Below the pieces are notes generated by a model, which saw only the letters and a program-made list of their open reading frames with translations, was not told where the DNA came from and ran no database searches. A stretch of DNA of 64,000 bases from Oceanobacillus luteolus (GTDB taxonomy: Bacteria > Bacillota > Bacilli > Bacillales > Amphibacillaceae). Numbering within the stretch: position 1 is the first letter of the stretch; each line of letters begins with the position of its first letter. This document shows positions 1 through 64,000 of the stretch, piece by piece. Where the stretch lies: NCBI RefSeq assembly GCF_023715655.1, contig NZ_JAMBON010000001.1, forward strand, positions 124,001-188,000, read 5' to 3'. A program made the position numbers and the translations under genes.

Positions 1-608
1 AAATTCGGAAACAGATGGGTGAAGCAGCTGTTAATGCAGCTGCAGCAGTTGACTACGTTGGCGCAGGTACGATTGAGTTTATTTTTGACCGTCAGTCACA
101 GGAATTCTATTTCATGGAAATGAATACTAGAATTCAAGTGGAACACCCTGTTACGGAAATGGTTACCGGTGTTGATCTGATAAAAGAACAAATCAAAATA
201 GCAAATAATGAAAAGCTTAGTCTAAAGCAAGAGGATATCACATTTAATGGATGGTCTATCGAGTGCAGAATCAATGCGGAAAATCCGTACAAGAACTTTA
301 TGCCGTCTGCCGGTATGATAGATATGTATCTTGCGCCAGGTGGGTTCGGTATCCGTGTGGATTCAGCAGCATATACCGGTTATACAATTCCACCATATTA
401 TGATTCGATGATTGCAAAACTTATAGCATACGCTCCAACAAGAGACGAAGCTATTAAAAAAATGAAACGTGCGCTCGATGAATTTATTATTGAAGGAATT
501 CATACAACCATTCCATTCCACCGACAAATCATGGAGCATGAAGTGTTCCAAAATGGAGATTTTAATACGAACTTCCTTGATGAAAACCCAATCGTTGAGA
601 AAAAATGA
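1..608 (+). CDS. accC: Biotin carboxylase subunit of acetyl-CoA carboxylase (3' part)
   Basis: This is the C-terminal part of biotin carboxylase; the reading frame is already open at the window edge, so about 200 of roughly 450 residues are seen. The enzyme carboxylates biotin on AccB using ATP and bicarbonate in the first step of fatty acid synthesis. Visible are the late ATP-grasp segment with the [15 protein letters not shown] motif (substrate-binding Glu, Asn and Arg) and the C-terminal biotin-carboxylase domain ([21 protein letters not shown]). It is followed 25 bases later by the yqhY-type gene, the order seen in B. subtilis (accB-accC-yqhY). Identification is firm; the start lies outside the window. 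Confidence 0.96.
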
Positions 609-633
609 CAACTTACTAAAAAGGTGTGATTTC

Positions 634-1020
634 ATGAGTGAACAACCATTATTGAATGTTAGTGACGACACGTCCTTAGGTAAAGTGGAAATTGCCCCAG
701 AAGTAATTGAAGTGATTGCAGGTATTGCAGCAACGGACGTTAAGGGATTATATGCCATGCGTGGCAACTTTGCATCTGGAGTAGCAGAACGATTTGGAAA
801 GCAAACTCATAACAAAGGTGTGAAGGTTGAACTTACGGACACCGGAATTAACATTGACGTATATTGTATTCTACACTTTGGTTCCTCCATACCTAAAGTT
901 GCTCAGGAACTGCAAACGAATATCAGACAAAGTTTGAAGACGATGACTCAACTTGATATTTCGGAGATTAATATCCATGTAGTCGGCATTCATATGGATG
1001 AAAAAGAAGATAAAGAGTAA
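634..1020 (+). CDS. yqhY: Asp23/Gls24 family protein YqhY
   Basis: A 128-residue Asp23/Gls24 (DUF322) family protein. An ATG preceded by AAGGTGTGA fits as the start, giving MSEQPLLNVSD; a longer upstream reading would overlap accC. The middle holds the family pattern EVIEVIAGIAATDVKG followed by a beta-rich VDVYCILHFG-like segment. It sits directly after accC, as in most Firmicutes; in B. subtilis YqhY has been linked to control of acetyl-CoA carboxylase activity, and the linkage here supports the same role. No catalytic motif is visible. A terminator follows, so it probably ends the acc transcript. Confidence 0.9.
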   Translation: MSEQPLLNVSDDTSLGKVEIAPEVIEVIAGIAATDVKGLYAMRGNFASGVAERFGKQTHNKGVKVELTDTGINIDVYCILHFGSSIPKVAQELQTNIRQSLKTMTQLDISEINIHVVGIHMDEKEDKE

Positions 1021-1024
1021 GACA

Positions 1025-1058
1025 CCAAGGCCAGAGCTAATCACTTTGGCCTTCTTTT
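1025..1058 (+). terminator. Rho-independent terminator after yqhY
   Basis: AAGGCCA (1027-1033) pairs with TGGCCTT (1047-1053), followed by CTTTT. It separates the acc-yqhY unit from nusB. Confidence 0.65.
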
Positions 1059-1175
1059 ATTCTGATATGATGGGAATACTATTACATAACGGGAACGTAA
1101 GAATCTCCTGTGAGTAGCATTCAAACTGTAAAACATGTTATTATTTGTGAAGAAACGTGTAAAAGGAGCAATAGG

Positions 1176-1559
1176 ATGAAACGAAGAGAAGCAAGAGAAA
1201 AAGCATTTCAATTTCTTTTTCAAATAGATATAAATGATGAGGTCGACAATCACATCGTACAAGATTACCTAGAAGAGCAAAATAACGATAAATTCCTCAA
1301 GCAGTTGATTGAAGGAGTAATGGATAAAAAGCAGGAAGTAGACGATACAATCTCCAGACATCTTGAAAATTGGTCTTTAGATCGTTTAGCTTCTGTAGAG
1401 AGAACAGCTTTACGTCTTGCTGCTTTTGAAATTGAATATCTGGACGACATTCCTACGAATGTTTCAATCAATGAAGCTGTAGAGCTGGCCAATCGTTATG
1501 GTGATGCGAAATCAGGGAAATTTATTAATGGTGTGTTATCTAAAATCGTTCAAAAGTGA
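1176..1559 (+). CDS. nusB: Transcription antitermination factor NusB
   Basis: A 127-residue all-helical NusB. With NusE (S10) it binds boxA RNA in rRNA leaders and supports antitermination. The N-terminal [16 protein letters not shown] is typical, as are the later [16 protein letters not shown] and the [25 protein letters not shown] signature. The ATG at 1176 has AAAGGAGCAATAG just upstream; an in-frame codon at 1110 would add 22 unrelated residues without an SD. folD follows 11 bases after the stop, and the two are likely cotranscribed, as in B. subtilis. Confidence 0.96.
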
Positions 1560-1570
1560 GGGAATGGAAA

Positions 1571-2431
1571 ATGACTGCTGATATTATAAGTGGAAAAGAA
1601 TTATCTGCTCAAATTAAACGCAATTTATCTCAAGAGATTCTACAATTGAAAGAAAAAAATCTGGTACCGAAATTAGTAGTTGTCTTAGTAGGGGATAATC
1701 CCGCATCTCTGTCTTACGTAAAAGGAAAAGAAAAAGCAGCGGCAGAAGTTGGAATGGATTCTGATTTAATCAGATTACCAGTTGAAACTTCTGAACAAGA
1801 ACTTTTATCCTTGCTCGATCAATTAAATCAAGATTCTTCCGTTCACGGAATACTTGTCCAGCTTCCGTTACCTGAACAAATTGATGAACAAAAAGTCATT
1901 GATCGAATCGATCCTAAAAAAGATGTAGATGGCTTCCATCCTATCAATATTGGAAAAATGATGACTGGTGAAGATAGTTTCTTACCGTGTACTCCTTATG
2001 GAATCATTGAGATGATCAAGTCAAAAGGTATTGAAATAGAAGGAAAACATGCTGTTGTCATCGGCAGAAGCAATATAGTAGGAAAGCCTGTAGGACAATT
2101 GTTGTTAAATGAAAATGCAACAGTCACTTATTGTCACTCAAGAACAAAAAATATGCGGGAATTTACTCAAAAAGCAGATATTCTTGTAGTTGCGATTGGA
2201 AGGGAAAACTATATTAAATCCGAAGATATAAAAGAAGGGGCAGTTATCATCGATGTAGGCATCAATCGGACCGTGGAAGGAAAATTGACTGGTGATGTTG
2301 ACTTTGAAGGTTGCAAGGATAAAGCAGGATTTATCACACCTGTTCCTGGCGGAGTTGGTCCGATGACAATCACAATGTTATTATCGAATACGATAAAAGC
2401 TGCAAAAGGATTGACTGGTATTGAAGGATAA
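1571..2431 (+). CDS. folD: Bifunctional methylenetetrahydrofolate dehydrogenase/cyclohydrolase FolD
   Basis: A 286-residue FolD that interconverts 5,10-methylene-THF, methenyl-THF and 10-formyl-THF in the cytosol for purine and formyl-Met synthesis. Family signatures are clear: the catalytic region [14 protein letters not shown] with the conserved Lys, [23 protein letters not shown], the NADP-binding [14 protein letters not shown] and the C-terminal [10 protein letters not shown]. The start used, [11 protein letters not shown], matches the family length; GAGGGAATGG lies upstream. The 3' end overlaps the 5' end of xseA by 11 bases, so the two genes are probably translationally coupled. Confidence 0.97.
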
Positions 2432-3779
2432 ATACTTAACAGTCACTGCATTGACAAGATACATCAAACGCAAGCTTGACCTCGACAGGCATTTACAGGA
2501 AGTCTGGTTGAGGGGAGAAATTTCTAATTTTAAACATCATAGCCGTGGTCATATGTACATGACGATAAAAGACCAGGAAACACGCATTCAGGCAGTGATG
2601 TTTGCTGGTAACAATCGAAGCTTAAAGTTTTACCCAGAGAATGGGATGAACGTTTTAATTCGGGGTAATGTTAGTGTTTATGAGGCAAGCGGCCAATATC
2701 AATTGTATATATATGAAATGGAACCTGATGGAATCGGTGCACTTTATCTAGCTTACGAACAACTGAAAAACAAATTGGAACAGCGAGGATATTTTTCTGC
2801 TGAACGCAAGAAGCCAATCCCGCTTTTCCCTAAGCGGATAGGTGTTATCACTTCACCGACTGGTGCAGCAGTTAGAGACATCATTACAACGATACATAGA
2901 CGATTCCCTTTGGTTGAAGTAGTGGTTATTCCGGTTCAAGTTCAAGGAGCTTCAGCTGCTGTGTCTATAAAAAACGGAATTGAGACGGCGAATCGAATAG
3001 GTGGGTTTGATACTTTGATCGTCGGCCGTGGCGGTGGTTCTATTGAAGAACTATGGAGCTTTAATGAAGAGAACGTTGCAGATGCTATTTTTAATTCCAG
3101 AATACCGGTTATTTCTGCAGTCGGGCATGAAACGGATACAACAATCAGTGATTTTGTAGCAGACCTACGTGCACCTACTCCGACAGGAGCGGCAGAACTC
3201 GCCGTTCCTTCTAAGGATGAATTGAAACAAACGACTTTACAGCTTACGCAAAGAATGAATATAGAAATGAAGCGATTAATAGAGACGGAAACCAAACATA
3301 TCCAAAACCTGACAAATTCCTATGCTTTCCGTTATCCAAAGGAACTACTCAGACAGAAAGAACAGCAGTTAGATCAGAGGATAGAAGTATTAGGCCGAAC
3401 ATTCCAGAATGGAATACAAAATAAAACTTTAATCTTTGAATCACTGTCAAGAAGACTTAATATGCAGCATCCAAAAGAACAGGTTACACAGGCTGCCAAG
3501 AAATTATTTGAACTCAAGGATAAAAACGAACGTTATATGAAGCGGATTGTAGATGGAAATAACCGTGAGTTAAGAAGTCTGATCGATAAATTGAGCCTTG
3601 TGAATCCATTAGAGATCATGAAACGGGGTTTTGCTTTACCTTATAATCAAGAAGGAGAGCTCATAAAATCCGTAGGTCAAGTGAGGGAAAAGGATACCAT
3701 CAGCATTAAACTTACGGATGGAAAGATAAAAGCGGAAGTGCTAAAAATAAAGGAGAATCCAGATGACGAAGAAATATGA
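2421..3779 (+). CDS. xseA: Exodeoxyribonuclease VII large subunit
   Basis: A 452-residue XseA, the catalytic large subunit of exonuclease VII, which degrades single-stranded DNA with XseB. An N-terminal OB fold (about residues 1-105) carries [19 protein letters not shown]. The catalytic domain has [24 protein letters not shown] and [11 protein letters not shown], followed by a long coiled-coil stalk. The start is a TTG at 2421, preceded by AAAGGA with a 10-base gap; homology to the usual N-terminus ([13 protein letters not shown]) supports it. It overlaps folD upstream and xseB downstream (17 bases), an arrangement suited to coupled subunit synthesis. Confidence 0.96.
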
Positions 3780-3999
3780 AGAACTTTCCTTTGAAGAGGC
3801 AATGGAACAGTTGGAAAAAATCGTTGATAAATTGGAAACAGGAGATGTTCCACTAGAAAAAGCAATTGAATACTACCAAGATGGTATGATCCTATCCAAA
3901 TTATGCAGTGATAAAATCAACAATGTTCAAGAAAAAATGGCGAAAATCTTAAATGAGCATGGGGAAGTCACCACTTTCGAAGTGGAGGAGGAAAACTAG
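3763..3999 (+). CDS. xseB: Exodeoxyribonuclease VII small subunit
   Basis: A 78-residue helical small subunit that assembles along the XseA stalk. The family core is visible as [27 protein letters not shown], followed by a second helix with the usual LCSDKI pattern. The start ATG lies inside the end of xseA and is preceded by AAAGGAGAATCC. Only one base separates its stop from the ispA start. Length and position are typical of the family. Confidence 0.95.
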
Positions 4000-4000
4000 G

Positions 4001-4885
4001 ATGCAACTTCAATTAGACAATTATTTAAAGGATTATAAATTGTTATTAGAGAATGAAATACAGAAGCGTTTATCTGTATTGTCTATTCCTGAACAGCTCA
4101 AAGCTTCCATGCTCTATTCCTTGCAAGCGGGCGGTAAACGGATAAGACCAATTTTATTGATAGCAAGTTATGAGGCTTTTGACCAAAATATTGAGAAAAC
4201 AATGTCTTCCGCAATCGCTTTAGAAATGATTCATACATATTCCTTAATCCACGATGATTTACCAGCGATGGACGATGACGATTATCGCCGTGGTCAATTG
4301 ACAAATCATAAGAAGTTTGATGAAGCTACAGCTATTTTGGCAGGGGATGCATTACTTACCCATAGTTTTGAATTGATTGCAGCAGATCCTCTTTTATCAG
4401 ATAGAGAAAAAGTTGAATTGGTGAAGAGACTTTCTCAGGCCAGCGGTCCATTGGGAATGGTCGGTGGACAGATTCTTGATATGGAAGCTGAAAAAAATAC
4501 CGTCTCTTTGGAACAACTTGAAAAAATTCATGATCTTAAGACAGGGGAATTATTAAAATATGCTGTATATGCCGGAGCTTATTTAGGAAAAGCGACAGAT
4601 GAACAATTAGTTCATTTAACGAATTATGCATATTACCTAGGATTAATTTTCCAAGTACAGGATGACATTTTGGATATTACAGGAACACAAGAGGAAATTG
4701 GCAAGCCGGTTGGCAGTGATGAAGGTAATGAAAAAAGTACTTACCCGAAACTCCTCGGTCTTGATGGAGCAATTCAACAAAAAGAGAAGTATGTAAACAA
4801 AGCAAAAAGTGAATTGCAATTAGCTGGTGTAACTGATTCGCTTTTAGGTGCTTTAGTCGATTATATAAGTACTCGTAATCATTAA
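4001..4885 (+). CDS. ispA: Farnesyl diphosphate synthase
   Basis: A 294-residue class I trans-prenyltransferase that condenses IPP with DMAPP and then GPP to give farnesyl diphosphate for quinones, undecaprenyl phosphate and heme O. It has the GGKRIRP substrate-binding motif (res 44-50), the first Asp-rich motif DDLPAMD (res 85-91), the downstream RRG, and the second Asp-rich motif DDILD (res 221-225). The ATG at 4001 follows GGAGGAGGAAAACTAGG, so a longer in-frame reading into xseB is not used. In B. subtilis dxs comes next; here a terminator and then tlyA follow instead. Confidence 0.96.
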   Translation: MQLQLDNYLKDYKLLLENEIQKRLSVLSIPEQLKASMLYSLQAGGKRIRPILLIASYEAFDQNIEKTMSSAIALEMIHTYSLIHDDLPAMDDDDYRRGQLTNHKKFDEATAILAGDALLTHSFELIAADPLLSDREKVELVKRLSQASGPLGMVGGQILDMEAEKNTVSLEQLEKIHDLKTGELLKYAVYAGAYLGKATDEQLVHLTNYAYYLGLIFQVQDDILDITGTQEEIGKPVGSDEGNEKSTYPKLLGLDGAIQQKEKYVNKAKSELQLAGVTDSLLGALVDYISTRNH

Positions 4886-4895
4886 TCTAAAATTC

Positions 4896-4925
4896 AGCCG
4901 TTCAATCAAGATGAGCGGCTTTTTT
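4896..4925 (+). terminator. Terminator after ispA
   Basis: AGCCGTTCA (4896-4904) pairs with TGAGCGGCT (4912-4920), one G-T wobble, followed by six T. It marks the end of the nusB-ispA operon where dxs would be expected. Confidence 0.8.
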
Positions 4926-5042
4926 CCTGCTTCATCTAACTAACGGAATTGTATTTGTTTTCGCAGGGACAAGAATTCATGTATAATAAATCAGAATAGC
5001 TTATTAATATTAAATGATGAATATAGGATAAGGGATAGGTAT

Positions 5043-5861
5043 ATGGCTAAAAAGCGATTAGACGAATTATTATTGGAGCGAAAATTAGTAGATGACATAG
5101 ATAGAGCCAGAAGATTAATTATGGCTGGTTTGGTTTTTTCGAATCAAGAAAGACTCGACAAGCCTGGAATAAAGGTGGATGAGTCACAGCCACTCCGGAT
5201 AAAACAAAAGGAAAAATCATATGTAAGCCGCGGAGGATTGAAGTTGGAAAAGGCGATAGAAGAATTCCAACTTGATCTTAAAGAAAGAATTGTTTTGGAT
5301 ATCGGCTCATCCACTGGAGGATTTACAGATTGTGCCCTTCAAAACGGGGCAAAGCTGAGTTATGCCATTGATGTGGGGTATAATCAATTGGATTGGTCAT
5401 TACGGAAAGATGAACGGGTTATTGTAATGGAACGTACGAATTTCCGTTATGTAACAAAGGAAATGCTAAAGTATGGTGATCCAAACTTTGCTTGCATCGA
5501 CGTTTCATTTATTTCTTTACGGCTCATATTACCTGTGTTGAGAGAGCTTTTAACCCAAGAAAATGATGTGGTTGCACTTATTAAACCTCAGTTTGAAGCG
5601 AAAAAGGAGCAAGTCGGTGAAGGCGGCATAGTGAGGGACCCTGAAGTTCATTTAGAAGTCCTGGAAAGAATAATTGGTTTTGCTGAAAGCGAAGATTTTC
5701 TGTTGCATGGTATCACGTATTCTCCAATAAAAGGTACCCAGGGAAATATTGAGTTCTTGGCGCATTTCAAATATCAGCCTGGGATGAAAGTGAATGAACG
5801 TACTTTTGATTTGAAAAGTTTAGCCAATAGCGCCCATCACCGTTTGTTGGATAAAGAATGA
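5043..5861 (+). CDS. tlyA: TlyA family rRNA (cytidine-2'-O)-methyltransferase
   Basis: A 272-residue TlyA/YqxC family protein. An N-terminal S4 RNA-binding domain (about res 1-65, KKRLDELLLERKLVDDIDRARRLIMAG) precedes an FtsJ-like SAM-dependent methyltransferase with motif I VLDIGSSTGGFTD, then DVGYNQLDW and the catalytic-region segment IKPQFEA. Characterised homologues 2'-O-methylate rRNA; activity here is inferred from family. The ATG at 5043 follows AAGGGATAGG. A TATAAT at 4982-4987 could be its -10 box, but no good -35 is seen. argR follows 19 bases after the stop and recN next, the standard tlyA-argR-recN order. Confidence 0.93.
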   Translation: MAKKRLDELLLERKLVDDIDRARRLIMAGLVFSNQERLDKPGIKVDESQPLRIKQKEKSYVSRGGLKLEKAIEEFQLDLKERIVLDIGSSTGGFTDCALQNGAKLSYAIDVGYNQLDWSLRKDERVIVMERTNFRYVTKEMLKYGDPNFACIDVSFISLRLILPVLRELLTQENDVVALIKPQFEAKKEQVGEGGIVRDPEVHLEVLERIIGFAESEDFLLHGITYSPIKGTQGNIEFLAHFKYQPGMKVNERTFDLKSLANSAHHRLLDKE

Positions 5862-5880
5862 AGGAATGGTGGTCAGATAA

Positions 5881-6330
5881 ATGAGTAAAATCCAACGTCA
5901 TATAAAAATACGGGAATTGATTAATGAACATGAAATTGAAACTCAAGATGAACTTGTCGATGAATTGAAAGCACTTGGTTATAATGTGACTCAAGCAACT
6001 GTTTCAAGAGATATTAAGGAATTACATTTAGTTAAAGTTCCAACATTAACGGGTAAATATAAATACAGTCTGCCGGCAGATTTGAAGTTTAATCCGGAAG
6101 AAAAGCTTAAAAGACTCATGATTGATGCGTTTGTTAATATTGACAATGCGAGTCATTTCATCATCCTGAAAACTCTTCCAGGAAATGCGAATGCAATTGG
6201 TGTACTCATTGATAATTTAGACTGGGAAGAAATCATGGGAACCATCTGCGGTGATGATACCTGCTTAATTATTTGCAGAAAGGAAAAAGACGCGGAAGAG
6301 ATTAAAAACCGCTTTATTAGTATGCTCTAA
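5881..6330 (+). CDS. argR: Arginine repressor ArgR/AhrC
   Basis: A 149-residue arginine-sensing regulator that represses arginine biosynthesis and activates catabolism as a hexamer. The N-terminal winged helix has [25 protein letters not shown] and the recognition region [17 protein letters not shown]; the C-terminal oligomerisation and arginine-binding domain has [17 protein letters not shown] and the Asp pair in GDDTCLIIC. The SD is GGTGGTCAGATAA. Its place between tlyA and recN is conserved across Bacillales. Confidence 0.97.
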
Positions 6331-6356
6331 CGTCGAAGAAAAAGAGGTGAACGAAC

Positions 6357-8057
6357 ATGCTAACGGAATTATCCATACAAAATTTTGCTATTATCGATGA
6401 AATCTCAATAACGTTTAATGAAGGATTAACGGTTCTATCGGGGGAAACGGGTGCAGGTAAATCAATTATAATTGATGCGATCCAGTTGCTTGCTGGAGGA
6501 AGAGGTTCCGTAGATTACGTTCGTCATAAGTCAAATAAAGCTGAGATTGAAGGGTTATTTACAATCGAATCCGAATCGCACCCTATATATGATATTGGAA
6601 AGCAGTTTGGAATAGAAATATCTGATGAGCAAGTCGTTTTAGAACGAACGATTACAAAGAGCGGAAAAAGTATTTGTAGAGTAAACGGTAAATTAGTTAC
6701 GCTTGCCATATTAAGGGAATTCGGTAAAACGCTTATTGACATACATAGTCAGCACGAAACCCAATCATTGATGGACGGAGATAATCATATTCAACTATTA
6801 GATTTGTATGATTTCCACAACATCAAACAGGCGAAGGATGAGTATACCTATTTATATGAAAAACTCCAACGATTAAAACAACGATATAAACAGTTGAATG
6901 AAAATGAGCAAGAAACTGCTCACCGACAAGATTTGCTGGAGTTTCAGTTGAAAGAACTTGAGGAAGCGAATCTAACGCCGGATGAAGATGAAATTCTAGA
7001 GAGAGAAAGAAACTCACTTGCTAATTTTGAGAAAGTCTATTCCGCTTTGCAGGATGCCTATAATGCACTATATGGGGAAGGTAAAGGTTTGGAGTGGCTG
7101 AATCAAGCGATGATTGCTTTAGATGAGCATGAGAATATTGATCCGTTCATCAATGAAAAAGCGGAGGAAATTGCTAATCATTATTATTCCCTTGAAACAC
7201 TTGTTTTCGATTTTCGCAATTATATTGATAATTTACAGTATAATCCAGAACGCCTTAATGAAATAGAATCCAGATTAAATGAAATTACTCGACTGAAAAG
7301 GAAATACGGTCCTACAGTTAATGAAATGATTACTTATACTGCAAAAATTGAAGAAGAACTTGAGCAGATTACAAATAAAGATGTCCATTTGACAGCATTG
7401 GTTGAAGAAATTGAAGAAGTCGAGCAGGATGCAATCCTTGAAGCGAAACAGCTTCACGATTTACGAAAGAAGGCTGCTGAGGCTTTAACGGTTGAGATAC
7501 AAAATGAATTGAAAAGTCTGTATTTGGAAAAAGCCAAGTTTGAAATTAGTTTCGATAGTGATCTCGAAAATCCAAAGCTTCACAGTGAAGGGTTTGATAA
7601 CATTCGATTTATGATATCCACTAACCCCGGCGAACCATTAAAGGATTTGACAAAAGTAGCATCGGGCGGTGAACTTTCCCGCATTATGCTTGTGTTGAAA
7701 AAAATCTTTGCTAAGCATCAAGGAGTGACGAGTGTAATTTTTGATGAAGTTGATACCGGAGTCAGTGGTCGCGTTGCACAAGCAATTGCAGAGAAGATAT
7801 ACGAAATTTCTAAGGCTTCTCAAGTATTATGCATTACGCATTTACCACAAGTCGCGGCCATGGCAGACACTCACAAATTAATTCAAAAGCATGAAAGAGA
7901 TGACCGGACATCTACAACAGTCACCGAGTTAAGTGTAGAACAGCAAATGGAAGAACTAAGTCGCATGATTACAGGTACTAAATTGACTGAAACCGCTAAA
8001 GAACATGCCAAAGAAATGCTCGAACTTGCAAATGCATTTAAAAAGAAAAATCAATAG
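6357..8057 (+). CDS. recN: DNA repair protein RecN
   Basis: A 566-residue SMC-like ATPase that acts early in double-strand break repair and tethers DNA ends. It has the Walker A motif GETGAGKS (res 29-36), a long central coiled-coil region rich in Glu and Leu, the ABC signature ASGGELSRIML and the Walker B VIFDEVDTGVSG, followed by CITHLPQVAAMAD. The ATG follows AAAGAGGTGAACGAAC. It closes the tlyA-argR-recN unit and is followed by a strong terminator. I see no DinR/LexA box immediately upstream, so SOS control is not evident here. Confidence 0.97.
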   Translation: MLTELSIQNFAIIDEISITFNEGLTVLSGETGAGKSIIIDAIQLLAGGRGSVDYVRHKSNKAEIEGLFTIESESHPIYDIGKQFGIEISDEQVVLERTITKSGKSICRVNGKLVTLAILREFGKTLIDIHSQHETQSLMDGDNHIQLLDLYDFHNIKQAKDEYTYLYEKLQRLKQRYKQLNENEQETAHRQDLLEFQLKELEEANLTPDEDEILERERNSLANFEKVYSALQDAYNALYGEGKGLEWLNQAMIALDEHENIDPFINEKAEEIANHYYSLETLVFDFRNYIDNLQYNPERLNEIESRLNEITRLKRKYGPTVNEMITYTAKIEEELEQITNKDVHLTALVEEIEEVEQDAILEAKQLHDLRKKAAEALTVEIQNELKSLYLEKAKFEISFDSDLENPKLHSEGFDNIRFMISTNPGEPLKDLTKVASGGELSRIMLVLKKIFAKHQGVTSVIFDEVDTGVSGRVAQAIAEKIYEISKASQVLCITHLPQVAAMADTHKLIQKHERDDRTSTTVTELSVEQQMEELSRMITGTKLTETAKEHAKEMLELANAFKKKNQ

Positions 8058-8073
8058 GAATATTATCGAGATT

Positions 8074-8103
8074 AAGCCAGAAAATAACATCACTGGCTTT
8101 TTT
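8074..8103 (+). terminator. Terminator after recN
   Basis: AAGCCAG (8074-8080) pairs with CTGGCTT (8093-8099), followed by a T tract. Confidence 0.85.
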
Positions 8104-8280
8104 CTTTTGGTATTATTTTTTTCTTATGCCAGATAGCTTATTCATGAACTCGAGGATTATTCAAGGTAAACTTAAGCAGTTCGCTTATGAATCACCAGTT
8201 TAAAAACAAGTCCATCAGGTCAAATTACAGGTACAAAGAAATAATTTGGTATGGGTGAGATACGAGGAGTGTTTAAGATT

Positions 8281-9483
8281 ATGGAAGAACCAACTAAACA
8301 ATGGATAAGATTAACCTACTCGCTATTCATCAGCTTTATATTCCTTCTGACTTCTACATTTATTAACCCGGTTGGAGCGGAAGAAAGTACGGCACCTGTA
8401 ATAGAACGTGATGAAACGGCTTTTTCAAATGTACAACCTGTTGATGTGGCTACAAAGGACGAACAGTCATCCAATTTTGAACCGATTAATCGTGAAGAGA
8501 TTCGTATCATTCCTGGAGGACAGTCAATCGGTGTTCAATTAGAAACAATGGGGGTATTAGTTGTCGGTCATCATTCTATTCAAGGTAAACAGGGGGTACT
8601 ATCTCCAGGACAAGATGCAAAAGTAATGATAGGTGACATGATTGTTGAAATAAACGGCAATCCAATTAGAGAGATGAATGAAATCAAAACGCTCGTGAAT
8701 AAAGCTGGTAAACAAAATGAACCTTTAAAAATCAAGTTACGAAGAGGGAACAAACTACATGAAACATCTTTGCAACCCGTTCTAGATAAACGTGACAATG
8801 AATATAAGATAGGGCTCTATATTAGAGATTCTGCAGCAGGAATTGGAACGATGACGTTTTATGATCCAGATAGTAAACGATATGGAGCATTGGGACATGT
8901 GATTTCAGATATGGATACGAGAAAGCCAATTGATATGGTAAGAGGTACAATTGTTCGTTCCTCGGTTGTTGATATAGAAAAGGGAGACCAAGGAACCCCG
9001 GGCGAAAAACATGCAAGATTTTCAGCAGATAGAAACATATTGGGGAGTATTATAAAAAACACTCCACATGGGATTTTTGGTGTACTGGATAAAGGTATTA
9101 AGAACGGTAAGTACGATGAACCACTACCCATCACTCGTGCACATGAAGTAAAAGAAGGACCAGCCAAAATACTAACAGTTGTTGATGATGAAAAAGTCGA
9201 AGAATTTGATATTGAAATTGTAAGCTCTGTACCCCAGAAAAAGCCAGATATTAAAGGAATGGTAATAAAAATCACGGATCCGAAACTTATGGAGAGTACA
9301 GGAGGCATTGTACAAGGGATGAGTGGAAGTCCGATTATCCAAGACGGAAAAATAGTTGGCGCGGTCACCCATGTGTTTGTAAATGACCCGACATCTGGAT
9401 ACGGTATCCATATTGAATGGATGCTCCAAGATGCAGGAATTAATATAGAAGAGAAAACAGAAACGATGGCTCAGGCTAGTTGA
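8281..9483 (+). CDS. spoIVB: SpoIVB sporulation checkpoint serine protease
   Basis: A 400-residue S55-family protease. In B. subtilis it is secreted from the forespore into the intermembrane space and cleaves SpoIVFA, allowing SpoIVFB to process pro-sigma-K. A membrane anchor ([21 protein letters not shown]) is followed by a PDZ domain (about res 75-165, including [13 protein letters not shown]-like residues) and the peptidase domain with the His in GALGHVISD and Ser348 in GMSGSP. I choose the ATG at 8281, preceded by GAGGAGTG, over an in-frame ATG at 8251 that lacks an SD. The pairing with spo0A is conserved in spore formers. Confidence 0.95.
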
Positions 9484-9494
9484 ATCCTTTGTCG

Positions 9495-9530
9495 AACTTG
9501 TAACAGACGAGACTCTGTTACAAGTTTTTT
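9495..9530 (+). terminator. Terminator after spoIVB
   Basis: A perfect 12-bp stem, AACTTGTAACAG (9495-9506) with CTGTTACAAGTT (9514-9525), followed by T residues. Confidence 0.92.
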
Positions 9531-9538
9531 GTTTTTCT

Positions 9539-9555
9539 TGTCGAATATTATCGAA
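9539..9555 (+). promoter_or_regulatory. Tandem 0A boxes upstream of spo0A
   Basis: TGTCGAA at 9539-9545 is an exact 0A box and TATCGAA at 9549-9555 matches 6 of 7. They are spaced one helical turn apart, as expected for a Spo0A dimer. A further TGTCGAA lies at 9490-9496, at the edge of the spoIVB terminator. Autoregulation is inferred from B. subtilis. Confidence 0.65.
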
Positions 9556-9567
9556 TCAAAAAGAAAA

Positions 9568-9596
9568 TTGACGAGAATATAGTGAAATATTTAAAT
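9568..9596 (+). promoter_or_regulatory. Possible sigma-A (vegetative) promoter of spo0A
   Basis: TTGACG (9568-9573), a 17-base spacer and TTAAAT (9591-9596). It lies between the 0A boxes and the sigma-H promoter. Confidence 0.4.
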
Positions 9597-9620
9597 TTAC
9601 AAATTCTTTTAAAATAAAGA

Positions 9621-9645
9621 AGGATAATTCATTCTTTTGTAGAAT
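9621..9645 (+). promoter_or_regulatory. Sigma-H promoter of spo0A
   Basis: AGGATAA (9621-9627) and AGAAT (9641-9645) are separated by 13 bases, fitting the sigma-H pattern AGGAwww-N12-14-GAAT. The predicted start would give a leader of about 30 bases before the GTG start codon. Confidence 0.7.
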
Positions 9646-9684
9646 ATGTAAAAAGAAAAGGAAATAATAAGGAGGATTCATAGA

Positions 9685-10461
9685 GTGGAGCGTATATCGG
9701 TATGTTTAGTCGATGATAACCCAGAGTTGGTGTCATTAATGGAAGAATATTTTGATGAACAAGAGGATATTGAAGTAATTGGAACCGCTTCTAATGGAAA
9801 AGAATGTTTAGAGATGTTAGAAGTTTTGGAACCAGATATACTTATTTTAGATATTATTATGCCTCATATTGATGGTATTGCAGTATTAAATCAATTAAAG
9901 TCCATGGAATTGACTAAAACACCTCAAGTCATCATGTTGACAGCTTTTGGGCAAGAGGAAGTAATGAAAAAAGCCGTAGAATTCGGTGCGTCCTACTTTA
10001 TCTTAAAGCCATTTGATTTGGATCATCTTGCAGACCGAATTCGCACAATCAACACTAATACAGAATTTAAAACAAAAGTACCAAAGCAGAAAAAAGTGAC
10101 GAAAACACATAATCTTGAAGCAAATATTACGAATATAATACACGAAATAGGGGTACCGGCTCATATTAAAGGATATATGTATTTACGTGAAGCGATAACC
10201 ATGGTTTATAATGATATTGAACTATTGGGGTCCATTACAAAGACTCTTTATCCACAAATCGCCAAAAAGTTCAATACTACTGCGTCTAGAGTGGAACGGG
10301 CTATACGGCATGCTATAGAAGTCGCTTGGAATAGAGGGAATATTGACTCTATTTCGGCTTTATTCGGTTATACAATTAATATTTCAAAAGCAAAACCAAC
10401 CAATTCGGAGTTTATCGCTATGGTTGCCGACAGATTGCGATTGGAACATCAAGTCAGCTGA
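9685..10461 (+). CDS. spo0A: Sporulation master response regulator Spo0A
   Basis: A 258-residue Spo0A, the phosphorelay end point that switches cells to sporulation. The receiver domain has the acidic pocket DD at 10-11 and the phosphoacceptor Asp56 in [11 protein letters not shown], with the conserved Lys in LKPF. After a linker rich in Lys, the C-terminal effector domain carries [19 protein letters not shown] and the recognition region [21 protein letters not shown]. The start is a GTG at 9685 with GGAGG nine bases upstream. Sigma-H and 0A-box sites lie upstream and a strong terminator downstream, so it is a single-gene unit. Confidence 0.98.
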
Positions 10462-10465
10462 TAAA

Positions 10466-10504
10466 AATACCAACGAATGGAAAGTCTATTCGTTGGTATT
10501 TTAT
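10466..10504. terminator. Terminator between spo0A and the aspartokinase gene
   Basis: A perfect 13-bp inverted repeat, AATACCAACGAAT (10466-10478) with ATTCGTTGGTATT (10488-10500), followed by TTAT. The genes converge here, and it may serve both strands. Confidence 0.85.
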
Positions 10505-10562
10505 TTGTACAAATAAATTAGGTATTCTGAATCGAATACAGTAATTTAAAGATAACGTTATA

Positions 10563-11927
10563 TTATTTTACGACTGATTTTTCAACAAAATAGGATTGAT
10601 ATAATGAACGGATTGCACGTTCTAGATCCGATGCTTGAATGCCGAACATCATCGATACTTCAGATGAACCTTGGTTAATCATGTCGATATTAACTTTTGC
10701 TTTAGTGAAAGCTTCTGTAGCCTGGTTGGCAACCCCGATTGAATTAACAAGTCCTTCTCCTACAACCATGATAATTGCAATTCCTCTTGAAATACTAACT
10801 GTATCCGGATGTAGTTCATTCTTGATACGTTCAATGATGACATGTTCTTTTTCCCGAGGCAAGTTTCTTTCTCGGAATATAACTGACATATTATCAATAC
10901 CTGAAGGAGCATGCTCAAAAGATACGCCTTCATCTTCAAAGATATTTAACAGTTTACGTCCGAACCCAATTTCACGGTTCATCAAATATTTACTTACGAA
11001 TAGATTGCAGAAACCTGTATCACTTGCAATTCCTGTAACTACTTGCCCGTTTAAATCTCTTTCAGCAACAATTAACGTTCCTTCAGCGGTAGGATTATTT
11101 GTGTTTTTAATCGCTACCGGGATCTTCGCGTGATATGCTGGGATCAATGCTTCATCATGAAATACGGAAAACCCTGCATAGGAAAGTTCACGCATTTCCC
11201 TATAGGTAAGCTTTGTAATTTTTTTCGGATTAGGAACAAAAGCAGGATTGACAGAATAGACAGAGTCAACGTCCGTAAAATTCTCATATAGCTCAGCATT
11301 CACTCCAGCTGCAACTATTGATCCTGTTATATCTGAGCCGCCACGTGAGAATGTTACAAGTTTCCCTTCTTTCGTGTAGCCGAAGAAACCTGGAATTACC
11401 AATACTCCTTCGCGTTCCTTTAATTCCCGTATTTTATCGAAGCTTTCCGGTAATATCTGTGCATTTCCTGGTTCATCACTTAGAATTAATCCCGCTTCTT
11501 TAGGATTCACATAAGAAGCGTGTATACCTATCTTATTTAAGTATGCGCTGAGCATTTTTGCTGAGCTGTCTTCACCGATTGCTTTTACAGCATCCATCAA
11601 ACTTTCTTTATTTGGATGTAGTTTTTGAACCTTTTTTAAAGATACTGCAAACTCTTCCAATAAATCACGTGGGAGGTCGAGCTCAGTTACAATCTCGGTT
11701 AAACGTTCCATGATGATGTTCAGTTGATGTTCGTATGGTAATTGATTGATGTATGCTTTTCCAAGATCGATTAGCAAGTCGGTCATTTTAGTGTCTTCTT
11801 TGTATCGTTTTCCTGGAGCAGACACAACGATAAATTTGCGGCTCGCATCATCCTTTACAATATTTGCAACTTTAATTAACTGGTTAGCACTGGCCATTGA
11901 ACTGCCGCCAAATTTTGCGACCTTCAT
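10563..11927 (-). CDS. yclM: Aspartate kinase (AK III-like, YclM type)
   Basis: A 454-residue monofunctional aspartokinase catalysing ATP-dependent phosphorylation of aspartate, the first step to lysine, threonine and methionine. The N-terminal kinase domain has KVAKFGGSSMA, FVVSAPGKR-like residues, FSRGGSDITGS and FTDVDSVYSVNP; the C-terminus holds paired ACT domains (IDNMSVIF; ANQATEAFTKAKVNIDMINQGSSEVSMMFG). Length matches B. subtilis YclM/ThrD rather than the shorter AK I and II. The ATG is preceded on the minus strand by GGGGGAGAATGA. No lysine riboswitch or T-box is visible in the short leader. Confidence 0.93.
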   Translation of the reverse strand: MKVAKFGGSSMASANQLIKVANIVKDDASRKFIVVSAPGKRYKEDTKMTDLLIDLGKAYINQLPYEHQLNIIMERLTEIVTELDLPRDLLEEFAVSLKKVQKLHPNKESLMDAVKAIGEDSSAKMLSAYLNKIGIHASYVNPKEAGLILSDEPGNAQILPESFDKIRELKEREGVLVIPGFFGYTKEGKLVTFSRGGSDITGSIVAAGVNAELYENFTDVDSVYSVNPAFVPNPKKITKLTYREMRELSYAGFSVFHDEALIPAYHAKIPVAIKNTNNPTAEGTLIVAERDLNGQVVTGIASDTGFCNLFVSKYLMNREIGFGRKLLNIFEDEGVSFEHAPSGIDNMSVIFRERNLPREKEHVIIERIKNELHPDTVSISRGIAIIMVVGEGLVNSIGVANQATEAFTKAKVNIDMINQGSSEVSMMFGIQASDLERAIRSLYQSYFVEKSVVK

Positions 11928-12021
11928 TCATTCTCCCCCTGACACAATAAAATATAATTTTCTAATAATCATACCATAAAAAAGTCAAAAAATGACGAAA
12001 ATGAACAAAAAAGTTTGCAAA

Positions 12022-12053
12022 ATAAAAAACTCTTCTTATGAGAGAGAAGAGTT
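12022..12053 (-). terminator. Terminator after the DUF2627 gene
   Basis: On the minus strand AACTCTTC and GAAGAGTT form an 8-bp stem (12046-12053 with 12029-12036) followed by TTTTTATT. Confidence 0.75.
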
Positions 12054-12090
12054 AATGTAATTAGGAACATTTTAAACGAAAGTATTGATT

Positions 12091-12333
12091 TTAAGCGTCA
12101 ATCGAATTACCCTTTTTAACTTTAATATTCCTTTTCCTGTCCCGAAAGATGATAAACCCTCCAAGGAATCCAACTCCCACTATAAAGAGTAATAACCCGA
12201 CAGAAAATTGTATCCATGAATACACAAAAATTGTATAAAAGTCATTGAATAATGTATCACGCATCAGTTTAATTCCAATTGCGGCAATAACCCCAGGAAT
12301 CAAAAGTATAATAATCGCCAAATTTCTAACCAT
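12091..12333 (-). CDS. yqzF: DUF2627 membrane protein YqzF
   Basis: An 80-residue protein with two predicted membrane helices (IIILLIPGVIAAIGIKLM and a segment around VGLLLFIVGVGFLGGFIIF) and a short basic cytoplasmic tail. Sequence and position next to bkdR match the DUF2627/YqzF family, which has no known function. The SD on the minus strand is AAAGGGGAATTTAC. It is transcribed divergently from bkdR and ends in its own terminator. Confidence 0.85.
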   Translation of the reverse strand: MVRNLAIIILLIPGVIAAIGIKLMRDTLFNDFYTIFVYSWIQFSVGLLLFIVGVGFLGGFIIFRDRKRNIKVKKGNSIDA

Positions 12334-12554
12334 GTAAATTCCCCTTTAGTTCACTTGTAAAATACATCTTATAATAAAGTATAACAAAATAAACATTAAT
12401 TCGGTATTAAATCGTCATTTGTTCGTTGAAAATACATAATGAACATAGATTACTACTAAGATTTTTTGATACACTTCGCATTCCAAGGTCTTTTTATTAG
12501 CCTTCTGAGAAGCGTGAAGTATACTATGCAGTAATTATCACAATCAATTTAACA

Positions 12555-12583
12555 TTGCTAATTAATTCATGTTAAAGTATCAT
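12555..12583 (+). promoter_or_regulatory. Possible sigma-A promoter of bkdR
   Basis: TTGCTA (12555-12560), a 17-base spacer and TATCAT (12578-12583). The rest of the 285-base gap between yqzF and bkdR shows no gene. Confidence 0.4.
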
Positions 12584-12618
12584 ATAGGTATGCAATATAA
12601 TGCAAAGGTGGTGAGGCG

Positions 12619-14655
12619 ATGAAAAAAGTGTTGATTGTCGGTGCTGGTAGGGGAGGCACAGCCTTAATAAAAATCATCCAATCCACTGCGAGTATGCAAA
12701 TTGTAGCAGTAGTCGATCATAATGAAACAGCTCCAGGTTTAGCTTTAGCTAAGAAATTACATATCAATACAGGAACTGAATGGAAAGAATGGCTGGATCA
12801 TGACATCGATATTATGATTGAAGCTACTGGGGATAATACTGTACTGGAAGAAATGATACGTTCAAGAAAAGACAAGACAGTCGTAGTTCCAGGAGCAGTA
12901 GCCTACATCATATCGGAACTTGTTGAAGAGAAAGGTGCATTACTCGAGCAAATTAAACTACAAAGTGACAATCAAGAGTTGATTCTCAATCACATTCGTG
13001 ATGGAATGATCGTAATAGACAATCAAGAAATTATTCGATTTGTGAATGAGAAGGCCGCTGAAATAGTCGGTATCCCTAAGAATGACTTTATAGGTACCCC
13101 TATCCAAGATGTAATAAAAAATTCACGTTTACCACAAGTGCTTAAAAGTCGGGAAAAAGAAATTAATAAAAAGTTTACGCTGGATAACGGTAAACAGATT
13201 ATCTCCACAAGAATCCCACTTATTAGTGAGCGAGGTGAATTGGTTGGTGCCTTTACATTATTTAAGGATATTACGGAAGTCGTCAAACTCGCAGAAGAAA
13301 ATACCGACTTGATAGAAGTAAAGAATATGCTTGAGGCAATCATAAAATCATCGGATGAAGCAATTAGTGTAGTGGACGAAAAAGGTAACGGCATCATGAT
13401 CAACCCTGCATATACAAGGATAACAGGTTTAACTGAGGCAGAGGTCATTGGGAAACCTGCCACCGTGGATATCCACGAAGGGGAGAGCATGCATATGAAG
13501 GTATTGCAAACAGGCAAAGCCTACCGCGGAGTCCGGATGAAAGTCGGTCAGTATAAAAAAGATGTTATTGTGAATATTGCACCTATTATAGTAAAAGGTA
13601 AAATTCGTGGAAGTGTTGGGGTACTTCATGATGTTTCAGAAATCCAAGCATTGACAAAAGAACTCAAGCTAGCAAAGCAACTTATTAGAAGCCTTGAGGC
13701 CAAGTATACTTTTGGCGATATTATCGGATCTTCTCCTGAGTTGCAACTTGCCCTGGAACAAGCAAAAGTCGGTGCGAGAACACCAGCCACTGTATTACTT
13801 AGAGGTGATTCCGGCACTGGTAAGGAATTGTTTGCCCACGCCATCCATAATGAAAGCATTCGTAAACATAATAAATTTATACGGGTTAATTGTGCTGCCA
13901 TAAATGAGAGACTGCTCGAAATCGAATTATTTGGTCTGGAATCAACCACGGAACAAGAAACGAAAATCGGTGCGTTTGAAGAAGCTCACAAAGGCAGTGT
14001 ATTCCTAGATGAAATCGGGGAACTTTCCTTAAATATGCAATCAAAGATATTACGTGTATTGGAAGAAAAAGAAATCATCCGTGTAGGCGGCAGGGAACCA
14101 ATTCCGGTAGATGTGAGAATAATTACAGCAACTAACCTGAATTTAGAAAGAGCGATTCATAATCGTACTTTCAGGGAGGATCTGTACTATCGGTTAAATC
14201 GCTTGCCGATATTTATACCATCACTAAGCGAGAGGAAATCTGATATTCCGGAATTATCGTATCATCTCATTCAAAAACTGAACAGTGATTACGGGAGAAA
14301 CGTCAAAAGTATTAGTGAAGAAGCAGTTGATTTGTTGGAACAATACCACTGGCCAGGAAATGTGAGAGAGCTTGAAAATATATTAGGTAGAGCGATGATT
14401 TTTATGGATAATCAGGAAGAAGTGATTACGAAAGATCACTTACCAAAACTAGAGCAGAACTCGGAAGATGAAAAGCAATCCAATCTACTTTTTCCAGAAT
14501 GGGAATCATTATCTGAAGCAGTCGAAACGTTTGAAAGGGATTATATTAACAAAGTATATAAGAGTAATGGTTTCAACAAAACAAAAACCGCACAGGCATT
14601 GGATATATCCATTCGAAATCTTTATTATAAAATAGAGAAGTATCAGCTTGAATAA
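12619..14655 (+). CDS. bkdR: BkdR-type enhancer-binding-family regulator lacking the GAFTGA loop
   Basis: A 678-residue regulator placed directly before the bkd operon. Domains in order: a Rossmann-like N-terminal domain with VGAGRGG (res 1-115), two PAS domains (about 125-240 and 245-350), an AAA+ ATPase with Walker A GDSGTGKE (res 396-403, Lys402) and Walker B FLDEIGE (Asp464, Glu465), the arginine-finger region FREDLYYRLNRLP, and a C-terminal Fis-type HTH (TKTAQALDISIRNLYYKI). The GAFTGA motif that contacts sigma-54 is missing: after LFGLE (res 437-441) the segment STTEQETKIGAFEEA takes its place. It may therefore control bkd without sigma-54. Confidence 0.9.
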   Translation: MKKVLIVGAGRGGTALIKIIQSTASMQIVAVVDHNETAPGLALAKKLHINTGTEWKEWLDHDIDIMIEATGDNTVLEEMIRSRKDKTVVVPGAVAYIISELVEEKGALLEQIKLQSDNQELILNHIRDGMIVIDNQEIIRFVNEKAAEIVGIPKNDFIGTPIQDVIKNSRLPQVLKSREKEINKKFTLDNGKQIISTRIPLISERGELVGAFTLFKDITEVVKLAEENTDLIEVKNMLEAIIKSSDEAISVVDEKGNGIMINPAYTRITGLTEAEVIGKPATVDIHEGESMHMKVLQTGKAYRGVRMKVGQYKKDVIVNIAPIIVKGKIRGSVGVLHDVSEIQALTKELKLAKQLIRSLEAKYTFGDIIGSSPELQLALEQAKVGARTPATVLLRGDSGTGKELFAHAIHNESIRKHNKFIRVNCAAINERLLEIELFGLESTTEQETKIGAFEEAHKGSVFLDEIGELSLNMQSKILRVLEEKEIIRVGGREPIPVDVRIITATNLNLERAIHNRTFREDLYYRLNRLPIFIPSLSERKSDIPELSYHLIQKLNSDYGRNVKSISEEAVDLLEQYHWPGNVRELENILGRAMIFMDNQEEVITKDHLPKLEQNSEDEKQSNLLFPEWESLSEAVETFERDYINKVYKSNGFNKTKTAQALDISIRNLYYKIEKYQLE

Positions 14656-14670
14656 TGTTATCTAAAAATA

Positions 14671-14685
14671 GTAAAGCGCTTACAT
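14671..14685 (+). promoter_or_regulatory. cre-like site upstream of bcd
   Basis: GTAAAGCGCTTACAT contains the GCGCTTACA half of the CcpA cre consensus exactly, and matches 12 of 14 positions overall. It lies 50-64 bases before the bcd start, where CcpA binding could affect transcription. No -24/-12 sigma-54 element is seen in the 14656-14734 gap. Confidence 0.4.
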
Positions 14686-14734
14686 TCAGCCGTTTAAATG
14701 TTTTACCAATAAATTAAAACATGGAGGAATCAAA

Positions 14735-15829
14735 ATGGAAATCTTTAACGTCATGGGTAAATACGATTATGAACAATTGATTTTATGTCAAGATAAGGCA
14801 TCTGGTCTCAAGGCAATTATTGCAATTCATGATACAACTTTAGGTCCTGCTTTAGGTGGAACAAGAATGTGGACGTATGATTCAGAAGAAGCAGCAATTG
14901 AAGATGCATTACGGTTGGCAAAAGGTATGACATATAAAAATGCCGCTGCCGGATTAGATTTAGGTGGAGGAAAAACTGTTATTATAGGTGATCCAAGAAA
15001 AGATAAGAATCCTGAAATGTTCCGGGCATTTGGCCGTTATATTCAAGGATTGGGTGGTCGTTATATTACGGCTGAGGATGTCGGTACTACAACTGAGGAT
15101 ATGGATCTTATTCATTTAGAAACGGAGTATGTTACAGGCATTTCCCCGAATACACCAGGAGCAGCCGGAAATCCATCACCAGTGACTGCTTATGGAGTCT
15201 ACCAAGGGATGAAAGCGACTGCTAAAGAAGCGTTCGGAAGTGATTCACTTGAAGGTAAAATTATAGCCGTTCAAGGGGTTGGAAACGTAGCTTATGCATT
15301 ATGCGAATATCTCCACAACGAAGGCGCAGAATTGATTGTAACAGATATTAACGAGGACTCAGTGAAGCGTGCAGTTGAGAACTTTGGGGCTAAAGCAGTC
15401 GGTCCGAATGAAATTTATCGGGTAGATTGTGATATATTTGCTCCATGTGCATTAGGAGCAATTATTAATGATGAGACACTTCCTCAATTTAAAGCGAAAG
15501 TCATCGCTGGCTCAGCGAATAATCAATTGGCTGAGGATAGACATGGTGATGCCTTGCATGAGATGGGGATCATTTATGCTCCAGATTATGTAATCAATGC
15601 CGGGGGAGTAATTAATGTCGCTGATGAGCTCGCTGGGTATAACAAAGAAAGAGCATTGAAAAAGGTAGGAATCATTTATTCCAATCTTGAGCGAGTATAT
15701 GAAATTTCTAAAAGAGATAATGTACCTACTTATGTTGCAGCAGATCGAATGGCGGAAGAAAGAATCAATGCAAAACGTCAATCCCGGAGTCAGTTTTTAA
15801 CAAATGAACGCCATATTTTAAATAGATAG
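14735..15829 (+). CDS. bcd: Leucine dehydrogenase
   Basis: A 364-residue NAD-dependent leucine dehydrogenase that deaminates leucine, valine and isoleucine to branched 2-oxo acids. It has the catalytic Lys80 in [10 protein letters not shown], the dinucleotide-binding [11 protein letters not shown] and the DIFAPCALG segment. The SD is ATGGAGGAATC. It is the first gene of the operon here; in B. subtilis ptb precedes it and buk follows it, and both are absent. Its product feeds the BkdA-BkdB-LpdV complex encoded next, which makes branched acyl-CoA primers for iso/anteiso fatty acids. Confidence 0.97.
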
Positions 15830-15864
15830 TAAAATGCTTGCTAATGCGAAAGGAGCGGTTCTAC

Positions 15865-17286
15865 ATGGCAGAAGATTATGATTTAGTCATACTAGGGGGA
15901 GGTACTGGCGGTTATGTCGCGGCTATTCGTGCTTCTCAACTTGGATTAAAGACAGCAATAGTTGAAAATGGAAAGCTCGGTGGTACTTGTCTTCATCGAG
16001 GATGTATACCATCAAAAGCGTTGCTTCGGAGCGCTGAGGTTTATCGCCAAACTCTAGAGGCAGCAACTTTTGGGATTGAGACGAAGGATACTCGACTGGA
16101 CTTCTTAAAAGTACAAGAGAGAAAAAATACTATAGTGGAAAATCTGCACAAAGGTGTCCAGAGTCTAATGAAGAAAGGAAAGATCGATGTCTATCATGGT
16201 TTCGGAAGAATTCTTGGACCCAGTATATTCTCTCCAATGCCTGGAACGATATCGGTTGAGTACGAAAATGGAGACGAGAATACAATTTTAACACCTAAAA
16301 ATGTCATTGTCGCGACAGGTTCACATCCTAGAAGTCTTCCAGGGCTAGATATTGATGGAGAGTACGTGATGTCTTCTGATGAAGCACTGCAAATGGAGGC
16401 TTTGCCGGAATCCATCATAATCGTTGGCGGTGGTGTTATCGGAATTGAATGGGCCTCGATGTTGAGGGACTTTGGTGTTGAAGTGACCGTAATAGAGTAT
16501 GGGAAACAAATCTTACCGACTGAGGACCACGCAATTTCAAGAGAAATGGAACGCTTACTTAAGAAAAAAGGAATAAAATTTGTAAAGGAAGCAAATGTAC
16601 TCGGTGATACCTTACAAATAGAGAATGGTGTGACGATTAAAGCGGAAGTTAAAGGTGAACCAACTTCCTTTACAGCTGATAAAATCCTAGTTTCTGTTGG
16701 ACGTGCAGCTAATGTGGAGAACATTGGATTGAATAATACGGATATTCAGCTGGAAAATGGGTTTATAAAAACGAATCAACATTTTCAAACAAAAGAATCA
16801 CATATCTATGCGATTGGTGATGTTATAGGAGGTATGCAACTAGCCCATGTTGCTTCCCATGAAGGTATCCATGCTGTGGAGCATATCGCTAATCAACAAC
16901 CGATGCCCATTGATTACGAAGCTGTATCAAGTTGCATTTATTCCAACCCTGAAGCAGCCAGTGTGGGATTAACAGAAGCGGAAGCAAAAGAACGAGGTTT
17001 CGATATTAAAGTGGGTAAATTCCCATTTCAAGCTGTCGGTAAGGCACTGGTTTACGGTGAATCGGCTGGATTTGTGAAGATAATAGCAGATAAGAATACA
17101 GAGGATGTACTTGGAGTCCATATGATTGGGCCACATGTTACTGATATGATATCAGAAGCTGGGTTAGCAAAAATGCTCGATGCAACCCCGTGGGAAATTG
17201 CAGGGACAATCCATCCTCATCCTACGCTATCTGAAGCGATAGGGGAAGCCGCATTAGCTGTTGATGGAAAACAGATTCATGGTTGA
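15865..17286 (+). CDS. lpdV: Dihydrolipoyl dehydrogenase (E3) of the branched-chain 2-oxoacid dehydrogenase
   Basis: A 473-residue flavoprotein that reoxidises the dihydrolipoyl arm of BkdB with NAD. FAD site GGGTGG (res 11-16), redox disulfide Cys42/Cys47 in GGTCLHRGCIPSK, NAD site VGGGVIGIE, second FAD motif YAIGDVIGG and the C-terminal catalytic HPHPTLSE are all visible. The start MAEDYDL at 15865 follows AAAGGAGCGG; upstream in-frame codons add unrelated residues. It directly follows bcd (35 bases), and bkdAA begins 29 bases later. Confidence 0.96.
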   Translation: MAEDYDLVILGGGTGGYVAAIRASQLGLKTAIVENGKLGGTCLHRGCIPSKALLRSAEVYRQTLEAATFGIETKDTRLDFLKVQERKNTIVENLHKGVQSLMKKGKIDVYHGFGRILGPSIFSPMPGTISVEYENGDENTILTPKNVIVATGSHPRSLPGLDIDGEYVMSSDEALQMEALPESIIIVGGGVIGIEWASMLRDFGVEVTVIEYGKQILPTEDHAISREMERLLKKKGIKFVKEANVLGDTLQIENGVTIKAEVKGEPTSFTADKILVSVGRAANVENIGLNNTDIQLENGFIKTNQHFQTKESHIYAIGDVIGGMQLAHVASHEGIHAVEHIANQQPMPIDYEAVSSCIYSNPEAASVGLTEAEAKERGFDIKVGKFPFQAVGKALVYGESAGFVKIIADKNTEDVLGVHMIGPHVTDMISEAGLAKMLDATPWEIAGTIHPHPTLSEAIGEAALAVDGKQIHG

Positions 17287-17315
17287 TGATTGAAGATAGA
17301 AGGAGTGAACCGATA

Positions 17316-18308
17316 ATGGGTAATAAACGTCATGAGAAAATTGGCTTAAGCGAGGAACAAGTTTTAGAGATGTACAAAACGATGTTGCTTGCAAGGAAAA
17401 TCGATGAACGCATGTGGTTATTAAATCGTTCTGGTAAGATTCCTTTCGTAATTTCCTGTCAAGGTCAAGAAGCGGCACAGGTAGGAGCAGCATTTGCTCT
17501 TGATAGACAAAAGGATTGGACAGCACCTTATTACCGTGATCTTGGAGTAGTATTAGCTTTTGGCATGACTCCTAAAGACTTGATGTTATCTGCTTTCGCA
17601 AAAGCAGAGGATCCAAACTCCGGCGGAAGACAAATGCCAGGACACTTTGGTCAGAAGAAAAACAGGATCCTAACAGGCTCATCTCCAGTTACAACCCAGT
17701 TACCTCATGCAGTAGGGGTCGCTTTAGCTGGGAAGATGGAGAAACAAGATTTTGTTTCCTTTGTCACTTTAGGTGAAGGGTCATCAAACCAAGGAGACTT
17801 CCATGAAGGGTTAAACTTTGCTGGTGTTCATAAGCTACCTGTAATTACGATGGTTGAGAATAATAAATATGCCATTTCTGTTCCATTTGACAGGCAAGTT
17901 GCGAGTGAAAATATATCGATTCGTGCGAGTAGTTATGGAATGCACGGTATAACAGTTGATGGTAATGATCCGATTGCAGTTTATGAAGCGGTAAAAGACG
18001 CAAGGGAACGGGCTATAAATGGTGAGGGACCATCATTGATCGAGGCGGTTACCTATCGTCTAACTGCTCACTCCAGTGATGATGATGACCGTACGTACCG
18101 TGAAAAAGAAGAAATTGAAGAAGCGAAAAAGCATGATTGTGTACTCACTTTCTCTAATTACTTAAAAGAGGTGGGTGTACTGACAGAAGAACTAGATGAA
18201 AAGATACATGCCGAAGTTAAAGAACTGGTTAATGAGGCAACGGAATATGCGGAAGAAGCGCCATATGCTGCACCGGAACATGCTTTACGTTTTGTTTACG
18301 AGGAATAG
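17316..18308 (+). CDS. bkdAA: Branched-chain 2-oxoacid dehydrogenase E1 alpha subunit
   Basis: A 330-residue E1 alpha subunit. With BkdAB and thiamine diphosphate it decarboxylates branched 2-oxo acids and transfers the acyl group to BkdB. The thiamine-diphosphate motif begins at LGEGSSNQGDFHEGLNFA and extends to VENNKYAIS; the phosphorylation-loop-like region TYRLTAHSSDDDD is also typical. The start MGNKRHEKIG follows AGAAGGAGTG. Operon position between lpdV and bkdAB is standard. Confidence 0.96.
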   Translation: MGNKRHEKIGLSEEQVLEMYKTMLLARKIDERMWLLNRSGKIPFVISCQGQEAAQVGAAFALDRQKDWTAPYYRDLGVVLAFGMTPKDLMLSAFAKAEDPNSGGRQMPGHFGQKKNRILTGSSPVTTQLPHAVGVALAGKMEKQDFVSFVTLGEGSSNQGDFHEGLNFAGVHKLPVITMVENNKYAISVPFDRQVASENISIRASSYGMHGITVDGNDPIAVYEAVKDARERAINGEGPSLIEAVTYRLTAHSSDDDDRTYREKEEIEEAKKHDCVLTFSNYLKEVGVLTEELDEKIHAEVKELVNEATEYAEEAPYAAPEHALRFVYEE

Positions 18309-18323
18309 GAGGGAGAAACTGTC

Positions 18324-19307
18324 ATGGCAGTCATGTCTTATATACAGGCGGTAACCACTGCTTTACGAGAAGAAATGCAACGCGATGAAAAGGTATTTAT
18401 TTTAGGTGAAGATGTTGGTAAAAAAGGTGGGGTTTTCAAAGCTACAGACGGATTATACGAAGAATTTGGAGGAGATCGAGTCCTTGATACACCATTATCA
18501 GAGTCTGCGATAGCCGGGGTTGGAATCGGTGCAGCAATGTATGGAATGCGCCCGGTAGCTGAGATGCAATTTGCAGATTTCATTATGCCGGCGGTAAATC
18601 AAATTATCTCGGAAGCTGCAAAAATCCGGTATAGATCCAATAATGACTGGAACGCTCCAATCACAATCCGAGCACCTTATGGTGGAGGAGTGCATGGCGC
18701 TTTATACCACTCACAGTCAGTAGAAGCAGTATTCGCCAATCAGCCTGGTTTGAAAATTGTTATGCCGTCCACCCCTTTTGATGTCAAAGGATTATTGAAA
18801 GCTGCAATTCGCGATAATGATCCTGTACTGTTTTTCGAACATAAACGTGCTTATAGACTTATTAAGGGAGAAGTTCCAGACGAAGATTATGTACTACCGA
18901 TCGGAAAAGCTGATGTGAAAAGAGAAGGTGATGATATTACGGTCATTACTTATGGTTTAGGGGTACACTTTGCACTGCAAGCAGCTGAAAAGCTGGCGGA
19001 GGATGGAATCGATACTCATATCCTTGACCTTCGTACAGTCTATCCGCTTGATCAAGAAGCAATTATTGAAGCAGCAAAGAAAACGGGTAAAGTATTGCTT
19101 GTAACTGAAGATAACAAAGAAGGTAGTATTATAGGAGAAGTGGCAGCGATAATTGCTGAGAATTGTCTGTTCGATCTGGACGCACCCGTTATGCGCCTTG
19201 CTGGACCTGATGTCCCTGCAATGCCATATTCTCCACCAATGGAAAAATTCTTCATGATCAATCCTGACAAAGTCGAAAAGGCATGTCGTGACTTAGCTGA
19301 ATTTTAA
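18324..19307 (+). CDS. bkdAB: Branched-chain 2-oxoacid dehydrogenase E1 beta subunit
   Basis: A 327-residue E1 beta subunit pairing with BkdAA. It has LGEDVGKKGGVFKATDGL near the N-terminus, the DTPLSESAIAGVGIGAAM and EMQFADFIMPAVNQI segments that build the cofactor site, and the C-terminal transketolase domain around ILDLRTVYPLD. The SD is AGGAGGGAGAAACTGTC. It lies 15 bases after bkdAA and 22 before bkdB. Confidence 0.96.
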   Translation: MAVMSYIQAVTTALREEMQRDEKVFILGEDVGKKGGVFKATDGLYEEFGGDRVLDTPLSESAIAGVGIGAAMYGMRPVAEMQFADFIMPAVNQIISEAAKIRYRSNNDWNAPITIRAPYGGGVHGALYHSQSVEAVFANQPGLKIVMPSTPFDVKGLLKAAIRDNDPVLFFEHKRAYRLIKGEVPDEDYVLPIGKADVKREGDDITVITYGLGVHFALQAAEKLAEDGIDTHILDLRTVYPLDQEAIIEAAKKTGKVLLVTEDNKEGSIIGEVAAIIAENCLFDLDAPVMRLAGPDVPAMPYSPPMEKFFMINPDKVEKACRDLAEF

Positions 19308-19329
19308 TGCAGAAGGAGGTTAAAAAATA

Positions 19330-20601
19330 ATGGCTTTAGAGAAAATTACAATGCCCCAACTTGGAGAAAGTGTAACAGAGGGAACGATTACAACTTGGCT
19401 CGTTAAACCTGGAGACAAGATTAGTAAATACGATCCAATTGCCGAAGTAATGACAGATAAAGTGAATGCTGAGGTGCCCTCTTCCTTTTCAGGCACCATC
19501 AAGGAATTGACAGCTGAAGAAGGAGAAACTCTAGCTGTCGGAGAAGTGATTTGTCATATTGAAATCGAAGGTGGCGAAAGTGAAATCACTTCGAGCACCA
19601 GTAATGAACCTAATGGTAAAACGACGGAAGACACAAAGGAAGCGGATGAAGATCAATCGATGAAAAAAAGATATTCACCTGCGGTATTAAGATTAGCGCA
19701 AGAAAATGATATCGATTTGAATCTTGTCAACGGAACTGGAAGAGGTGGCCGAATTACAAGAAAAGATATCGAGAAAATAATTGCAAGTGGCGAGATTCCA
19801 ACGCAGAAAGAAGAACAAGTGGTTCGGGAACAAGAATCAGCATCTCAACAGCAAGTGCAACCGAAGCAAACAATCAAGAGTGATGAGAATACAACTAAAG
19901 CAGGAGATGTTGAAATTCCTGTAACTGGTGTCCGGAAGGCTATTGCACAGAAAATGGTCACTTCTACCACAGAAATTCCCCATGCTTGGATGACTATAGA
20001 AGTAGATGTTACTGATTTAGTTCGCTTACGTAACTCCCTAAAAACAGAATTTAAAGCACAAGAAGGTTATAATCTGACTTATTTTGCGTTCTTCGTAAAG
20101 GCGGTCGCTCAAGCGTTGAAAGAATTTCCGCAGCTTAATAGCACATGGGCCGGGGATAAGATTATCCAGCGTAAAGACATCAATATTTCCATTGCTGTAG
20201 CAAATGAACAAGAATTATTTGTTCCAGTAATCAAACATGCTGACGAAAAATCGATAAAAGGAATTGCCCGTGAGATTAATGAATTAGCTATTAAAGCGAG
20301 AAGTGGTAAATTAACATCAGAGGACATGAGTGGAGGTACATTCACTCTAAATAATACCGGTACATTCGGTTCTGTCCAATCGATGGGGATCATCAACCAC
20401 CCACAAGCTGCGATATTACAGGTGGAATCAATAGTGAAGCGTCCGGTTATCATCAATGATATGTTTGCAGCAAGAGATATGGTTAATCTTTGTTTATCTT
20501 TAGATCATAGAATTTTGGATGGATTAATTTGCGGAAGGTTCTTGAACCGATTGAAAGAGATTCTTCAACAAACAAATGAAGAGACTACTTCTATTTATTA
20601 G
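19330..20601 (+). CDS. bkdB: Branched-chain 2-oxoacid dehydrogenase E2 (lipoamide acyltransferase)
   Basis: A 423-residue E2 core. The N-terminal lipoyl domain carries the lipoylated Lys44 in MTDKVNAE. A linker rich in Glu, Ser and Thr leads to the peripheral subunit-binding domain (YSPAVLRLAQENDIDL, GTGRGGRITRKDI, about res 115-150). A second Gln-rich linker precedes the catalytic domain, which ends with the HxxxDG motif in LDHRILDG. The SD GAAGGAGG lies a few bases upstream. It is the last bkd gene; brxB follows after about 110 bases. Confidence 0.96.
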   Translation: MALEKITMPQLGESVTEGTITTWLVKPGDKISKYDPIAEVMTDKVNAEVPSSFSGTIKELTAEEGETLAVGEVICHIEIEGGESEITSSTSNEPNGKTTEDTKEADEDQSMKKRYSPAVLRLAQENDIDLNLVNGTGRGGRITRKDIEKIIASGEIPTQKEEQVVREQESASQQQVQPKQTIKSDENTTKAGDVEIPVTGVRKAIAQKMVTSTTEIPHAWMTIEVDVTDLVRLRNSLKTEFKAQEGYNLTYFAFFVKAVAQALKEFPQLNSTWAGDKIIQRKDINISIAVANEQELFVPVIKHADEKSIKGIAREINELAIKARSGKLTSEDMSGGTFTLNNTGTFGSVQSMGIINHPQAAILQVESIVKRPVIINDMFAARDMVNLCLSLDHRILDGLICGRFLNRLKEILQQTNEETTSIY

Positions 20602-20712
20602 GAAGATAGCGCAAGATGCCTGAGTTGTTTGAATTGAAATAAACAACATTAATTGATAAGCTGATTTATGTAATTTAATTATTTATCAGTATCCTAGAAG
20701 GGAGAGATAACG

Positions 20713-21144
20713 ATGGATTTCAACCTATTTATGAATGACATAGTAGATGCCGCTCGTAAAGATATAACTGAAGCCGGCTACGAGGAATTAAAAACACCTG
20801 AAGAGGTTGATGAGGCTCTTAAGCGAGATGGTACAACCTTAGTTATGATTAATTCCACATGTGGATGTGCTGGAGGTATCGCTCGTCCAGCAGCAGCTAA
20901 CTCCATACATTATGATAAACGCCCAGATCATTTAGTGACTGTGTTCGCTGGTCAGGATCGGGAAGCAACAGAGAGAGCAAGAGAATATTTTGAAGGATTT
21001 CCGCCATCGTCTCCATCCTTTGCATTGATGAAGGACGGAAAGATTGTCACGATGTTAGAGCGTCATGATATCGAAGGATATAATGCTATTGATGTGACCA
21101 ATAAGCTTCAAAAGCTATATGACGAACACTGCAACGAAGTTTAA
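20713..21144 (+). CDS. brxB: Bacilliredoxin BrxB (YqiW)
   Basis: A 143-residue bacilliredoxin that removes bacillithiol from mixed disulfides on proteins after oxidative stress. The family CGC motif is present as Cys50-Gly51-Cys52 in NSTCGCAGG, followed by the conserved RPA and the [17 protein letters not shown] segment. The SD is AGAAGGGAGAG. In B. subtilis yqiW also lies just past bkdB. Implies that this organism makes bacillithiol, an inference from the family. Confidence 0.94.
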
Positions 21145-21156
21145 ACCACACCAATA

Positions 21157-21187
21157 GAGACTGACATCATTTCGTCAGTCTCCTTTT
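21157..21187. terminator. Terminator after brxB
   Basis: GAGACTGAC (21157-21165) pairs with GTCAGTCTC (21174-21182), followed by CTTTTT. Confidence 0.88.
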
Positions 21188-21259
21188 TGCTTACATAAAT
21201 GTAGTTGGTTTTAGTTAGATGACACAATATCTTGATTAGGAATTTAAGTGAACAGGTTA

Positions 21260-21385
21260 TTAGATAAAGAAAGCTAGGCCGGCAGTCAGAGTTGATAAAA
21301 GCATTAGTGCAATCATAATATAAATAATTAACTTTGTTCTGCGCTCACGTTTTGACTTTCTTTTTGCATATGATTGTTTCGACAT
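21260..21385 (-). CDS. prli42: Prli42-like membrane micropeptide
   Basis: A 41-residue protein read on the minus strand from ATG at 21385, with a near-perfect SD AAGGAGGTCC nine bases upstream. A basic N-terminus (MSKQSYAKRKSKRERR) is followed by one membrane helix (LIIYIMIALMLLSTLTAGLAF) ending almost at the C-terminus. This shape and sequence resemble Prli42, a Firmicutes micropeptide that anchors the stressosome to the membrane in Listeria. The identification rests on the helix pattern and on the basic head, so it is likely but not certain. Its neighbours do not include stressosome genes. Confidence 0.72.
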   Translation of the reverse strand: MSKQSYAKRKSKRERRTKLIIYIMIALMLLSTLTAGLAFFI

Positions 21386-21510
21386 CTTACGGACCTCCTT
21401 AACGAGAATGCTACTGTATGTATTTTAACGTGAATTTACACATTGGACAAGTAGAAATCCCTTTGAAATAAGTTTATCACTCAATTGTTGGATATAGGGG
21501 GAATGAAATT

Positions 21511-23148
21511 ATGGAAAAGCCTGCAAATGAAAAAGCAAAGTGGGAAGCTCAAGTTGAAAAAACATTAAAGCGCTTTCCTGAACGTAAAGAAAACTTTCAC
21601 ACATCCTCAACAATCCCGGTAGAAAGATTATACGGAACGGAGGAAGAAAATTATGAGCTAGGATTTCCTGGTGAGTTTCCTTATTTACGTGGAATCCAAC
21701 CAACAATGTATCGCAGTCGGTTGTGGACGATGCGTCAATATGCAGGATTTGGTTCGGCAACTGAAACAAATAAACGTTTTCGTTACTTATTAGACCAGGG
21801 GCAGACAGGTCTATCCGTTGCTTTCGATCTTCCTACTCAAATAGGTTATGATTCTGATGATGTGATGAGTGAAGGGGAAGTAGGTAAGGTTGGAGTAGCA
21901 ATTGATACATTGGCGGATATGGAGAGATTGTTAGACGAAATTCCGCTCGATAAGGTAAGTACATCCATGACAATCAACGCCCCGGCAGCTGTTTTATTAT
22001 GCATGTATATAGCTGTAGGGGAAAAGCAGGGAGTACCTTCGGAAAAATTAACTGGTACCATTCAAAATGATATTCTAAAAGAGTATATTGCGAGAGGCAC
22101 TTATATTTTCCCTCCAAAACCTTCCATGCGACTGATTACAAATATATTTGAATATTGCCAGAAGAACTTACCTAAATTTAATACGATCAGTATATCTGGC
22201 TACCATATTCGCGAGGCAGGATCTAATGCTGTACAGGAAGTTGCTTTTACACTGGCTAATGGAATGGCTTATGTAGAAGCTGCTATGGAGTCAGGTTTAG
22301 ATGTTGATTCCTTTGCTCCTCGCTTAGCTTTTTTCTTTAACGCACATAACAACTTCTTTGAAGAAATTGCAAAGTTCCGAGCAGCAAGAAGAATTTGGGC
22401 AAAGATTATGAAAGAGCGTTACAACGCCAAAGATCCAAAAAGCTGGAAGCTCCGTTTTCATACACAGACTGGAGGCTCGACACTTACCGCTCAGCAACCT
22501 GATAATAATATTGTGCGGGTAACAATGCAAGCTCTTGCTGCAGTGTTGGGAGGTACACAAAGTCTGCATACAAATTCACGAGATGAAGCGCTGGCGTTAC
22601 CGACGGAAGATTCAGCAAGGATTGCACTCCGCACACAACAAATCATTGCCCATGAAAGTGGTGTAGCGGACACGGTAGACCCACTTGGTGGCTCATATTA
22701 TGTCGAGGCGTTAACTGATGAAATTGAAGAGCAAGTGATGAAATATATTGAGCGAATCCAAAAGTATGGTGGAGCTGTTCAAGCGATTGAAGAAGGATAT
22801 ATGCAACGTGAAATTCATCAAAATGCCTATGAGACCCAGAAACGAATTGAAAATGGAGAAGAAATTATTGTAGGTCTAAATAAGTTCAAACTTGAAGAAG
22901 AGCTTAACCCAGAACTATTAAAAGTGGATGAAGCACTTGGAAAGGAACAAATCGAAAATTTAGAACAAGTGCGTAGTGAACGTAACCAATCAGACGTAAA
23001 TAGACATCTGCAAGAATTACGAAATCAGGCAAAAGACCCGAACGCAAATCTTATTCCATATATTTTAGAAGCCGTGCGAAACTATGCATCTATTGGTGAG
23101 ATTTGCAATGTGCTTAGAAAAGAGTTTGGTGAGTATACAGGATCTTAA
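21511..23148 (+). CDS. mcmA: Methylmalonyl-CoA mutase large (catalytic) subunit
   Basis: A 545-residue catalytic chain of methylmalonyl-CoA mutase. It has the TIM-barrel domain with [61 protein letters not shown] and [11 protein letters not shown], but no B12-binding domain; the protein ends after the barrel and a helical tail. The missing domain is encoded by the next gene, so the enzyme is a two-chain type. It isomerises methylmalonyl-CoA and succinyl-CoA, linking odd-chain, valine and isoleucine breakdown to the TCA cycle. The SD is TAGGGGGAATG. Confidence 0.93.
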
Positions 23149-23161
23149 GGGGGAAAGATTG

Positions 23162-23983
23162 ATGGAGAAAATAAGGATATTAATCGCCAAGCCTGGGCTG
23201 GATGGGCACGATCGTGGAGCCTTAGTAATTGCTCAAGCGATGCGCGACCATGGAATGGAAGTAATTTATACCGGGTTACGCCAGTCACCAGTGCAAATTG
23301 CAACAGCAGCAATTCAAGAAGACGTGGATATCATTGGTCTATCTTCCCTATCTGGTGCACACAACACGCTTTTTCCTAAAGTGATTGAAGAACTGGAGAA
23401 ACGTAATGCTGGGGATATCCCGGTCATTGCAGGAGGAGTCATCCCGAATGAAGATATCCCGTTCTTGCTGGAGAAGGGAATTAAAAGAATTTTTACGAGT
23501 GGCTCTTCAACAGAGGAAATGGCAAGATACATTAAAGGCTTGTTACGGCCGGATGAATTGGCAACACCACCAAAGAAAATTGCTCATATTGGAATCGCCG
23601 TCCATAAAATTGAAGATGCATTACCATTTTACACAGATGGTCTAGGTCTCGTAGTCGAATCAATTGAAGAGGTTGAATCGGAAGGTGTTAAGATTGCTTT
23701 CTTAAAAGTCGGCGAAACTCGCATTGAATTGTTGGAACCACTTTATGAAAGCTCTCCTATTCAAGGGTTTTTAGATAAAAAAGGGGAAGGTATCCATCAT
23801 ATTGCTTTTGAAGTGGATGACATACATCCTAGAATCACCCAACTTAAACATAAAGGGGTCAAATTAATCAACGAAGAACCAAAATCAGGTGCGCATCAAA
23901 GTGAGATTGCATTCATTCATCCTAAATCAACCCATGGCGTGTTAGTCGAATTGTGCCAGCAGGCTAAGGGAAGTGAAGAATAA
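23162..23983 (+). CDS. Cobalamin-binding domain fused to methylmalonyl-CoA epimerase
   Basis: A 273-residue two-domain protein. Residues 1-130 are the B12-binding chain of methylmalonyl-CoA mutase: AKPGLDGHDRG holds the DxHxxG motif with His16 as cobalt ligand, followed by GLSSLSGAH and AGGVIP. Residues 138-270 are a VOC-fold methylmalonyl-CoA epimerase: HIGIAV (His142), ELLEP, GIHHIAFEV and LVELC give the expected His, Glu, His, Glu metal ligands. The ATG at 23162 follows GGGGGAAAGATTG. The downstream pccB-like start overlaps its stop by one base. One polypeptide thus supplies the cofactor domain and the preceding step's epimerase. The reading frame is continuous. Confidence 0.9.
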   Translation: MEKIRILIAKPGLDGHDRGALVIAQAMRDHGMEVIYTGLRQSPVQIATAAIQEDVDIIGLSSLSGAHNTLFPKVIEELEKRNAGDIPVIAGGVIPNEDIPFLLEKGIKRIFTSGSSTEEMARYIKGLLRPDELATPPKKIAHIGIAVHKIEDALPFYTDGLGLVVESIEEVESEGVKIAFLKVGETRIELLEPLYESSPIQGFLDKKGEGIHHIAFEVDDIHPRITQLKHKGVKLINEEPKSGAHQSEIAFIHPKSTHGVLVELCQQAKGSEE

Positions 23984-25542
23984 TGGACATCTATGATAAA
24001 ATAAATGAGCTATATGATAAACGAAGACAAGTGGAGTTAGGCGGCGGGGATGAAAGAATAGCCAAGCAGCATGCCAAGGGTAAAATGACTGCAAGGGAGC
24101 GGATTGACTATTTAGTAGACGAAGGCAGCTTTGTAGAACTGAACCCATTCATCGAGACACAGACTGCAGATTTCAGCATGAACGGCACCTCCGGTGGAAA
24201 AGGTGAGGGAGTCGTTACGGGCTATGCTACAATTAATGGCAATCCTGTCTATTTGTTTGCCCAAGATTTTACCGTGTTCGGAGGAGCACTTGGAGCGATG
24301 CACGGTAAAAAAATAGCAGCGGTTATGGATCTCGCAGCAAAATCAAAGGTACCGTTTATTGGACTAAATGATTCAGGAGGAGCACGTATTCAAGAAGGCG
24401 TATCCTCCTTGGATGGATACGGTCACGTTTTCTATCGGAATTCCATTTATTCTGGTGTCATCCCACAAATCTCTGTCATTATGGGGCCTAGTGCGGGAGG
24501 AGCAGTTTACTCACCAGCAATTACTGACTTTGTCATCATGGTTGAAGAAACTTCTCAAATGTTCATAACTGGACCAAAAGTAATCGAAGCTGTAACGGGG
24601 GAGAAAATCACTTCAGAAGACTTAGGTGGAGCGTACATTCATAATTCAAAGAGTGGAAATGCACATTTGAAGGCAGCGACAGAGGAAGAAGCTTTAGATG
24701 CTGTTAAGAAATTGTTGTCTTATATTCCACCTAACTTTGAAAGTAAGGCAAAGCCTTCATCTTATGAAACAAAAGGAATCGAGGAAGAATTACGTCCAGA
24801 TTTAACAGACTTAATTCCTTTTGATTCCGTTAGGCCATATGATGTAAAGAGTGTTATTGAAGATGTAGTCGATGAGGATAGTTTCTTTGAGATTCATCCA
24901 GATTTCGCAAAAAATATCGTCGTTGGCTTTGCTCGAATTAAAGGAGAATCGGTGGGACTTGTTTGTAACCAGCCTAAGTATATGGCGGGAGGACTTGATA
25001 TTGATTCAAGTGACAAAGCAGCAAGATTCATTCGGTTCTGCGACTGTTTTAATATACCGATTATAACTTTCGAAGATGTGACAGGATTTTTCCCTGGTGT
25101 AAAACAAGAACACGGTGGAATCATTCGTCATGGAGCGAAAATACTTTATGCATATTCAGAGGCAACCGTACCGAAAATAACAGTTATAACTAGAAAAGCT
25201 TATGGTGGAGCATACGTAGCTTTAAACAGTAAATCAATCGGGGCAGATCTAGTCTATGCTTGGCCAAATGCTGAAATTGCTGTAATGGGACCAGAGGGAG
25301 CGGTCAATATTATATATGCTAAAGAAATCGCCGAGAGTGATCATCCTGAAAAGTTGCGCCAAGAAAAGATAAATGACTACCGGGAGAAGTTTGCCAACCC
25401 ATATGTCGCTGCGGGATTAGGTATGGTAGATGATGTGATCGATCCAAGGGAAACAAGGATCAAGCTCATTCAAGCATTAGAGATGCTTCGAAATAAACAG
25501 GAAGAACGTCCACATAAAAAGCATGGGAATATTCCGCTTTAA
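23983..25542 (+). CDS. mmdA: Acyl-CoA carboxylase carboxyltransferase subunit (propionyl-CoA / methylmalonyl-CoA)
   Basis: A 519-residue biotin-dependent carboxyltransferase of the PccB/MmdA family, homologous to B. subtilis YqjD. Two crotonase-like halves are present, with oxyanion-hole segments GLNDSGGARIQEG and, in the second half, FPGVKQEHGGIIRHGAKILYA. It moves a carboxyl group between biotin and propionyl-CoA, giving methylmalonyl-CoA for the two upstream gene products. No biotin carboxylase or biotin carrier gene lies beside it. The ATG overlaps the preceding stop codon (TAATG), a sign of coupled translation. Confidence 0.93.
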   Translation: MDIYDKINELYDKRRQVELGGGDERIAKQHAKGKMTARERIDYLVDEGSFVELNPFIETQTADFSMNGTSGGKGEGVVTGYATINGNPVYLFAQDFTVFGGALGAMHGKKIAAVMDLAAKSKVPFIGLNDSGGARIQEGVSSLDGYGHVFYRNSIYSGVIPQISVIMGPSAGGAVYSPAITDFVIMVEETSQMFITGPKVIEAVTGEKITSEDLGGAYIHNSKSGNAHLKAATEEEALDAVKKLLSYIPPNFESKAKPSSYETKGIEEELRPDLTDLIPFDSVRPYDVKSVIEDVVDEDSFFEIHPDFAKNIVVGFARIKGESVGLVCNQPKYMAGGLDIDSSDKAARFIRFCDCFNIPIITFEDVTGFFPGVKQEHGGIIRHGAKILYAYSEATVPKITVITRKAYGGAYVALNSKSIGADLVYAWPNAEIAVMGPEGAVNIIYAKEIAESDHPEKLRQEKINDYREKFANPYVAAGLGMVDDVIDPRETRIKLIQALEMLRNKQEERPHKKHGNIPL

Positions 25543-25569
25543 GGACGGTAAAGTAGTGGAGGCTATATC

Positions 25570-26694
25570 ATGATTACAGTAAATGAAGACAGATTAGTAG
25601 AGGAATTTTTAGAACTAGTACAAGTTGATTCAGAAACAAAGCATGAGGAAGAGATTGCTCGTGTCTTAAAACAGAAATTTAGTGCACTAGGCGTCGAAGT
25701 GATCGAAGATGATAGTATCGAAAAAACAGGCCATGGTGCAGGGAATTTAATTTGTACATTAAGAGGGACATTACCAAATGTTGAGCCGATTTATTTTACA
25801 TCTCACATGGATACTGTTGTCCCGGGAAAAAATATAAAACCGGTTATAGAAGACGGATATATCAAGTCTGATGGCACAACAATTTTAGGTGCTGATGATA
25901 AGGCTGGATTAGCGGCTATTTTAGAAATGATTCGATTACTAAAAGAAGAGGAGATTCCTCACGGTGATATTCAATTTATAATAACCGTTGGTGAAGAATC
26001 AGGTTTGGTTGGTGCAAAGGCATTGGACCCTTCTTTAATAAAAGCTTCCTATGGTTATGCTATTGATAGCAACGGTGAAGTTGGTGATATTATCGTCGCA
26101 GCTCCAAACCAAGCAAAGATTTTTGCAACGATTATTGGAAAAACCGCCCATGCAGGTGTGGAGCCGGAGAAGGGAGTATCTGCAATCACTCTTGCAGCAA
26201 AAGCTATCTCGAAGATGAATCTAGGTCGTATCGATGAAGAGACAACTGCGAATATTGGAAGGTTTGAAGGTGGGAAGCAAACCAATATTGTAGCAGATCA
26301 TGTGGAAATTCTTGCAGAAGCACGTTCATTGAGCCGGGAAAAATTAGACAAACAGACAGCTGCCATGAAAGAGGCTTTTGAGAAAACAGCTGAAGAGCTT
26401 GGCGGAGAAGCAAGAGTGGAAATTAAACTGATGTATCCCGGATATAAACAAAAGAGTGGAGATCAAGTAGTAGAAGTTGCTAGAAGAGCAGCAAAAGCGA
26501 TTGGAAGAGAAAGTAAGCTGCTTAAGAGTGGTGGGGGCAGTGACGCTAACATAATCGCTGGTTTTGGTATTCCGACTGTAAACCTAGCGGTAGGTTATGA
26601 GGAAATCCATACCACTGACGAAAGAATTGCAATTCATGACTTAGTGAAAATCACTGAATTGATCACTGCAATTGTAAAAGAATCGACAAATTAA
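25570..26694 (+). CDS. yqjE: M20/M28-type zinc aminopeptidase, YqjE/PepT-like
   Basis: A 374-residue metallopeptidase of the M20 (tripeptidase T-like) group, orthologous in context to B. subtilis YqjE, which also follows yqjD. Two-zinc ligands are visible in FTSHMDTVVPG, LGADDKAGLAAI and the catalytic VGEESGLVGAKAL; the dimerisation domain carries GKTAHAGVEPEKG. The SD is GTGGAGGC. The substrate is not known; cytosolic peptide hydrolysis is inferred. A strong terminator closes the mcm-mmdA-yqjE unit. Confidence 0.9.
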   Translation: MITVNEDRLVEEFLELVQVDSETKHEEEIARVLKQKFSALGVEVIEDDSIEKTGHGAGNLICTLRGTLPNVEPIYFTSHMDTVVPGKNIKPVIEDGYIKSDGTTILGADDKAGLAAILEMIRLLKEEEIPHGDIQFIITVGEESGLVGAKALDPSLIKASYGYAIDSNGEVGDIIVAAPNQAKIFATIIGKTAHAGVEPEKGVSAITLAAKAISKMNLGRIDEETTANIGRFEGGKQTNIVADHVEILAEARSLSREKLDKQTAAMKEAFEKTAEELGGEARVEIKLMYPGYKQKSGDQVVEVARRAAKAIGRESKLLKSGGGSDANIIAGFGIPTVNLAVGYEEIHTTDERIAIHDLVKITELITAIVKESTN

Positions 26695-26700
26695 CATACA

Positions 26701-26745
26701 AGCACCTTATAAGTCATTTAGTCTGGCTTATAAGGTGCTTTTTCT
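26701..26745 (+). terminator. Terminator after yqjE
   Basis: A perfect 13-bp stem, AGCACCTTATAAG (26701-26713) with CTTATAAGGTGCT (26727-26739), followed by a T tract. Confidence 0.92.
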
Positions 26746-26746
26746 A

Positions 26747-26755
26747 TGATATAAT
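26747..26755 (+). promoter_or_regulatory. Extended -10 promoter element before dinB
   Basis: TGATATAAT is an extended -10 box (TGnTATAAT). No convincing -35 is seen because the terminator stem occupies that place. No DinR (LexA) box is seen. Confidence 0.45.
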
Positions 26756-26785
26756 ATAAGAAAGAATCTATAAAGGATGTTTAAC

Positions 26786-28042
26786 ATGTCTAAATTGAAG
26801 CGACCCACCAAAAGAAGAATAATTTTTCATATAGACATGAATAGCTTTTATGCCTCTGTTGAGATGGCCTTTAACCCGGATTTGAAAGGGAAGCCCATTG
26901 CCATTGCGGGTAACCCTGAAGAACGTAAAGGAGTCATCGTAACGAGCAGCTATGAGGCGCGGGCAAAAGGTGTGCGCACGACTATGAATGTTTGGGAAGC
27001 AAAAAAGCTTTGTCCAGAATTAATTGTCTTGAAACCAAATTTTGAACGTTATCGAGCTGCTTCACGGGAAATTTTCAAAATGATGTCCGAAATTACTCAT
27101 CTTGTACAGCCTGTATCCATTGATGAAGGGTATATCGATGTGACAGATGTTCATGATCAAGGCACACCGATTGAAATTGCCCAAAACCTGCAAAAACGTA
27201 TTCTGGATGAGCTTGATTTACCCTGTAGTATAGGGATAGCTCCGAATAAGTTTCTTGCTAAAATGGGATCAGATAGAAAAAAACCACTTGGCATTACGAT
27301 TATGCGCAAACGAGAATTACCGATGACATTATGGCCGCTTGCTATTGATGAAATGTATGGAGTCGGTGAAAAGACTGCTGAAAAGTTAAAGTCTATTCAT
27401 ATCCATACGATTGGAGATTTAGCAAAAGCTGATGTCTATCAACTGAAACAACTGTTGGGGATTAATGGTGAACGATTAAAAAACCGAGCAAACGGTGTAG
27501 ACGATCGTGAAGTAGATCCAGATGCAATTTTTGAATTTAAAAGTATCGGCAACTCACAAACATTGCCACAGGATACGACAGATGTCACTGCAATTAAACA
27601 GTTAATCGATCAATTAGCTGAAAAAGTGATTGTTCGAATGCAACGAAAAGAAGTTGTCGGTAAAAGTGTTCAAATCATGATTCGCTACCACGATCGAAAA
27701 ACGATTACTCGAAGTAGAAAACTAGATAATTATATTGATGCTAAAGATGATTTGGTTTTAATTGCAACAGAGTTGTTTCAGCATCATTGGAATGAAGAAC
27801 CAATCCGCTTGCTTGGTGTTACCGTACAACATATTGAAGAGAAGCGTAATGTAGGAGAGCAGCTTGATTTATTTACCTATGCAGAAGTTGAGAAAAAGGA
27901 GAAATTAAAGCAAACCATCAATCAACTCTCAGAGAAATTTGGTAGTAATGCGTTTAAAGCCTTGCAAAAAAACGATAATAAAGAGCTAAACCAATTTAAG
28001 ACAAGTTTTCAAAAAGATTTCCTTGACGACTACACAAAATAA
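26786..28042 (+). CDS. dinB: DNA polymerase IV (Y family)
   Basis: A 418-residue Y-family translesion polymerase, like B. subtilis PolY1 (YqjH). The catalytic acidic residues lie in FHIDMNSFYASVE (Asp17) and in SIDEGYID. GVGEKTAEKLKSIHIHTIGDL is the thumb HhH region, and the C-terminus has the little-finger domain and a tail with QLDLF, a beta-clamp-binding motif. The start at 26786 gives proper spacing from AAAGGATG; a start at 26777 would overlap that SD. Follows yqjE as in B. subtilis. Confidence 0.95.
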   Translation: MSKLKRPTKRRIIFHIDMNSFYASVEMAFNPDLKGKPIAIAGNPEERKGVIVTSSYEARAKGVRTTMNVWEAKKLCPELIVLKPNFERYRAASREIFKMMSEITHLVQPVSIDEGYIDVTDVHDQGTPIEIAQNLQKRILDELDLPCSIGIAPNKFLAKMGSDRKKPLGITIMRKRELPMTLWPLAIDEMYGVGEKTAEKLKSIHIHTIGDLAKADVYQLKQLLGINGERLKNRANGVDDREVDPDAIFEFKSIGNSQTLPQDTTDVTAIKQLIDQLAEKVIVRMQRKEVVGKSVQIMIRYHDRKTITRSRKLDNYIDAKDDLVLIATELFQHHWNEEPIRLLGVTVQHIEEKRNVGEQLDLFTYAEVEKKEKLKQTINQLSEKFGSNAFKALQKNDNKELNQFKTSFQKDFLDDYTK

Positions 28043-28090
28043 ATCCCATTCCTAAATGCATTTTATAAATGTCTAGGTATGGGATTTTCT
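28042..28090. terminator. Terminator between dinB and the aldehyde dehydrogenase gene
   Basis: AATCCCATTCCTA (28042-28054) pairs with TAGGTATGGGATT (28074-28086) with one mismatch, followed by TTTCT. The genes converge here. Confidence 0.8.
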
Positions 28091-28199
28091 AATTGTATTT
28101 GTATTAGGTATCTAAAATATGCATGCAGTAAATACGTGCTGCAGACTCCCAGGAGAATTATTACTGTCATAATTTTAAAATTCGAAAATAATTGATAGG

Positions 28200-29570
28200 T
28201 TATTTCATAATCCTTTTAACGACCGATGTGTTGAATTTACTTCCGGGATAACGGAAAGGCATATCGAATTTCGTGGTTTGTTTTAAAATACCTTTCTTAT
28301 GGGTGAATGTGTCAAAACCATATTGGCCATGATAAGCACCCATACCACTGTTCCCAACACCACCAAATGGGAGATGTGGATTTGCTAAATGAAACAGAGC
28401 GTCATTTATCGCTCCTCCGCCAAACGAGATGAATTCTATAACTTGCTGTTGAATCTTTTCATTTTCTCCAAAGTAATATAATGCAAGGGGCTTTTCTTGG
28501 CGTTTAATTACGTATAATGCGTCTTCAATATTTTTAAAGGTAAGAATAGGGAGGAGGGGACCGAAAATCTCTTCTTGCATAATTGGATCATCCCACGTTA
28601 CCTTTTCTATTAATGTAGGCTCAATTAAGCGAGTTTCAGAGTTGTAATTTCCTCCATGAATGATTGATCCCTGATCAAGCAGCTGCACTAATCTTTCAAA
28701 ATGTTTATTATTTATTATCTTCGTATATTCCTCATTATAAAGTGGATGTTTACCATAAAGAGCTTTAATATGTTTTACTAGAGCCTTCGTGAATTTAAAT
28801 TTCACATCTTCATGCAGATAAATATAGTCAGGTGCTACACAAGTTTGTCCAGCATTGGTGAATTTTGCCCAAGCAATTCTTTTTGCTGCTAAGTTAATAT
28901 TGGCATCTGCATCGATGATTGCCGGACTCTTTCCACCTAACTCCAAAGTGACAGGGGTGAGGTGTTCACTCGCTGCTTTCATAATTTCTTTTCCTACATT
29001 TGTACTTCCAGTAAAGAATATATAATCAAATCTTTCTTTAAGTAAGTTTTGCGTTGTTTCTATATCTCCTTCCATGACGCTGAACAATGAGCGGTCAAAA
29101 GTGGATTGAATCAATGACGACAGCAGCTGTGAAGTATGCTTGGCATGTTCAGAAGGTTTGATGATTACGCAATTACCAGCAGCCAAAGCGCTGATTGCAG
29201 GTGCAAGAGCTAATTGTAAAGGGTAATTCCATGGAGAGATTACAAGCACGACTCCGTAAGGCTCTTTTACAATATATGATTTAGATCCTTTGTGAGATAG
29301 GGGGGAAGGCATCTTCACTGGTGCCATCCATTCTTTTAAATTTTTTAATGTAAAATCAATTTCTGAATATAAGAATCCTAGTTCAGTTAGAAACGCTTCA
29401 TGTTTGGATTTGTTTAGATCTTGTTTTAATGCAAAATAAATTTCTGATTCATTTTCCTTCAACATTGCTTTGAGTTTTTTTAGGTTCTCTCTGCGGTATT
29501 CGTAATCTATCGTATTTCCACGAATAAAGAAGGTCCGCTGGTTTTCGACGATTTCTTTTATGTTGTTCAT
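28200..29570 (-). CDS. NAD(P)-dependent aldehyde dehydrogenase (class 3 type, YwdH-like)
   Basis: A 456-residue aldehyde dehydrogenase of the class 3/fatty aldehyde type. It has the cofactor region VISPWNYPLQL and FTGSTNVGKEIM, the catalytic Glu in LELGGKSPAI and the nucleophile Cys in FTNAGQTCVAPDY, then EEIFGPLLPIL. The C-terminus is more hydrophobic and basic, as in this subgroup. The start at 29570 follows GGAGAGAAAA on the minus strand; the longer in-frame reading would run through this SD. It occupies the place where B. subtilis carries gndA and zwf. Substrate unknown. Confidence 0.9.
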   Translation of the reverse strand: MNNIKEIVENQRTFFIRGNTIDYEYRRENLKKLKAMLKENESEIYFALKQDLNKSKHEAFLTELGFLYSEIDFTLKNLKEWMAPVKMPSPLSHKGSKSYIVKEPYGVVLVISPWNYPLQLALAPAISALAAGNCVIIKPSEHAKHTSQLLSSLIQSTFDRSLFSVMEGDIETTQNLLKERFDYIFFTGSTNVGKEIMKAASEHLTPVTLELGGKSPAIIDADANINLAAKRIAWAKFTNAGQTCVAPDYIYLHEDVKFKFTKALVKHIKALYGKHPLYNEEYTKIINNKHFERLVQLLDQGSIIHGGNYNSETRLIEPTLIEKVTWDDPIMQEEIFGPLLPILTFKNIEDALYVIKRQEKPLALYYFGENEKIQQQVIEFISFGGGAINDALFHLANPHLPFGGVGNSGMGAYHGQYGFDTFTHKKGILKQTTKFDMPFRYPGSKFNTSVVKRIMK

Positions 29571-29616
29571 TTTTCTCTCTCCTAAAGTCAACGATTACCT
29601 TGCTAGATTGGCACGT

Positions 29617-30531
29617 TCATATTTTGAAATGGTAAAAATCCATCGCAAGGTCAGTATTTGGGAAAATATTTCTAGCTTCTTTTAAAAGGTCATCATGATC
29701 TTGTTCTAGGTAGCGGGAAGATATATGTGTAATGATCAGGTGTTTTACGTTACCCTCTTTTGCCAACATAGCTGCTTGTTCAGTAGTGCTATGAAAATAC
29801 CGATATGCTAAATCCTTTTGCTCAGCATTGAATGTTGCTTCATGGATAAGCAAATCCGAATTCTCTATAAAGGTTGTAAAGTTTTGATTATATCTTGTAT
29901 CACCAAGGATTGTGATAATTTTCCCTTTTTTATCTGGACCGATAAAATTCTCACGATATAACGTACCGAATTCTTTCGTGTGAACTTGTTCATTTTTCTT
30001 TATTTCACCATATAATGGACCGGATGGGATACCTTGAGCCTTCAGTTTTTCAACGAGTAATTCACCAGGCGCATCTTTCTCTACGATCCGAAAACCGAAA
30101 CTTGGTATACCATGCTCTAATTCTTTTACATAAATAGTGAAGTTATCCTCATCAATGATGGTGCCATCTTTTATTTCCACAATTGAGATGGGATAGTTCA
30201 GATGTGATTTACTAACATGAAGTGCCGTTTTGATAAATTCCTTTATTCCTTCAGGTCCATAAACGGTTACTGTATCTTCACCGCCTTGGAAAGATCGGCT
30301 GCTCAATAGCCCAGGCAGTCCGAATATATGGTCTCCGTGCAAATGAGTGATGAATATTTTATTGATTTTCCTAGGTTTAATTGTTGTGTGTAAAATTTGA
30401 TGTTGGGTGGCTTCTCCGCAATCAAACAACCAAATATGGTTCTCTTCCTGCAATAAGTGGAGAGCAATAGCTGATACATTTCGTCCTTTAGAAGGAACGC
30501 CAGCGCCTGTACCAAGAAATGTTATTTCCAT
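29617..30531 (-). CDS. rnz: Ribonuclease Z
   Basis: A 304-residue metallo-beta-lactamase-fold endonuclease that removes 3' trailers from tRNA precursors lacking encoded CCA. The zinc motif HLHGDH falls at His63, His65, Asp67 and His68; LGDTRYN, ESDLLIHEATF-like residues and the C-terminal HISSRY supply further ligands. The flexible-arm region after res 150 is of normal length. The SD AAATCGGATGG lies upstream on the minus strand. Located two genes from dinB, a neighbourhood shared with B. subtilis. Confidence 0.96.
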   Translation of the reverse strand: MEITFLGTGAGVPSKGRNVSAIALHLLQEENHIWLFDCGEATQHQILHTTIKPRKINKIFITHLHGDHIFGLPGLLSSRSFQGGEDTVTVYGPEGIKEFIKTALHVSKSHLNYPISIVEIKDGTIIDEDNFTIYVKELEHGIPSFGFRIVEKDAPGELLVEKLKAQGIPSGPLYGEIKKNEQVHTKEFGTLYRENFIGPDKKGKIITILGDTRYNQNFTTFIENSDLLIHEATFNAEQKDLAYRYFHSTTEQAAMLAKEGNVKHLIITHISSRYLEQDHDDLLKEARNIFPNTDLAMDFYHFKI

Positions 30532-30566
30532 CCGATTTCCTCCAAAAATATCTTTAGTGCTCTAAA

Positions 30567-31316
30567 TTATTTCCTTGTATTTCGTATTCTGATTGCTTTA
30601 TCAGGCATATCTGTTATAATACCGTCGATATTTAGTTTTAAGCATTTCCAAATATTAATGCTGCGATTCACCGTATATACGCGAATTGGGAGATTTAATA
30701 CTTCACTTGATTTAACCAATGCTTTATTTAATAGATTATATCTAATGTGTAATGAACTGGCTCCAAGTCCCTTTGCATAATGTGCTAGGTTACCATGTGA
30801 TCTTGAACGCAAGAGCGCTATATCGATGCTCTTATCGAGTCGGCGCAACCGCTGGATACTAGCGGCATTAAAGCTGGAAATGGTTGTTCGATCTTTTAGT
30901 TTGTATTTGTAGATTGCATCGAGAACTTTAATTTCTATGTCCTCGTAATCTATCTTATTATTTTTAAGTTCTAAATTTAAGTATAACGGCTTACCTTTTG
31001 CCCACTGTAGAAATTCATCGAGGGTAAGGATACGTGTGCCTATAAATTTCTTTGAGAAATACATACCGGCGTCAAGTTTTTGTAATTCGTAAAGTTCATA
31101 GTCTTTAACAAAGCCAAATCCATTAGTTGTCCGTCCTAATTCTTCATCATGGATTAGAATGGGTACGCCATCTTTTGTTAACTGGATATCCGTTTCGATT
31201 CCATCAGCGTTCATTTGATAAGCCAGCTCAAAAGCAGGCATCGTATTTTCAGGCGCATATTTACTTGCTCCACGGTGGGCGATAATTTTCGTCTTTATAC
31301 GAATCAATCCTCCCAT
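30567..31316 (-). CDS. Glycerophosphodiester phosphodiesterase
   Basis: A 249-residue GDPD TIM barrel predicted to hydrolyse glycerophosphodiesters to glycerol-3-phosphate and an alcohol. The catalytic His and Arg are in IIAHRGASKYAPENT, the metal-binding Glu and Asp in GIETDIQLTKDG, and the second His in ILIHDEELGRTTN. No signal peptide is seen, so it is probably cytosolic. The start is uncertain: the ATG at 31316 lacks a clear SD, while GGGAGG lies just inside it. Confidence 0.9.
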   Translation of the reverse strand: MGGLIRIKTKIIAHRGASKYAPENTMPAFELAYQMNADGIETDIQLTKDGVPILIHDEELGRTTNGFGFVKDYELYELQKLDAGMYFSKKFIGTRILTLDEFLQWAKGKPLYLNLELKNNKIDYEDIEIKVLDAIYKYKLKDRTTISSFNAASIQRLRRLDKSIDIALLRSRSHGNLAHYAKGLGASSLHIRYNLLNKALVKSSEVLNLPIRVYTVNRSINIWKCLKLNIDGIITDMPDKAIRIRNTRK

Positions 31317-31366
31317 ACTTTATTTCATCTTTAATCATGTCAACGTAGGATGACGTTGTTAAGTTT

Positions 31367-32287
31367 TCAGGAACGATGTTCTTTATATACATTTGATTTT
31401 GTAATCTGTTTTAATTTTTCATACACAGTGTCAGGAAGTCCATTGGTAAAGTCTGGACGTGTATTTTCAAGAACTTGCTCTCTTTTGCTTGCGCCAATCG
31501 TCACACTTGTCGTTGCCGGATGTTTGATGACATATTTTATTGCAATTTCATTCAAAGGTATCCCTTCAGATGCTTCTGCAATGTTCTCTAGTGTATTCAT
31601 TAGTTCAGGTCCGGTATAGTCCAAGAATCCTTCTTCGCCTTTCTTGATGAAGTTTTCTTTATAATTTACACTAAGTAATCCTTTAGCTAATGAACCTCTT
31701 GTAATGACACTGATATTATGAGCTATTAATTTTTCGAGAATCTCTTCTTCTGGGCGTCTATCGAGTAAACTATACTGCATCATCACCCCATCGATAGAGG
31801 ACTTTTCGATGTACTTCTGAATTACGTTTGGTCGGATAGATGAAATTCCATAGGCCCTGATCCAACCAGCTTGCTTCAGTTCTTCCATTGCCTCAATTGT
31901 ATCATCCATTGGATCATTGATCGTGCCGCCATGCAGCATGAAGAAATCGATATAATCCGTCTTAAGACGCTTTAAGCTGTTCTTTACCGCCTCTGTTATA
32001 TATTCTTTAGAAGGGTCCCAAAACCAATTTTTTGATTCCTTGGAGAAATGGTTCCCGGCTTTAGTCGTTAATATGATATCTTTACGCTTGTCTTTAATTG
32101 CTTCCCCAATTATTTCTTCGTTTAAACCGAAGTCATATAAGTCGGCTGTATCCAAATGATTGATTCCCCGATCAAGCGCAGTATCGATAATTTCTTTCGC
32201 ATGCTTTCTGTCCGTTCCAAGCGACATACAACCCAATGTCAGTCTTGATATATATATGTCTGATTTTCCTAATTGTTGTTTCTCCAT
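31367..32287 (-). CDS. yqkF: Aldo/keto reductase YqkF
   Basis: A 306-residue NADPH-dependent aldo/keto reductase. The catalytic tetrad is visible: Asp and Tyr in HLDTADLYDFG, Lys in ILTTKAG and His in DFFMLHG; the NADPH-binding GASKREQVLEN is near the end. The start at 32287 is chosen from two adjacent ATG codons by its distance from AAAGGTGA. It is divergent from nudF, as in B. subtilis (yqkF-yqkG). Substrate unknown. Confidence 0.93.
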   Translation of the reverse strand: MEKQQLGKSDIYISRLTLGCMSLGTDRKHAKEIIDTALDRGINHLDTADLYDFGLNEEIIGEAIKDKRKDIILTTKAGNHFSKESKNWFWDPSKEYITEAVKNSLKRLKTDYIDFFMLHGGTINDPMDDTIEAMEELKQAGWIRAYGISSIRPNVIQKYIEKSSIDGVMMQYSLLDRRPEEEILEKLIAHNISVITRGSLAKGLLSVNYKENFIKKGEEGFLDYTGPELMNTLENIAEASEGIPLNEIAIKYVIKHPATTSVTIGASKREQVLENTRPDFTNGLPDTVYEKLKQITKSNVYKEHRS

Positions 32288-32420
32288 CATATCACCTTTC
32301 TTATTTGTTAAGGTACCTCTATTATAGGGAAGAATCTTAATGGAAGCCAACCGCAAACTAAGGCAGGCAAAATCGAAATATGCTAAACTGAAAACAAAAT
32401 AGGTAATAAAGGAGATTATC

Positions 32421-32963
32421 ATGAAGAAGTTTGAAGAGAAAACGATTCATACAGAGAAAATTTTTGAAGGAAAGATTATTGATCTCCAAGTTGACGATGT
32501 CCTCTTGCCGAATGGAGAGAAATCTAAACGTGAAATTGTAAAACATCCTGGTGCGGTAGCAGTGATCCCGATAACAGAAGATGGAAAGATTGTTTTAGTT
32601 GAACAGTATCGCAAACCATTGGAAAAGACATTGGTAGAGATTCCAGCAGGAAAGCTGAATAATAATGAGCAACCTCTGGCAGCAGCTATCCGTGAATTAG
32701 AAGAAGAGACCGGTTACACGACAAAAGAATTATCATTCGTCACATCCTTTTACACATCACCAGGCTTCGCAGACGAACTTGTATATCTCTATGTGACGGA
32801 TACATTAGAGAAGCTTGACACACCTCCTGCTGGTGATGATGATGAATTTATAGAAATAATTGAATTAACCCTCGATGAAGCGAAACAATATGTAGAAGAG
32901 GAAAAAATACATGATGCAAAAACTAATTATGCAATTCTTTATCTGCACTCACTTTGGAGGTAG
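32421..32963 (+). CDS. nudF: ADP-ribose pyrophosphatase NudF
   Basis: A 180-residue Nudix hydrolase that cleaves ADP-ribose to AMP and ribose-5-phosphate. The Nudix box is present from GKLNNNEQ to REL-EEETGYT (about res 74-96), followed by FYTSPGFADEL typical of ADPR pyrophosphatases. The SD is AAAGGAG. The next start lies two bases after its stop, so it is co-translated with the endonuclease Q gene. Confidence 0.94.
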   Translation: MKKFEEKTIHTEKIFEGKIIDLQVDDVLLPNGEKSKREIVKHPGAVAVIPITEDGKIVLVEQYRKPLEKTLVEIPAGKLNNNEQPLAAAIRELEEETGYTTKELSFVTSFYTSPGFADELVYLYVTDTLEKLDTPPAGDDDEFIEIIELTLDEAKQYVEEEKIHDAKTNYAILYLHSLWR

Positions 32964-32965
32964 TG

Positions 32966-34147
32966 ATGAAACTGAAGAAATATTTTGCTGATATGCATAT
33001 CCATATCGGTAGAGATCATAACGGTAAAGCAGTTAAAATAACTGGGGCAAAAAGCTTGACGCTTACTAATATTCTTATTGAAGCTAGTCAGAATAAAGGG
33101 ATGGATATGGTTGGGGTAATTGACTGCCACGTCCCAGCTGTCCAGGCTGAAATCAGAGGACTTCTTAATGAAGGGCTAGCTGAGGAATTGATAGATGGGG
33201 GAATCCGCTTTGAGACAGTCACCCTGATTATGGGTTCTGAAATAGAAGTCTATGATGAAAATTGTAAGGGCCCCATCCATGTACTTTGCTTTTTTCCGAC
33301 ATTAGCTGCAATTGGTTCGTTTACACAATGGCTCAAGAATAAGATGAGTAATATCAATCTCAGTTCCCAGAGATATTACGGATCAGTGAAAGCATTGCAG
33401 TATAAAGTAAAGGAGCTTTCAGGGATTTTCATACCTGCCCATATATTCACCCCATTTAAAAGCTTATACGGTAAGGGCGTAGAACGATCGTTGGAAGAAG
33501 TGTTGGATGCTTCCTTGATTGATGGAGTTGAACTGGGATTAAGTTCTGATACTTTTATGGTGAATGGAATTGATGAATTGAGTGGATACACGTTTTTGAC
33601 TAATTCCGATGCCCATTCTTTAGGCAAAATTGGGAGAGAGTATCAGGAAATTAGAATGGAAGAATCGACATTTAAGGAATTTTTATGGGCTATCCACCAA
33701 GTTGATGGCAGGGGAATTAATCGAAACTTTGGAATGAATCCCCGACTTGGTAAATATTATCACACTGTGTGTAAAGACTGTCTAAACGAAGCATCAAAGA
33801 CTCAACCTTGTGCATATTGTGGTTCCTTAAAAAGAATTAATGGGGTGAAGGATAGGATTCAAGAGTTATCAGGAGGTCATATTTTACCGAAACGTCCCCC
33901 TTATATCCATCAAATTCCTCTTGAATACATTCCAACATTGGGGCCGAAAACCTATAGAAAATTATTGGATATCTTTGGAACAGAAATGGATATTATCCAT
34001 CAAGTTGAATCTAAAGAATTAAAAAAAGTAGTGCCACAAAAGTTGGTCGATGCTATTATTGATAATCGGGAAGGAAGACTAGTGATATCCCCCGGCGGTG
34101 GTGGGAAATACGGAAAAGTGGTAAGCAACAGAAAAGAGCTGAAATAA
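32966..34147 (+). CDS. Endonuclease Q (PHP-domain, damaged-base specific)
   Basis: A 393-residue PHP-domain nuclease of the EndoQ family. Characterised archaeal and Bacillus pumilus members cut 5' to deaminated bases such as uracil and hypoxanthine. The metal-binding PHP motif DMHIHIGRDHNG is at the N-terminus, with DCHVP, HIFTPFKSLYG and SNSDAHSL-like residues (TNSDAHSLG) following. A zinc site with four Cys (CKDC and CAYCG) is at about res 270-290, then a helix-hairpin-helix region IPTLGPKTYRKLL. The start at 32966 follows GGAGG, two bases after nudF. Confidence 0.85.
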   Translation: MKLKKYFADMHIHIGRDHNGKAVKITGAKSLTLTNILIEASQNKGMDMVGVIDCHVPAVQAEIRGLLNEGLAEELIDGGIRFETVTLIMGSEIEVYDENCKGPIHVLCFFPTLAAIGSFTQWLKNKMSNINLSSQRYYGSVKALQYKVKELSGIFIPAHIFTPFKSLYGKGVERSLEEVLDASLIDGVELGLSSDTFMVNGIDELSGYTFLTNSDAHSLGKIGREYQEIRMEESTFKEFLWAIHQVDGRGINRNFGMNPRLGKYYHTVCKDCLNEASKTQPCAYCGSLKRINGVKDRIQELSGGHILPKRPPYIHQIPLEYIPTLGPKTYRKLLDIFGTEMDIIHQVESKELKKVVPQKLVDAIIDNREGRLVISPGGGGKYGKVVSNRKELK

Positions 34148-34168
34148 GATGAAGCTCTTTCTGTTTTT
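34133..34168 (+). terminator. Terminator at the end of the endonuclease Q gene
   Basis: AAAGAGCT (34133-34140) pairs with AGCTCTTT (34153-34160), then CTGTTTTTT. The stem includes the last codons of the gene. Confidence 0.8.
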
Positions 34169-34196
34169 TCTATTGGTAAAGTGAATCTAGCACCCT

Positions 34197-34226
34197 GTTC
34201 TATTTTAATATACTCCTTCATAGAAT
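34197..34226 (+). promoter_or_regulatory. Possible sigma-E promoter of spoIIM
   Basis: GTTCTATT (34197-34204), 14 bases, then CATAGAAT (34219-34226). The -10 matches the sigma-E consensus CATACAhT in 7 of 8 positions; the -35 is weaker. spoIIM is sigma-E dependent in B. subtilis. Confidence 0.5.
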
Positions 34227-34257
34227 GTTTATAGAAATTTGCTGAAGGAGGATCCAC

Positions 34258-34896
34258 ATGCATGAATTGAGAATGAGAATCGCTTTCCATATTAAATCAC
34301 ACGCAATCATCTATCTATTTATGAGTGTATTATTGCTATCAGGCATTATATTTGGTGCAATCATCGTAAATAGTATGAATTTTGCCCAGAAACAGGACTT
34401 GTTTTTTTATTTGGAACGTTTTTTTAATTTTACAATTAATGAACAAGGTTTTGATCACTTTACTCTTTGGAAGGCGAGCTTTTTCTATCATTTAAAGTAC
34501 TTAGCTCTATTATTTCTACTAGGTCTTTCAGTCATTGGCTTACCGTTGGTTTGGGTATTACTTTTCGTTAAAGGCTTGGTCGTGGGCTTCTCTGTCGGTT
34601 TTATCGTCAATCAACTTGGAACAGAGGGTTTGCTCTTTGCCTCATTAACGATTGCACCTCATAATTTCATCATCATTCCTGTTTACCTTGTTGCGGGTAC
34701 ACTGTCGATGATTTTTGCGATAATTAGTTTGAGAAAGATATTTTCTCGTAGAAATGTTGATTCACTATGGCAACCCTTTGTCAATTATATTGTCATATTC
34801 TCATTTCTTTTAATTATGTCAAGTACAGCTTCTTTCATTGAAGCATACATTTCTAGCGGTGCAATGGAACTCCTGATCAAATCATTTTACTTATAA
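34258..34896 (+). CDS. spoIIM: Stage II sporulation protein M
   Basis: A 212-residue integral membrane protein with about five hydrophobic helices. SpoIIM is part of the SpoIIDMP complex that thins septal peptidoglycan and drives engulfment of the forespore. The family signature FYHLKYLALLFLLGLSVIGLP and the LTIAPHNFIIIP segment (His in the conserved PHN) are present. GAAGGAGG lies nine bases before the ATG. It precedes fur, as in B. subtilis. Confidence 0.95.
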   Translation: MHELRMRIAFHIKSHAIIYLFMSVLLLSGIIFGAIIVNSMNFAQKQDLFFYLERFFNFTINEQGFDHFTLWKASFFYHLKYLALLFLLGLSVIGLPLVWVLLFVKGLVVGFSVGFIVNQLGTEGLLFASLTIAPHNFIIIPVYLVAGTLSMIFAIISLRKIFSRRNVDSLWQPFVNYIVIFSFLLIMSSTASFIEAYISSGAMELLIKSFYL

Positions 34897-34907
34897 TAAA
34901 CATTAAT

Positions 34908-34922
34908 TTATAATTATTATTA
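34908..34922 (+). promoter_or_regulatory. PerR/Fur-type operator upstream of fur
   Basis: TTATAATTATTATTA differs from the 15-bp PerR box TTATAATnATTATAA at one position and from the Fur box TGATAATnATTATCA at two. It begins 37 bases before the fur -35 element. PerR controls fur in B. subtilis. Confidence 0.65.
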
Positions 34923-34944
34923 ATATAAAATTGTAATTTATACT

Positions 34945-34973
34945 TTGACACCTTGTAGAATGGTGCATATAAT
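34945..34973 (+). promoter_or_regulatory. Consensus sigma-A promoter of fur
   Basis: TTGACA (34945-34950), 17 bases, TATAAT (34968-34973): a perfect match. It lies inside the longest open frame of fur and so rules out the upstream start. Confidence 0.85.
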
Positions 34974-35004
34974 AAAGTTGGGATATGAGGGAGGCGAACG
35001 AGTA

Positions 35005-35463
35005 TTGGAACACCGGATTGAACAAATAAAAAAACAACTCCACGCACAAAATTATAAGCTGACACCTCAACGAGAAGCTACTGTTCGAGTACTATTGGAA
35101 AGAGAAGAAGACCATTTGAGCGCAGAAGATGTCTATTTATTAGTTAAAGAAAAATCTCCTGAAATTGGTTTAGCAACTGTATATCGGACATTAGAATTAT
35201 TATCCGAGTTGAAGATTGTCGATAAAATAAACTTTGGAGATGGTGTTTCTCGTTACGATCTTCGTAAGGAAGGTGCCAAACATTTTCATCACCACTTAGT
35301 TTGTATTGAATGTGGTTCTGTTGAAGAAATCGTTAATGATTTGTTGGAAGATGTTGAAAAAATAGTGGAAAAAGACTTCGGCTTTGAAGTGAAAGATCAT
35401 CGTCTGACTTTCCATGGTATCTGTAGACAATGCCAAGGAGCAGTAGTAAAAGCAACCCAATAA
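35005..35463 (+). CDS. fur: Ferric uptake regulator Fur
   Basis: A 152-residue Fur repressor, very close to the B. subtilis protein. The winged helix contains KLTPQREATVRVLLE and GLATVYRTLELLSEL. Metal sites include HFHHHLVCIECG and the second zinc pair in GICRQC. The start is a TTG at 35005 with GGGAGGCGA upstream, because the promoter lies over the longer open frame. It represses iron-uptake genes when iron is plentiful. A hairpin terminator follows. Confidence 0.97.
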   Translation: MEHRIEQIKKQLHAQNYKLTPQREATVRVLLEREEDHLSAEDVYLLVKEKSPEIGLATVYRTLELLSELKIVDKINFGDGVSRYDLRKEGAKHFHHHLVCIECGSVEEIVNDLLEDVEKIVEKDFGFEVKDHRLTFHGICRQCQGAVVKATQ

Positions 35464-35470
35464 AACGTAT

Positions 35471-35505
35471 AACAGCCTAATCCATTGGATAAGGTTGTTT
35501 TTTAT
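35471..35505 (+). terminator. Terminator after fur
   Basis: AACAGCCTAATCC (35471-35483) pairs with GGATAAGGTTGTT (35487-35499), one mismatch and one wobble, then a T tract. Confidence 0.8.
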
Positions 35506-35565
35506 TTTGATAATATACATAGACTGCTGCTTAACTAAGTTTAGATTTTTGTGGTTCTAATGAAA

Positions 35566-35619
35566 GTCCGCAGTCCAAATATCTCTCGCGGAAAGCGAAG
35601 GTGTTTAGGGTCTGCGGTC
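35566..35619. repeat. Short palindromic repeat element, copy 1
   Basis: The ends GTCCGCAG (35566-35573) and CTGCGGTC (35612-35619) form an imperfect inverted repeat, with GTCCAAATA next to the left end and GGTGTTTAGG near the right end. It shares the GTCCGCAGTCCAAATA and GGTGTTT blocks with the elements at 43114 and 43406. It is the main content of the 285-base gap between fur and xerD. Confidence 0.6.
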
Positions 35620-35790
35620 TACTAGAAGAGAATGTCTGAATGATTTAAATTTAACTTTTACAACAACTGTAATCTTTTTTATTACATAATTTACAAAGAA
35701 TCGTAAAGAGGGTACAGTAGAATTAGTGAGAAATATTATATCTTTCCACATGGACTTTGAGCGTGTTATTTTTAATAGGGAGATGGGATC

Positions 35791-36681
35791 ATGCTAAAAA
35801 ATGAATTAGAGGACTTTCTGCATTTTTTGCAAGTGGAGAGAGGTCTGGCTGTCAATACACTAACTTCCTACCGACGCGATTTAACAAATTATATAGCATA
35901 CATAACCAAAGAATTACAAAAAATATCTTGGAATGATGTATCTCGAAATGATATTCTTCAATTCTTATACCACTTAAAGGATAATGGGAAATCGTCTGCT
36001 ACTATATCTCGCCATATCTCATCGATTCGTTCTTTCCATCAATTCTTAGTCAGAGAACAAATTGTAAAGCAAGATGCAAGTCTACATGTTGAAAAGCCGA
36101 AGAAGGATCGTACGCTTCCTGATATCCTTTCCCAGGAAGACATTGATAAACTGTTGGAAATAAATGATCATACTCCGTTAGGCTTACGGACAAAAGCTAT
36201 GTTAGAACTGCTCTACGCTACCGGACTCAGGGTTACGGAAATGATTAGTCTAAAGACGAATGATTTACATTTAATGATGGGATTTGTTCAATGCTTTGGA
36301 AAAGGATCCAAGGAAAGAATTGTTCCTTTGGGAGATACCGCAAAAAAGGCTTTGGAGGACTATTTGGAATTTGGTAGACCTCATCTAGTTAAAGGCCAAT
36401 CGACCAAAACATTATTTGTTAACCAGCATGGAAGACCTTTATCACGACAGGGCTTCTGGAAGATATTAAAGAAAAGAGCGCTTGAGGCAGAAATAAGAAA
36501 GAATATTACACCTCATACGTTACGCCATTCTTTCGCCACCCATCTATTAGAAAACGGAGCAGATTTAAGAATAGTTCAAGAAATGCTAGGCCATGAAGAT
36601 ATTTCGACAACTCAAATCTATACTCACGTTACAAAAACAAGATTAAAGGATATGTATAAAGCATATCATCCAAGAGCATAA
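35791..36681 (+). CDS. xerD: Tyrosine recombinase XerD
   Basis: A 296-residue chromosome-dimer resolvase acting at dif with XerC/CodV. The N-terminal SAM-like domain (res 1-90) precedes the catalytic domain with Arg147 (ATGLRVTE), Lys171 (FGKGSKER), His242 and Arg245 ([10 protein letters not shown]), His268 (LGHED) and Tyr277 (IYTHV): the full set for activity. The SD is AGGGAGATGGG. Its place after fur and before deoB is conserved in Bacillales, which identifies it as the housekeeping enzyme, not a mobile-element integrase. Confidence 0.97.
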
Positions 36682-36706
36682 GTAAGACAAGGAGGCTAAT
36701 GAAGAG

Positions 36707-37888
36707 ATGACTTTTAAACGCATATTTCTTATAGTAATGGATTCAGTTGGGATAGGCGAAGCACCTGATGCGAGGGCTTATAATGATGCAGGTGCGGATA
36801 CCCTCGGGCATATCGCCAAATTTATGGACGGACTGGATATGCCGGTAATGGGTAAGCTTGGACTCTCAAACATTAAAGAAATTAAGGGGATTGAAAAAGC
36901 TGAAAAACCCCAAGCATACTACACAAAAATGCAAGAAGCATCGGTTGGAAAAGATACAATGACAGGTCATTGGGAGCTGATGGGCTTACATGTACAACAG
37001 CCGTTTCAAACTTTTCCTAACGGCTTTCCTGATGCACTGATCAAAGAGTTGGAAGAACGGACAGGAAGAAAAGTTATTGGAAATAAACCAGCATCTGGGA
37101 CTGCAATTATTGATGAATTGGGACCAGAACATATGGAAACTGGGGCTCTCATTGTCTATACATCTGCTGATTCTGTATTACAAATTGCATGTCATGAGGA
37201 AATCATTCCGATTGAAGAGCAATATCGGATTTGTGAAATTGCAAGAGAACTGACATTGAGAGAAGAGTTCATGGTAGGTAGAGTCATTGCGAGACCGTTT
37301 ATTGGTACTGCAGGAAACTTTACACGAACTGCCAATCGTCACGACTACGCATTAAAACCTTTTGGAAGGACAGTAATGAATGAATTAAAAGACCATAATT
37401 TAGATGTAATTGCCTTGGGCAAAATTTCTGATATTTATGATGGTGAAGGTATAACCGAGGCAATCCGTACGGTGGATAACGAAGACGGGATGACAAAAAT
37501 AGTGCAATCGATGGATAAAGATTTTACAGGCTTAAGCTTTTTGAATTTAGTCGACTTTGACGCCAAATATGGACATCGAAGAGATCCGCAAGGGTATGGG
37601 GATGCATTGGAAGCCTTTGACGATCGGTTACCGGAAGTACTTAATAAACTGCAAGACAATGATTTATTGATTATCACGGCTGATCACGGCAATGATCCAA
37701 CCCATCCAGGAACAGATCATACTAGAGAATATGTTCCATTGCTTGTTTATCATACAGGTATGGACCAAGGAAAAGAACTACCAATAAGGGAAACTTTTGC
37801 AGATGTCGGTGCAACGATTGCTGACAATTTTTCTGTTCCGTTACCTTCACATGGAACAAGTTTTTTAGATGATGTTAAAAGGAGATAA
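36707..37888 (+). CDS. deoB: Phosphopentomutase
   Basis: A 393-residue alkaline-phosphatase-superfamily mutase interconverting (deoxy)ribose-1-phosphate and -5-phosphate. Metal ligands and the catalytic Thr are visible in [38 protein letters not shown] and [17 protein letters not shown]. The SD is CAAGGAGG. It begins a deoB-punA-pdp unit with 5 bases to punA, joining nucleoside phosphorolysis to the pentose phosphate pool. Confidence 0.96.
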
Positions 37889-37893
37889 CTTAG

Positions 37894-38727
37894 ATGGTCA
37901 ATGATAAAATTTTGGAAGCTACAACATATATCAAAAATAAATTAAACAGCACACCTACAATTGGTTTAATTCTAGGTTCAGGTTTGGGTGTATTGGCGGA
38001 TGAAATTACGGAAGCCACTACTATACCATATGAAGAGATTCCGCATTTTCCTGTGTCCACCGTTTCGGGACATGCGGGCCAATTAGTTATTGGTCGATTA
38101 AGAGAAAAGCAAGTAATTGCGATGCAAGGCCGTTTCCATTTTTATGAGGGGTATTCAATGGAAGAGGTTACTTTTCCTGTTCGGGTAATGAGGAAGCTTG
38201 GTGTATCTCATTTAATTGTAACCAATGCAGCTGGTGGAATAAATGAAAACTATCACGCGGGAGACCTAATGTTCATAACCGATCATATTAATAATATGGG
38301 CACAAATCCGTTAATTGGAAAAAATGATGAATCACAAGGCGTGCGTTTCCCTGATATGTCTAATGCTTATGATCCTTCCCTGATTAGCATGGCAGAAAAA
38401 TGTGCCAATGATAACGGAATAACCTACCGAAAAGGTGTTTATGTTGGAAATACAGGTCCATCTTATGAAACACCTGCAGAAATAAAAATGCTTCGCCTGT
38501 TAGGTGGTGATGCGGTTGGCATGTCAACAGTTCCCGAAGTAATTGTGGCAAATCATGTAGGTATGAAGGTTTTAGGGATATCCTGTATATCCAACATGGC
38601 TGCAGGAATACTGGATCAACCGCTTTCGCATGAAGAAGTAATTGAAACGACGGATAAGGTTCGTTCAAACTTTTTAGCTTTAGTTAAAGAAATCGTCTCA
38701 ACTATAAACATTCATGAAAAAGGGTGA
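37894..38727 (+). CDS. punA: Purine nucleoside phosphorylase
   Basis: A 277-residue PNP of the trimeric type that cleaves guanosine and inosine with phosphate. Visible are the phosphate-binding [10 protein letters not shown], the [13 protein letters not shown] segment, [23 protein letters not shown] and the base-binding [30 protein letters not shown] gives the SD. The pdp gene starts within about six bases of its stop. Confidence 0.96.
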
Positions 38728-38732
38728 TTCAA

Positions 38733-40037
38733 ATGAACATGTATAGTCTAATAGAAAAGAAGCGGGATGGAGAAGCATTAACAGAAGAAGAAATTCACTT
38801 TGTTGTTTCAGGATATACGAATGGTGATATTCCAGATTATCAAGTAAGTGCCTTACTCATGGCAATTTATTTTCAAGGCATGACGGAAAAGGAACTTTCA
38901 AATCTTACAATGGCAATGGTCCATTCAGGTGATACCATTGATTTATCCAAAATTGAAGGAATAAAAGTCGATAAGCATTCTACAGGAGGAGTGGGGGATA
39001 CAACTACATTAATCCTTGCCCCTTTAGTTGCTTCAGCTGGTGTTCCACTAGCCAAAATGAGTGGACGAGGTCTGGGACATACAGGAGGGACCATTGACAA
39101 GCTGGAAAGTGTACCAGGTTTCCATGTTGAACTGTCGACAGAAGAGTTTGTTGAGCTTGTAAATAAAAATAAAGTAGCGGTAATTGGGCAATCTGGTAAT
39201 ATTACACCAGCTGATAAGAAGCTCTACAGTTTAAGGGATGTAACAGCAACTGTAAATGCTATCCCACTTATTGCAAGTTCCATCATGAGTAAAAAAATTG
39301 CAGCAGGCTCCGATGCGATTGTTTTAGATGTTAAGACAGGAGCTGGTGCTTTTATGAAAGAGTTGGATGATGCTCGTGCACTTGCAAAATCAATGGTAAA
39401 GATTGGCAACCAGTTAAATAGGAATACGAAAGCAGTTATCTCCGATATGAGCCAACCGCTAGGATTTGCAATCGGTAATGCGCTTGAGGTTAAAGAAGCA
39501 ATTGACACGTTGAAAGGCGCAGGACCAAAAGATTTGACTGAACTTTGCTTAGTGTTAGGAAGTCAAATGCTTGTAGCTGCGAAAAGGACGGATACGCTGG
39601 ATGAAGCAAGACAAATTTTATCCGACAACCTCAAGAATGGAAAAGCAATATCTGTTTTTGAAACCTTCCTTAAGTCTCAGGGCGGAGATTCGTCGGTTGT
39701 CCACAATTCTGATCTTCTGCCAAAAGCGGCACTTCAAGTTGATTTACCATCCAAGTCATCGGGATACGTATCAAAAATAACAGCTAATGAACTTGGTACT
39801 GCGGCAATGATGCTTGGAGCAGGAAGACAGACTAAAGAATCAGAGATAGACTTGGCAGTTGGGCTCGTTTTGAATAAAAAAGTCGGGGACTTTGTGGAAA
39901 AAGGCGAGACCTTATTAACTATCCATTCGAATAGTGAAGATTTGGACGCTATTAAAGAAAATATTTACCAAAGTATTAAAGTTGATGAAAATAAAGTGGA
40001 ACCACCAAAGTTAATCTATGAGTTAATTGATGGCTGA
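38733..40037 (+). CDS. pdp: Pyrimidine-nucleoside phosphorylase
   Basis: A 434-residue phosphorylase of the thymidine/pyrimidine nucleoside family, acting on uridine, thymidine and deoxyuridine. The signature [17 protein letters not shown] is present, along with [10 protein letters not shown] and [11 protein letters not shown] place the start at ATG 38733 ([10 protein letters not shown]), five to six bases after AAGGGTGA, giving the family's usual length; a GTG at 38724 is possible. A strong terminator follows. Confidence 0.95.
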
Positions 40038-40045
40038 TTCAATTT

Positions 40046-40081
40046 AACCCTTATTCATTTATATGAATAAGGGTTTTTTTA
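40046..40081 (+). terminator. Terminator after pdp
   Basis: A perfect 13-bp stem, AACCCTTATTCAT (40046-40058) with ATGAATAAGGGTT (40063-40075), followed by T. Confidence 0.93.
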
Positions 40082-40101
40082 TTGTGACGGACAACAGAAT
40101 C

Positions 40102-40130
40102 GTATAAAAAAACCTCTTTTGGATATCATA
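40102..40130 (+). promoter_or_regulatory. Possible sigma-F promoter of dacF
   Basis: GTATA (40102-40106), 14 bases, then GGATATCATA (40121-40130), which fits GGnnAnAnTR with one mismatch. dacF is sigma-F dependent in B. subtilis. Confidence 0.45.
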
Positions 40131-40160
40131 TTTCTATACTACATTTTTGGAGGTAAATCT

Positions 40161-41339
40161 ATGAATAAAAGCAGGATAGTTATGGGGATCTGTTTTTTAC
40201 TATTTACTAGTTTTGCTCCTTTACTAGAGGTCAGCGCAGCGTCGGAAGAGAATAATCAACCGAATCTTGCAGAAGAGGCAAAATCGGCTATTTTAATTGA
40301 ACAGGATACCGGAACCATATTATTTGATAAAGATCCACATGAAAAATTGCCGCCAGCAAGCATGACTAAGGTTATGACCCTCCTATTGATCATGGAGGCT
40401 ATTGATGATGGCAGCTTGTCATTAGATGAGAAAATCCGCGTGAGTGAAAATGCTTCATCTATGGGTGGTTCACAAATTTTCTTGGAAGCGGGCGAAGAAA
40501 TGATGGTCGGAGATTTATTGAAGGGGATTGCCATTGCTTCTGCTAACGATGCTAGTGTTGCTCTAGCAGAACGTCTTTCAGGTAGTGAGGAAGCCTTTGT
40601 AAAAGAAATGAATGAAAAAGCGAAAGAGTTGGGACTTGAAAATACAAACTTCCAAAATACGACTGGACTGCCGGCCGAAAACCACTATAGTACTGCTTAT
40701 GATATGGCTATGATGGCCCGTGAACTATTAAAACATGAAGAAGTAACGGAGTATACTTCCATTTATGAAGACTATTTAAGAAAAGGTACAGATAAAGAAT
40801 TTTGGTTAGTAAACACGAATAAATTAGTAAGATTTTATCCAGGCGTAGATGGATTAAAAACGGGATATACAAGTGAAGCAAAATATTGTTTAACAGCAAC
40901 TGCGAAAAATAATGATATGCGGGTTATTGCAGTGGTATTAGGCTTTGACAACTCAAAGACGAGGAATGCTGCAGTTTCTTCCATGCTTGATTATGCGTTT
41001 AATCATTTTGAAACGAAGAAGCTCTTTGATAAAGGAGATGTAATAACAGATATATCGATGGTGAAAGGTGACAGGAAAAAAACGAATATTGTTACCGCGC
41101 AACAAATCAGTACCCTGCATGCCAAGGGGGAGGACACAGAAAATCTGACAACAGAATATGAGTTAAACGAAGAGTTGACACTCCCGATCAAGAAAGGTGA
41201 TCAGGTAGGAACCCTATATGTTAAAAATGGTGACGAACTGATTATGGAAGCACCATTAACCGTTGAACAATCTATTGAAAAAGCATCATTCTTTACATTA
41301 TTAAAACGTTCATTGCAAGAAGTGACTGTTTTCGAATAA
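40161..41339 (+). CDS. dacF: D-alanyl-D-alanine carboxypeptidase DacF (forespore)
   Basis: A 392-residue class A-type low-mass penicillin-binding protein with a signal peptide ending near SAASEE. The active-site motifs are SMTK (Ser67-Lys70), the SAN motif in AIASANDASV and KTG in DGLKTGYT; a C-terminal PBP5-like beta domain and an amphipathic tail follow. It trims pentapeptides in forming spore cortex. The ATG at 40161 follows TTTGGAGGT; the longer reading frame upstream is not used. Placed just before spoIIA as in B. subtilis. Confidence 0.95.
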   Translation: MNKSRIVMGICFLLFTSFAPLLEVSAASEENNQPNLAEEAKSAILIEQDTGTILFDKDPHEKLPPASMTKVMTLLLIMEAIDDGSLSLDEKIRVSENASSMGGSQIFLEAGEEMMVGDLLKGIAIASANDASVALAERLSGSEEAFVKEMNEKAKELGLENTNFQNTTGLPAENHYSTAYDMAMMARELLKHEEVTEYTSIYEDYLRKGTDKEFWLVNTNKLVRFYPGVDGLKTGYTSEAKYCLTATAKNNDMRVIAVVLGFDNSKTRNAAVSSMLDYAFNHFETKKLFDKGDVITDISMVKGDRKKTNIVTAQQISTLHAKGEDTENLTTEYELNEELTLPIKKGDQVGTLYVKNGDELIMEAPLTVEQSIEKASFFTLLKRSLQEVTVFE

Positions 41340-41383
41340 ACAGCGCGAATTATAGAAAATACCAACTACTTTTGTCATGATGC

Positions 41384-41409
41384 AGGAATTGTTTAAGGAA
41401 ATACAGAAA
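41384..41409 (+). promoter_or_regulatory. Possible sigma-H promoter of the spoIIA operon
   Basis: AGGAATT (41384-41390) is followed 15 bases later by GAAA (41406-41409) in place of GAAT. The site lies 35 bases before spoIIAA; sigma-H control is expected from B. subtilis. Confidence 0.4.
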
Positions 41410-41443
41410 CATAGAGTGAGGAATAAAAGAGGAGGAGATTATT

Positions 41444-41797
41444 TTGGGGCTACAATCCTTGTTTTCCGTTAAGGAGGATGTTCTAATTGTAAGATTATCG
41501 GGGGAACTAGATCACCATACAGCAGAATCTCTCCGTTCAGAATGGAAAGACATGCTCTACCAACATCCCGTTAAACATGTCCTGTTAAATTTGGATGGTA
41601 TAACATTCATGGATAGTTCTGGTTTGGGGGTTATTCTGGGGAGGTATAAAGAGGTGTTGCAACTTGGTGGTGAAATGGTCGTTTGCTCTGTTTCACCATC
41701 CATCAAACGATTATTTGAGATGGCAGGTTTGTTTAAGATTATCCGACTTGCGGAGAATGAATCCTTTGCATTGGAAACTTTGGGGGTGGCGTCGTGA
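41444..41797 (+). CDS. spoIIAA: Anti-anti-sigma factor SpoIIAA
   Basis: A 117-residue STAS protein. Unphosphorylated SpoIIAA binds SpoIIAB and frees sigma-F in the forespore. Ser58, the SpoIIAB kinase site and SpoIIE phosphatase target, is in [14 protein letters not shown]. The start is a TTG at 41444, six bases after GGAGGAG. Its stop overlaps the GTG start of spoIIAB (GTGA), a design that helps keep partner amounts matched. Confidence 0.96.
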
Positions 41798-42234
41798 AAA
41801 ATAGTATGCAACTTGAATTCTTAAGTGTCAGTGAAAATGAATCCTTTGCACGAGTTGCAGTTGCATCGTTCATCGCTCCGCTCGATCCAACAGTAGATGA
41901 GATGACCGAAATTAAAACCGTGGTCTCAGAAGCTGTAACGAATGCAATAATTCACGGTTATCAAAATGAGCCGGATCATTTTATCAAAATTACTTGTACG
42001 GTGGATGATTATGAAATCAAACTTCGAATAGAAGATAATGGACTTGGAATCGAAGATATTGAATCAGCTCGTGAACCATTATATACTTCAAAGCCGGAGT
42101 TGGAACGCTCTGGTATGGGGTTCACCATCATGGAAAATTTTATGGACCAAGTGGAAGTCATTTCCCATCCGGGCAAGGGTACAATATTGGAAATGTCCAA
42201 ACAGTTAATTAAAAATAAAACGGTATATAATTAG
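41794..42234 (+). CDS. spoIIAB: Anti-sigma-F factor / serine kinase SpoIIAB
   Basis: A 146-residue GHKL-type kinase that binds sigma-F and phosphorylates SpoIIAA. The N box [15 protein letters not shown]1 box [11 protein letters not shown] and G2 region SGMGFTIME are clear. I use the GTG at 41794, which overlaps the spoIIAA stop and follows GGGGGTGG; an ATG at 41806 is an alternative. sigF follows 5 to 11 bases later depending on the start taken. Confidence 0.96.
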
Positions 42235-42245
42235 GATGAATGCCG

Positions 42246-43001
42246 ATGAATCTTAATATGAAAGCCGAATCAAGTAAGCATAAGCTTACGAACGAAGAAG
42301 TGAAAGAACTAATATTGCAAAGCCAAAACGGTAATAAAGAAGCACGAGATTTTTTAGTTGAACAAAACGTTCGGCTTGTATGGTCTGTAGTGCAGCGGTT
42401 TATTAATCGCGGTTATGATCCAGACGACCTCTTTCAAATTGGAAGTATTGGTTTGATCAAATCCATTGATAAGTTCGATTTATCCTATGATGTTCGTTTT
42501 TCCACATATGCCGTCCCAATGATAATTGGGGAAATTCAGCGTTTCATTCGTGACGATGGTAGTGTTAAGGTCAGCAGAACGTTAAAAGAGACAGGCAATA
42601 AGATTAGAAGGGCTAAAGACTCCCTAACGAAGAAACTCGGGAGATCGCCGACGGTAAATGAAATGGCAAAGGAATTGGATATTCCAGCAGAAGAAATTAT
42701 CCATGCCGAAGAGGCGGCAAGAACACCTCAATCCATACATGAGACAGTCTTTGAGAATGATGGTGACCCAATAACATTACTCGACCAAATCTCAATAGAA
42801 GATTCGAAGTGGTTTGAAAAACTATCATTGGAAGAAGCGATTCAGCATTTGGATGAAAGGGAACGCCTTATTGTTTATCTACGTTATTATAAGGATCAAA
42901 CACAAACCGAAGTGGCAGAACGCTTAGGAATATCTCAAGTTCAAGTCTCTAGGATAGAGAAGAAACTATTACAAGAAATAAAGGAATACTTAGGTGTATA
43001 A
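42246..43001 (+). CDS. sigF: Forespore sigma factor SigF
   Basis: A 251-residue sigma-70 family factor that starts forespore-specific transcription. Region 2 has NVRLVWSVVQRFINRGYDPDDLFQIGSIGLIKSIDKFDL, with the -10 reading segment FSTYAVPMIIGEIQRFIRDDG; region 4 has TQTEVAERLGISQVQVSRIEKKLL. The start MNLNMKAES at 42246 is favoured because AGGAT lies eight bases upstream; ATG at 42240 is too near the SD. A terminator follows. Confidence 0.97.
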   Translation: MNLNMKAESSKHKLTNEEVKELILQSQNGNKEARDFLVEQNVRLVWSVVQRFINRGYDPDDLFQIGSIGLIKSIDKFDLSYDVRFSTYAVPMIIGEIQRFIRDDGSVKVSRTLKETGNKIRRAKDSLTKKLGRSPTVNEMAKELDIPAEEIIHAEEAARTPQSIHETVFENDGDPITLLDQISIEDSKWFEKLSLEEAIQHLDERERLIVYLRYYKDQTQTEVAERLGISQVQVSRIEKKLLQEIKEYLGV

Positions 43002-43006
43002 CAATC

Positions 43007-43043
43007 AAGCAGCAAGGAAATCATTTCCTTGTTGCTTTTTTAT
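43007..43043 (+). terminator. Terminator after sigF
   Basis: AAGCAGCAAGGAAA (43007-43020) pairs with TTTCCTTGTTGCTT (43024-43037), one G-T wobble, then TTTTATT. Confidence 0.92.
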
Positions 43044-43113
43044 TTAAGCAAAAATCCTCTTGCAAGGACAATACAAATTGCTCACAAAGTAATTGGGGGA
43101 GTCTCTTCTGAAG

Positions 43114-43240
43114 GTCCGCAGCCCCCGATACACCTCTGCTTTCTGTGGGCGGCTGGTGAGCCTCCTCAGCGTAAGCGCCTTGCGGGGTCCCACCTCTGCC
43201 TATCCTCCCACAGGAGTCTCCGGTGTATCGTGGGCTGCTC
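43114..43240. repeat. Palindromic repeat element, copy 2 (long form)
   Basis: The terminal arms GCAGCCCCCGATACACC (43118-43134) and GGTGTATCGTGGGCTGC (43222-43238) pair with one mismatch. Nested inside, CTGTGGG (43143-43149) pairs with CCCACAG, and a GCTGGTGAGCCTCCTCAGC hairpin lies within. Much more GC-rich than its surroundings. No coding capacity is apparent. Confidence 0.7.
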
Positions 43241-43405
43241 CCAGGAAATATGTTATTTGGTGCATTGAATAAATGGAATTCAAATATTTATTAATACTTT
43301 TGCATAAATCCTATATCAAACAATCGAATCACACGGCGGATTACTCTATAAATATGCTGTGAATTTCTTCATAATTCAATGTACCTAATTTAGCCTTAGC
43401 AGGTA

Positions 43406-43484
43406 GCAGTCCAAATACCCCGAGCCTCCTGATGGAGGCTCACGGGACCCTGCGGTAAGCTAGAGGTGTTTGGACTGCGGACTT
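43406..43484. repeat. Palindromic repeat element, copy 3
   Basis: Arms GCAGTCCAAATACC (43406-43419) and GGTGTTTGGACTGC (43465-43478) pair with one wobble. An inner hairpin GAGCCTCC (43422-43429) with GGAGGCTC (43434-43441) follows. GAGCCTCCT is shared with copy 2, and GCAGTCCAAATA and GGTGTTT with copy 1. Confidence 0.7.
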
Positions 43485-43569
43485 CGAAGAGAAGAGGATA
43501 TCCACGGAATTTACTTAATCAGCACTCAACTTATTATCCTCCTTATATAATAAACTAAAAAAGTTTTTC

Positions 43570-43600
43570 TGGATAAAAATCCTTTCATATTGTCATACTA
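43570..43600 (+). promoter_or_regulatory. Sigma-G promoter of the spoVA operon
   Basis: TGGATA (43570-43575), 18 bases, CATACTA (43594-43600). The -10 is an exact match to the sigma-G consensus TGAATA-N17-18-CATACTA and the -35 matches 5 of 6. spoVA is sigma-G dependent in B. subtilis. Confidence 0.65.
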
Positions 43601-43632
43601 AAAAAAACGATAGTTAAAAGGTTGATGATGCG

Positions 43633-44241
43633 ATGACCAAAACACTCTATTTACGTATGAAAAGAAATTTAAATTTACAGGAGTATAAGCATTTGCATCT
43701 TAAAGATATTGCTTATATCGCAGCCCCTGAAGAATTACAAAGCATTTTAGAAAACAAACCAATCTATCGTATGAGCAAAAAAGACAATAATATCATAGTA
43801 ATCGACTCATTTTTAATTATTAAAGAGTTGATGGCAGAGTATAAGGAGTTAGATGTCCAATCAGTTGGACCAGCTCAGACAGTAATTCGTATTGAGACAA
43901 AAAAGAAAAAAGCAAACTTATTCATTGCTGTTGTAATTTGGATTTTATTATTTATTGGAACAGCGATGACAATTATGAATTTCCATTATGATGTAAGCAT
44001 GCAAGAAGTGCAGCAAAAGCTGCATTATATATTGACTGGGGTAGAGAATGAATTCCCTCTTTGGATCCAGGTTCCATATTCTCTTGGATTAGGTATTGGA
44101 ACCTTATTGTTTTTCAACCACTGGTTCAACAAACGTTTTAATGAAGAACCGAGTCCCTTAGAGGTGGAAATTGAGAATTATCAGGCTGATGTAGATCAAT
44201 ATTTAATATTGCACGAGAACAGGATAGATGAAAGAAGTTAG
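43633..44241 (+). CDS. spoVAA: Stage V sporulation protein AA
   Basis: A 202-residue SpoVAA with an N-terminal soluble part (about res 1-95) and two hydrophobic helices (NLFIAVVIWILLFIGTAMTI and IQVPYSLGLGIGTLLFF). SpoVA proteins move dipicolinic acid into the spore and release it during germination. The first gene of the operon, preceded by a sigma-G promoter. The ATG at 43633 follows AAAAGGTTGATG; the next gene starts inside its 3' end. Confidence 0.93.
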   Translation: MTKTLYLRMKRNLNLQEYKHLHLKDIAYIAAPEELQSILENKPIYRMSKKDNNIIVIDSFLIIKELMAEYKELDVQSVGPAQTVIRIETKKKKANLFIAVVIWILLFIGTAMTIMNFHYDVSMQEVQQKLHYILTGVENEFPLWIQVPYSLGLGIGTLLFFNHWFNKRFNEEPSPLEVEIENYQADVDQYLILHENRIDERS

Positions 44242-44656
44242 TCTATACCTCATTCAGATATTTGTTGGTTTCAGTGGTGGAATTGTAGTAGGGACCGGGT
44301 TTGTAGCATTCATCACCGTGCTGAGAATCATTCCACGTTTAATTCAATTAAGCAAAACAGAAAAATTGATAAAAGTATATATTGCAAGCATCATTCTCGG
44401 TTTGATCTTTGGTACTTATCTCTCATTCTTTGATGTGAGTTGGAGCGAGCCAATTCTCCTGCTTGTATTATGGGGGCTCTTCCATGGAGTATTCAATGGA
44501 ATGCTTGCAGCAGCGCTGACAGAGATACTAAATGTATTTCCAATTCTATTAAGACGTGTTCGGGTCGATGGTTTTTTATTATGGCTACTGATGGCCGTAA
44601 TGTTTGGAAAAATAATTGGTTCACTATTTCAATGGTTATATTTTGTTACAGTTTAG
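44228..44656 (+). CDS. spoVAB: Stage V sporulation protein AB
   Basis: A 142-residue membrane protein with four hydrophobic segments, starting LYLIQIFVGFSGGIVVGTGFVAFITVLR and including GMLAAALTEILNVFPILLRR, both typical of SpoVAB. It overlaps spoVAA by 14 bases. In B. subtilis spoVAC follows; here the next gene is spoVAF, 22 bases later. Confidence 0.93.
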   Translation: MKEVSLYLIQIFVGFSGGIVVGTGFVAFITVLRIIPRLIQLSKTEKLIKVYIASIILGLIFGTYLSFFDVSWSEPILLLVLWGLFHGVFNGMLAAALTEILNVFPILLRRVRVDGFLLWLLMAVMFGKIIGSLFQWLYFVTV

Positions 44657-44678
44657 TGACTATCTGGAGTTGAATAGG

Positions 44679-46145
44679 ATGGGTAATAAAATACGTGTTT
44701 ATCATGAATTGAAGAAAAACGAGGAATATATGCGGAAACGCTTAGGTTTGGGCGTTTCCTATGATGTTGAATTTAGAGAACTTATCATATTAGAAAGAAA
44801 GATACAACTTTATTCTGTTAATGGATTATGTGATGGAGGCAATGTTCAAGAAATAATAAAAGAATTATTGAATCTTAATGAACGCGAAAGAAATAAAGAG
44901 GAAGTTCCAGCAATCTTAACGAATAGGTTAGTTCATCAACAGGTAACTAAGCTAAAAACATTAGATGAGTCCGTCGATGAACTACTATCGGGCTTAATCG
45001 TGATTTTTGTTGATGGATACGATGAGTCTTTTGCCATCGATTCAAGAAGTTATCCAGGAAGATCACCTGAAGAACCTGATACAGAACAAGTCATTCGCGG
45101 ATCGAGAGATGGCTATACGGAAAATATTGTTGAAAATACTGCATTAACAAGAAGAAGATTACGGGATGCTAGATTACGTAATGAAATGATGAAGGTCGGT
45201 GAGCGTTCGAAAACAGATGTATGTATCAGTTATATAGAGGATATAGCGAGTGAAGGTCTTGTGGATTTAATTAAAAAGCGTATTAAGGAGGTTGAAATAG
45301 ACGGCCTTTCAATGGCAGATAAATCATTAGAGGAATTTATTGTTGAAAGAAAGTGGAATGTTTTTCCGCTTGTACGCTATACAGAGAGACCAGATGTTGC
45401 AGCCAATCATTTACTGGAAGGACATGTATTAGTGACAGTGGACTCCTCGCCAAGTCTCATTATTCTCCCGACCACGTATTTCCATCATTTGCACCATGCG
45501 GAGGAATATCGCCAATCTCCTGTATTCGGGACATTTGTTAGATGGATTAGATTTCTAGCAGTATTCGCATCGTTATTTTTACTACCTTTATGGTTACTAT
45601 TTGTTATAGAACCACAATTGCTACCAAAAGCAATTTCTTTTATCGGACCAAATGATGAAGGTAATATTCCGATTGTCATACAAATAATTCTTGCAGATAT
45701 TGGTATTGAATTTCTTCGTATGGCAGCTGTTCATACTCCTACGCCCTTATCTACTGCAATGGGTTTAATTGCAGCAGTCTTAATTGGTCAGATCGCCATC
45801 GATGTAGGGCTGTTCACTGCAGAGGTCATCCTCTATGTAGCAATAGCAGCAGTAGGAGCTTATGTAACGCCAAGTTATGAACTGGGTACAGCGAATAAGC
45901 TGGCAAAGTATTTCTTACTAATTACCACGGCAATTTTTGATGTAGCTGGGTTTGTCATTGGAATTACATTGATCGTACTATTTGTCGTATCTAGAAAATC
46001 GTTGAAAACTCCATATTTTTGGCCGGTAATTCCATTTAATCCAACCGCGTTGCTCCATATAATATTCCGGATTCCAGTTCCATATTCAAATACGCGACCA
46101 AGTATTGTTCATCCTAAAAATAATTATCGACAACCTGTCAAATAA
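44679..46145 (+). CDS. spoVAF: SpoVAF, GerA-family spore membrane protein
   Basis: A 488-residue GerAA/SpoVAF-family protein. A soluble N-terminal half (about res 1-290, with FVDGYDESFAIDSRSYPGRSPEEPDTEQVIRG split by family motifs) precedes five or so membrane helices beginning at FVRWIRFLAVFASLFLLPLWLL. The segment HTPTPLSTAMGLIAAVLIG is characteristic. The start at 44679 has GGAG nine bases upstream. It directly follows spoVAB, where B. subtilis has spoVAC, AD and AE first. SpoVAF influences germination in B. subtilis. Confidence 0.93.
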   Translation: MGNKIRVYHELKKNEEYMRKRLGLGVSYDVEFRELIILERKIQLYSVNGLCDGGNVQEIIKELLNLNERERNKEEVPAILTNRLVHQQVTKLKTLDESVDELLSGLIVIFVDGYDESFAIDSRSYPGRSPEEPDTEQVIRGSRDGYTENIVENTALTRRRLRDARLRNEMMKVGERSKTDVCISYIEDIASEGLVDLIKKRIKEVEIDGLSMADKSLEEFIVERKWNVFPLVRYTERPDVAANHLLEGHVLVTVDSSPSLIILPTTYFHHLHHAEEYRQSPVFGTFVRWIRFLAVFASLFLLPLWLLFVIEPQLLPKAISFIGPNDEGNIPIVIQIILADIGIEFLRMAAVHTPTPLSTAMGLIAAVLIGQIAIDVGLFTAEVILYVAIAAVGAYVTPSYELGTANKLAKYFLLITTAIFDVAGFVIGITLIVLFVVSRKSLKTPYFWPVIPFNPTALLHIIFRIPVPYSNTRPSIVHPKNNYRQPVK

Positions 46146-46188
46146 ACTTGAAAGCGAACAGGAATAGTGTTCGCTTTCAAGTTTTTTT
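46145..46188 (+). terminator. Terminator after spoVAF
   Basis: A perfect 16-bp stem, AACTTGAAAGCGAACA (46145-46160) with TGTTCGCTTTCAAGTT (46168-46183), followed by T. Confidence 0.95.
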
Positions 46189-46193
46189 AAGCA

Positions 46194-46223
46194 TTGTCCT
46201 TTTGTTTTCCTCTTTAATATGAT
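46194..46223 (+). promoter_or_regulatory. Possible sigma-A promoter of lysA
   Basis: TTGTCC (46194-46199), 18 bases, TATGAT (46218-46223). The 82-base gap is too short for a lysine riboswitch. Confidence 0.4.
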
Positions 46224-46270
46224 AAAGTAATCTATATTTTACTAAATCGGAAACTGGGGGAAACCAAATT

Positions 46271-47578
46271 ATGATAATTAATCATCATCCGTTTAGCACA
46301 AATGATAAGGGTAACTTAGTGATTGGCGGTGTGGATAGTTTGACACTTGCTGAAAAGTATGGAACCCCACTTTATGTTTATGATGTTGGAATCATTCGTA
46401 AAAATGCTAGAAGCTTCATCAAAGCTTTCGAAAACCTCGACGTTAAAGCAAAAGTAGCATACGCAAGTAAAGCTTTCTCTTGTATTGCTATGGTTCAAGT
46501 CGCTAATCAAGAAGGATTATGCCTTGATGTCGTATCGCAAGGTGAATTATTCACTGCGCTGGAAGCTGGATTTCCATCAGAACGCATTCATATGCATGGA
46601 AACAATAAAAGTCGGCATGAATTAAAGATGGCGATCGATCACCAAATCGGTTGTATTGTAATTGATAATTTTTACGAAATCCAGCTTCTTGAGGAGCTTC
46701 TTCAGCAAGAAGGAAAAACAATGGATGTTCTCCTTCGTGTGACGCCAGGAGTGGAACTAAACACTCATCAATACATCATGACTGGGAATGAAGACTCCAA
46801 ATTTGGATTCAATATCGTCAATGGTCAAGCTGATCAAGCTTTCCAGCTACTTCACAATCATAAACATATTCGTCTGAAGGGTCTACATTGTCATATTGGT
46901 TCGCAAATATTTGAGACAGAAGGATTCAAAGTCGCTGTAGATCTTTTGTTTGAACAGATTGAAAAGTGGTTAGATAGGGATGGTTTTAAACCGCAAGTTT
47001 TAAATCTTGGTGGTGGATATGGAATCCGCTATACAGAGATTGACAATCCTCTAGAATATAATGTGTACGTTGATGAGATAGTCGAGGCAGTTAAGAAGAA
47101 TAGTGAGCGATTAAACATTTTAATGCCGGAAATATGGATTGAACCAGGAAGATCTATTGTCGGCAACGCAGGAGTATCATTGTATACAGTTGGGTCTTCT
47201 AAAGAGATCCCTGGAATTAGAAATTATATTTCTGTGGATGGTGGAATGGCGGATAATATTCGTCCGGCTCTTTATGAAGCGAAGTATGAAGCAGTCATTG
47301 CGAATAAAGCTACAGTAAAGCCAATTGAAAAAGCCTCTATCGCTGGGAAAGCTTGTGAATCTGGAGATATGCTCATTTGGGATCTGCCACTTCCAGAAAC
47401 AGAGCCTGGAGACATATTGGCTGTCTTTGCAACAGGAGCTTACGGATACGCAATGGCAAGTAATTATAACCGCTTGGCCAAACCCGCAGTGGTATTTGTT
47501 GAGGATGGGACAGACAAACTTGTAGTAAAGAGAGAAACGGCTGAAGATATTATTAAAAATGATTTATCCTATGAATAA
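46271..47578 (+). CDS. lysA: Diaminopimelate decarboxylase
   Basis: A 435-residue PLP enzyme making lysine from meso-diaminopimelate, the last lysine step. Lys67 in AYASKAFS holds PLP; HCHIGSQI, LNLGGGYGIRY, EPGRSIVG and the C-terminal KACESGDML, GAYGYAMASNYN complete the fold-III signatures. Only weak SD (ACTGGGGGAAACC) but good spacing. Sits after spoVAF, a very old linkage in Bacillales; the aspartokinase at 10.6 kb supplies the same pathway. Confidence 0.97.
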   Translation: MIINHHPFSTNDKGNLVIGGVDSLTLAEKYGTPLYVYDVGIIRKNARSFIKAFENLDVKAKVAYASKAFSCIAMVQVANQEGLCLDVVSQGELFTALEAGFPSERIHMHGNNKSRHELKMAIDHQIGCIVIDNFYEIQLLEELLQQEGKTMDVLLRVTPGVELNTHQYIMTGNEDSKFGFNIVNGQADQAFQLLHNHKHIRLKGLHCHIGSQIFETEGFKVAVDLLFEQIEKWLDRDGFKPQVLNLGGGYGIRYTEIDNPLEYNVYVDEIVEAVKKNSERLNILMPEIWIEPGRSIVGNAGVSLYTVGSSKEIPGIRNYISVDGGMADNIRPALYEAKYEAVIANKATVKPIEKASIAGKACESGDMLIWDLPLPETEPGDILAVFATGAYGYAMASNYNRLAKPAVVFVEDGTDKLVVKRETAEDIIKNDLSYE

Positions 47579-47654
47579 AAGGAGATTTCTTTTCAAGGAC
47601 TGCTTGTAATGGTAAACTATACAAGATAATGAAATTATAAAGGAGCGTTTATGC

Positions 47655-48089
47655 ATGGCTAAAACAGGCTATATTTTAATGGAAAACGGGGAAAGAATAG
47701 AGTTGGAATTCTTCCCGGAAGAAGCACCAAACACGGTAAAAAACTTTGAAGAACTTGCCAATTCTGGCTTCTATGATGGAGTGACGTTCCACCGAGTAAT
47801 TCCTGGATTTGTAAGCCAGGGAGGAGATCCTACTGGTACAGGTGCAGGAGGCAGCGGTAAGACGATCAAATGTGAAACGGAAGGTAATCCGCATAAGCAT
47901 GAAGCTGGAGCACTTTCCATGGCGCATGCAGGTAAAGATACTGGTTCAAGCCAATTTTTCTTAGTACATGAGCCACAGCCGCACTTGGATGGTGTACATA
48001 CTGTCTTCGGAAGAATTACATCAGGATTGGACATCGCGAGAAGTATGAAGAATGGCGATGTCATGAAAGAAGTTCGAGTAGCAGAATAA
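47655..48089 (+). CDS. ppiB: Peptidyl-prolyl cis-trans isomerase (cyclophilin)
   Basis: A 144-residue cytosolic cyclophilin. The fold signatures [33 protein letters not shown] (Arg and Phe active-site residues within), [17 protein letters not shown] and [11 protein letters not shown] are present. AAAGGAGCG lies upstream of ATG 47655; the ATG at 47651 is in another frame. Found between lysA and the rib locus in B. subtilis; here ribT follows. Confidence 0.96.
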
Positions 48090-48171
48090 TTTCAAATTTC
48101 GTATAATTGTGTTGTTTCCTAATTGAAATAGGCAGAACTTGATACTGAAGAGCTCCATCCACTTATTTCAT

Positions 48172-48200
48172 TTGACAAACTTAAATTAAAGTGCCATAAA
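48172..48200 (+). promoter_or_regulatory. Possible sigma-A promoter of ribT
   Basis: TTGACA (48172-48177), 17 bases, CATAAA (48195-48200). No FMN riboswitch-like sequence is seen in this 187-base gap. Confidence 0.5.
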
Positions 48201-48276
48201 TATATATATGTCTAGAAGGCAGTTATCCATTATAATGAACTCAAGATGAATCTTAGTAGATTAATGAGGGGTTAAT

Positions 48277-48636
48277 ATGTTAATTCGTTATAAGAAAAAT
48301 ATGGAGAAAATTGCTATGGGCTTATTATCCTTTATGCCGGATGACAAAAAGGATGTAAAAAAGCTCCAGCAATACATTAAAGAGTATGAAACAAATCCGG
48401 ATTGGCATTTATATTTATGGAGAAATGATGAGGATATACTGGGGGCTATAGGCCTCAGGATAGAGGATGGAATTCATGCTGTAATCCAAGACTTGTCTGT
48501 CAACCCATCGCATCGGAATTTGGGGATTGGAAAAAAATTAGTTCAGGAAATCAAACGATTATATAGCGAAAAGTATATCGTCTATCCTAGTGAACAGATA
48601 AGACAATTTTACGAAAAATGTAATGCTGAAAACTAG
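48277..48636 (+). CDS. ribT: RibT, GNAT-family protein
   Basis: A 119-residue GNAT acetyltransferase-fold protein matching RibT: MLIRYKKNMEKIAMGLLSFMP is close to the B. subtilis N-terminus, and the acetyl-CoA site VNPSHRNLGIGKKLV is intact. RibT is normally the last gene of ribDEBAHT and its exact role is unsettled. The other rib genes are absent here, so it stands alone between ppiB and scpA with its own promoter and terminator. The SD is TGAGGGG. Confidence 0.9.
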   Translation: MLIRYKKNMEKIAMGLLSFMPDDKKDVKKLQQYIKEYETNPDWHLYLWRNDEDILGAIGLRIEDGIHAVIQDLSVNPSHRNLGIGKKLVQEIKRLYSEKYIVYPSEQIRQFYEKCNAEN

Positions 48637-48670
48637 TAAAAGCCAGCCCCAATACTGGGCTGGCTTTTAC
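48636..48670. terminator. Terminator between ribT and the YjcZ-family gene
   Basis: A perfect 14-bp stem, GTAAAAGCCAGCCC (48636-48649) with GGGCTGGCTTTTAC (48657-48670). The A and T runs sit in the stem, so it could work on both strands; the flanking genes converge. Confidence 0.88.
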
Positions 48671-48724
48671 ACCTGCTTTAATCGCAGTCAACCTTAATGC
48701 TAGTAATGAATTACATTACATGGT

Positions 48725-48820
48725 TTAGAACCATGCTGCCCCTACGATAATTAAAAGTATGAACAGCACGACAATTAGAGCAAAGCCTCCTGCGAAGCCG
48801 CCACCGTAACCACCACTCAT
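48725..48820 (-). CDS. YjcZ-family sporulation micropeptide
   Basis: A 31-residue peptide read on the minus strand from ATG 48820, with GGGAGG nine bases upstream. A Gly-rich head (MSGGYGGGFAGG) precedes one membrane helix (FALIVVLFILLIIVGAAWF). This is the pattern of the YjcZ/SscA small sporulation proteins. The SD and length are what the family shows; expression is not shown. A CATAAGCTA on the minus strand (48898-48890) could be a sigma-K -10 box, but the -35 is unconvincing. Confidence 0.8.
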   Translation of the reverse strand: MSGGYGGGFAGGFALIVVLFILLIIVGAAWF

Positions 48821-48871
48821 AACTTAAACCTCCCTTATTTGATACATAGGTAATCAAGTCAGTAATGCTTT

Positions 48872-48900
48872 TTGACTTTACTTACGATATAGCTTATGTA
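48872..48900 (+). promoter_or_regulatory. Possible sigma-A promoter of scpAB
   Basis: TTGACT (48872-48877), 17 bases, TATGTA (48895-48900). Confidence 0.45.
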
Positions 48901-48967
48901 CACCGTGGAAATTTGTTTGGGCAGATTACTGAAATTTTTAAAGAGATTTTTAGAAAGGTTGAGGACA

Positions 48968-49705
48968 ATGCAAGAAGCTTATAAGGTGAAGTTAGAGCAA
49001 TTTGAAGGTCCTCTTGACTTATTGCTTCATTTAATTAAGCAATATGAAATTGATATTTACGATATTCCAGTAGCAGAAATCACAAAACAATACATGGAAT
49101 ATATTTATACGTTTGAAAAATTGGAGTTAAATATCGCAAGTGAATATCTTGTAATGGCTGCAACCCTTGTTGCCATTAAAAGTCAAATGCTTTTACCTAA
49201 ACAGGAAGTGACAGAAGAAGTAGACGAATATATGGAAGATCCCAGAGAAGAGTTAATGCAGCGCTTGATTGAGTATCGTAAGTTCAAAGAAGCGGCAGAA
49301 AAGCTAAAAGAAAAAGAAGGAGAGGCGACACATACTTATACTCGCCCCCCAATGGGCTTTAAAGACTTACTTATCGAGAAGCCACCTGTTGTTCCAGGGG
49401 ATGTAACGATTTATGATATGATCGGTGCACTTGGAAAAATGCTTGAAAGAAAAAAGTGGAACGAGCCATTAGATACAAAAGTACAACGGGCAGAGATTCC
49501 GATTGATGAAAGAATGCGCGACGTGCTTACAATCGTTAAACGTGCAAAAAGTGGAGTACGATTTGATGAACTGTTTACTGTTCCTTCCAAGTCTCATATT
49601 GTCGTTACTTTTCTAGCGCTACTGGAGCTGATGAAGGAAAAACAGGTATACTGCAAACAAACAAAGCATTTTGATACGTTATATTTGTATGCAATGGAGG
49701 AATGA
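48968..49705 (+). CDS. scpA: Segregation and condensation protein A
   Basis: A 245-residue kleisin that bridges SMC head domains with ScpB in chromosome condensation. The N-terminal FEGPLDLLLHLIKQYEIDIYDIP region and C-terminal winged helix (FDELFTVPSKSHIVVTFLALLELMK) are typical. The start at 48968 follows AAAGGTTGAGGAC; a longer frame adds residues with no SD. It overlaps scpB by four bases (ATGA). Confidence 0.96.
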   Translation: MQEAYKVKLEQFEGPLDLLLHLIKQYEIDIYDIPVAEITKQYMEYIYTFEKLELNIASEYLVMAATLVAIKSQMLLPKQEVTEEVDEYMEDPREELMQRLIEYRKFKEAAEKLKEKEGEATHTYTRPPMGFKDLLIEKPPVVPGDVTIYDMIGALGKMLERKKWNEPLDTKVQRAEIPIDERMRDVLTIVKRAKSGVRFDELFTVPSKSHIVVTFLALLELMKEKQVYCKQTKHFDTLYLYAMEE

Positions 49706-50316
49706 AAGTGGAAATAGGTCATTATAAAGCCGTAATCGAAGGATTGCTTTTTGCGTCTGGAGATGAAGGAATCACCATTAAACAATTGTGTAAAGTGCTG
49801 GATATATCAGAAGCAACTGCAACCCATATTATCGAAGAGTTGAAATATGATTACGAAAATACAAATAGAGGACTTCTTATCATGGAAGCAAATGATGCTT
49901 TGCATCTTACAACAAAACCAGAACATAGTGAGTACTTCAAAAAATTATTGGAGACACCACAAACAAATAAAATGTCACAGGCGGCACTGGAGACCCTTGC
50001 AATTATTGCTTACAGGCAACCAATTACCCGTGCTGAGATTGAAGAAATCAGAGGAGTCAAGAGTGATGGTCCTGTACAAACTTTGATTAATCGCTCGCTC
50101 ATCGAGGAAATGGGAAGAAAAGAAACAGTGGGTCGTCCTATATTATTCCGTACAACAAAAGATTTTTTGACTTATTTTGGATTAACTTCGCTTGAAGAGC
50201 TGCCACCTTTACCTGAGTCCGATGAGGAAGACATGAATAGTCAGGAAGTCGATTTATTCTTTGAAAAATTTAATGATGAGATGGATAACAATGATAATCC
50301 TTTTGAAAATAATTAA
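49702..50316 (+). CDS. scpB: Segregation and condensation protein B
   Basis: A 204-residue protein with two winged-helix domains, partner of ScpA and SMC. LEGLLFASGDEGIT-like N-terminal sequence (IEGLLFASGDEGITIKQL), then SQAALETLAIIAYRQPITRAEIEEIRGV and the second-domain LGRPILFRTTKDFLTYFGL-like block are visible. The C-terminus is acidic. Starts by overlapping scpA. Confidence 0.96.
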   Translation: MKVEIGHYKAVIEGLLFASGDEGITIKQLCKVLDISEATATHIIEELKYDYENTNRGLLIMEANDALHLTTKPEHSEYFKKLLETPQTNKMSQAALETLAIIAYRQPITRAEIEEIRGVKSDGPVQTLINRSLIEEMGRKETVGRPILFRTTKDFLTYFGLTSLEELPPLPESDEEDMNSQEVDLFFEKFNDEMDNNDNPFENN

Positions 50317-50320
50317 AATA

Positions 50321-50372
50321 GACTCCTTTTATGAAGGCCAAGCCTTTCTTACATGGCCTTTTCATTGGAGTC
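50321..50372 (+). terminator. Terminator-like nested hairpin after scpB
   Basis: GACTCC (50321-50326) pairs with GGAGTC (50367-50372), and inside AAGGCCA (50334-50340) pairs with TGGCCTT (50354-50360), followed by TTC. The T tract is short. Confidence 0.6.
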
Positions 50373-50539
50373 ACCCCATATTTTCCCTCTGTAAACCTCA
50401 GTAAAGTCTCTTCCCTTCGTTCTGACTACAGCCCAACGTTACAATCTAACTTAATATACATAATAAATAGCACTACAATACATCTATTAAAAAGTCATCG
50501 ATTTCCGACTTATAATCATCTGCGAAAACAAATTCCTTT

Positions 50540-50569
50540 GCATATAAGGAAATCCTCGTTGCATAGAAT
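50540..50569 (+). promoter_or_regulatory. Sigma-E promoter of dacB-spmAB
   Basis: GCATATA (50540-50546), 15 bases, CATAGAAT (50562-50569), a good fit to sigma-E (kmATATT-N13-15-CATACAhT). The -10 is identical to that before spoIIM. No gene is seen in the rest of the 50373-50602 gap. Confidence 0.6.
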
Positions 50570-50602
50570 GAATTAGAGAACGAAGCTAGGAGGATTATTG
50601 GC

Positions 50603-51535
50603 ATGCGAGTAGTGTTGGGAATTTTAACAAGCGTTTCGCTGTTTTTCTTATTCCTTGGAAGTGGACAGGCTGCCCCAGATGTTTCTGCAGAACATGCAAT
50701 ATTAATGGATGCGGAACGGGGTGAAATATTATTTGAAAAAGAAGCTTTTGAAGAAAGTCCTATTGCGAGTATAACTAAAATCATGACAGCAATTCTTGCT
50801 ATTGAATCCGGCAAAATGGAGGAAACAACGACTGTATCGAGAAAAGCTGTTTATACCGAAGGCTCATCGATTTACTTAGAGCAAGGTGAAAAAATTAAAA
50901 TTAAAGATCTTGTATACGGTTTGATGCTACGTTCTGGTAATGATGCAGCAGTTGCTATAGCTGAGCACATAGGTGAAAGTGAAGAGGGGTTTGTCTATTT
51001 AATGAATGAAAAGGCAAGATGGCTTGGCATGGACAACACCAACTTCAAAAATCCTCATGGTTTGGATGACGAAGAACATTATTCCAGTGCGTATGATATG
51101 GCAATTTTAACAAAAGAAGCAATGAATAATGAACATTTCAAAGAGATTAGTGGAGCAGTAAGCTATTTATCGGAAAATCGATCGTATAGTTGGCGGAATA
51201 AACATAAACTTGTCACAGGTTACTACTCCCATGCCTCCGGAGGAAAGACAGGATATACAAGACGGACGGGCAGAACATTGGTGACAACTGCAGAAAAGGA
51301 TGGAAACTCTTTGATTGCTGTAACCTTAAATGGACCAAATGATTGGAACGATCATATTTCACTCTTTGAATGGGGCTTTGATGAATTGGATGAAAGGAAT
51401 GATAAAGAAGGTGAAGAATTAAAGTTAAATGATTCAGAGTTTGATGATACGGCGTTTGTTCAGGAACCGAACAACCGACTTATGTCATCTCTCTCTTCTG
51501 TCTTCCGGAAAATGGTAGGGATCGAACCATGGTAA
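50603..51535 (+). CDS. dacB: D-alanyl-D-alanine carboxypeptidase DacB (spore, mother cell)
   Basis: A 310-residue penicillin-binding protein that adjusts cortex cross-linking. Signal peptide (cleaved near GQAAPDV), SITK at Ser56-Lys59, SGN in LRSGNDAAVA and KTG in GGKTGYT. It is shorter than the B. subtilis DacB (382 residues) and ends soon after the catalytic domain, lacking most of the C-terminal beta domain. CTAGGAGG lies before the ATG. The spmA start overlaps its stop by seven bases, so the dacB-spmA-spmB operon is intact. Confidence 0.92.
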   Translation: MRVVLGILTSVSLFFLFLGSGQAAPDVSAEHAILMDAERGEILFEKEAFEESPIASITKIMTAILAIESGKMEETTTVSRKAVYTEGSSIYLEQGEKIKIKDLVYGLMLRSGNDAAVAIAEHIGESEEGFVYLMNEKARWLGMDNTNFKNPHGLDDEEHYSSAYDMAILTKEAMNNEHFKEISGAVSYLSENRSYSWRNKHKLVTGYYSHASGGKTGYTRRTGRTLVTTAEKDGNSLIAVTLNGPNDWNDHISLFEWGFDELDERNDKEGEELKLNDSEFDDTAFVQEPNNRLMSSLSSVFRKMVGIEPW

Positions 51536-52113
51536 ACTTAATTTGGGCATGTATGATAATTTTTGGCATCCTGTTTGCTATATTCAATGGGACGATGAAC
51601 GAAGTCAATAAAGCAATTATTGAGAGCGCAGGTGAAGCAGTTACATTATCGATAGGTTTAATTAGTATTCTAGTATTCTGGCTTGGTGTAATGAAAATTG
51701 CAGAAGCCGCGGGGATTTTAAAAGTTATCACCAAAATCATGCGACCGATGATTGTTAAAATTTTTCCTGAAATACCAAAAGACCATCCGGCAATGGGCTA
51801 TATTCTCTCCAACTTCACTGCAAACTTTTTTGGATTAGGAAACGCTGCAACACCTTTGGGAATAAAGGCGATGCAAGAAATGAAAAAGTTAAGTGGTTCT
51901 GATGTCGCTTCTCGGTCGATGATTACCTTTTTGGCAATAAATACTTCCAGTCTCACACTAATACCAACGACAGTCATTGCGATTCGGATGCAATATAATT
52001 CCACTTCTCCAACCGAAATCGTCGCAACTACATTAATAGCTTCCCTTGCTGGTGTCACAAGTGCTGTGTTGATCGACAGGTACTACTATAAAAAAGAGTC
52101 TCGGAGGAAATAG
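51529..52113 (+). CDS. spmA: Spore maturation protein A
   Basis: A 194-residue membrane protein with nucleoside-transporter-gate-like helices; GLGNAATPLGIKAMQEM is the signature. SpmA and SpmB are needed for full spore core dehydration in B. subtilis. The ATG lies inside the end of dacB. The spmB start follows two bases after its stop. Confidence 0.95.
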   Translation: MVNLIWACMIIFGILFAIFNGTMNEVNKAIIESAGEAVTLSIGLISILVFWLGVMKIAEAAGILKVITKIMRPMIVKIFPEIPKDHPAMGYILSNFTANFFGLGNAATPLGIKAMQEMKKLSGSDVASRSMITFLAINTSSLTLIPTTVIAIRMQYNSTSPTEIVATTLIASLAGVTSAVLIDRYYYKKESRRK

Positions 52114-52115
52114 CT

Positions 52116-52646
52116 ATGAGTTGGATGACAACACTCAGCATGTGGTTTATACCTTGTTTTCTACTAATTGTGTTAGTTACAGCATCCTGGAAAAAACTTC
52201 CCAGTTATGAATTGTTTGTTGAAGGAGGAAAGGAAGGTGTCAAGATGGCATTTTCTTTACTTCCTTTTTTAGTAGGTATGATTGTAGCTATCACCATTTT
52301 ACGAAGTTCTGGTGCATTAGATGCTTTGATAGGCCTCCTGGCACCTGTCCTGACTTTATTGGGATTTCCACCAGAAGTCCTGCCCCTCGCATTAATACGA
52401 CCGATTTCAGGTACAGCCGCCCTCGGTATGACAACTGAATTGATTCAAACCTATGGCCCTGATTCTTTTATTGGGAGAGTCGCTTCCACTATGCAAGGAA
52501 GCACGGATACCACGTTATATATATTGACAATTTATTTTGGTGCGGTCGGAATCAAAAGAATGCGATACGCACTTAAGGTTGGACTATTAGCGGATTTGGT
52601 TGGTATAATTGTTTCGATTGTGATAGTTACACTCGTATTTGGATAA
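52116..52646 (+). CDS. spmB: Spore maturation protein B
   Basis: A 176-residue membrane protein with the gate-domain residues RPISGTAALGMTTELIQTYGPDSFIGR and MQGSTDTTLYILTIYFGAVGIK. Partner of SpmA in spore core dehydration. The SD GGAGGAAATAGCT is strong. It ends the operon, followed by a palindromic terminator. Confidence 0.95.
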   Translation: MSWMTTLSMWFIPCFLLIVLVTASWKKLPSYELFVEGGKEGVKMAFSLLPFLVGMIVAITILRSSGALDALIGLLAPVLTLLGFPPEVLPLALIRPISGTAALGMTTELIQTYGPDSFIGRVASTMQGSTDTTLYILTIYFGAVGIKRMRYALKVGLLADLVGIIVSIVIVTLVFG

Positions 52647-52655
52647 GCTAATTTG

Positions 52656-52690
52656 TAGCGTTTAATGTACATTAAACGCTATTATTGTTT
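52656..52690. terminator. Palindrome/terminator after spmB
   Basis: TAGCGTTTAATG and CATTAAACGCTA meet at TA (52656-52681) to give a nearly perfect 13-bp inverted repeat, followed by TTATTGTTT. Confidence 0.65.
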
Positions 52691-52767
52691 TATTAAAAAG
52701 AACTCATTCCAATGAATTGTTACGAGCTGGTGTATCGAAATAAAATAAATTATAGGATGATGATGAA

Positions 52768-53490
52768 ATGGCGGAAGAAAGACTACAAAAAGTGATTGCA
52801 CAAAGTGGCCTTACGTCTAGAAGGAAAGCAGAACAATTGATTGTAGAAGGTAAGGTTAAAGTAAATAATCAGATCGTAACCACTTTAGGAACTAAAGTGG
52901 GTCCTCAAGATGAAATTGAAGTGGATGGTGTACCTCTTGAAAAGGAGGCTCCAGTATATTACATGTTGTACAAGCCGAGAGGTGTCATCTCGAGCGTCAA
53001 AGATGATAAAGGCAGGAAAACAGTACTTGATTTTTTCCCGGAAGTTGAAGAAAGGATTTACCCGATTGGCCGTCTCGACTATGACAGTTCAGGTCTTATA
53101 CTGTTAACAAATGACGGGGAGTTTGCAAATCTACTGATGCACCCTAGTCATGGAGTCGAAAAGGTCTATGTTGCAAAGCTCCGGGGAATACCAAGTAAAG
53201 AAGAGCTCGCTCAGCTTAGAAAAGGTGTGAAGTCAGATAGGGATTTGCTAAAAGCGGTTCGGTACAAAATATTGTCCGTAGATCGTAAAAAGAATTCCAT
53301 GTTATTAGAGTTGACTTTAATCGAGGGCAAAAATCGACATGTGAGAAGAATGATGGAAGCGCTCGGGTATCCAGTACAAAAGCTTAAGAGGGAAAGGTAT
53401 GGCAACCTCACCTTGGATGGTCTGGTGCCTGGTGAAACTAGAGCGTTGACCCCGAAAGAAGTGAAGCAAATCAGAAATAAAGCTACATGA
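52768..53490 (+). CDS. rluB: 23S rRNA pseudouridine synthase RluB
   Basis: A 240-residue RsuA/RluB family enzyme. An N-terminal S4 domain (RLQKVIAQSGLTSRRKAEQLI) precedes the catalytic domain, with the Asp nucleophile in GRLDYDSSGLILLTNDG and the later LIEGKNRHVRRMMEALG. The SD is TAGGATGATG. In B. subtilis the rluB orthologue (ypuL) also lies between spmB and resA. The exact target uridine is assigned by family. Confidence 0.94.
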   Translation: MAEERLQKVIAQSGLTSRRKAEQLIVEGKVKVNNQIVTTLGTKVGPQDEIEVDGVPLEKEAPVYYMLYKPRGVISSVKDDKGRKTVLDFFPEVEERIYPIGRLDYDSSGLILLTNDGEFANLLMHPSHGVEKVYVAKLRGIPSKEELAQLRKGVKSDRDLLKAVRYKILSVDRKKNSMLLELTLIEGKNRHVRRMMEALGYPVQKLKRERYGNLTLDGLVPGETRALTPKEVKQIRNKAT

Positions 53491-53521
53491 AATTGTACCA
53501 TTTTAGACACAGTATTTACCA

Positions 53522-53549
53522 TTGGTCATCGGTATGATAATGGTATAAT
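53522..53549 (+). promoter_or_regulatory. Extended -10 promoter of the res operon
   Basis: TGGTATAAT (53541-53549) is an extended -10 box; TTGGTC (53522-53527) could be the -35, with a 16-base spacer. Confidence 0.6.
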
Positions 53550-53567
53550 ACACTGGGAGTGATTTAC

Positions 53568-54140
53568 TTGAATTTAGAGAAAGCGCATCAAAAAAAGCAA
53601 AGGAAAAAACGCAACAGACTGATATATAGAGGAGCTATTTTGGCAGTACTTGTTGGTGCACTTATTTTTGCGATAGTCACTAATCTTCAAAAAGATAATA
53701 CGGTGTATAGGGCTGGAGATCAAGCACCAGACTTTCAATTGCAGCAGATTAGTGATAATAACGAATTGGAGACGGTTCGCTTAAGTGATTTGGAAGGTAA
53801 AGGAGTAATGCTGAACTTTTGGGCTACATGGTGTAAACCATGTGAAGCAGAGATGCCCTATATGCAGGAATTATATCCTGAATATAAGGAGAAAGGTGTA
53901 GAAATTGTTGCTGTAAGTCTGGATAGTACAGAACTTGTCGTTGACCAGTTTATCGATCGTTATGATCTGACATTCCCTATTCCTCATGATCGCAATGGAG
54001 AAATTAGGGATTTATATAAAGTTGGTCCAATTCCAAGTACATTTTTCATTAGCCCTGATGGTGAGATAAAGGATATAGTAAATGGGGCGTTAACCTTAGA
54101 TTTATTGGAAGGTTATTTGAACGAAATTACGCCCGAGTAA
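53568..54140 (+). CDS. resA: Thiol-disulfide oxidoreductase ResA
   Basis: A 190-residue membrane-anchored thioredoxin-fold protein that keeps apocytochrome c haem-binding cysteines reduced. A basic N-terminus and one membrane helix (about res 22-40) precede the domain with the CxxC Cys89 and Cys92 in WATWCKPCEAE. The start is a TTG at 53568 about six bases after GGGAGTGA. It begins the resABCDE cluster. Confidence 0.94.
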   Translation: MNLEKAHQKKQRKKRNRLIYRGAILAVLVGALIFAIVTNLQKDNTVYRAGDQAPDFQLQQISDNNELETVRLSDLEGKGVMLNFWATWCKPCEAEMPYMQELYPEYKEKGVEIVAVSLDSTELVVDQFIDRYDLTFPIPHDRNGEIRDLYKVGPIPSTFFISPDGEIKDIVNGALTLDLLEGYLNEITPE

Positions 54141-54237
54141 AGGAGCTTGTAATTAGCTTAGCTTATTATTCTATCAAATGGATGCTTAAGTGATAAGTCT
54201 ATTCCAAGTTTGATATGAACAACTGAGAGGGATGCAA

Positions 54238-55875
54238 ATGAATAAGATTAAGTGTGAATGTGGGCATGTGAATCCAGAGGGAACGGTACTTTGTGAAGCA
54301 TGCGGAAAACCGATTGAAGGCAACCAGCATATCGATGGAAATGATAAAAAGATGCTCCTTAACATGCGTTATGAAGGTACCGCTCGTCGTTCGCAGACAT
54401 ATCGGAAATCATTTATCGATAAAGTTTGGAGTTTTTTCTCTTCTGTGAAAGTAGGGGTTTGGCTGATTGTCGTTGCATTAGTTGCATCAATGATTGGAAC
54501 ATTGTTTCCGCAATCGCAATTTATTCCGGCAAATGCAACATCACGTGACCCAGCAATTTATTATGAAGATCAATTTGGATTAATCGGTAAAATTTATTAT
54601 CAACTAGGATTCCATGAAATGTACGATTCATGGTGGTATTTAGTTTTATTAGGTTTGATTGGTGTATCATTAGTTATTTGCAGTCTTGATCGCTTTATAC
54701 CATTATATAAAGCATTGAGAATTCAAAAACCTAAGAGACATGAAACTTTTCTTAATAGACAACGTTTCTACAGTGAGACCGAAAAAGTATCTCAGGAAGA
54801 AATAGAACAAGTTAAAGCAAAGTTGAAGAAACAACGTTATAAAATTACTGAAGAGAACGGACATATTCTTGCGGAAAAGGGAAGATTCTCAAGATGGGGT
54901 CCGTATGTCAATCATATTGGGCTAATTATCATACTGCTTGCAGCAATTTTACGTACGACACCAATTATGTTTACAGACGAATATGTCTGGGTAAGAGAAG
55001 GGGAGACTATTGTCATCCCTGGTACAAAAGGTGAGTATTATATTGAAAATGAACAATTCTTATTAGAAATGCATGACCCAGATGATGATCGTTTTAGGGA
55101 TGCTATTGCTTCAGGTGGAATGGTAGCAAGCAATTACCAAACCGATGTTGTGATTTATAAGGCTAAACAAGACATCCCAGGTGCAGAACCAGAACTAGAA
55201 CCTATTTTAGATGATTCTATTCAAATGAATAAACCTGCAAAATTTGATGGCTATACGTTATATCAGTCGGGGTATCAGCAGAATGAATTTCGAAGTATGA
55301 CGTTTAAAATTCATGAAACAAATGATGAAGAAGCAACTGCCATTGACTCATTTACAATCGATTTATTTAACCCGGAATCCGAATACATATTAGACAGCGG
55401 TTTCCGAGTAGTGCTTGATCAATATTATCCTGACTATTATTTAACGGATGAAGGAGTACCAGCATCTGAAACCAATTACCCTAGAAACCCAGCATTTGTC
55501 GTAGTCGTTTATCCACCAGATGCATCTGAGCCGGAAGTGAGTTTCTTAGGAATTGGTAGAAATATCGATGCGACGGGAGAAAATGATTATAAAGTTGCAA
55601 TACAAGATTTTGATACCCATTATGTTAGTGGACTGACGTTAAGAGTCGACCGTACACTTATATTCTTTGGTATTGGTGCTGCAATTTTCATGATTGGTGT
55701 CATCCAAGGTATGTATTGGCAACATCGAAGAGTTTGGATTCATCCAAAAGCTGATGGAGTCTTGCTGGCTGGACATACAAATAAAAACTGGTTCGGTTTA
55801 TCAAAAGATATAGAGAAAGCTATTGAGCAAACGAATATAAAAATGGTTGAAGATAGACAAGAACTAGACAAATAA
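54238..55875 (+). CDS. resB: Cytochrome c biogenesis protein ResB (Ccs1)
   Basis: A 545-residue membrane protein which, with ResC, brings haem to apocytochrome c. It starts with a cysteine-rich zinc ribbon (CECGHVNPEGTVLCEACGKPI), followed by three membrane helices, a large extracytoplasmic domain (about res 245-470), and a final helix (TLIFFGIGAAIFMIGVI) with cytosolic tail. The start at 54238 is six bases after GAGAGGG. The 3' end overlaps a hairpin. Confidence 0.94.
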   Translation: MNKIKCECGHVNPEGTVLCEACGKPIEGNQHIDGNDKKMLLNMRYEGTARRSQTYRKSFIDKVWSFFSSVKVGVWLIVVALVASMIGTLFPQSQFIPANATSRDPAIYYEDQFGLIGKIYYQLGFHEMYDSWWYLVLLGLIGVSLVICSLDRFIPLYKALRIQKPKRHETFLNRQRFYSETEKVSQEEIEQVKAKLKKQRYKITEENGHILAEKGRFSRWGPYVNHIGLIIILLAAILRTTPIMFTDEYVWVREGETIVIPGTKGEYYIENEQFLLEMHDPDDDRFRDAIASGGMVASNYQTDVVIYKAKQDIPGAEPELEPILDDSIQMNKPAKFDGYTLYQSGYQQNEFRSMTFKIHETNDEEATAIDSFTIDLFNPESEYILDSGFRVVLDQYYPDYYLTDEGVPASETNYPRNPAFVVVVYPPDASEPEVSFLGIGRNIDATGENDYKVAIQDFDTHYVSGLTLRVDRTLIFFGIGAAIFMIGVIQGMYWQHRRVWIHPKADGVLLAGHTNKNWFGLSKDIEKAIEQTNIKMVEDRQELDK

Positions 55876-55892
55876 CTACCTATTTGTCTAGT
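55863..55892 (+). other. Hairpin at the resB-resC junction
   Basis: A perfect 12-bp stem, ACTAGACAAATA (55863-55874) with TATTTGTCTAGT (55881-55892), with no T tract. Spans the resB stop codon. It could be an RNA processing or stability element, or a weak attenuator. Confidence 0.6.
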
Positions 55893-55920
55893 CCACTAAC
55901 TTCTTTAGGAGGGTGTTTTG

Positions 55921-57111
55921 ATGGATTTAGTAAGTCTTAGTGGCAATTTGTTATATGCTGCTTTTATTTTATATTTAATAGCGACGCTATTCTTTGGGGC
56001 GACCATTCGCCAAAAAGATAGTAAAGTAAAGAAAAAAGGAATATCAGGGAATATCGCAATCACGATAACTATACTAGGTTTCTTATCCCATTTTGGATAT
56101 TTTATCACAAGATGGATGTCTAGTGGACATGCACCATTAGGCAATATGTTTGAATTTGTAACTTTCTTAGGAATGGCAATGATCCTGGCATTTATCATTA
56201 TCTATTTTATGTATCGACTTAGCTTTTTAGGACTATTTGCATTACCGATTGCAATGTTGATCATCGCATATGCAAGTATGTTTCCATCGGAAGTTGCTCC
56301 ACTTGTACCATCTTTGAATAGCCACTGGTTATATATTCATGTTTCAACAGTGGCAATTGGACAAGGTATTTTATTTATTAGTTTTGTTGCCGGGTTGATG
56401 TATTTAATAAAGGAAATTGATCAGTCAAAACGTACGAGTAAAAATACTTGGCTGGAGGTTATTCTTTATACAGCATTCCTATTTATAGGCTTTATCGTTA
56501 TAACTACAGTATTTAATATAATGGGATATAAGGCTACTTTTGAGTATCAGGAAGGAACGCAAATGGTTACTACTGAATACCACTTACCGGCAATTGCGGC
56601 TCCGAATAATGGAGTCTTAATTACTGAAGAGGTTATGGAGCCTTGGTTTGAAGCACCGACTTGGATGCAAGGTGCGGATGCTGGAAGGAAATTTAATACC
56701 GTTATTTGGTCGGTATTTAGTGGAACAATTATTTATCTATTAACCGTTCTTATATTAAGAAAACGTGTAGGAGCAGCATTACAACCATTATTGAGAAATG
56801 TAAAAGCAGATCTTTTAGATGAAATTATGTACCGGGCAGTTGCTATCGGATTCCCTATATTCACTTTAGGAGGCCTCATATTTGCAGCTATTTGGGCACA
56901 AATCGCCTGGGGAAGATTCTGGGGCTGGGACCCGAAAGAAGTATGGGCATTGATAACTTGGTTCTTCTATGCAGCGTTTCTCCACTTACGATTATCCAGA
57001 GGTTGGCATGGTGAAAAATCAGGATGGCTTGCTGTAGTAGGTTTCGGTATTATAATGTTCAACCTTATTGTAGTTAATCTGGTACTTGCAGGTTTACATT
57101 CTTATGCATAA
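55921..57111 (+). CDS. resC: Cytochrome c biogenesis protein ResC (CcsA)
   Basis: A 396-residue polytopic haem-handling protein with about eight helices. The WWD motif is present as [20 protein letters not shown], and conserved His residues flank it ([25 protein letters not shown]-like HVSTVAIGQ). The ATG at 55921 follows TTAGGAGGGTG. It forms the system II haem exporter/ligase with ResB. A terminator follows before resD. Confidence 0.94.
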
Positions 57112-57120
57112 ATAAATGGA

Positions 57121-57168
57121 AGAGACAAAGCGCTATTCTACGGAATGCTGCCGCCTTGTCTCTTTTCT
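57121..57168 (+). terminator. Terminator after resC
   Basis: AGAGACAA (57121-57128) pairs with TTGTCTCT (57156-57163), followed by TTTCTT. The loop is long (27 bases). Confidence 0.7.
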
Positions 57169-57289
57169 TATACTTTTTTACTATATTCATTTATAATAAT
57201 AGATAATGGAATAGGATATGGATTATTGAATGTTCTTACTTTCCTACTAAATTTTGAATGATGGAATAGAGTTTATAGGGGGTTTATGA

Positions 57290-58009
57290 ATGGAAAAGGA
57301 CTTAAAAATATTAGTTGTAGATGATGAAGATAGAATACGCAGATTGGTCAGGATGTATCTAGAAAGGGAAAATTATATTATTGATGAAGCTGATAACGGC
57401 CATGACGCATTAGAAATGGCTTTAGAGGAAGATTATGATTGTATTATTCTTGATCTAATGATGCCGGAAATGGATGGTATAGAGGTATGTGAAGAACTAA
57501 GAAAGCATAAAACAACTCCGGTTATTATGTTGACGGCAAAAGGAGAGGAATCCAATCGAGTTCAAGGATTCGAGGTTGGGGCCGACGACTATATTGTTAA
57601 ACCATTTAGTCCAAGAGAGGTTGTATTAAGAATTAAAGCAATTCTTCGGAGAGTCGGTACTTCTACATTTACTAATGCAGATGGTTCGGCCAGGGATGTC
57701 CTCGTATATCCTCACTTAACTATTGATTACGATGCTCATCGGGTAACTGCAGATGATCAAGAAGTGAATTTAACTCCGAAAGAATACGAACTGTTATGCT
57801 TTTTAGCGAAATCTCCCGATAAAGTATTTACACGAGAAACCTTATTAAAAGAAGTATGGCAGTATGAGTTTTTTGGTGATCTAAGAACCGTTGATACTCA
57901 TGTGAAGCGACTTAGAGAGAAATTGAGTTCTGTCTCAGAGAAGGCTTCAAAAATGATTGTTACTGTTTGGGGTGTAGGTTATAAATTTGAAGTTGTTGAG
58001 GGAGAATAA
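57290..58009 (+). CDS. resD: Response regulator ResD
   Basis: A 239-residue OmpR/PhoB-type regulator of aerobic and anaerobic respiration genes. The receiver has Asp pairs at 11-12 and phosphoacceptor Asp55 in IILDLMMPEMDG, with Lys in VKPFSPREV; the winged helix has LTPKEYELLCFLAKSPDKVFTRE and RTVDTHVKRLREKL. TAGGGGGTTT is the SD. Its stop overlaps the resE start by one base (TAATG). Confidence 0.96.
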   Translation: MEKDLKILVVDDEDRIRRLVRMYLERENYIIDEADNGHDALEMALEEDYDCIILDLMMPEMDGIEVCEELRKHKTTPVIMLTAKGEESNRVQGFEVGADDYIVKPFSPREVVLRIKAILRRVGTSTFTNADGSARDVLVYPHLTIDYDAHRVTADDQEVNLTPKEYELLCFLAKSPDKVFTRETLLKEVWQYEFFGDLRTVDTHVKRLREKLSSVSEKASKMIVTVWGVGYKFEVVEGE

Positions 58010-59772
58010 TGGTCTGGCGCAATAATATTGTCATTAAATTGGCATTAACGATTATTCTTCTAGTTTTCTTTGTTTTATTTATTCTCTCCTTACTGTTAAT
58101 GCAGTTCTTTGAAAATTTTTATATCCATGAAGCGGAAGCAACTATGTTGGAAACCGCTTCGAGGGTTGCGACGATTATTGATCAGCAAGATAATCGTACT
58201 TTTATCCAAGAATCTGCTGAACTATTTAAAGATCCTTCCGCTCGTATCGCAATTCTGTATCCTACGGGTGACTATTGGTTATCAACTAGCACTGACAGTG
58301 AATTGAGTGATATCAGCTTGTATTGGATCAAGAACAAACCAGAACTATCGGAAGTTTTTACGTTAAATCGTGAAGTGAAAGAACTGGTTGTTCTACCAGA
58401 ACAAGATACGACTGCGATTATAGTGGGTAAACCGCTTCTAAACGAGGGAGCGGTATTTATCTACCAATCACTTGATGTGATTAATCAAACAAAAGCAGAA
58501 ACCCAGAGAATCATTCTTATAGCTGCAGGCTTTGCAATTGTATTGACTATTTTCTTTGCAGTCTTCCTCTCAACGAGGATTACTTCACCATTAATTAAAA
58601 TGCGTGAAGCAGCAGCAGACTTGACAAGAGGTGAGTTTAATACAAAAGTTCCAGTGTTGACTCACGATGAACTCGGTGATTTAGCACGTGAATTTAATCG
58701 TATGGGGAGACAATTAAAATACCACATTAACGCATTGAATCAGGAAAAAGAGCAGCTTTCAAGTATCGTTAATTCAATGGCAGACGGAGTAATCACGCTC
58801 AATCGTAATGAAGATGTGATCGTTATTAATCCGCCTGCAGAAAAGTATATTGAAGATTGGTATTTTGAAAACAATATTGATCCAAAAGATCTTAATCAGA
58901 AATTGCCAGATGAATTAAGACAAGCATTGCAGAGAGTTATTGAAGGTGAATCTGAAATCGTGCGGGAGATGCATATGCAAGGAAGAGATTATGTTATGCT
59001 CATGACTCCATTATACGATGAAAACCATGTACGTGGTGCGGTAGCTGTAATTAGGGATATGACGGAAGAGAGAAAGTTGGATAAGCTGCGGAAAGACTTT
59101 GTGGCAAATGTCTCTCATGAATTGCGTACACCAATATCTTTATTGCAAGGCTACAGTGAAGCAATTGTCGACGATGTTGCTGAAACAAAAGAAGATAAAA
59201 ATGAACTTGCGGCAATCATTCATGACGAATCGTTAAGGATGAGCAGACTTGTTAATGAGTTATTGGATTTGGCAAGAATGGAAGCTGGACATATTCAATT
59301 GAACGTAGAGACATTAGAAATTGAAAAGTATATCCAGAGAATCATAAAAAAATTTCAACCAATTGCTGAAGAAAATCAAGTAGAGCTGAAGCTTACGATG
59401 AAAGTTGAAAAAGGCGAGGTAACATTCGATGGAGACCGAGTGGAACAAGTTTTTACCAACTTGATTGATAACGCAATCCGCCATATTGGTGAACAAGGGT
59501 ATGTGCACGTTTCAGTTGAAAGTGATGAATCTGAATTCCGCGCAGAAATTGCTGACAATGGAAGTGGTATTCCTGAAGAGGATTTACCGTTTGTTTTTGA
59601 ACGATTTTATAAAGCAGATAAGTCACGTACAAGAAATAAACAGAAAAAAGGTACAGGTCTTGGTCTTGCAATCGCTAAAAATATAATCCATGCCCACCAA
59701 GGAAAAATTAGGGTGAAAAGTAAAATAGAACAGGGAACAACCTTTAGTTTTACAATCCCTCAAACTAAATAG
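58009..59772 (+). CDS. resE: Sensor histidine kinase ResE
   Basis: A 587-residue membrane sensor kinase partner of ResD. Helix 1 (about res 8-32), an extracytoplasmic domain to about res 165, helix 2 (IILIAAGFAIVLTIFFAVFL), HAMP (RITSPLIKMREAAADLTRGEF), PAS (about 245-350), the phosphoacceptor His370 in FVANVSHELRTPISLL, and the HATPase region with DNAIRHIG, IADNGSGIPEEDLPFVFERFY and GTGLGLAIAKNII. Co-translated with resD. Confidence 0.96.
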   Translation: MVWRNNIVIKLALTIILLVFFVLFILSLLLMQFFENFYIHEAEATMLETASRVATIIDQQDNRTFIQESAELFKDPSARIAILYPTGDYWLSTSTDSELSDISLYWIKNKPELSEVFTLNREVKELVVLPEQDTTAIIVGKPLLNEGAVFIYQSLDVINQTKAETQRIILIAAGFAIVLTIFFAVFLSTRITSPLIKMREAAADLTRGEFNTKVPVLTHDELGDLAREFNRMGRQLKYHINALNQEKEQLSSIVNSMADGVITLNRNEDVIVINPPAEKYIEDWYFENNIDPKDLNQKLPDELRQALQRVIEGESEIVREMHMQGRDYVMLMTPLYDENHVRGAVAVIRDMTEERKLDKLRKDFVANVSHELRTPISLLQGYSEAIVDDVAETKEDKNELAAIIHDESLRMSRLVNELLDLARMEAGHIQLNVETLEIEKYIQRIIKKFQPIAEENQVELKLTMKVEKGEVTFDGDRVEQVFTNLIDNAIRHIGEQGYVHVSVESDESEFRAEIADNGSGIPEEDLPFVFERFYKADKSRTRNKQKKGTGLGLAIAKNIIHAHQGKIRVKSKIEQGTTFSFTIPQTK

Positions 59773-59803
59773 AAAAGAATTAAAGTGAGGTTTAAACAAG
59801 CAC

Positions 59804-60214
59804 ATGAATAAATTGTTCATCAAATCAACTATTATCTTATTAATTTTAATATTGCTCAGTGCCTGTGGTGATGAAGAAAATACATCACCTATTGTCAGTA
59901 CCAATGATACTGATAGTTCAGAGGAAGTGCCGGAAAATGCTGTACGACTAACTATTTCCATGTACGATGGGCAGCAGTTCATTAATGAGCAGCAAGTCGA
60001 AATTGAAGAAGGAGCAAATCTACTTGAAGTTCTCGATCAAACATTCTACATTGAAACCGATGAAAACAATGAACTTACTTCCATTGAACGAATGAAGGTC
60101 AGTGAAGAAGAAGATACAAGTTGGCATTTGTTCGTAAATGATGAACTTTCTGATATACCTGCTAAGGATTATATACTTAGCGGAGGAGAGAAAATTGTAC
60201 TAGATCTGCAATAA
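59804..60214 (+). CDS. Lipoprotein with a DUF4430-like domain
   Basis: A 136-residue predicted lipoprotein. Signal helix (KSTIILLILILLSAC) with lipobox LLSAC and Cys21 as the lipidation site; then an acidic spacer and a domain with EEGANLLEVLDQTF and SWHLFVNDELSD, which resembles the DUF4430/transcobalamin C-terminal fold. Function unknown. It lies between resE and sigX, where B. subtilis has no gene. The SD GTGAGG is 13 bases from the ATG, longer than usual. A terminator follows, so it may be read from the res transcript. Confidence 0.75.
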   Translation: MNKLFIKSTIILLILILLSACGDEENTSPIVSTNDTDSSEEVPENAVRLTISMYDGQQFINEQQVEIEEGANLLEVLDQTFYIETDENNELTSIERMKVSEEEDTSWHLFVNDELSDIPAKDYILSGGEKIVLDLQ

Positions 60215-60216
60215 TC

Positions 60217-60250
60217 AATCGGGCGGTGGGATTCACCGCTCGATTTTTAT
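60217..60250 (+). terminator. Terminator after the lipoprotein gene
   Basis: AATCGGGCGGTG (60217-60228) pairs with CACCGCTCGATT (60234-60245), one wobble, followed by TTTATT. Confidence 0.92.
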
Positions 60251-60314
60251 TTCTTAAATAATGTAAGGATTCATATTGGAAGTTATTGTGTTCTCTGATA
60301 AAGTAGGTAAAAAC

Positions 60315-60340
60315 TGAAACACTTTTTCTTATATATCGTC
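60315..60340 (+). promoter_or_regulatory. ECF-type promoter of sigX-rsiX
   Basis: TGAAAC (60315-60320), 16 bases, CGTC (60337-60340), the ECF sigma consensus (TGAAAC-N16-CGTC). Lies 26 bases before the sigX start codon, consistent with autoregulation. Confidence 0.75.
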
Positions 60341-60365
60341 TAATGGAGGGAATTGGGGGAAGCAG

Positions 60366-60911
60366 ATGAAAGCTCTGTTTAATAACTTCTATGAGAAATA
60401 TCATCATGATCTTTATAATTTTGTGTATTATATGGTCAAGAATAAGAACCTTGCAGAGGATCTTGTGCAGGAAATATATATTCGTATATTTAGATCCTAT
60501 GGTAGCTTTCGTGGTGAGGCAAGTGAAAAGACATGGGCTTTTTCCATTGCTAGAAATGTCATTTATGATTACTTTCGAAAAGAAAAACGGAAGCGTAACT
60601 ATGCAAATCAAACAGTAGACTGGGACGAGATGGCAAGCATTGTGACGATCGATCAAAAATTGCCGGATGAGTTGCTTATTGAGGATGAAGATATCCAACT
60701 CATCTATCGATTACTTGATGAATGCAGTTTGAATCAAAAGCAAGTGATAGTTCTGCGATACATACAAGGATTTACTCTTAAAGAAACCTCAGAAATGTTG
60801 GATATGTCCATAGGTAATGTAAAAACACTACAACACAGAGGTATCAACAAGCTAAAAAAATTGTATGAAGATAAAAAACGGAAAGGAGGAATGAAAGATG
60901 GCTTCAGATGA
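60366..60911 (+). CDS. sigX: ECF sigma factor SigX
   Basis: A 181-residue ECF sigma factor. Region 2 has YNFVYYMVKNKNLAEDLVQEIYIRIFRSYGSFRGEASEKTWAFSIARNVIYDYFRKEKR-type features (about res 15-75); region 4 has VLRYIQGFTLKETSEMLDMSIGNVKTLQHRGINKLKK. In B. subtilis SigX responds to envelope stress and antimicrobial peptides. TGGAGGGAATTGGGGGAAGC supplies a strong SD. Its end overlaps rsiX by 14 bases. ResE-SigX-RsiX order matches B. subtilis, with the lipoprotein gene inserted. Confidence 0.94.
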   Translation: MKALFNNFYEKYHHDLYNFVYYMVKNKNLAEDLVQEIYIRIFRSYGSFRGEASEKTWAFSIARNVIYDYFRKEKRKRNYANQTVDWDEMASIVTIDQKLPDELLIEDEDIQLIYRLLDECSLNQKQVIVLRYIQGFTLKETSEMLDMSIGNVKTLQHRGINKLKKLYEDKKRKGGMKDGFR

Positions 60912-61833
60912 TAGAGAGGTAAAAGAGTTACTAGGACGCTTACCAACAGTCGAAGATGGTTTAGATAAAAAAGAGTTATTTGAACAAATATCTATTGCTT
61001 TATCAGAAGATGAGCAATCCATGAAGAAAAAGAAGCGACTTTTACCGATTCTTTCAGTTGCAGGCATATTCATTCTGATATTTAGCATCCCATTCCTCCT
61101 CAACACCAATCACGGAAAGATGTCCATGGAGACGCAGGATTCCGCAAATGACGCACAAATATATAGCGGAGCAATAGAGTCGTCAGATGGAACAAATAAT
61201 GAATCTGATCAAGTTGAGTCTATGGACGAAAATCTCATCATGGATAATAGCCAAATCGGAGTTATCAAGCAAGTGCCATCCGGGCGAAAAATCGTCCATT
61301 TCAATATTTTTAATCATTCTAGAGATTATGTAATACCGGTAGCGTTGATTGTTCCGGAAGCAGAAGATAGAGATTATCATAGCGAGCAAATGAAAGAAAT
61401 ACTGTATTCGTATGATTTATTGCAAGATGAAGATTACATTCAAGAAAAAGACTTAACCGACCAAAAAGCCAGTTTTATGCTTTATAAAGAAAAATATTAT
61501 GTCAGTCTTCCACAAGATAGTAAAACAATATATGATGCGTTACGTATGCTGCAACAGATAAATCCTGAAACTTATTTAGAAAATACAATTAATCCTTCAG
61601 TGGACTTTAAGGTTACAGAAGAGGGGGAGCTGTTGATCGTTCAGTTTGAAATAGGGACTTTGAAAGTTGAGGATATTACAACCCAGATGATAGACTCCAT
61701 ATTGCTGACTGCAAAAAGTTATGGATTCTCTAAAGTGCAATTTGAACATATACCAGTTGAAGAGATTGGGTGTTATCAGTTTAATTCTCCAATTGAAGTC
61801 CCGGTTGCAGCAAATCCCATCCTATTACAATGA
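60898..61833 (+). CDS. rsiX: Anti-sigma-X factor RsiX
   Basis: A 311-residue single-pass membrane protein. The cytosolic N-terminus (about res 1-45) binds the sigma factor; one helix (LLPILSVAGIFILIFSIPFLL) is followed by a long extracytoplasmic domain with a low-complexity acidic start and a GerMN-like folded half. The C-terminus (PIEVPVAANPILLQ) resembles that of B. subtilis RsiX. GGAAAGGAGGAATGAAAG forms the SD, inside the end of sigX. Confidence 0.9.
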   Translation: MASDDREVKELLGRLPTVEDGLDKKELFEQISIALSEDEQSMKKKKRLLPILSVAGIFILIFSIPFLLNTNHGKMSMETQDSANDAQIYSGAIESSDGTNNESDQVESMDENLIMDNSQIGVIKQVPSGRKIVHFNIFNHSRDYVIPVALIVPEAEDRDYHSEQMKEILYSYDLLQDEDYIQEKDLTDQKASFMLYKEKYYVSLPQDSKTIYDALRMLQQINPETYLENTINPSVDFKVTEEGELLIVQFEIGTLKVEDITTQMIDSILLTAKSYGFSKVQFEHIPVEEIGCYQFNSPIEVPVAANPILLQ

Positions 61834-61907
61834 GTGGTTGCAATGCTTGTACAAATGATACCTTCAGATCAACTCTGTTTTTAAATCAGAGTTGTCTATT
61901 GACAGTA

Positions 61908-61947
61908 AAAAGTACGAAAGCTTCATAGAAGTCTTCGTACTTTTATT
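61908..61947. terminator. Terminator after rsiX
   Basis: AAAAGTACGAA (61908-61918) pairs with TTCGTACTTTT (61934-61944), then ATTG. A second hairpin AACTCTG (61871-61877) with CAGAGTT (61887-61893) lies just upstream. Confidence 0.75.
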
Positions 61948-61968
61948 GTCCACTCTTATTTTAAACAC

Positions 61969-61997
61969 TTGGCGAATCATGTATTCTAAATTATAAT
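61969..61997 (+). promoter_or_regulatory. Sigma-A promoter of ypbB-recQ
   Basis: TTGGCG (61969-61974), 17 bases, TATAAT (61992-61997). Transcription would start near 62004, right before an inverted repeat. Confidence 0.6.
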
Positions 61998-62007
61998 ATG
62001 TAATACC

Positions 62008-62025
62008 CATGATTGTTCAATCATG
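62008..62025. promoter_or_regulatory. Inverted repeat at the ypbB start site (possible operator)
   Basis: CATGATTG (62008-62015), TT, CAATCATG (62018-62025): a perfect 8-bp palindrome placed just after the predicted start of transcription. It does not match the LexA box. No T tract follows. Confidence 0.45.
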
Positions 62026-62126
62026 ATATTCTTATTTCCTACTCATGGATTTTTTCCTCATCTTTACTTATACATATCTTCCTATCGCTATTCTCTAATT
62101 AATATTTACTAGTACTTTCAGATGGA

Positions 62127-63224
62127 TTGGATGTGAGTTGCTTGATCTTTACTGGAATAATCTTAACGATAGCAAAAAATATAAGTCAGGAAAGAAGTGT
62201 TTCAAGCATATATAATTTATTAGTTGGTAGTAAAAACATCCAAACTATACAGGATGCATATATTTTTGGCATCCAAAATTATTATGGAGTTTACAAAGGC
62301 TTGGAAAAAAGCAGATTCGATGAAAAGATACAAGAATTAACACAGCTCGGGTTACTGATAGAAAAAGCAAGAGAAAACAGCCGGAAATTCATTGCTTATA
62401 CAGAACAGGCGGACTATTGGCTATCAGAGCACCAACAGAGATTGCCATTACATTATTTCCAAGGCATAGTCTATGAAGAGAAAGCATCCTTATTTTATGA
62501 ACGTCTACTACTATTAATTCAAACTTTAAGTAATATAAAAGAGAATAATTTTAATTTCATTCCTGTCATTCATCAATCTGATGCTGAGAGGTTTGTCAGG
62601 AATGTATATAATCAAAAAAAAGCTAATAAAAATCAGTACATACAAAAGTTATATGAAGAGTTGGTCGATTTATTAGAAGATTTACCAGAAGTAGAAGCAA
62701 ATCTATTTGTTGATCGGCTTTCTGGATTTGGGCATTATGGTAAAAGTATCGAACAATTGGCAACAACTTATAATAAAAGCAAGGACGATGTCATATTAAC
62801 CCTTGTGGGAGTCAGCCATCAATTTATTCGAAAGATCGAGTCGGAAAAAAATACATATCATGTACTTTTTGAAATGGTAGCTGATCTGCAAACTCCATCC
62901 AGATTGACAGATTCAGCCAGGAAAACTTATGAACTATTTTTACGAGATTTTACACCGGAAGAAATAGCGCATAAACGGCATTTAAAATTGAATACGATAT
63001 ACGATCATTTAGCCGAAATAGCACTTTATGATTCAGCATTTCCATTTTCATCTTTCGTTACCGAAACAGAAGCAGAAGAAATTATGCATGCTATTGAACA
63101 TACTGAATCATATAAGTTAAAGGTGATCAAAGATGCTGTTCCAAGCGATATAAGCTTTTTTCAAATTCGATTGATGCTTGTATTCAAACATAAATTTAGG
63201 GAGGGAGGCGGTCAATTTGTCTAA
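62127..63224 (+). CDS. ypbB: YpbB, helix-turn-helix protein linked to RecQ
   Basis: A protein of about 365 residues matching the YpbB family (ERSVSSIYNLLVGSKNIQTIQD near the N-terminus). The C-terminal part holds an HTH_40-type domain (ARKTYELFLRDFTPEEIAHKRHLKLNTIYDHLAEIA), like the DNA-binding end of RecQ and WRN helicases. Function unproved; the overlap of its stop with the recQ start suggests the two act together. The start is uncertain: TTG at 62127, GTG at 62133 and TTG at 62142 all lie near GGATGTGAG. Confidence 0.85.
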   Translation: MDVSCLIFTGIILTIAKNISQERSVSSIYNLLVGSKNIQTIQDAYIFGIQNYYGVYKGLEKSRFDEKIQELTQLGLLIEKARENSRKFIAYTEQADYWLSEHQQRLPLHYFQGIVYEEKASLFYERLLLLIQTLSNIKENNFNFIPVIHQSDAERFVRNVYNQKKANKNQYIQKLYEELVDLLEDLPEVEANLFVDRLSGFGHYGKSIEQLATTYNKSKDDVILTLVGVSHQFIRKIESEKNTYHVLFEMVADLQTPSRLTDSARKTYELFLRDFTPEEIAHKRHLKLNTIYDHLAEIALYDSAFPFSSFVTETEAEEIMHAIEHTESYKLKVIKDAVPSDISFFQIRLMLVFKHKFREGGGQFV

Positions 63225-64000
63225 AACAATGCAACTGGAGCAAAAATTGGAGCGGTATTTTCAATATGATCAGTTTCGAAAAGGTCAACGGGAAATTATT
63301 GAAGATGTCCTTCAAGCGAAGAATGTATTGGGAGTCCTACCTACAGGGTCCGGTAAGTCTATCTGTTATCAATTGCCCTCCCTGTTAATGGATGGTCTCA
63401 CTATCGTAGTTTCTCCCTTAATATCCTTAATGATTGATCAGGTAAAAGAACTAAGATCAAAAAACTTTAAACGAGTTGTAGCGTTAAACAGTTTGGTTGG
63501 CTATGAGGAAAGACAATTTATTTATCAACATCTCAACCAATACAAATTGTTATATATATCACCAGAACTATTACAACAGGAACAATTTATTAAAAAGCTG
63601 TCTTCCATAAAAATCAGTTTATTTGTCATTGATGAGGCTCATTGCATTTCCCAGTGGGGGCATGACTTCCGCCCGGATTATCTAAAACTGGGAGCTATAA
63701 TTAAACAATTGGAAAGTCCGCCAGTTCTTGCTTTGAGTGCCACTGCAGCACCAGCTGTTCAAGAAGATATTATAGAGAACCTGCATTTAAAAACGATAAC
63801 GAAACACATATATCCAATGGATCGTAAAAATTTAACGTTTATTATAGAGAAAGTGTCTACCATTCATGAAAAAATAGAATTGATGACAACATACTTAGGT
63901 AAGCATTTGGGGCCCGCTTTAATCTACTTCTCTAGTAGAATTCAAGCAGAAAATATGGTGGAGACATTGAGGAGAATGATGCCATCATTAAAGGTAGCTT
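63217..64000 (+). CDS. recQ: ATP-dependent DNA helicase RecQ (5' part)
   Basis: The N-terminal 261 residues of a RecQ helicase; the frame is open to the window end. Motifs 0-IV seen: FRKGQREII, PTGSGKSICYQLP (Walker A), VVSPLISLMIDQV, VIDEAHCISQWGHDFRPDY (DEAH plus aromatic-rich loop), ALSATA and ALIYFSSR. The start is a TTG at 63217, inside the end of ypbB, with GGGAGGCGG upstream. In B. subtilis recS/recQ follows ypbB too. Confidence 0.94.
   Translation, partial: MSKTMQLEQKLERYFQYDQFRKGQREIIEDVLQAKNVLGVLPTGSGKSICYQLPSLLMDGLTIVVSPLISLMIDQVKELRSKNFKRVVALNSLVGYEERQFIYQHLNQYKLLYISPELLQQEQFIKKLSSIKISLFVIDEAHCISQWGHDFRPDYLKLGAIIKQLESPPVLALSATAAPAVQEDIIENLHLKTITKHIYPMDRKNLTFIIEKVSTIHEKIELMTTYLGKHLGPALIYFSSRIQAENMVETLRRMMPSLKVA

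Follow-up and report, generated by a model that had tools for sequence, protein, structure and literature searches.

Oceanobacillus is a salt-loving relative of Bacillus, and BkdR is its switch for branched-chain amino acid breakdown. The locus described here lies in a 64,000-nucleotide stretch of the Oceanobacillus luteolus genome (the window), and it raises one question: how are the bkd genes controlled when BkdR keeps the AAA+ core of a sigma-54 activator and has lost the GAFTGA motif? The bkd operon of B. thuringiensis is reported to depend on sigma-54 and BkdR and to have a -24/-12 promoter (PMC4428206), and a GAFTGA-type loop with T4 changed to S is reported for B. subtilis BkdR (PMC3162934). 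Both proteins resemble the one studied here in lying beside bkd genes and in being PAS-containing EBPs, a likeness of setting and domains. They keep a GAFTGA-type loop whereas the O. luteolus protein has none, and the -24/-12 promoter of the B. thuringiensis operon has no counterpart at the O. luteolus bkd locus.

The BkdR protein and the sigma-54 machinery of its host

The bkdR gene (12619..14655, forward strand, as are all features below) is an open reading frame of 678 residues, encoding a Rossmann-type N-terminal domain (NTD), two PAS domains, an AAA+ domain (PF00158), a lid and a Fis-type HTH. It belongs to the BkdR orthologue group, since it is the best-matching protein beside bkd genes and has the order NTD-PAS-PAS-AAA+-HTH. 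In the Pfam scan, PF00158 covers residues 368-531 (7e-59), and the HTH (PF02954) is encoded by 14521..14643. The EBP fold is complete: alongside PF00158 there are Walker A (GDSGTGKE, residues 396-403, 13804..13827), Walker B (VFLDEIGE, residues 461-468, 13999..14022), sensor II (GNVREL, residues 580-585, 14356..14373), and the REDLYYR stretch (14173..14193, within FREDLYYRLN, residues 518-527), whose R519 and R525 we take to be the arginine fingers by analogy with other EBPs. The sequence-only reading of this locus had described Walker A, Walker B and the arginine-finger region as kept; this is correct, and sensor II can be added. With the motif gone and the EBP-type AAA+ domain kept, BkdR is a GAFTGA-less EBP.

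The loss lies in loop 1 (residues 440-450, 13936..13968), which directly follows ELFG at residues 436-439. Aligned with its orthologues, the region reads ELFG-LESTTEQETKI-GAFEEA, and the loop-1 stretch has four residues fewer than its counterpart in orthologues with GAFTGA. That GAFTGA disappeared after ELFG had thus been recognised rightly, while the range first given for it, residues 442-456, was slightly too long, as GAFEEA (451-456) aligns normally. A sequencing error or misalignment is ruled out: at the same place GAFTGA is also missing from the intact reading frames of two related genomes, O. indicireducens (L048, seemingly identical to the sister genome G023/L010) and O. alkalisoli (L047). 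In the predicted model of BkdR, the loop-1 stretch has two short strands (439-441 and 448-450), predicted with modest confidence (a pLDDT of 68 for the block and an overall pTM of 0.38). Judging from its sequence, BkdR looks like a working protein without sigma-54 contact.

The N-terminal domain (12619..12900) has a GxGxxG motif and a conserved D33. Its Rossmann-like character, also noticed earlier, is borne out by the Pfam scan, by an AlphaFold2 model of residues 1-115 (mean pLDDT 93.2), and by Foldseek, whose best matches are to the aldehyde dehydrogenase of aldolase-dehydrogenase complexes (best E 3.3e-5) and then to GAPDH. It is plausible from the model that this domain binds NAD(H) or CoA. 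GAFTGA-bearing orthologues have the same domain, so it is not tied to the loss of the loop.

The host keeps sigma-54. A check for rpoN, suggested by the sequence-only reading, returned one match, a single open reading frame of 452 aa. There are seven PF00158 matches in the genome; besides BkdR, three are strong and three weak, and the loops of the strong ones are GAFTGA, GAFTDA and GSFTGA. Since rpoN and three GAFTGA-type activators are present, sigma-54 is retained, and of the four strong matches BkdR is the one without the motif. The promoter that it would serve is absent from the scanned region: there is no GG-N10-GC within -60..+500 of the bkdR stop, and no TTGGCAY-N4-TTTGCW with up to three mismatches in 14656-14734, so that the consensus scans of the bkdR-bcd gap agree with the earlier impression that no -24/-12 element precedes bcd. 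Across the genome, a scan for TGGCAC-N5-TTGCA with one mismatch yields 59 matches, compared with 34 for the reversed control. In the window, TTGGCAY-N4-TTTGCW with three or fewer mismatches occurs about as often as in the background (87 against 77). One perfect match to the latter, TTGGCATCCTGTTTGCT, lies at 51563-51579 (+), just inside the start of an ORF (51529-52113) that looks like a spore-maturation gene; this is possibly a chance match.

Loop class and -24/-12 promoter in two families

BkdR orthologues were collected from two families. In the host's own family 159 genomes were searched, and 92 have an orthologue at 1e-150, all of which were read; in a second family, which contains Halobacillus, all 44 genomes have a match and 43 were read (G213, at a contig end, was left out). 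One genome of the Halobacillus family, G227 (L263), in which bkdR is split into open frames of 434 and 305 residues, with a GAFSGA loop and a match to rpoN, was excluded from table and tree, leaving 134 genomes in the table; L119 (GAFSGA) is in no count, and the loops of L211 and L219-L221, which escaped the search pattern, were read individually. A loop was called intact if it reads G[AS]F[TS]GA, and a promoter present if at least 11 of 13 positions match TTGGCAY-N4-TTTGCW within -60..+500 of the bkdR stop, both the loop rule and the 11/13 threshold having been settled after the sequences and scores were seen.

Loss of GAFTGA recurs among the aligned homologues, in 38/134 orthologues from both families. 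An intact loop is found together with a promoter in 92/134 genomes and without one in 4/134; a degenerate loop never occurs with a promoter (0/134), and occurs without one in 38/134. The association has a Fisher p of 3e-29, a value that ignores shared ancestry. A set of named genomes, which overlaps in part with this survey, agrees: among the 145 distinct sequences of a joint tree, the same classes count 112, 4, 0 and 29. The lowest accepted promoter score is 11, for instance TTGGCACAATGGGTGCT in G209, a genome without an rpoN match. Among degenerate loops, the top rejected score is 10/13 (G220, at +195), and in G161 a weak -24/-12-like sequence, TTGGATGATTTGTTGCA (9/13, at +42), may by its appearance be the remnant of a decaying promoter. 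By the looser rules reported in PMC3162934, seven loops called degenerate are possibly functional: DAFSGA (G033), GAFSES (G156), GAFEGA (G217, G224, G225), and GTFSGA (G219, G221). When these borderline loops are moved to the intact class, there are 92 intact loops with and 11 without a promoter, and 0 degenerate loops with and 31 without.

Loss of rpoN is rejected as a general cause, since a match is kept in 31 of the 38 degenerate-loop genomes and is missing in 7/38. These matches were scored by the DNA-binding domain over the family cut-off, the whole ORF being read in the O. luteolus genome only, and a few rpoN open frames are short (347 aa in G159, for example). An intact loop and a promoter are found without rpoN in G182 and G209; either rpoN was missed there, or promoter and loop can persist after it is lost. 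Altogether bkdR is kept without an rpoN match in ten genomes (G078, G080, G081, G082, G086, G156, G158, G160, G182, G209). In a Sediminibacillus-like genus rpoN is present in some species and absent in others. Several genomes have two strong rpoN matches (e.g., G028, G111, G183), and in G014 and G018 the second copy is divergent (96 and 90 bits).

This distribution bears on the idea that BkdR, by means of a non-canonical loop, has remained a partner of sigma-54, whether at bcd or at other targets. The presence of rpoN in the genome agrees with it, and some GAFTGA substitutions are reported to be tolerated in other EBPs (PMC3162934). Here, however, the whole motif is gone rather than substituted, the target has no -24/-12 element, and in the scanned bkdR-bkd region none of the 38 degenerate orthologues reaches the 11/13 score; the idea is highly improbable.

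The loop and the promoter may also have been lost together partly by shared descent and chance, with no general rule. On one quick tree, the loop requires 9 changes and the promoter 11 under parsimony, or 6 and 9 once six long-branch rows are removed. Phylogenetically independent pairs change in the same direction in 4.5 of 6 cases on average, and never in the opposite one; the sign test has a median p of 0.0625 (range 0.0625-0.25), or 0.125 without the six long-branch rows. That this corrected test does not fall below 0.05, and that several of the branches on which a loss falls are long or weakly placed, speaks for shared descent. Against it, the losses are spread over separate clades that differ in what replaced the motif (a deletion, or P, E, V, A or Y in place of the threonine), and none of the 134 genomes combines a degenerate loop with a promoter. 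The O. luteolus clade (A) and the O. oncorhynchi clade (B) are themselves separate in the tree, each beside GAFTGA-bearing relatives. We give shared descent and chance a small share of the probability, and after phylogenetic correction the coupling of loop and promoter in these sequences is suggestive only.

The order of the losses can be read from the mixed class. Four genomes lack the promoter and keep the loop (G076, G081, G185, G212), and the reverse state is found in none. One of them, G185 (GAFSGA), is the sister of G033 (DAFSGA), and both lack the promoter. In one genus of the Halobacillus family all 11 of 11 members are without the promoter, and the motif wanders through GSFPGA, GAFPGA, GAFVGA, GAFAGA, GTFSGA, GAFEGA and GTFAGA. 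Although four cases are few, this pattern fits a promoter that was lost first, followed by relaxed constraint on the loop. Across the two families the BkdR sequences thus show what look like stages: intact; promoter lost and loop kept; loop eroded; ATPase eroded.

How the change is distributed along the protein was followed through 184 columns that are near-invariant in 65 intact rows, 8 of them in loop 1 and 176 elsewhere. In the O. luteolus clade it is focused on loop 1, where 5/8 columns are changed versus 5/176 elsewhere (0/13 in the HTH and 0/11 in PAS1); in a Sediminibacillus-like group of six genomes the counts are 3/8 versus 2/176, and in clade B (O. oncorhynchi, O. jeddahense and their kin) 6/8 versus 15/176. 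Two control clades have no change in the eight loop-1 columns. All five catalytic features that were checked are kept in 26/38 degenerate versus 95/96 intact orthologues, the other 12/38 lacking at least one. The second arginine finger is lost in 7/7 clade B genomes of the family survey, where the sequences suggest that the ATPase may be being lost as well. Outside GAFTGA, the near-invariant residues 435, 475 and 482 of BkdR are changed in parallel in loop-less clades, the first in three groups and the other two in two; they are possibly coupled to the loop.

Such erosion raises the possibility that BkdR is a decaying remnant on its way out, with bkd either constitutive or left entirely to other regulators. 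Arginine-finger, Walker B or sensor II residues are lost in clade B and in some long-branch orthologues, and five genomes of the same genus (G004, G006, G011, G016, G022) have rpoN and no BkdR orthologue at 1e-120. The O. luteolus gene, on the contrary, is an intact ORF whose clade has changed 10/184 near-invariant columns, five of them in loop 1, and its promoter-operator block has diverged less than the bkdR-bcd gap (see below). A remnant is improbable here.

The bkdR promoter and the bkdR-bcd gap

If the -24/-12 promoter is gone, transcription may start upstream of bkdR. A sigma-A-type promoter, TTGCTA-17 nt-TATCAT, lies at 12555..12583, with 9/12 positions of the consensus; matches of such score number 13 in the window against 11.8 in shuffles, so that it is not significant alone. 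The block is conserved in clade A, and its clade B equivalent is 92-100% identical in six pairs. Just after the -10 comes an inverted TGCA-N6-TGCA site (12591..12604), a putative BkdR operator by its conservation, which is the sole exact copy in the 64 kb window (1.16 expected by chance). In most genomes this site is ~27 bp before the bkdR start, and in the examples looked at it comes directly behind the -10 of a TTGCYA-17-TATSAT-like promoter. Allowing one mismatch, 37/38 degenerate and 88/92 intact-plus-promoter genomes have it at -45..-10 of bkdR, and 18/38 and 59/92, respectively, have an exact copy before bkdR. A second site over the -35 has a one-mismatch match in most degenerate relatives and no match in the O. 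luteolus clade. Near the bkdR stop the numbers differ: in the host's own family the mean is 2.07 sites (n=67 intact) versus 0.73 (n=22 degenerate), and O. luteolus has none. The conserved promoter and operator-like site before bkdR make this sigma-A-type promoter a candidate place of action for BkdR.

The 79-bp bkdR-bcd gap (14656..14734) has, by consensus scans, no match to a distal TGCA-N6-TGCA, a -24/-12 element, a sigma-A promoter or a + strand terminator. It does contain a palindrome, GTAAAGCGCTTACA (14671..14684), cre-like by the CcpA consensus and shared by the three clade A gaps that were compared; a similar AAGCGCTT core is found in several GAFTGA-bearing gaps of the same genus. CcpA is reported to affect the bkd operon in B. 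cereus and reportedly does not in B. subtilis (PMC2358912). Behind the gap come bcd, the first gene after bkdR, which is leucine dehydrogenase-like (14735..15829), and lpd, bkdAA, bkdAB and a bkdB-like gene for the branched-chain 2-oxoacid dehydrogenase complex (15838..20601), products being assigned by eye from sequence.

The gap is contracted in most loop-less genomes. It is at most 80 bp in 27/38 degenerate versus 4/90 intact genomes, and 9-11 bp in one genus, with gaps and starts called by simple rules rather than curated annotation; the own-family count covers 65/67 intact rows, two being without a gene call. The block upstream of bkdR is better conserved than the gap, with identities of 92-100% versus 54-66% in six clade B pairs and of 86% versus 72% in one clade A pair. 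Clade B (7/38) has gaps of 135-191 bp and, allowing one mismatch, a site near the bkdR stop in 6/7 genomes, and four further degenerate genomes have gaps of more than 80 bp. A stronger bkdR promoter after the loss was considered and rejected, mean best matches of 8.89 (n=38) and 8.68 (n=97) out of 12 showing no clear difference.

A proposed exit from sigma-54 control

A comparison of 134 orthologues makes it very likely that BkdR is a sigma-54-independent regulator, as the sequence-only reading had supposed. How pathway control could survive is suggested by the surviving bkdR promoter, the operator-like site and the contracted gap. The ancestral BkdR would have been an EBP with two jobs: activating the bkd operon at a -24/-12 promoter via sites near the end of bkdR, and binding next to the sigma-A promoter of bkdR itself. 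The distal sites and the -24/-12 promoter would then have been lost, often with contraction of the gap, and the bkd genes would be co-transcribed with bkdR by read-through from its sigma-A promoter. BkdR would control this fused unit by autoregulation without sigma-54, most likely through repression that a metabolite of the pathway relieves. In TyrR, nucleotide binding is used in oligomerisation, and it may serve the same purpose in BkdR. Useless once its promoter had gone, the loop would have decayed afterwards. Taken as a whole, with bkd behind the autoregulated sigma-A promoter of bkdR, BkdR independent of sigma-54, and the promoter lost before the loop, this model is the one that we favour, with some confidence. 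There is a precedent for its second job: B. thuringiensis SoxR, an EBP, is reported to autoregulate negatively a promoter without a -12/-24 element (PMC4941409). Simple fusion is no explanation for clade B, given its long gaps and kept stop-proximal site, nor for the four other long-gap genomes. Weak sigma-A promoter matches inside bkdR, such as the one at 14600-14628, are a possible source of bkd transcripts.

BkdR might instead activate sigma-A RNA polymerase, at its own promoter or at a cryptic bkd promoter, and be no repressor. R. capsulatus NtrC, which lacks GAFTGA, is reported to activate through sigma-70, and Caulobacter NtrC, also without it, regulates sigma-70 promoters in both directions (PMC10274813); O. 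luteolus keeps the ATPase core, and 26/38 keep the five catalytic features. The conserved site at 12591-12604 argues against such activation, as it lies just after the -10, a position usually tied to repression, and the bkdR-bcd gap has no sigma-A promoter match. We regard an activator as unlikely, and retain autoregulation of the fused unit as the better account.

Known proteins resemble BkdR in part. Like it, both NtrC proteins keep the AAA+ domain and have a loop-1 deletion that removes GAFTGA, but they are response regulators with a receiver domain, act at sigma-70 promoters, and differ from one another in their need for ATP (PMC10274813). E. coli TyrR also has an EBP-type AAA+ domain with a defective GAFTGA, and is sigma-70 dependent (PMC3162934). 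The loss in BkdR differs from that in TyrR in being repeated within one orthologue group, accompanied by promoter loss and often by gap contraction. The N-terminus of TyrR is also of another kind, an ACT domain. None is among the matches listed for BkdR (the best 25 of 31 Pfam families), which with its Rossmann NTD and PAS domains therefore falls outside the TyrR family proper. VpsR, DhaR, HupR and YplP are likewise GAFTGA-defective EBP homologues, and what was available of PMC3162934 reports no link between them and a contracted gap behind an autoregulated promoter. B. thuringiensis SoxR, unlike BkdR, has GAFTGA, as do all eight EBPs of that strain, and has sigma-54 targets (PMC4428206).

That GAFTGA-less EBPs act at sigma-70 promoters is established (PMC3162934, PMC10274813). 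For the route by which BkdR would have been uncoupled, promoter loss and then loop decay, no report was found in the literature searched, as far as its accessible text goes. An EBP may be the autoregulator of a sigma-A promoter to begin with, so that one deletion would be enough to make a single autoregulated unit. On this basis we propose, tentatively and with less than even confidence, that there is a repeatable exit from sigma-54: one promoter deletion joins the EBP gene to its operon in a single sigma-A unit under autoregulation, the loop then decays, and the retained ATPase gates oligomerisation or, as the boldest possibility, acts on sigma-A polymerase.

Elsewhere, as far as the sources consulted go, GAFTGA-less EBPs are scattered reports, while the BkdR orthologues have lost the motif repeatedly within a single group. 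Since the partner promoter is lost too and there are apparent intermediates, the order and cause of sigma-54 uncoupling could be tested in a laboratory Bacillus. To annotate BkdR by homology as a sigma-54 activator is likely to mislead in many Oceanobacillus, Halobacillus-family and related genomes (38/134).
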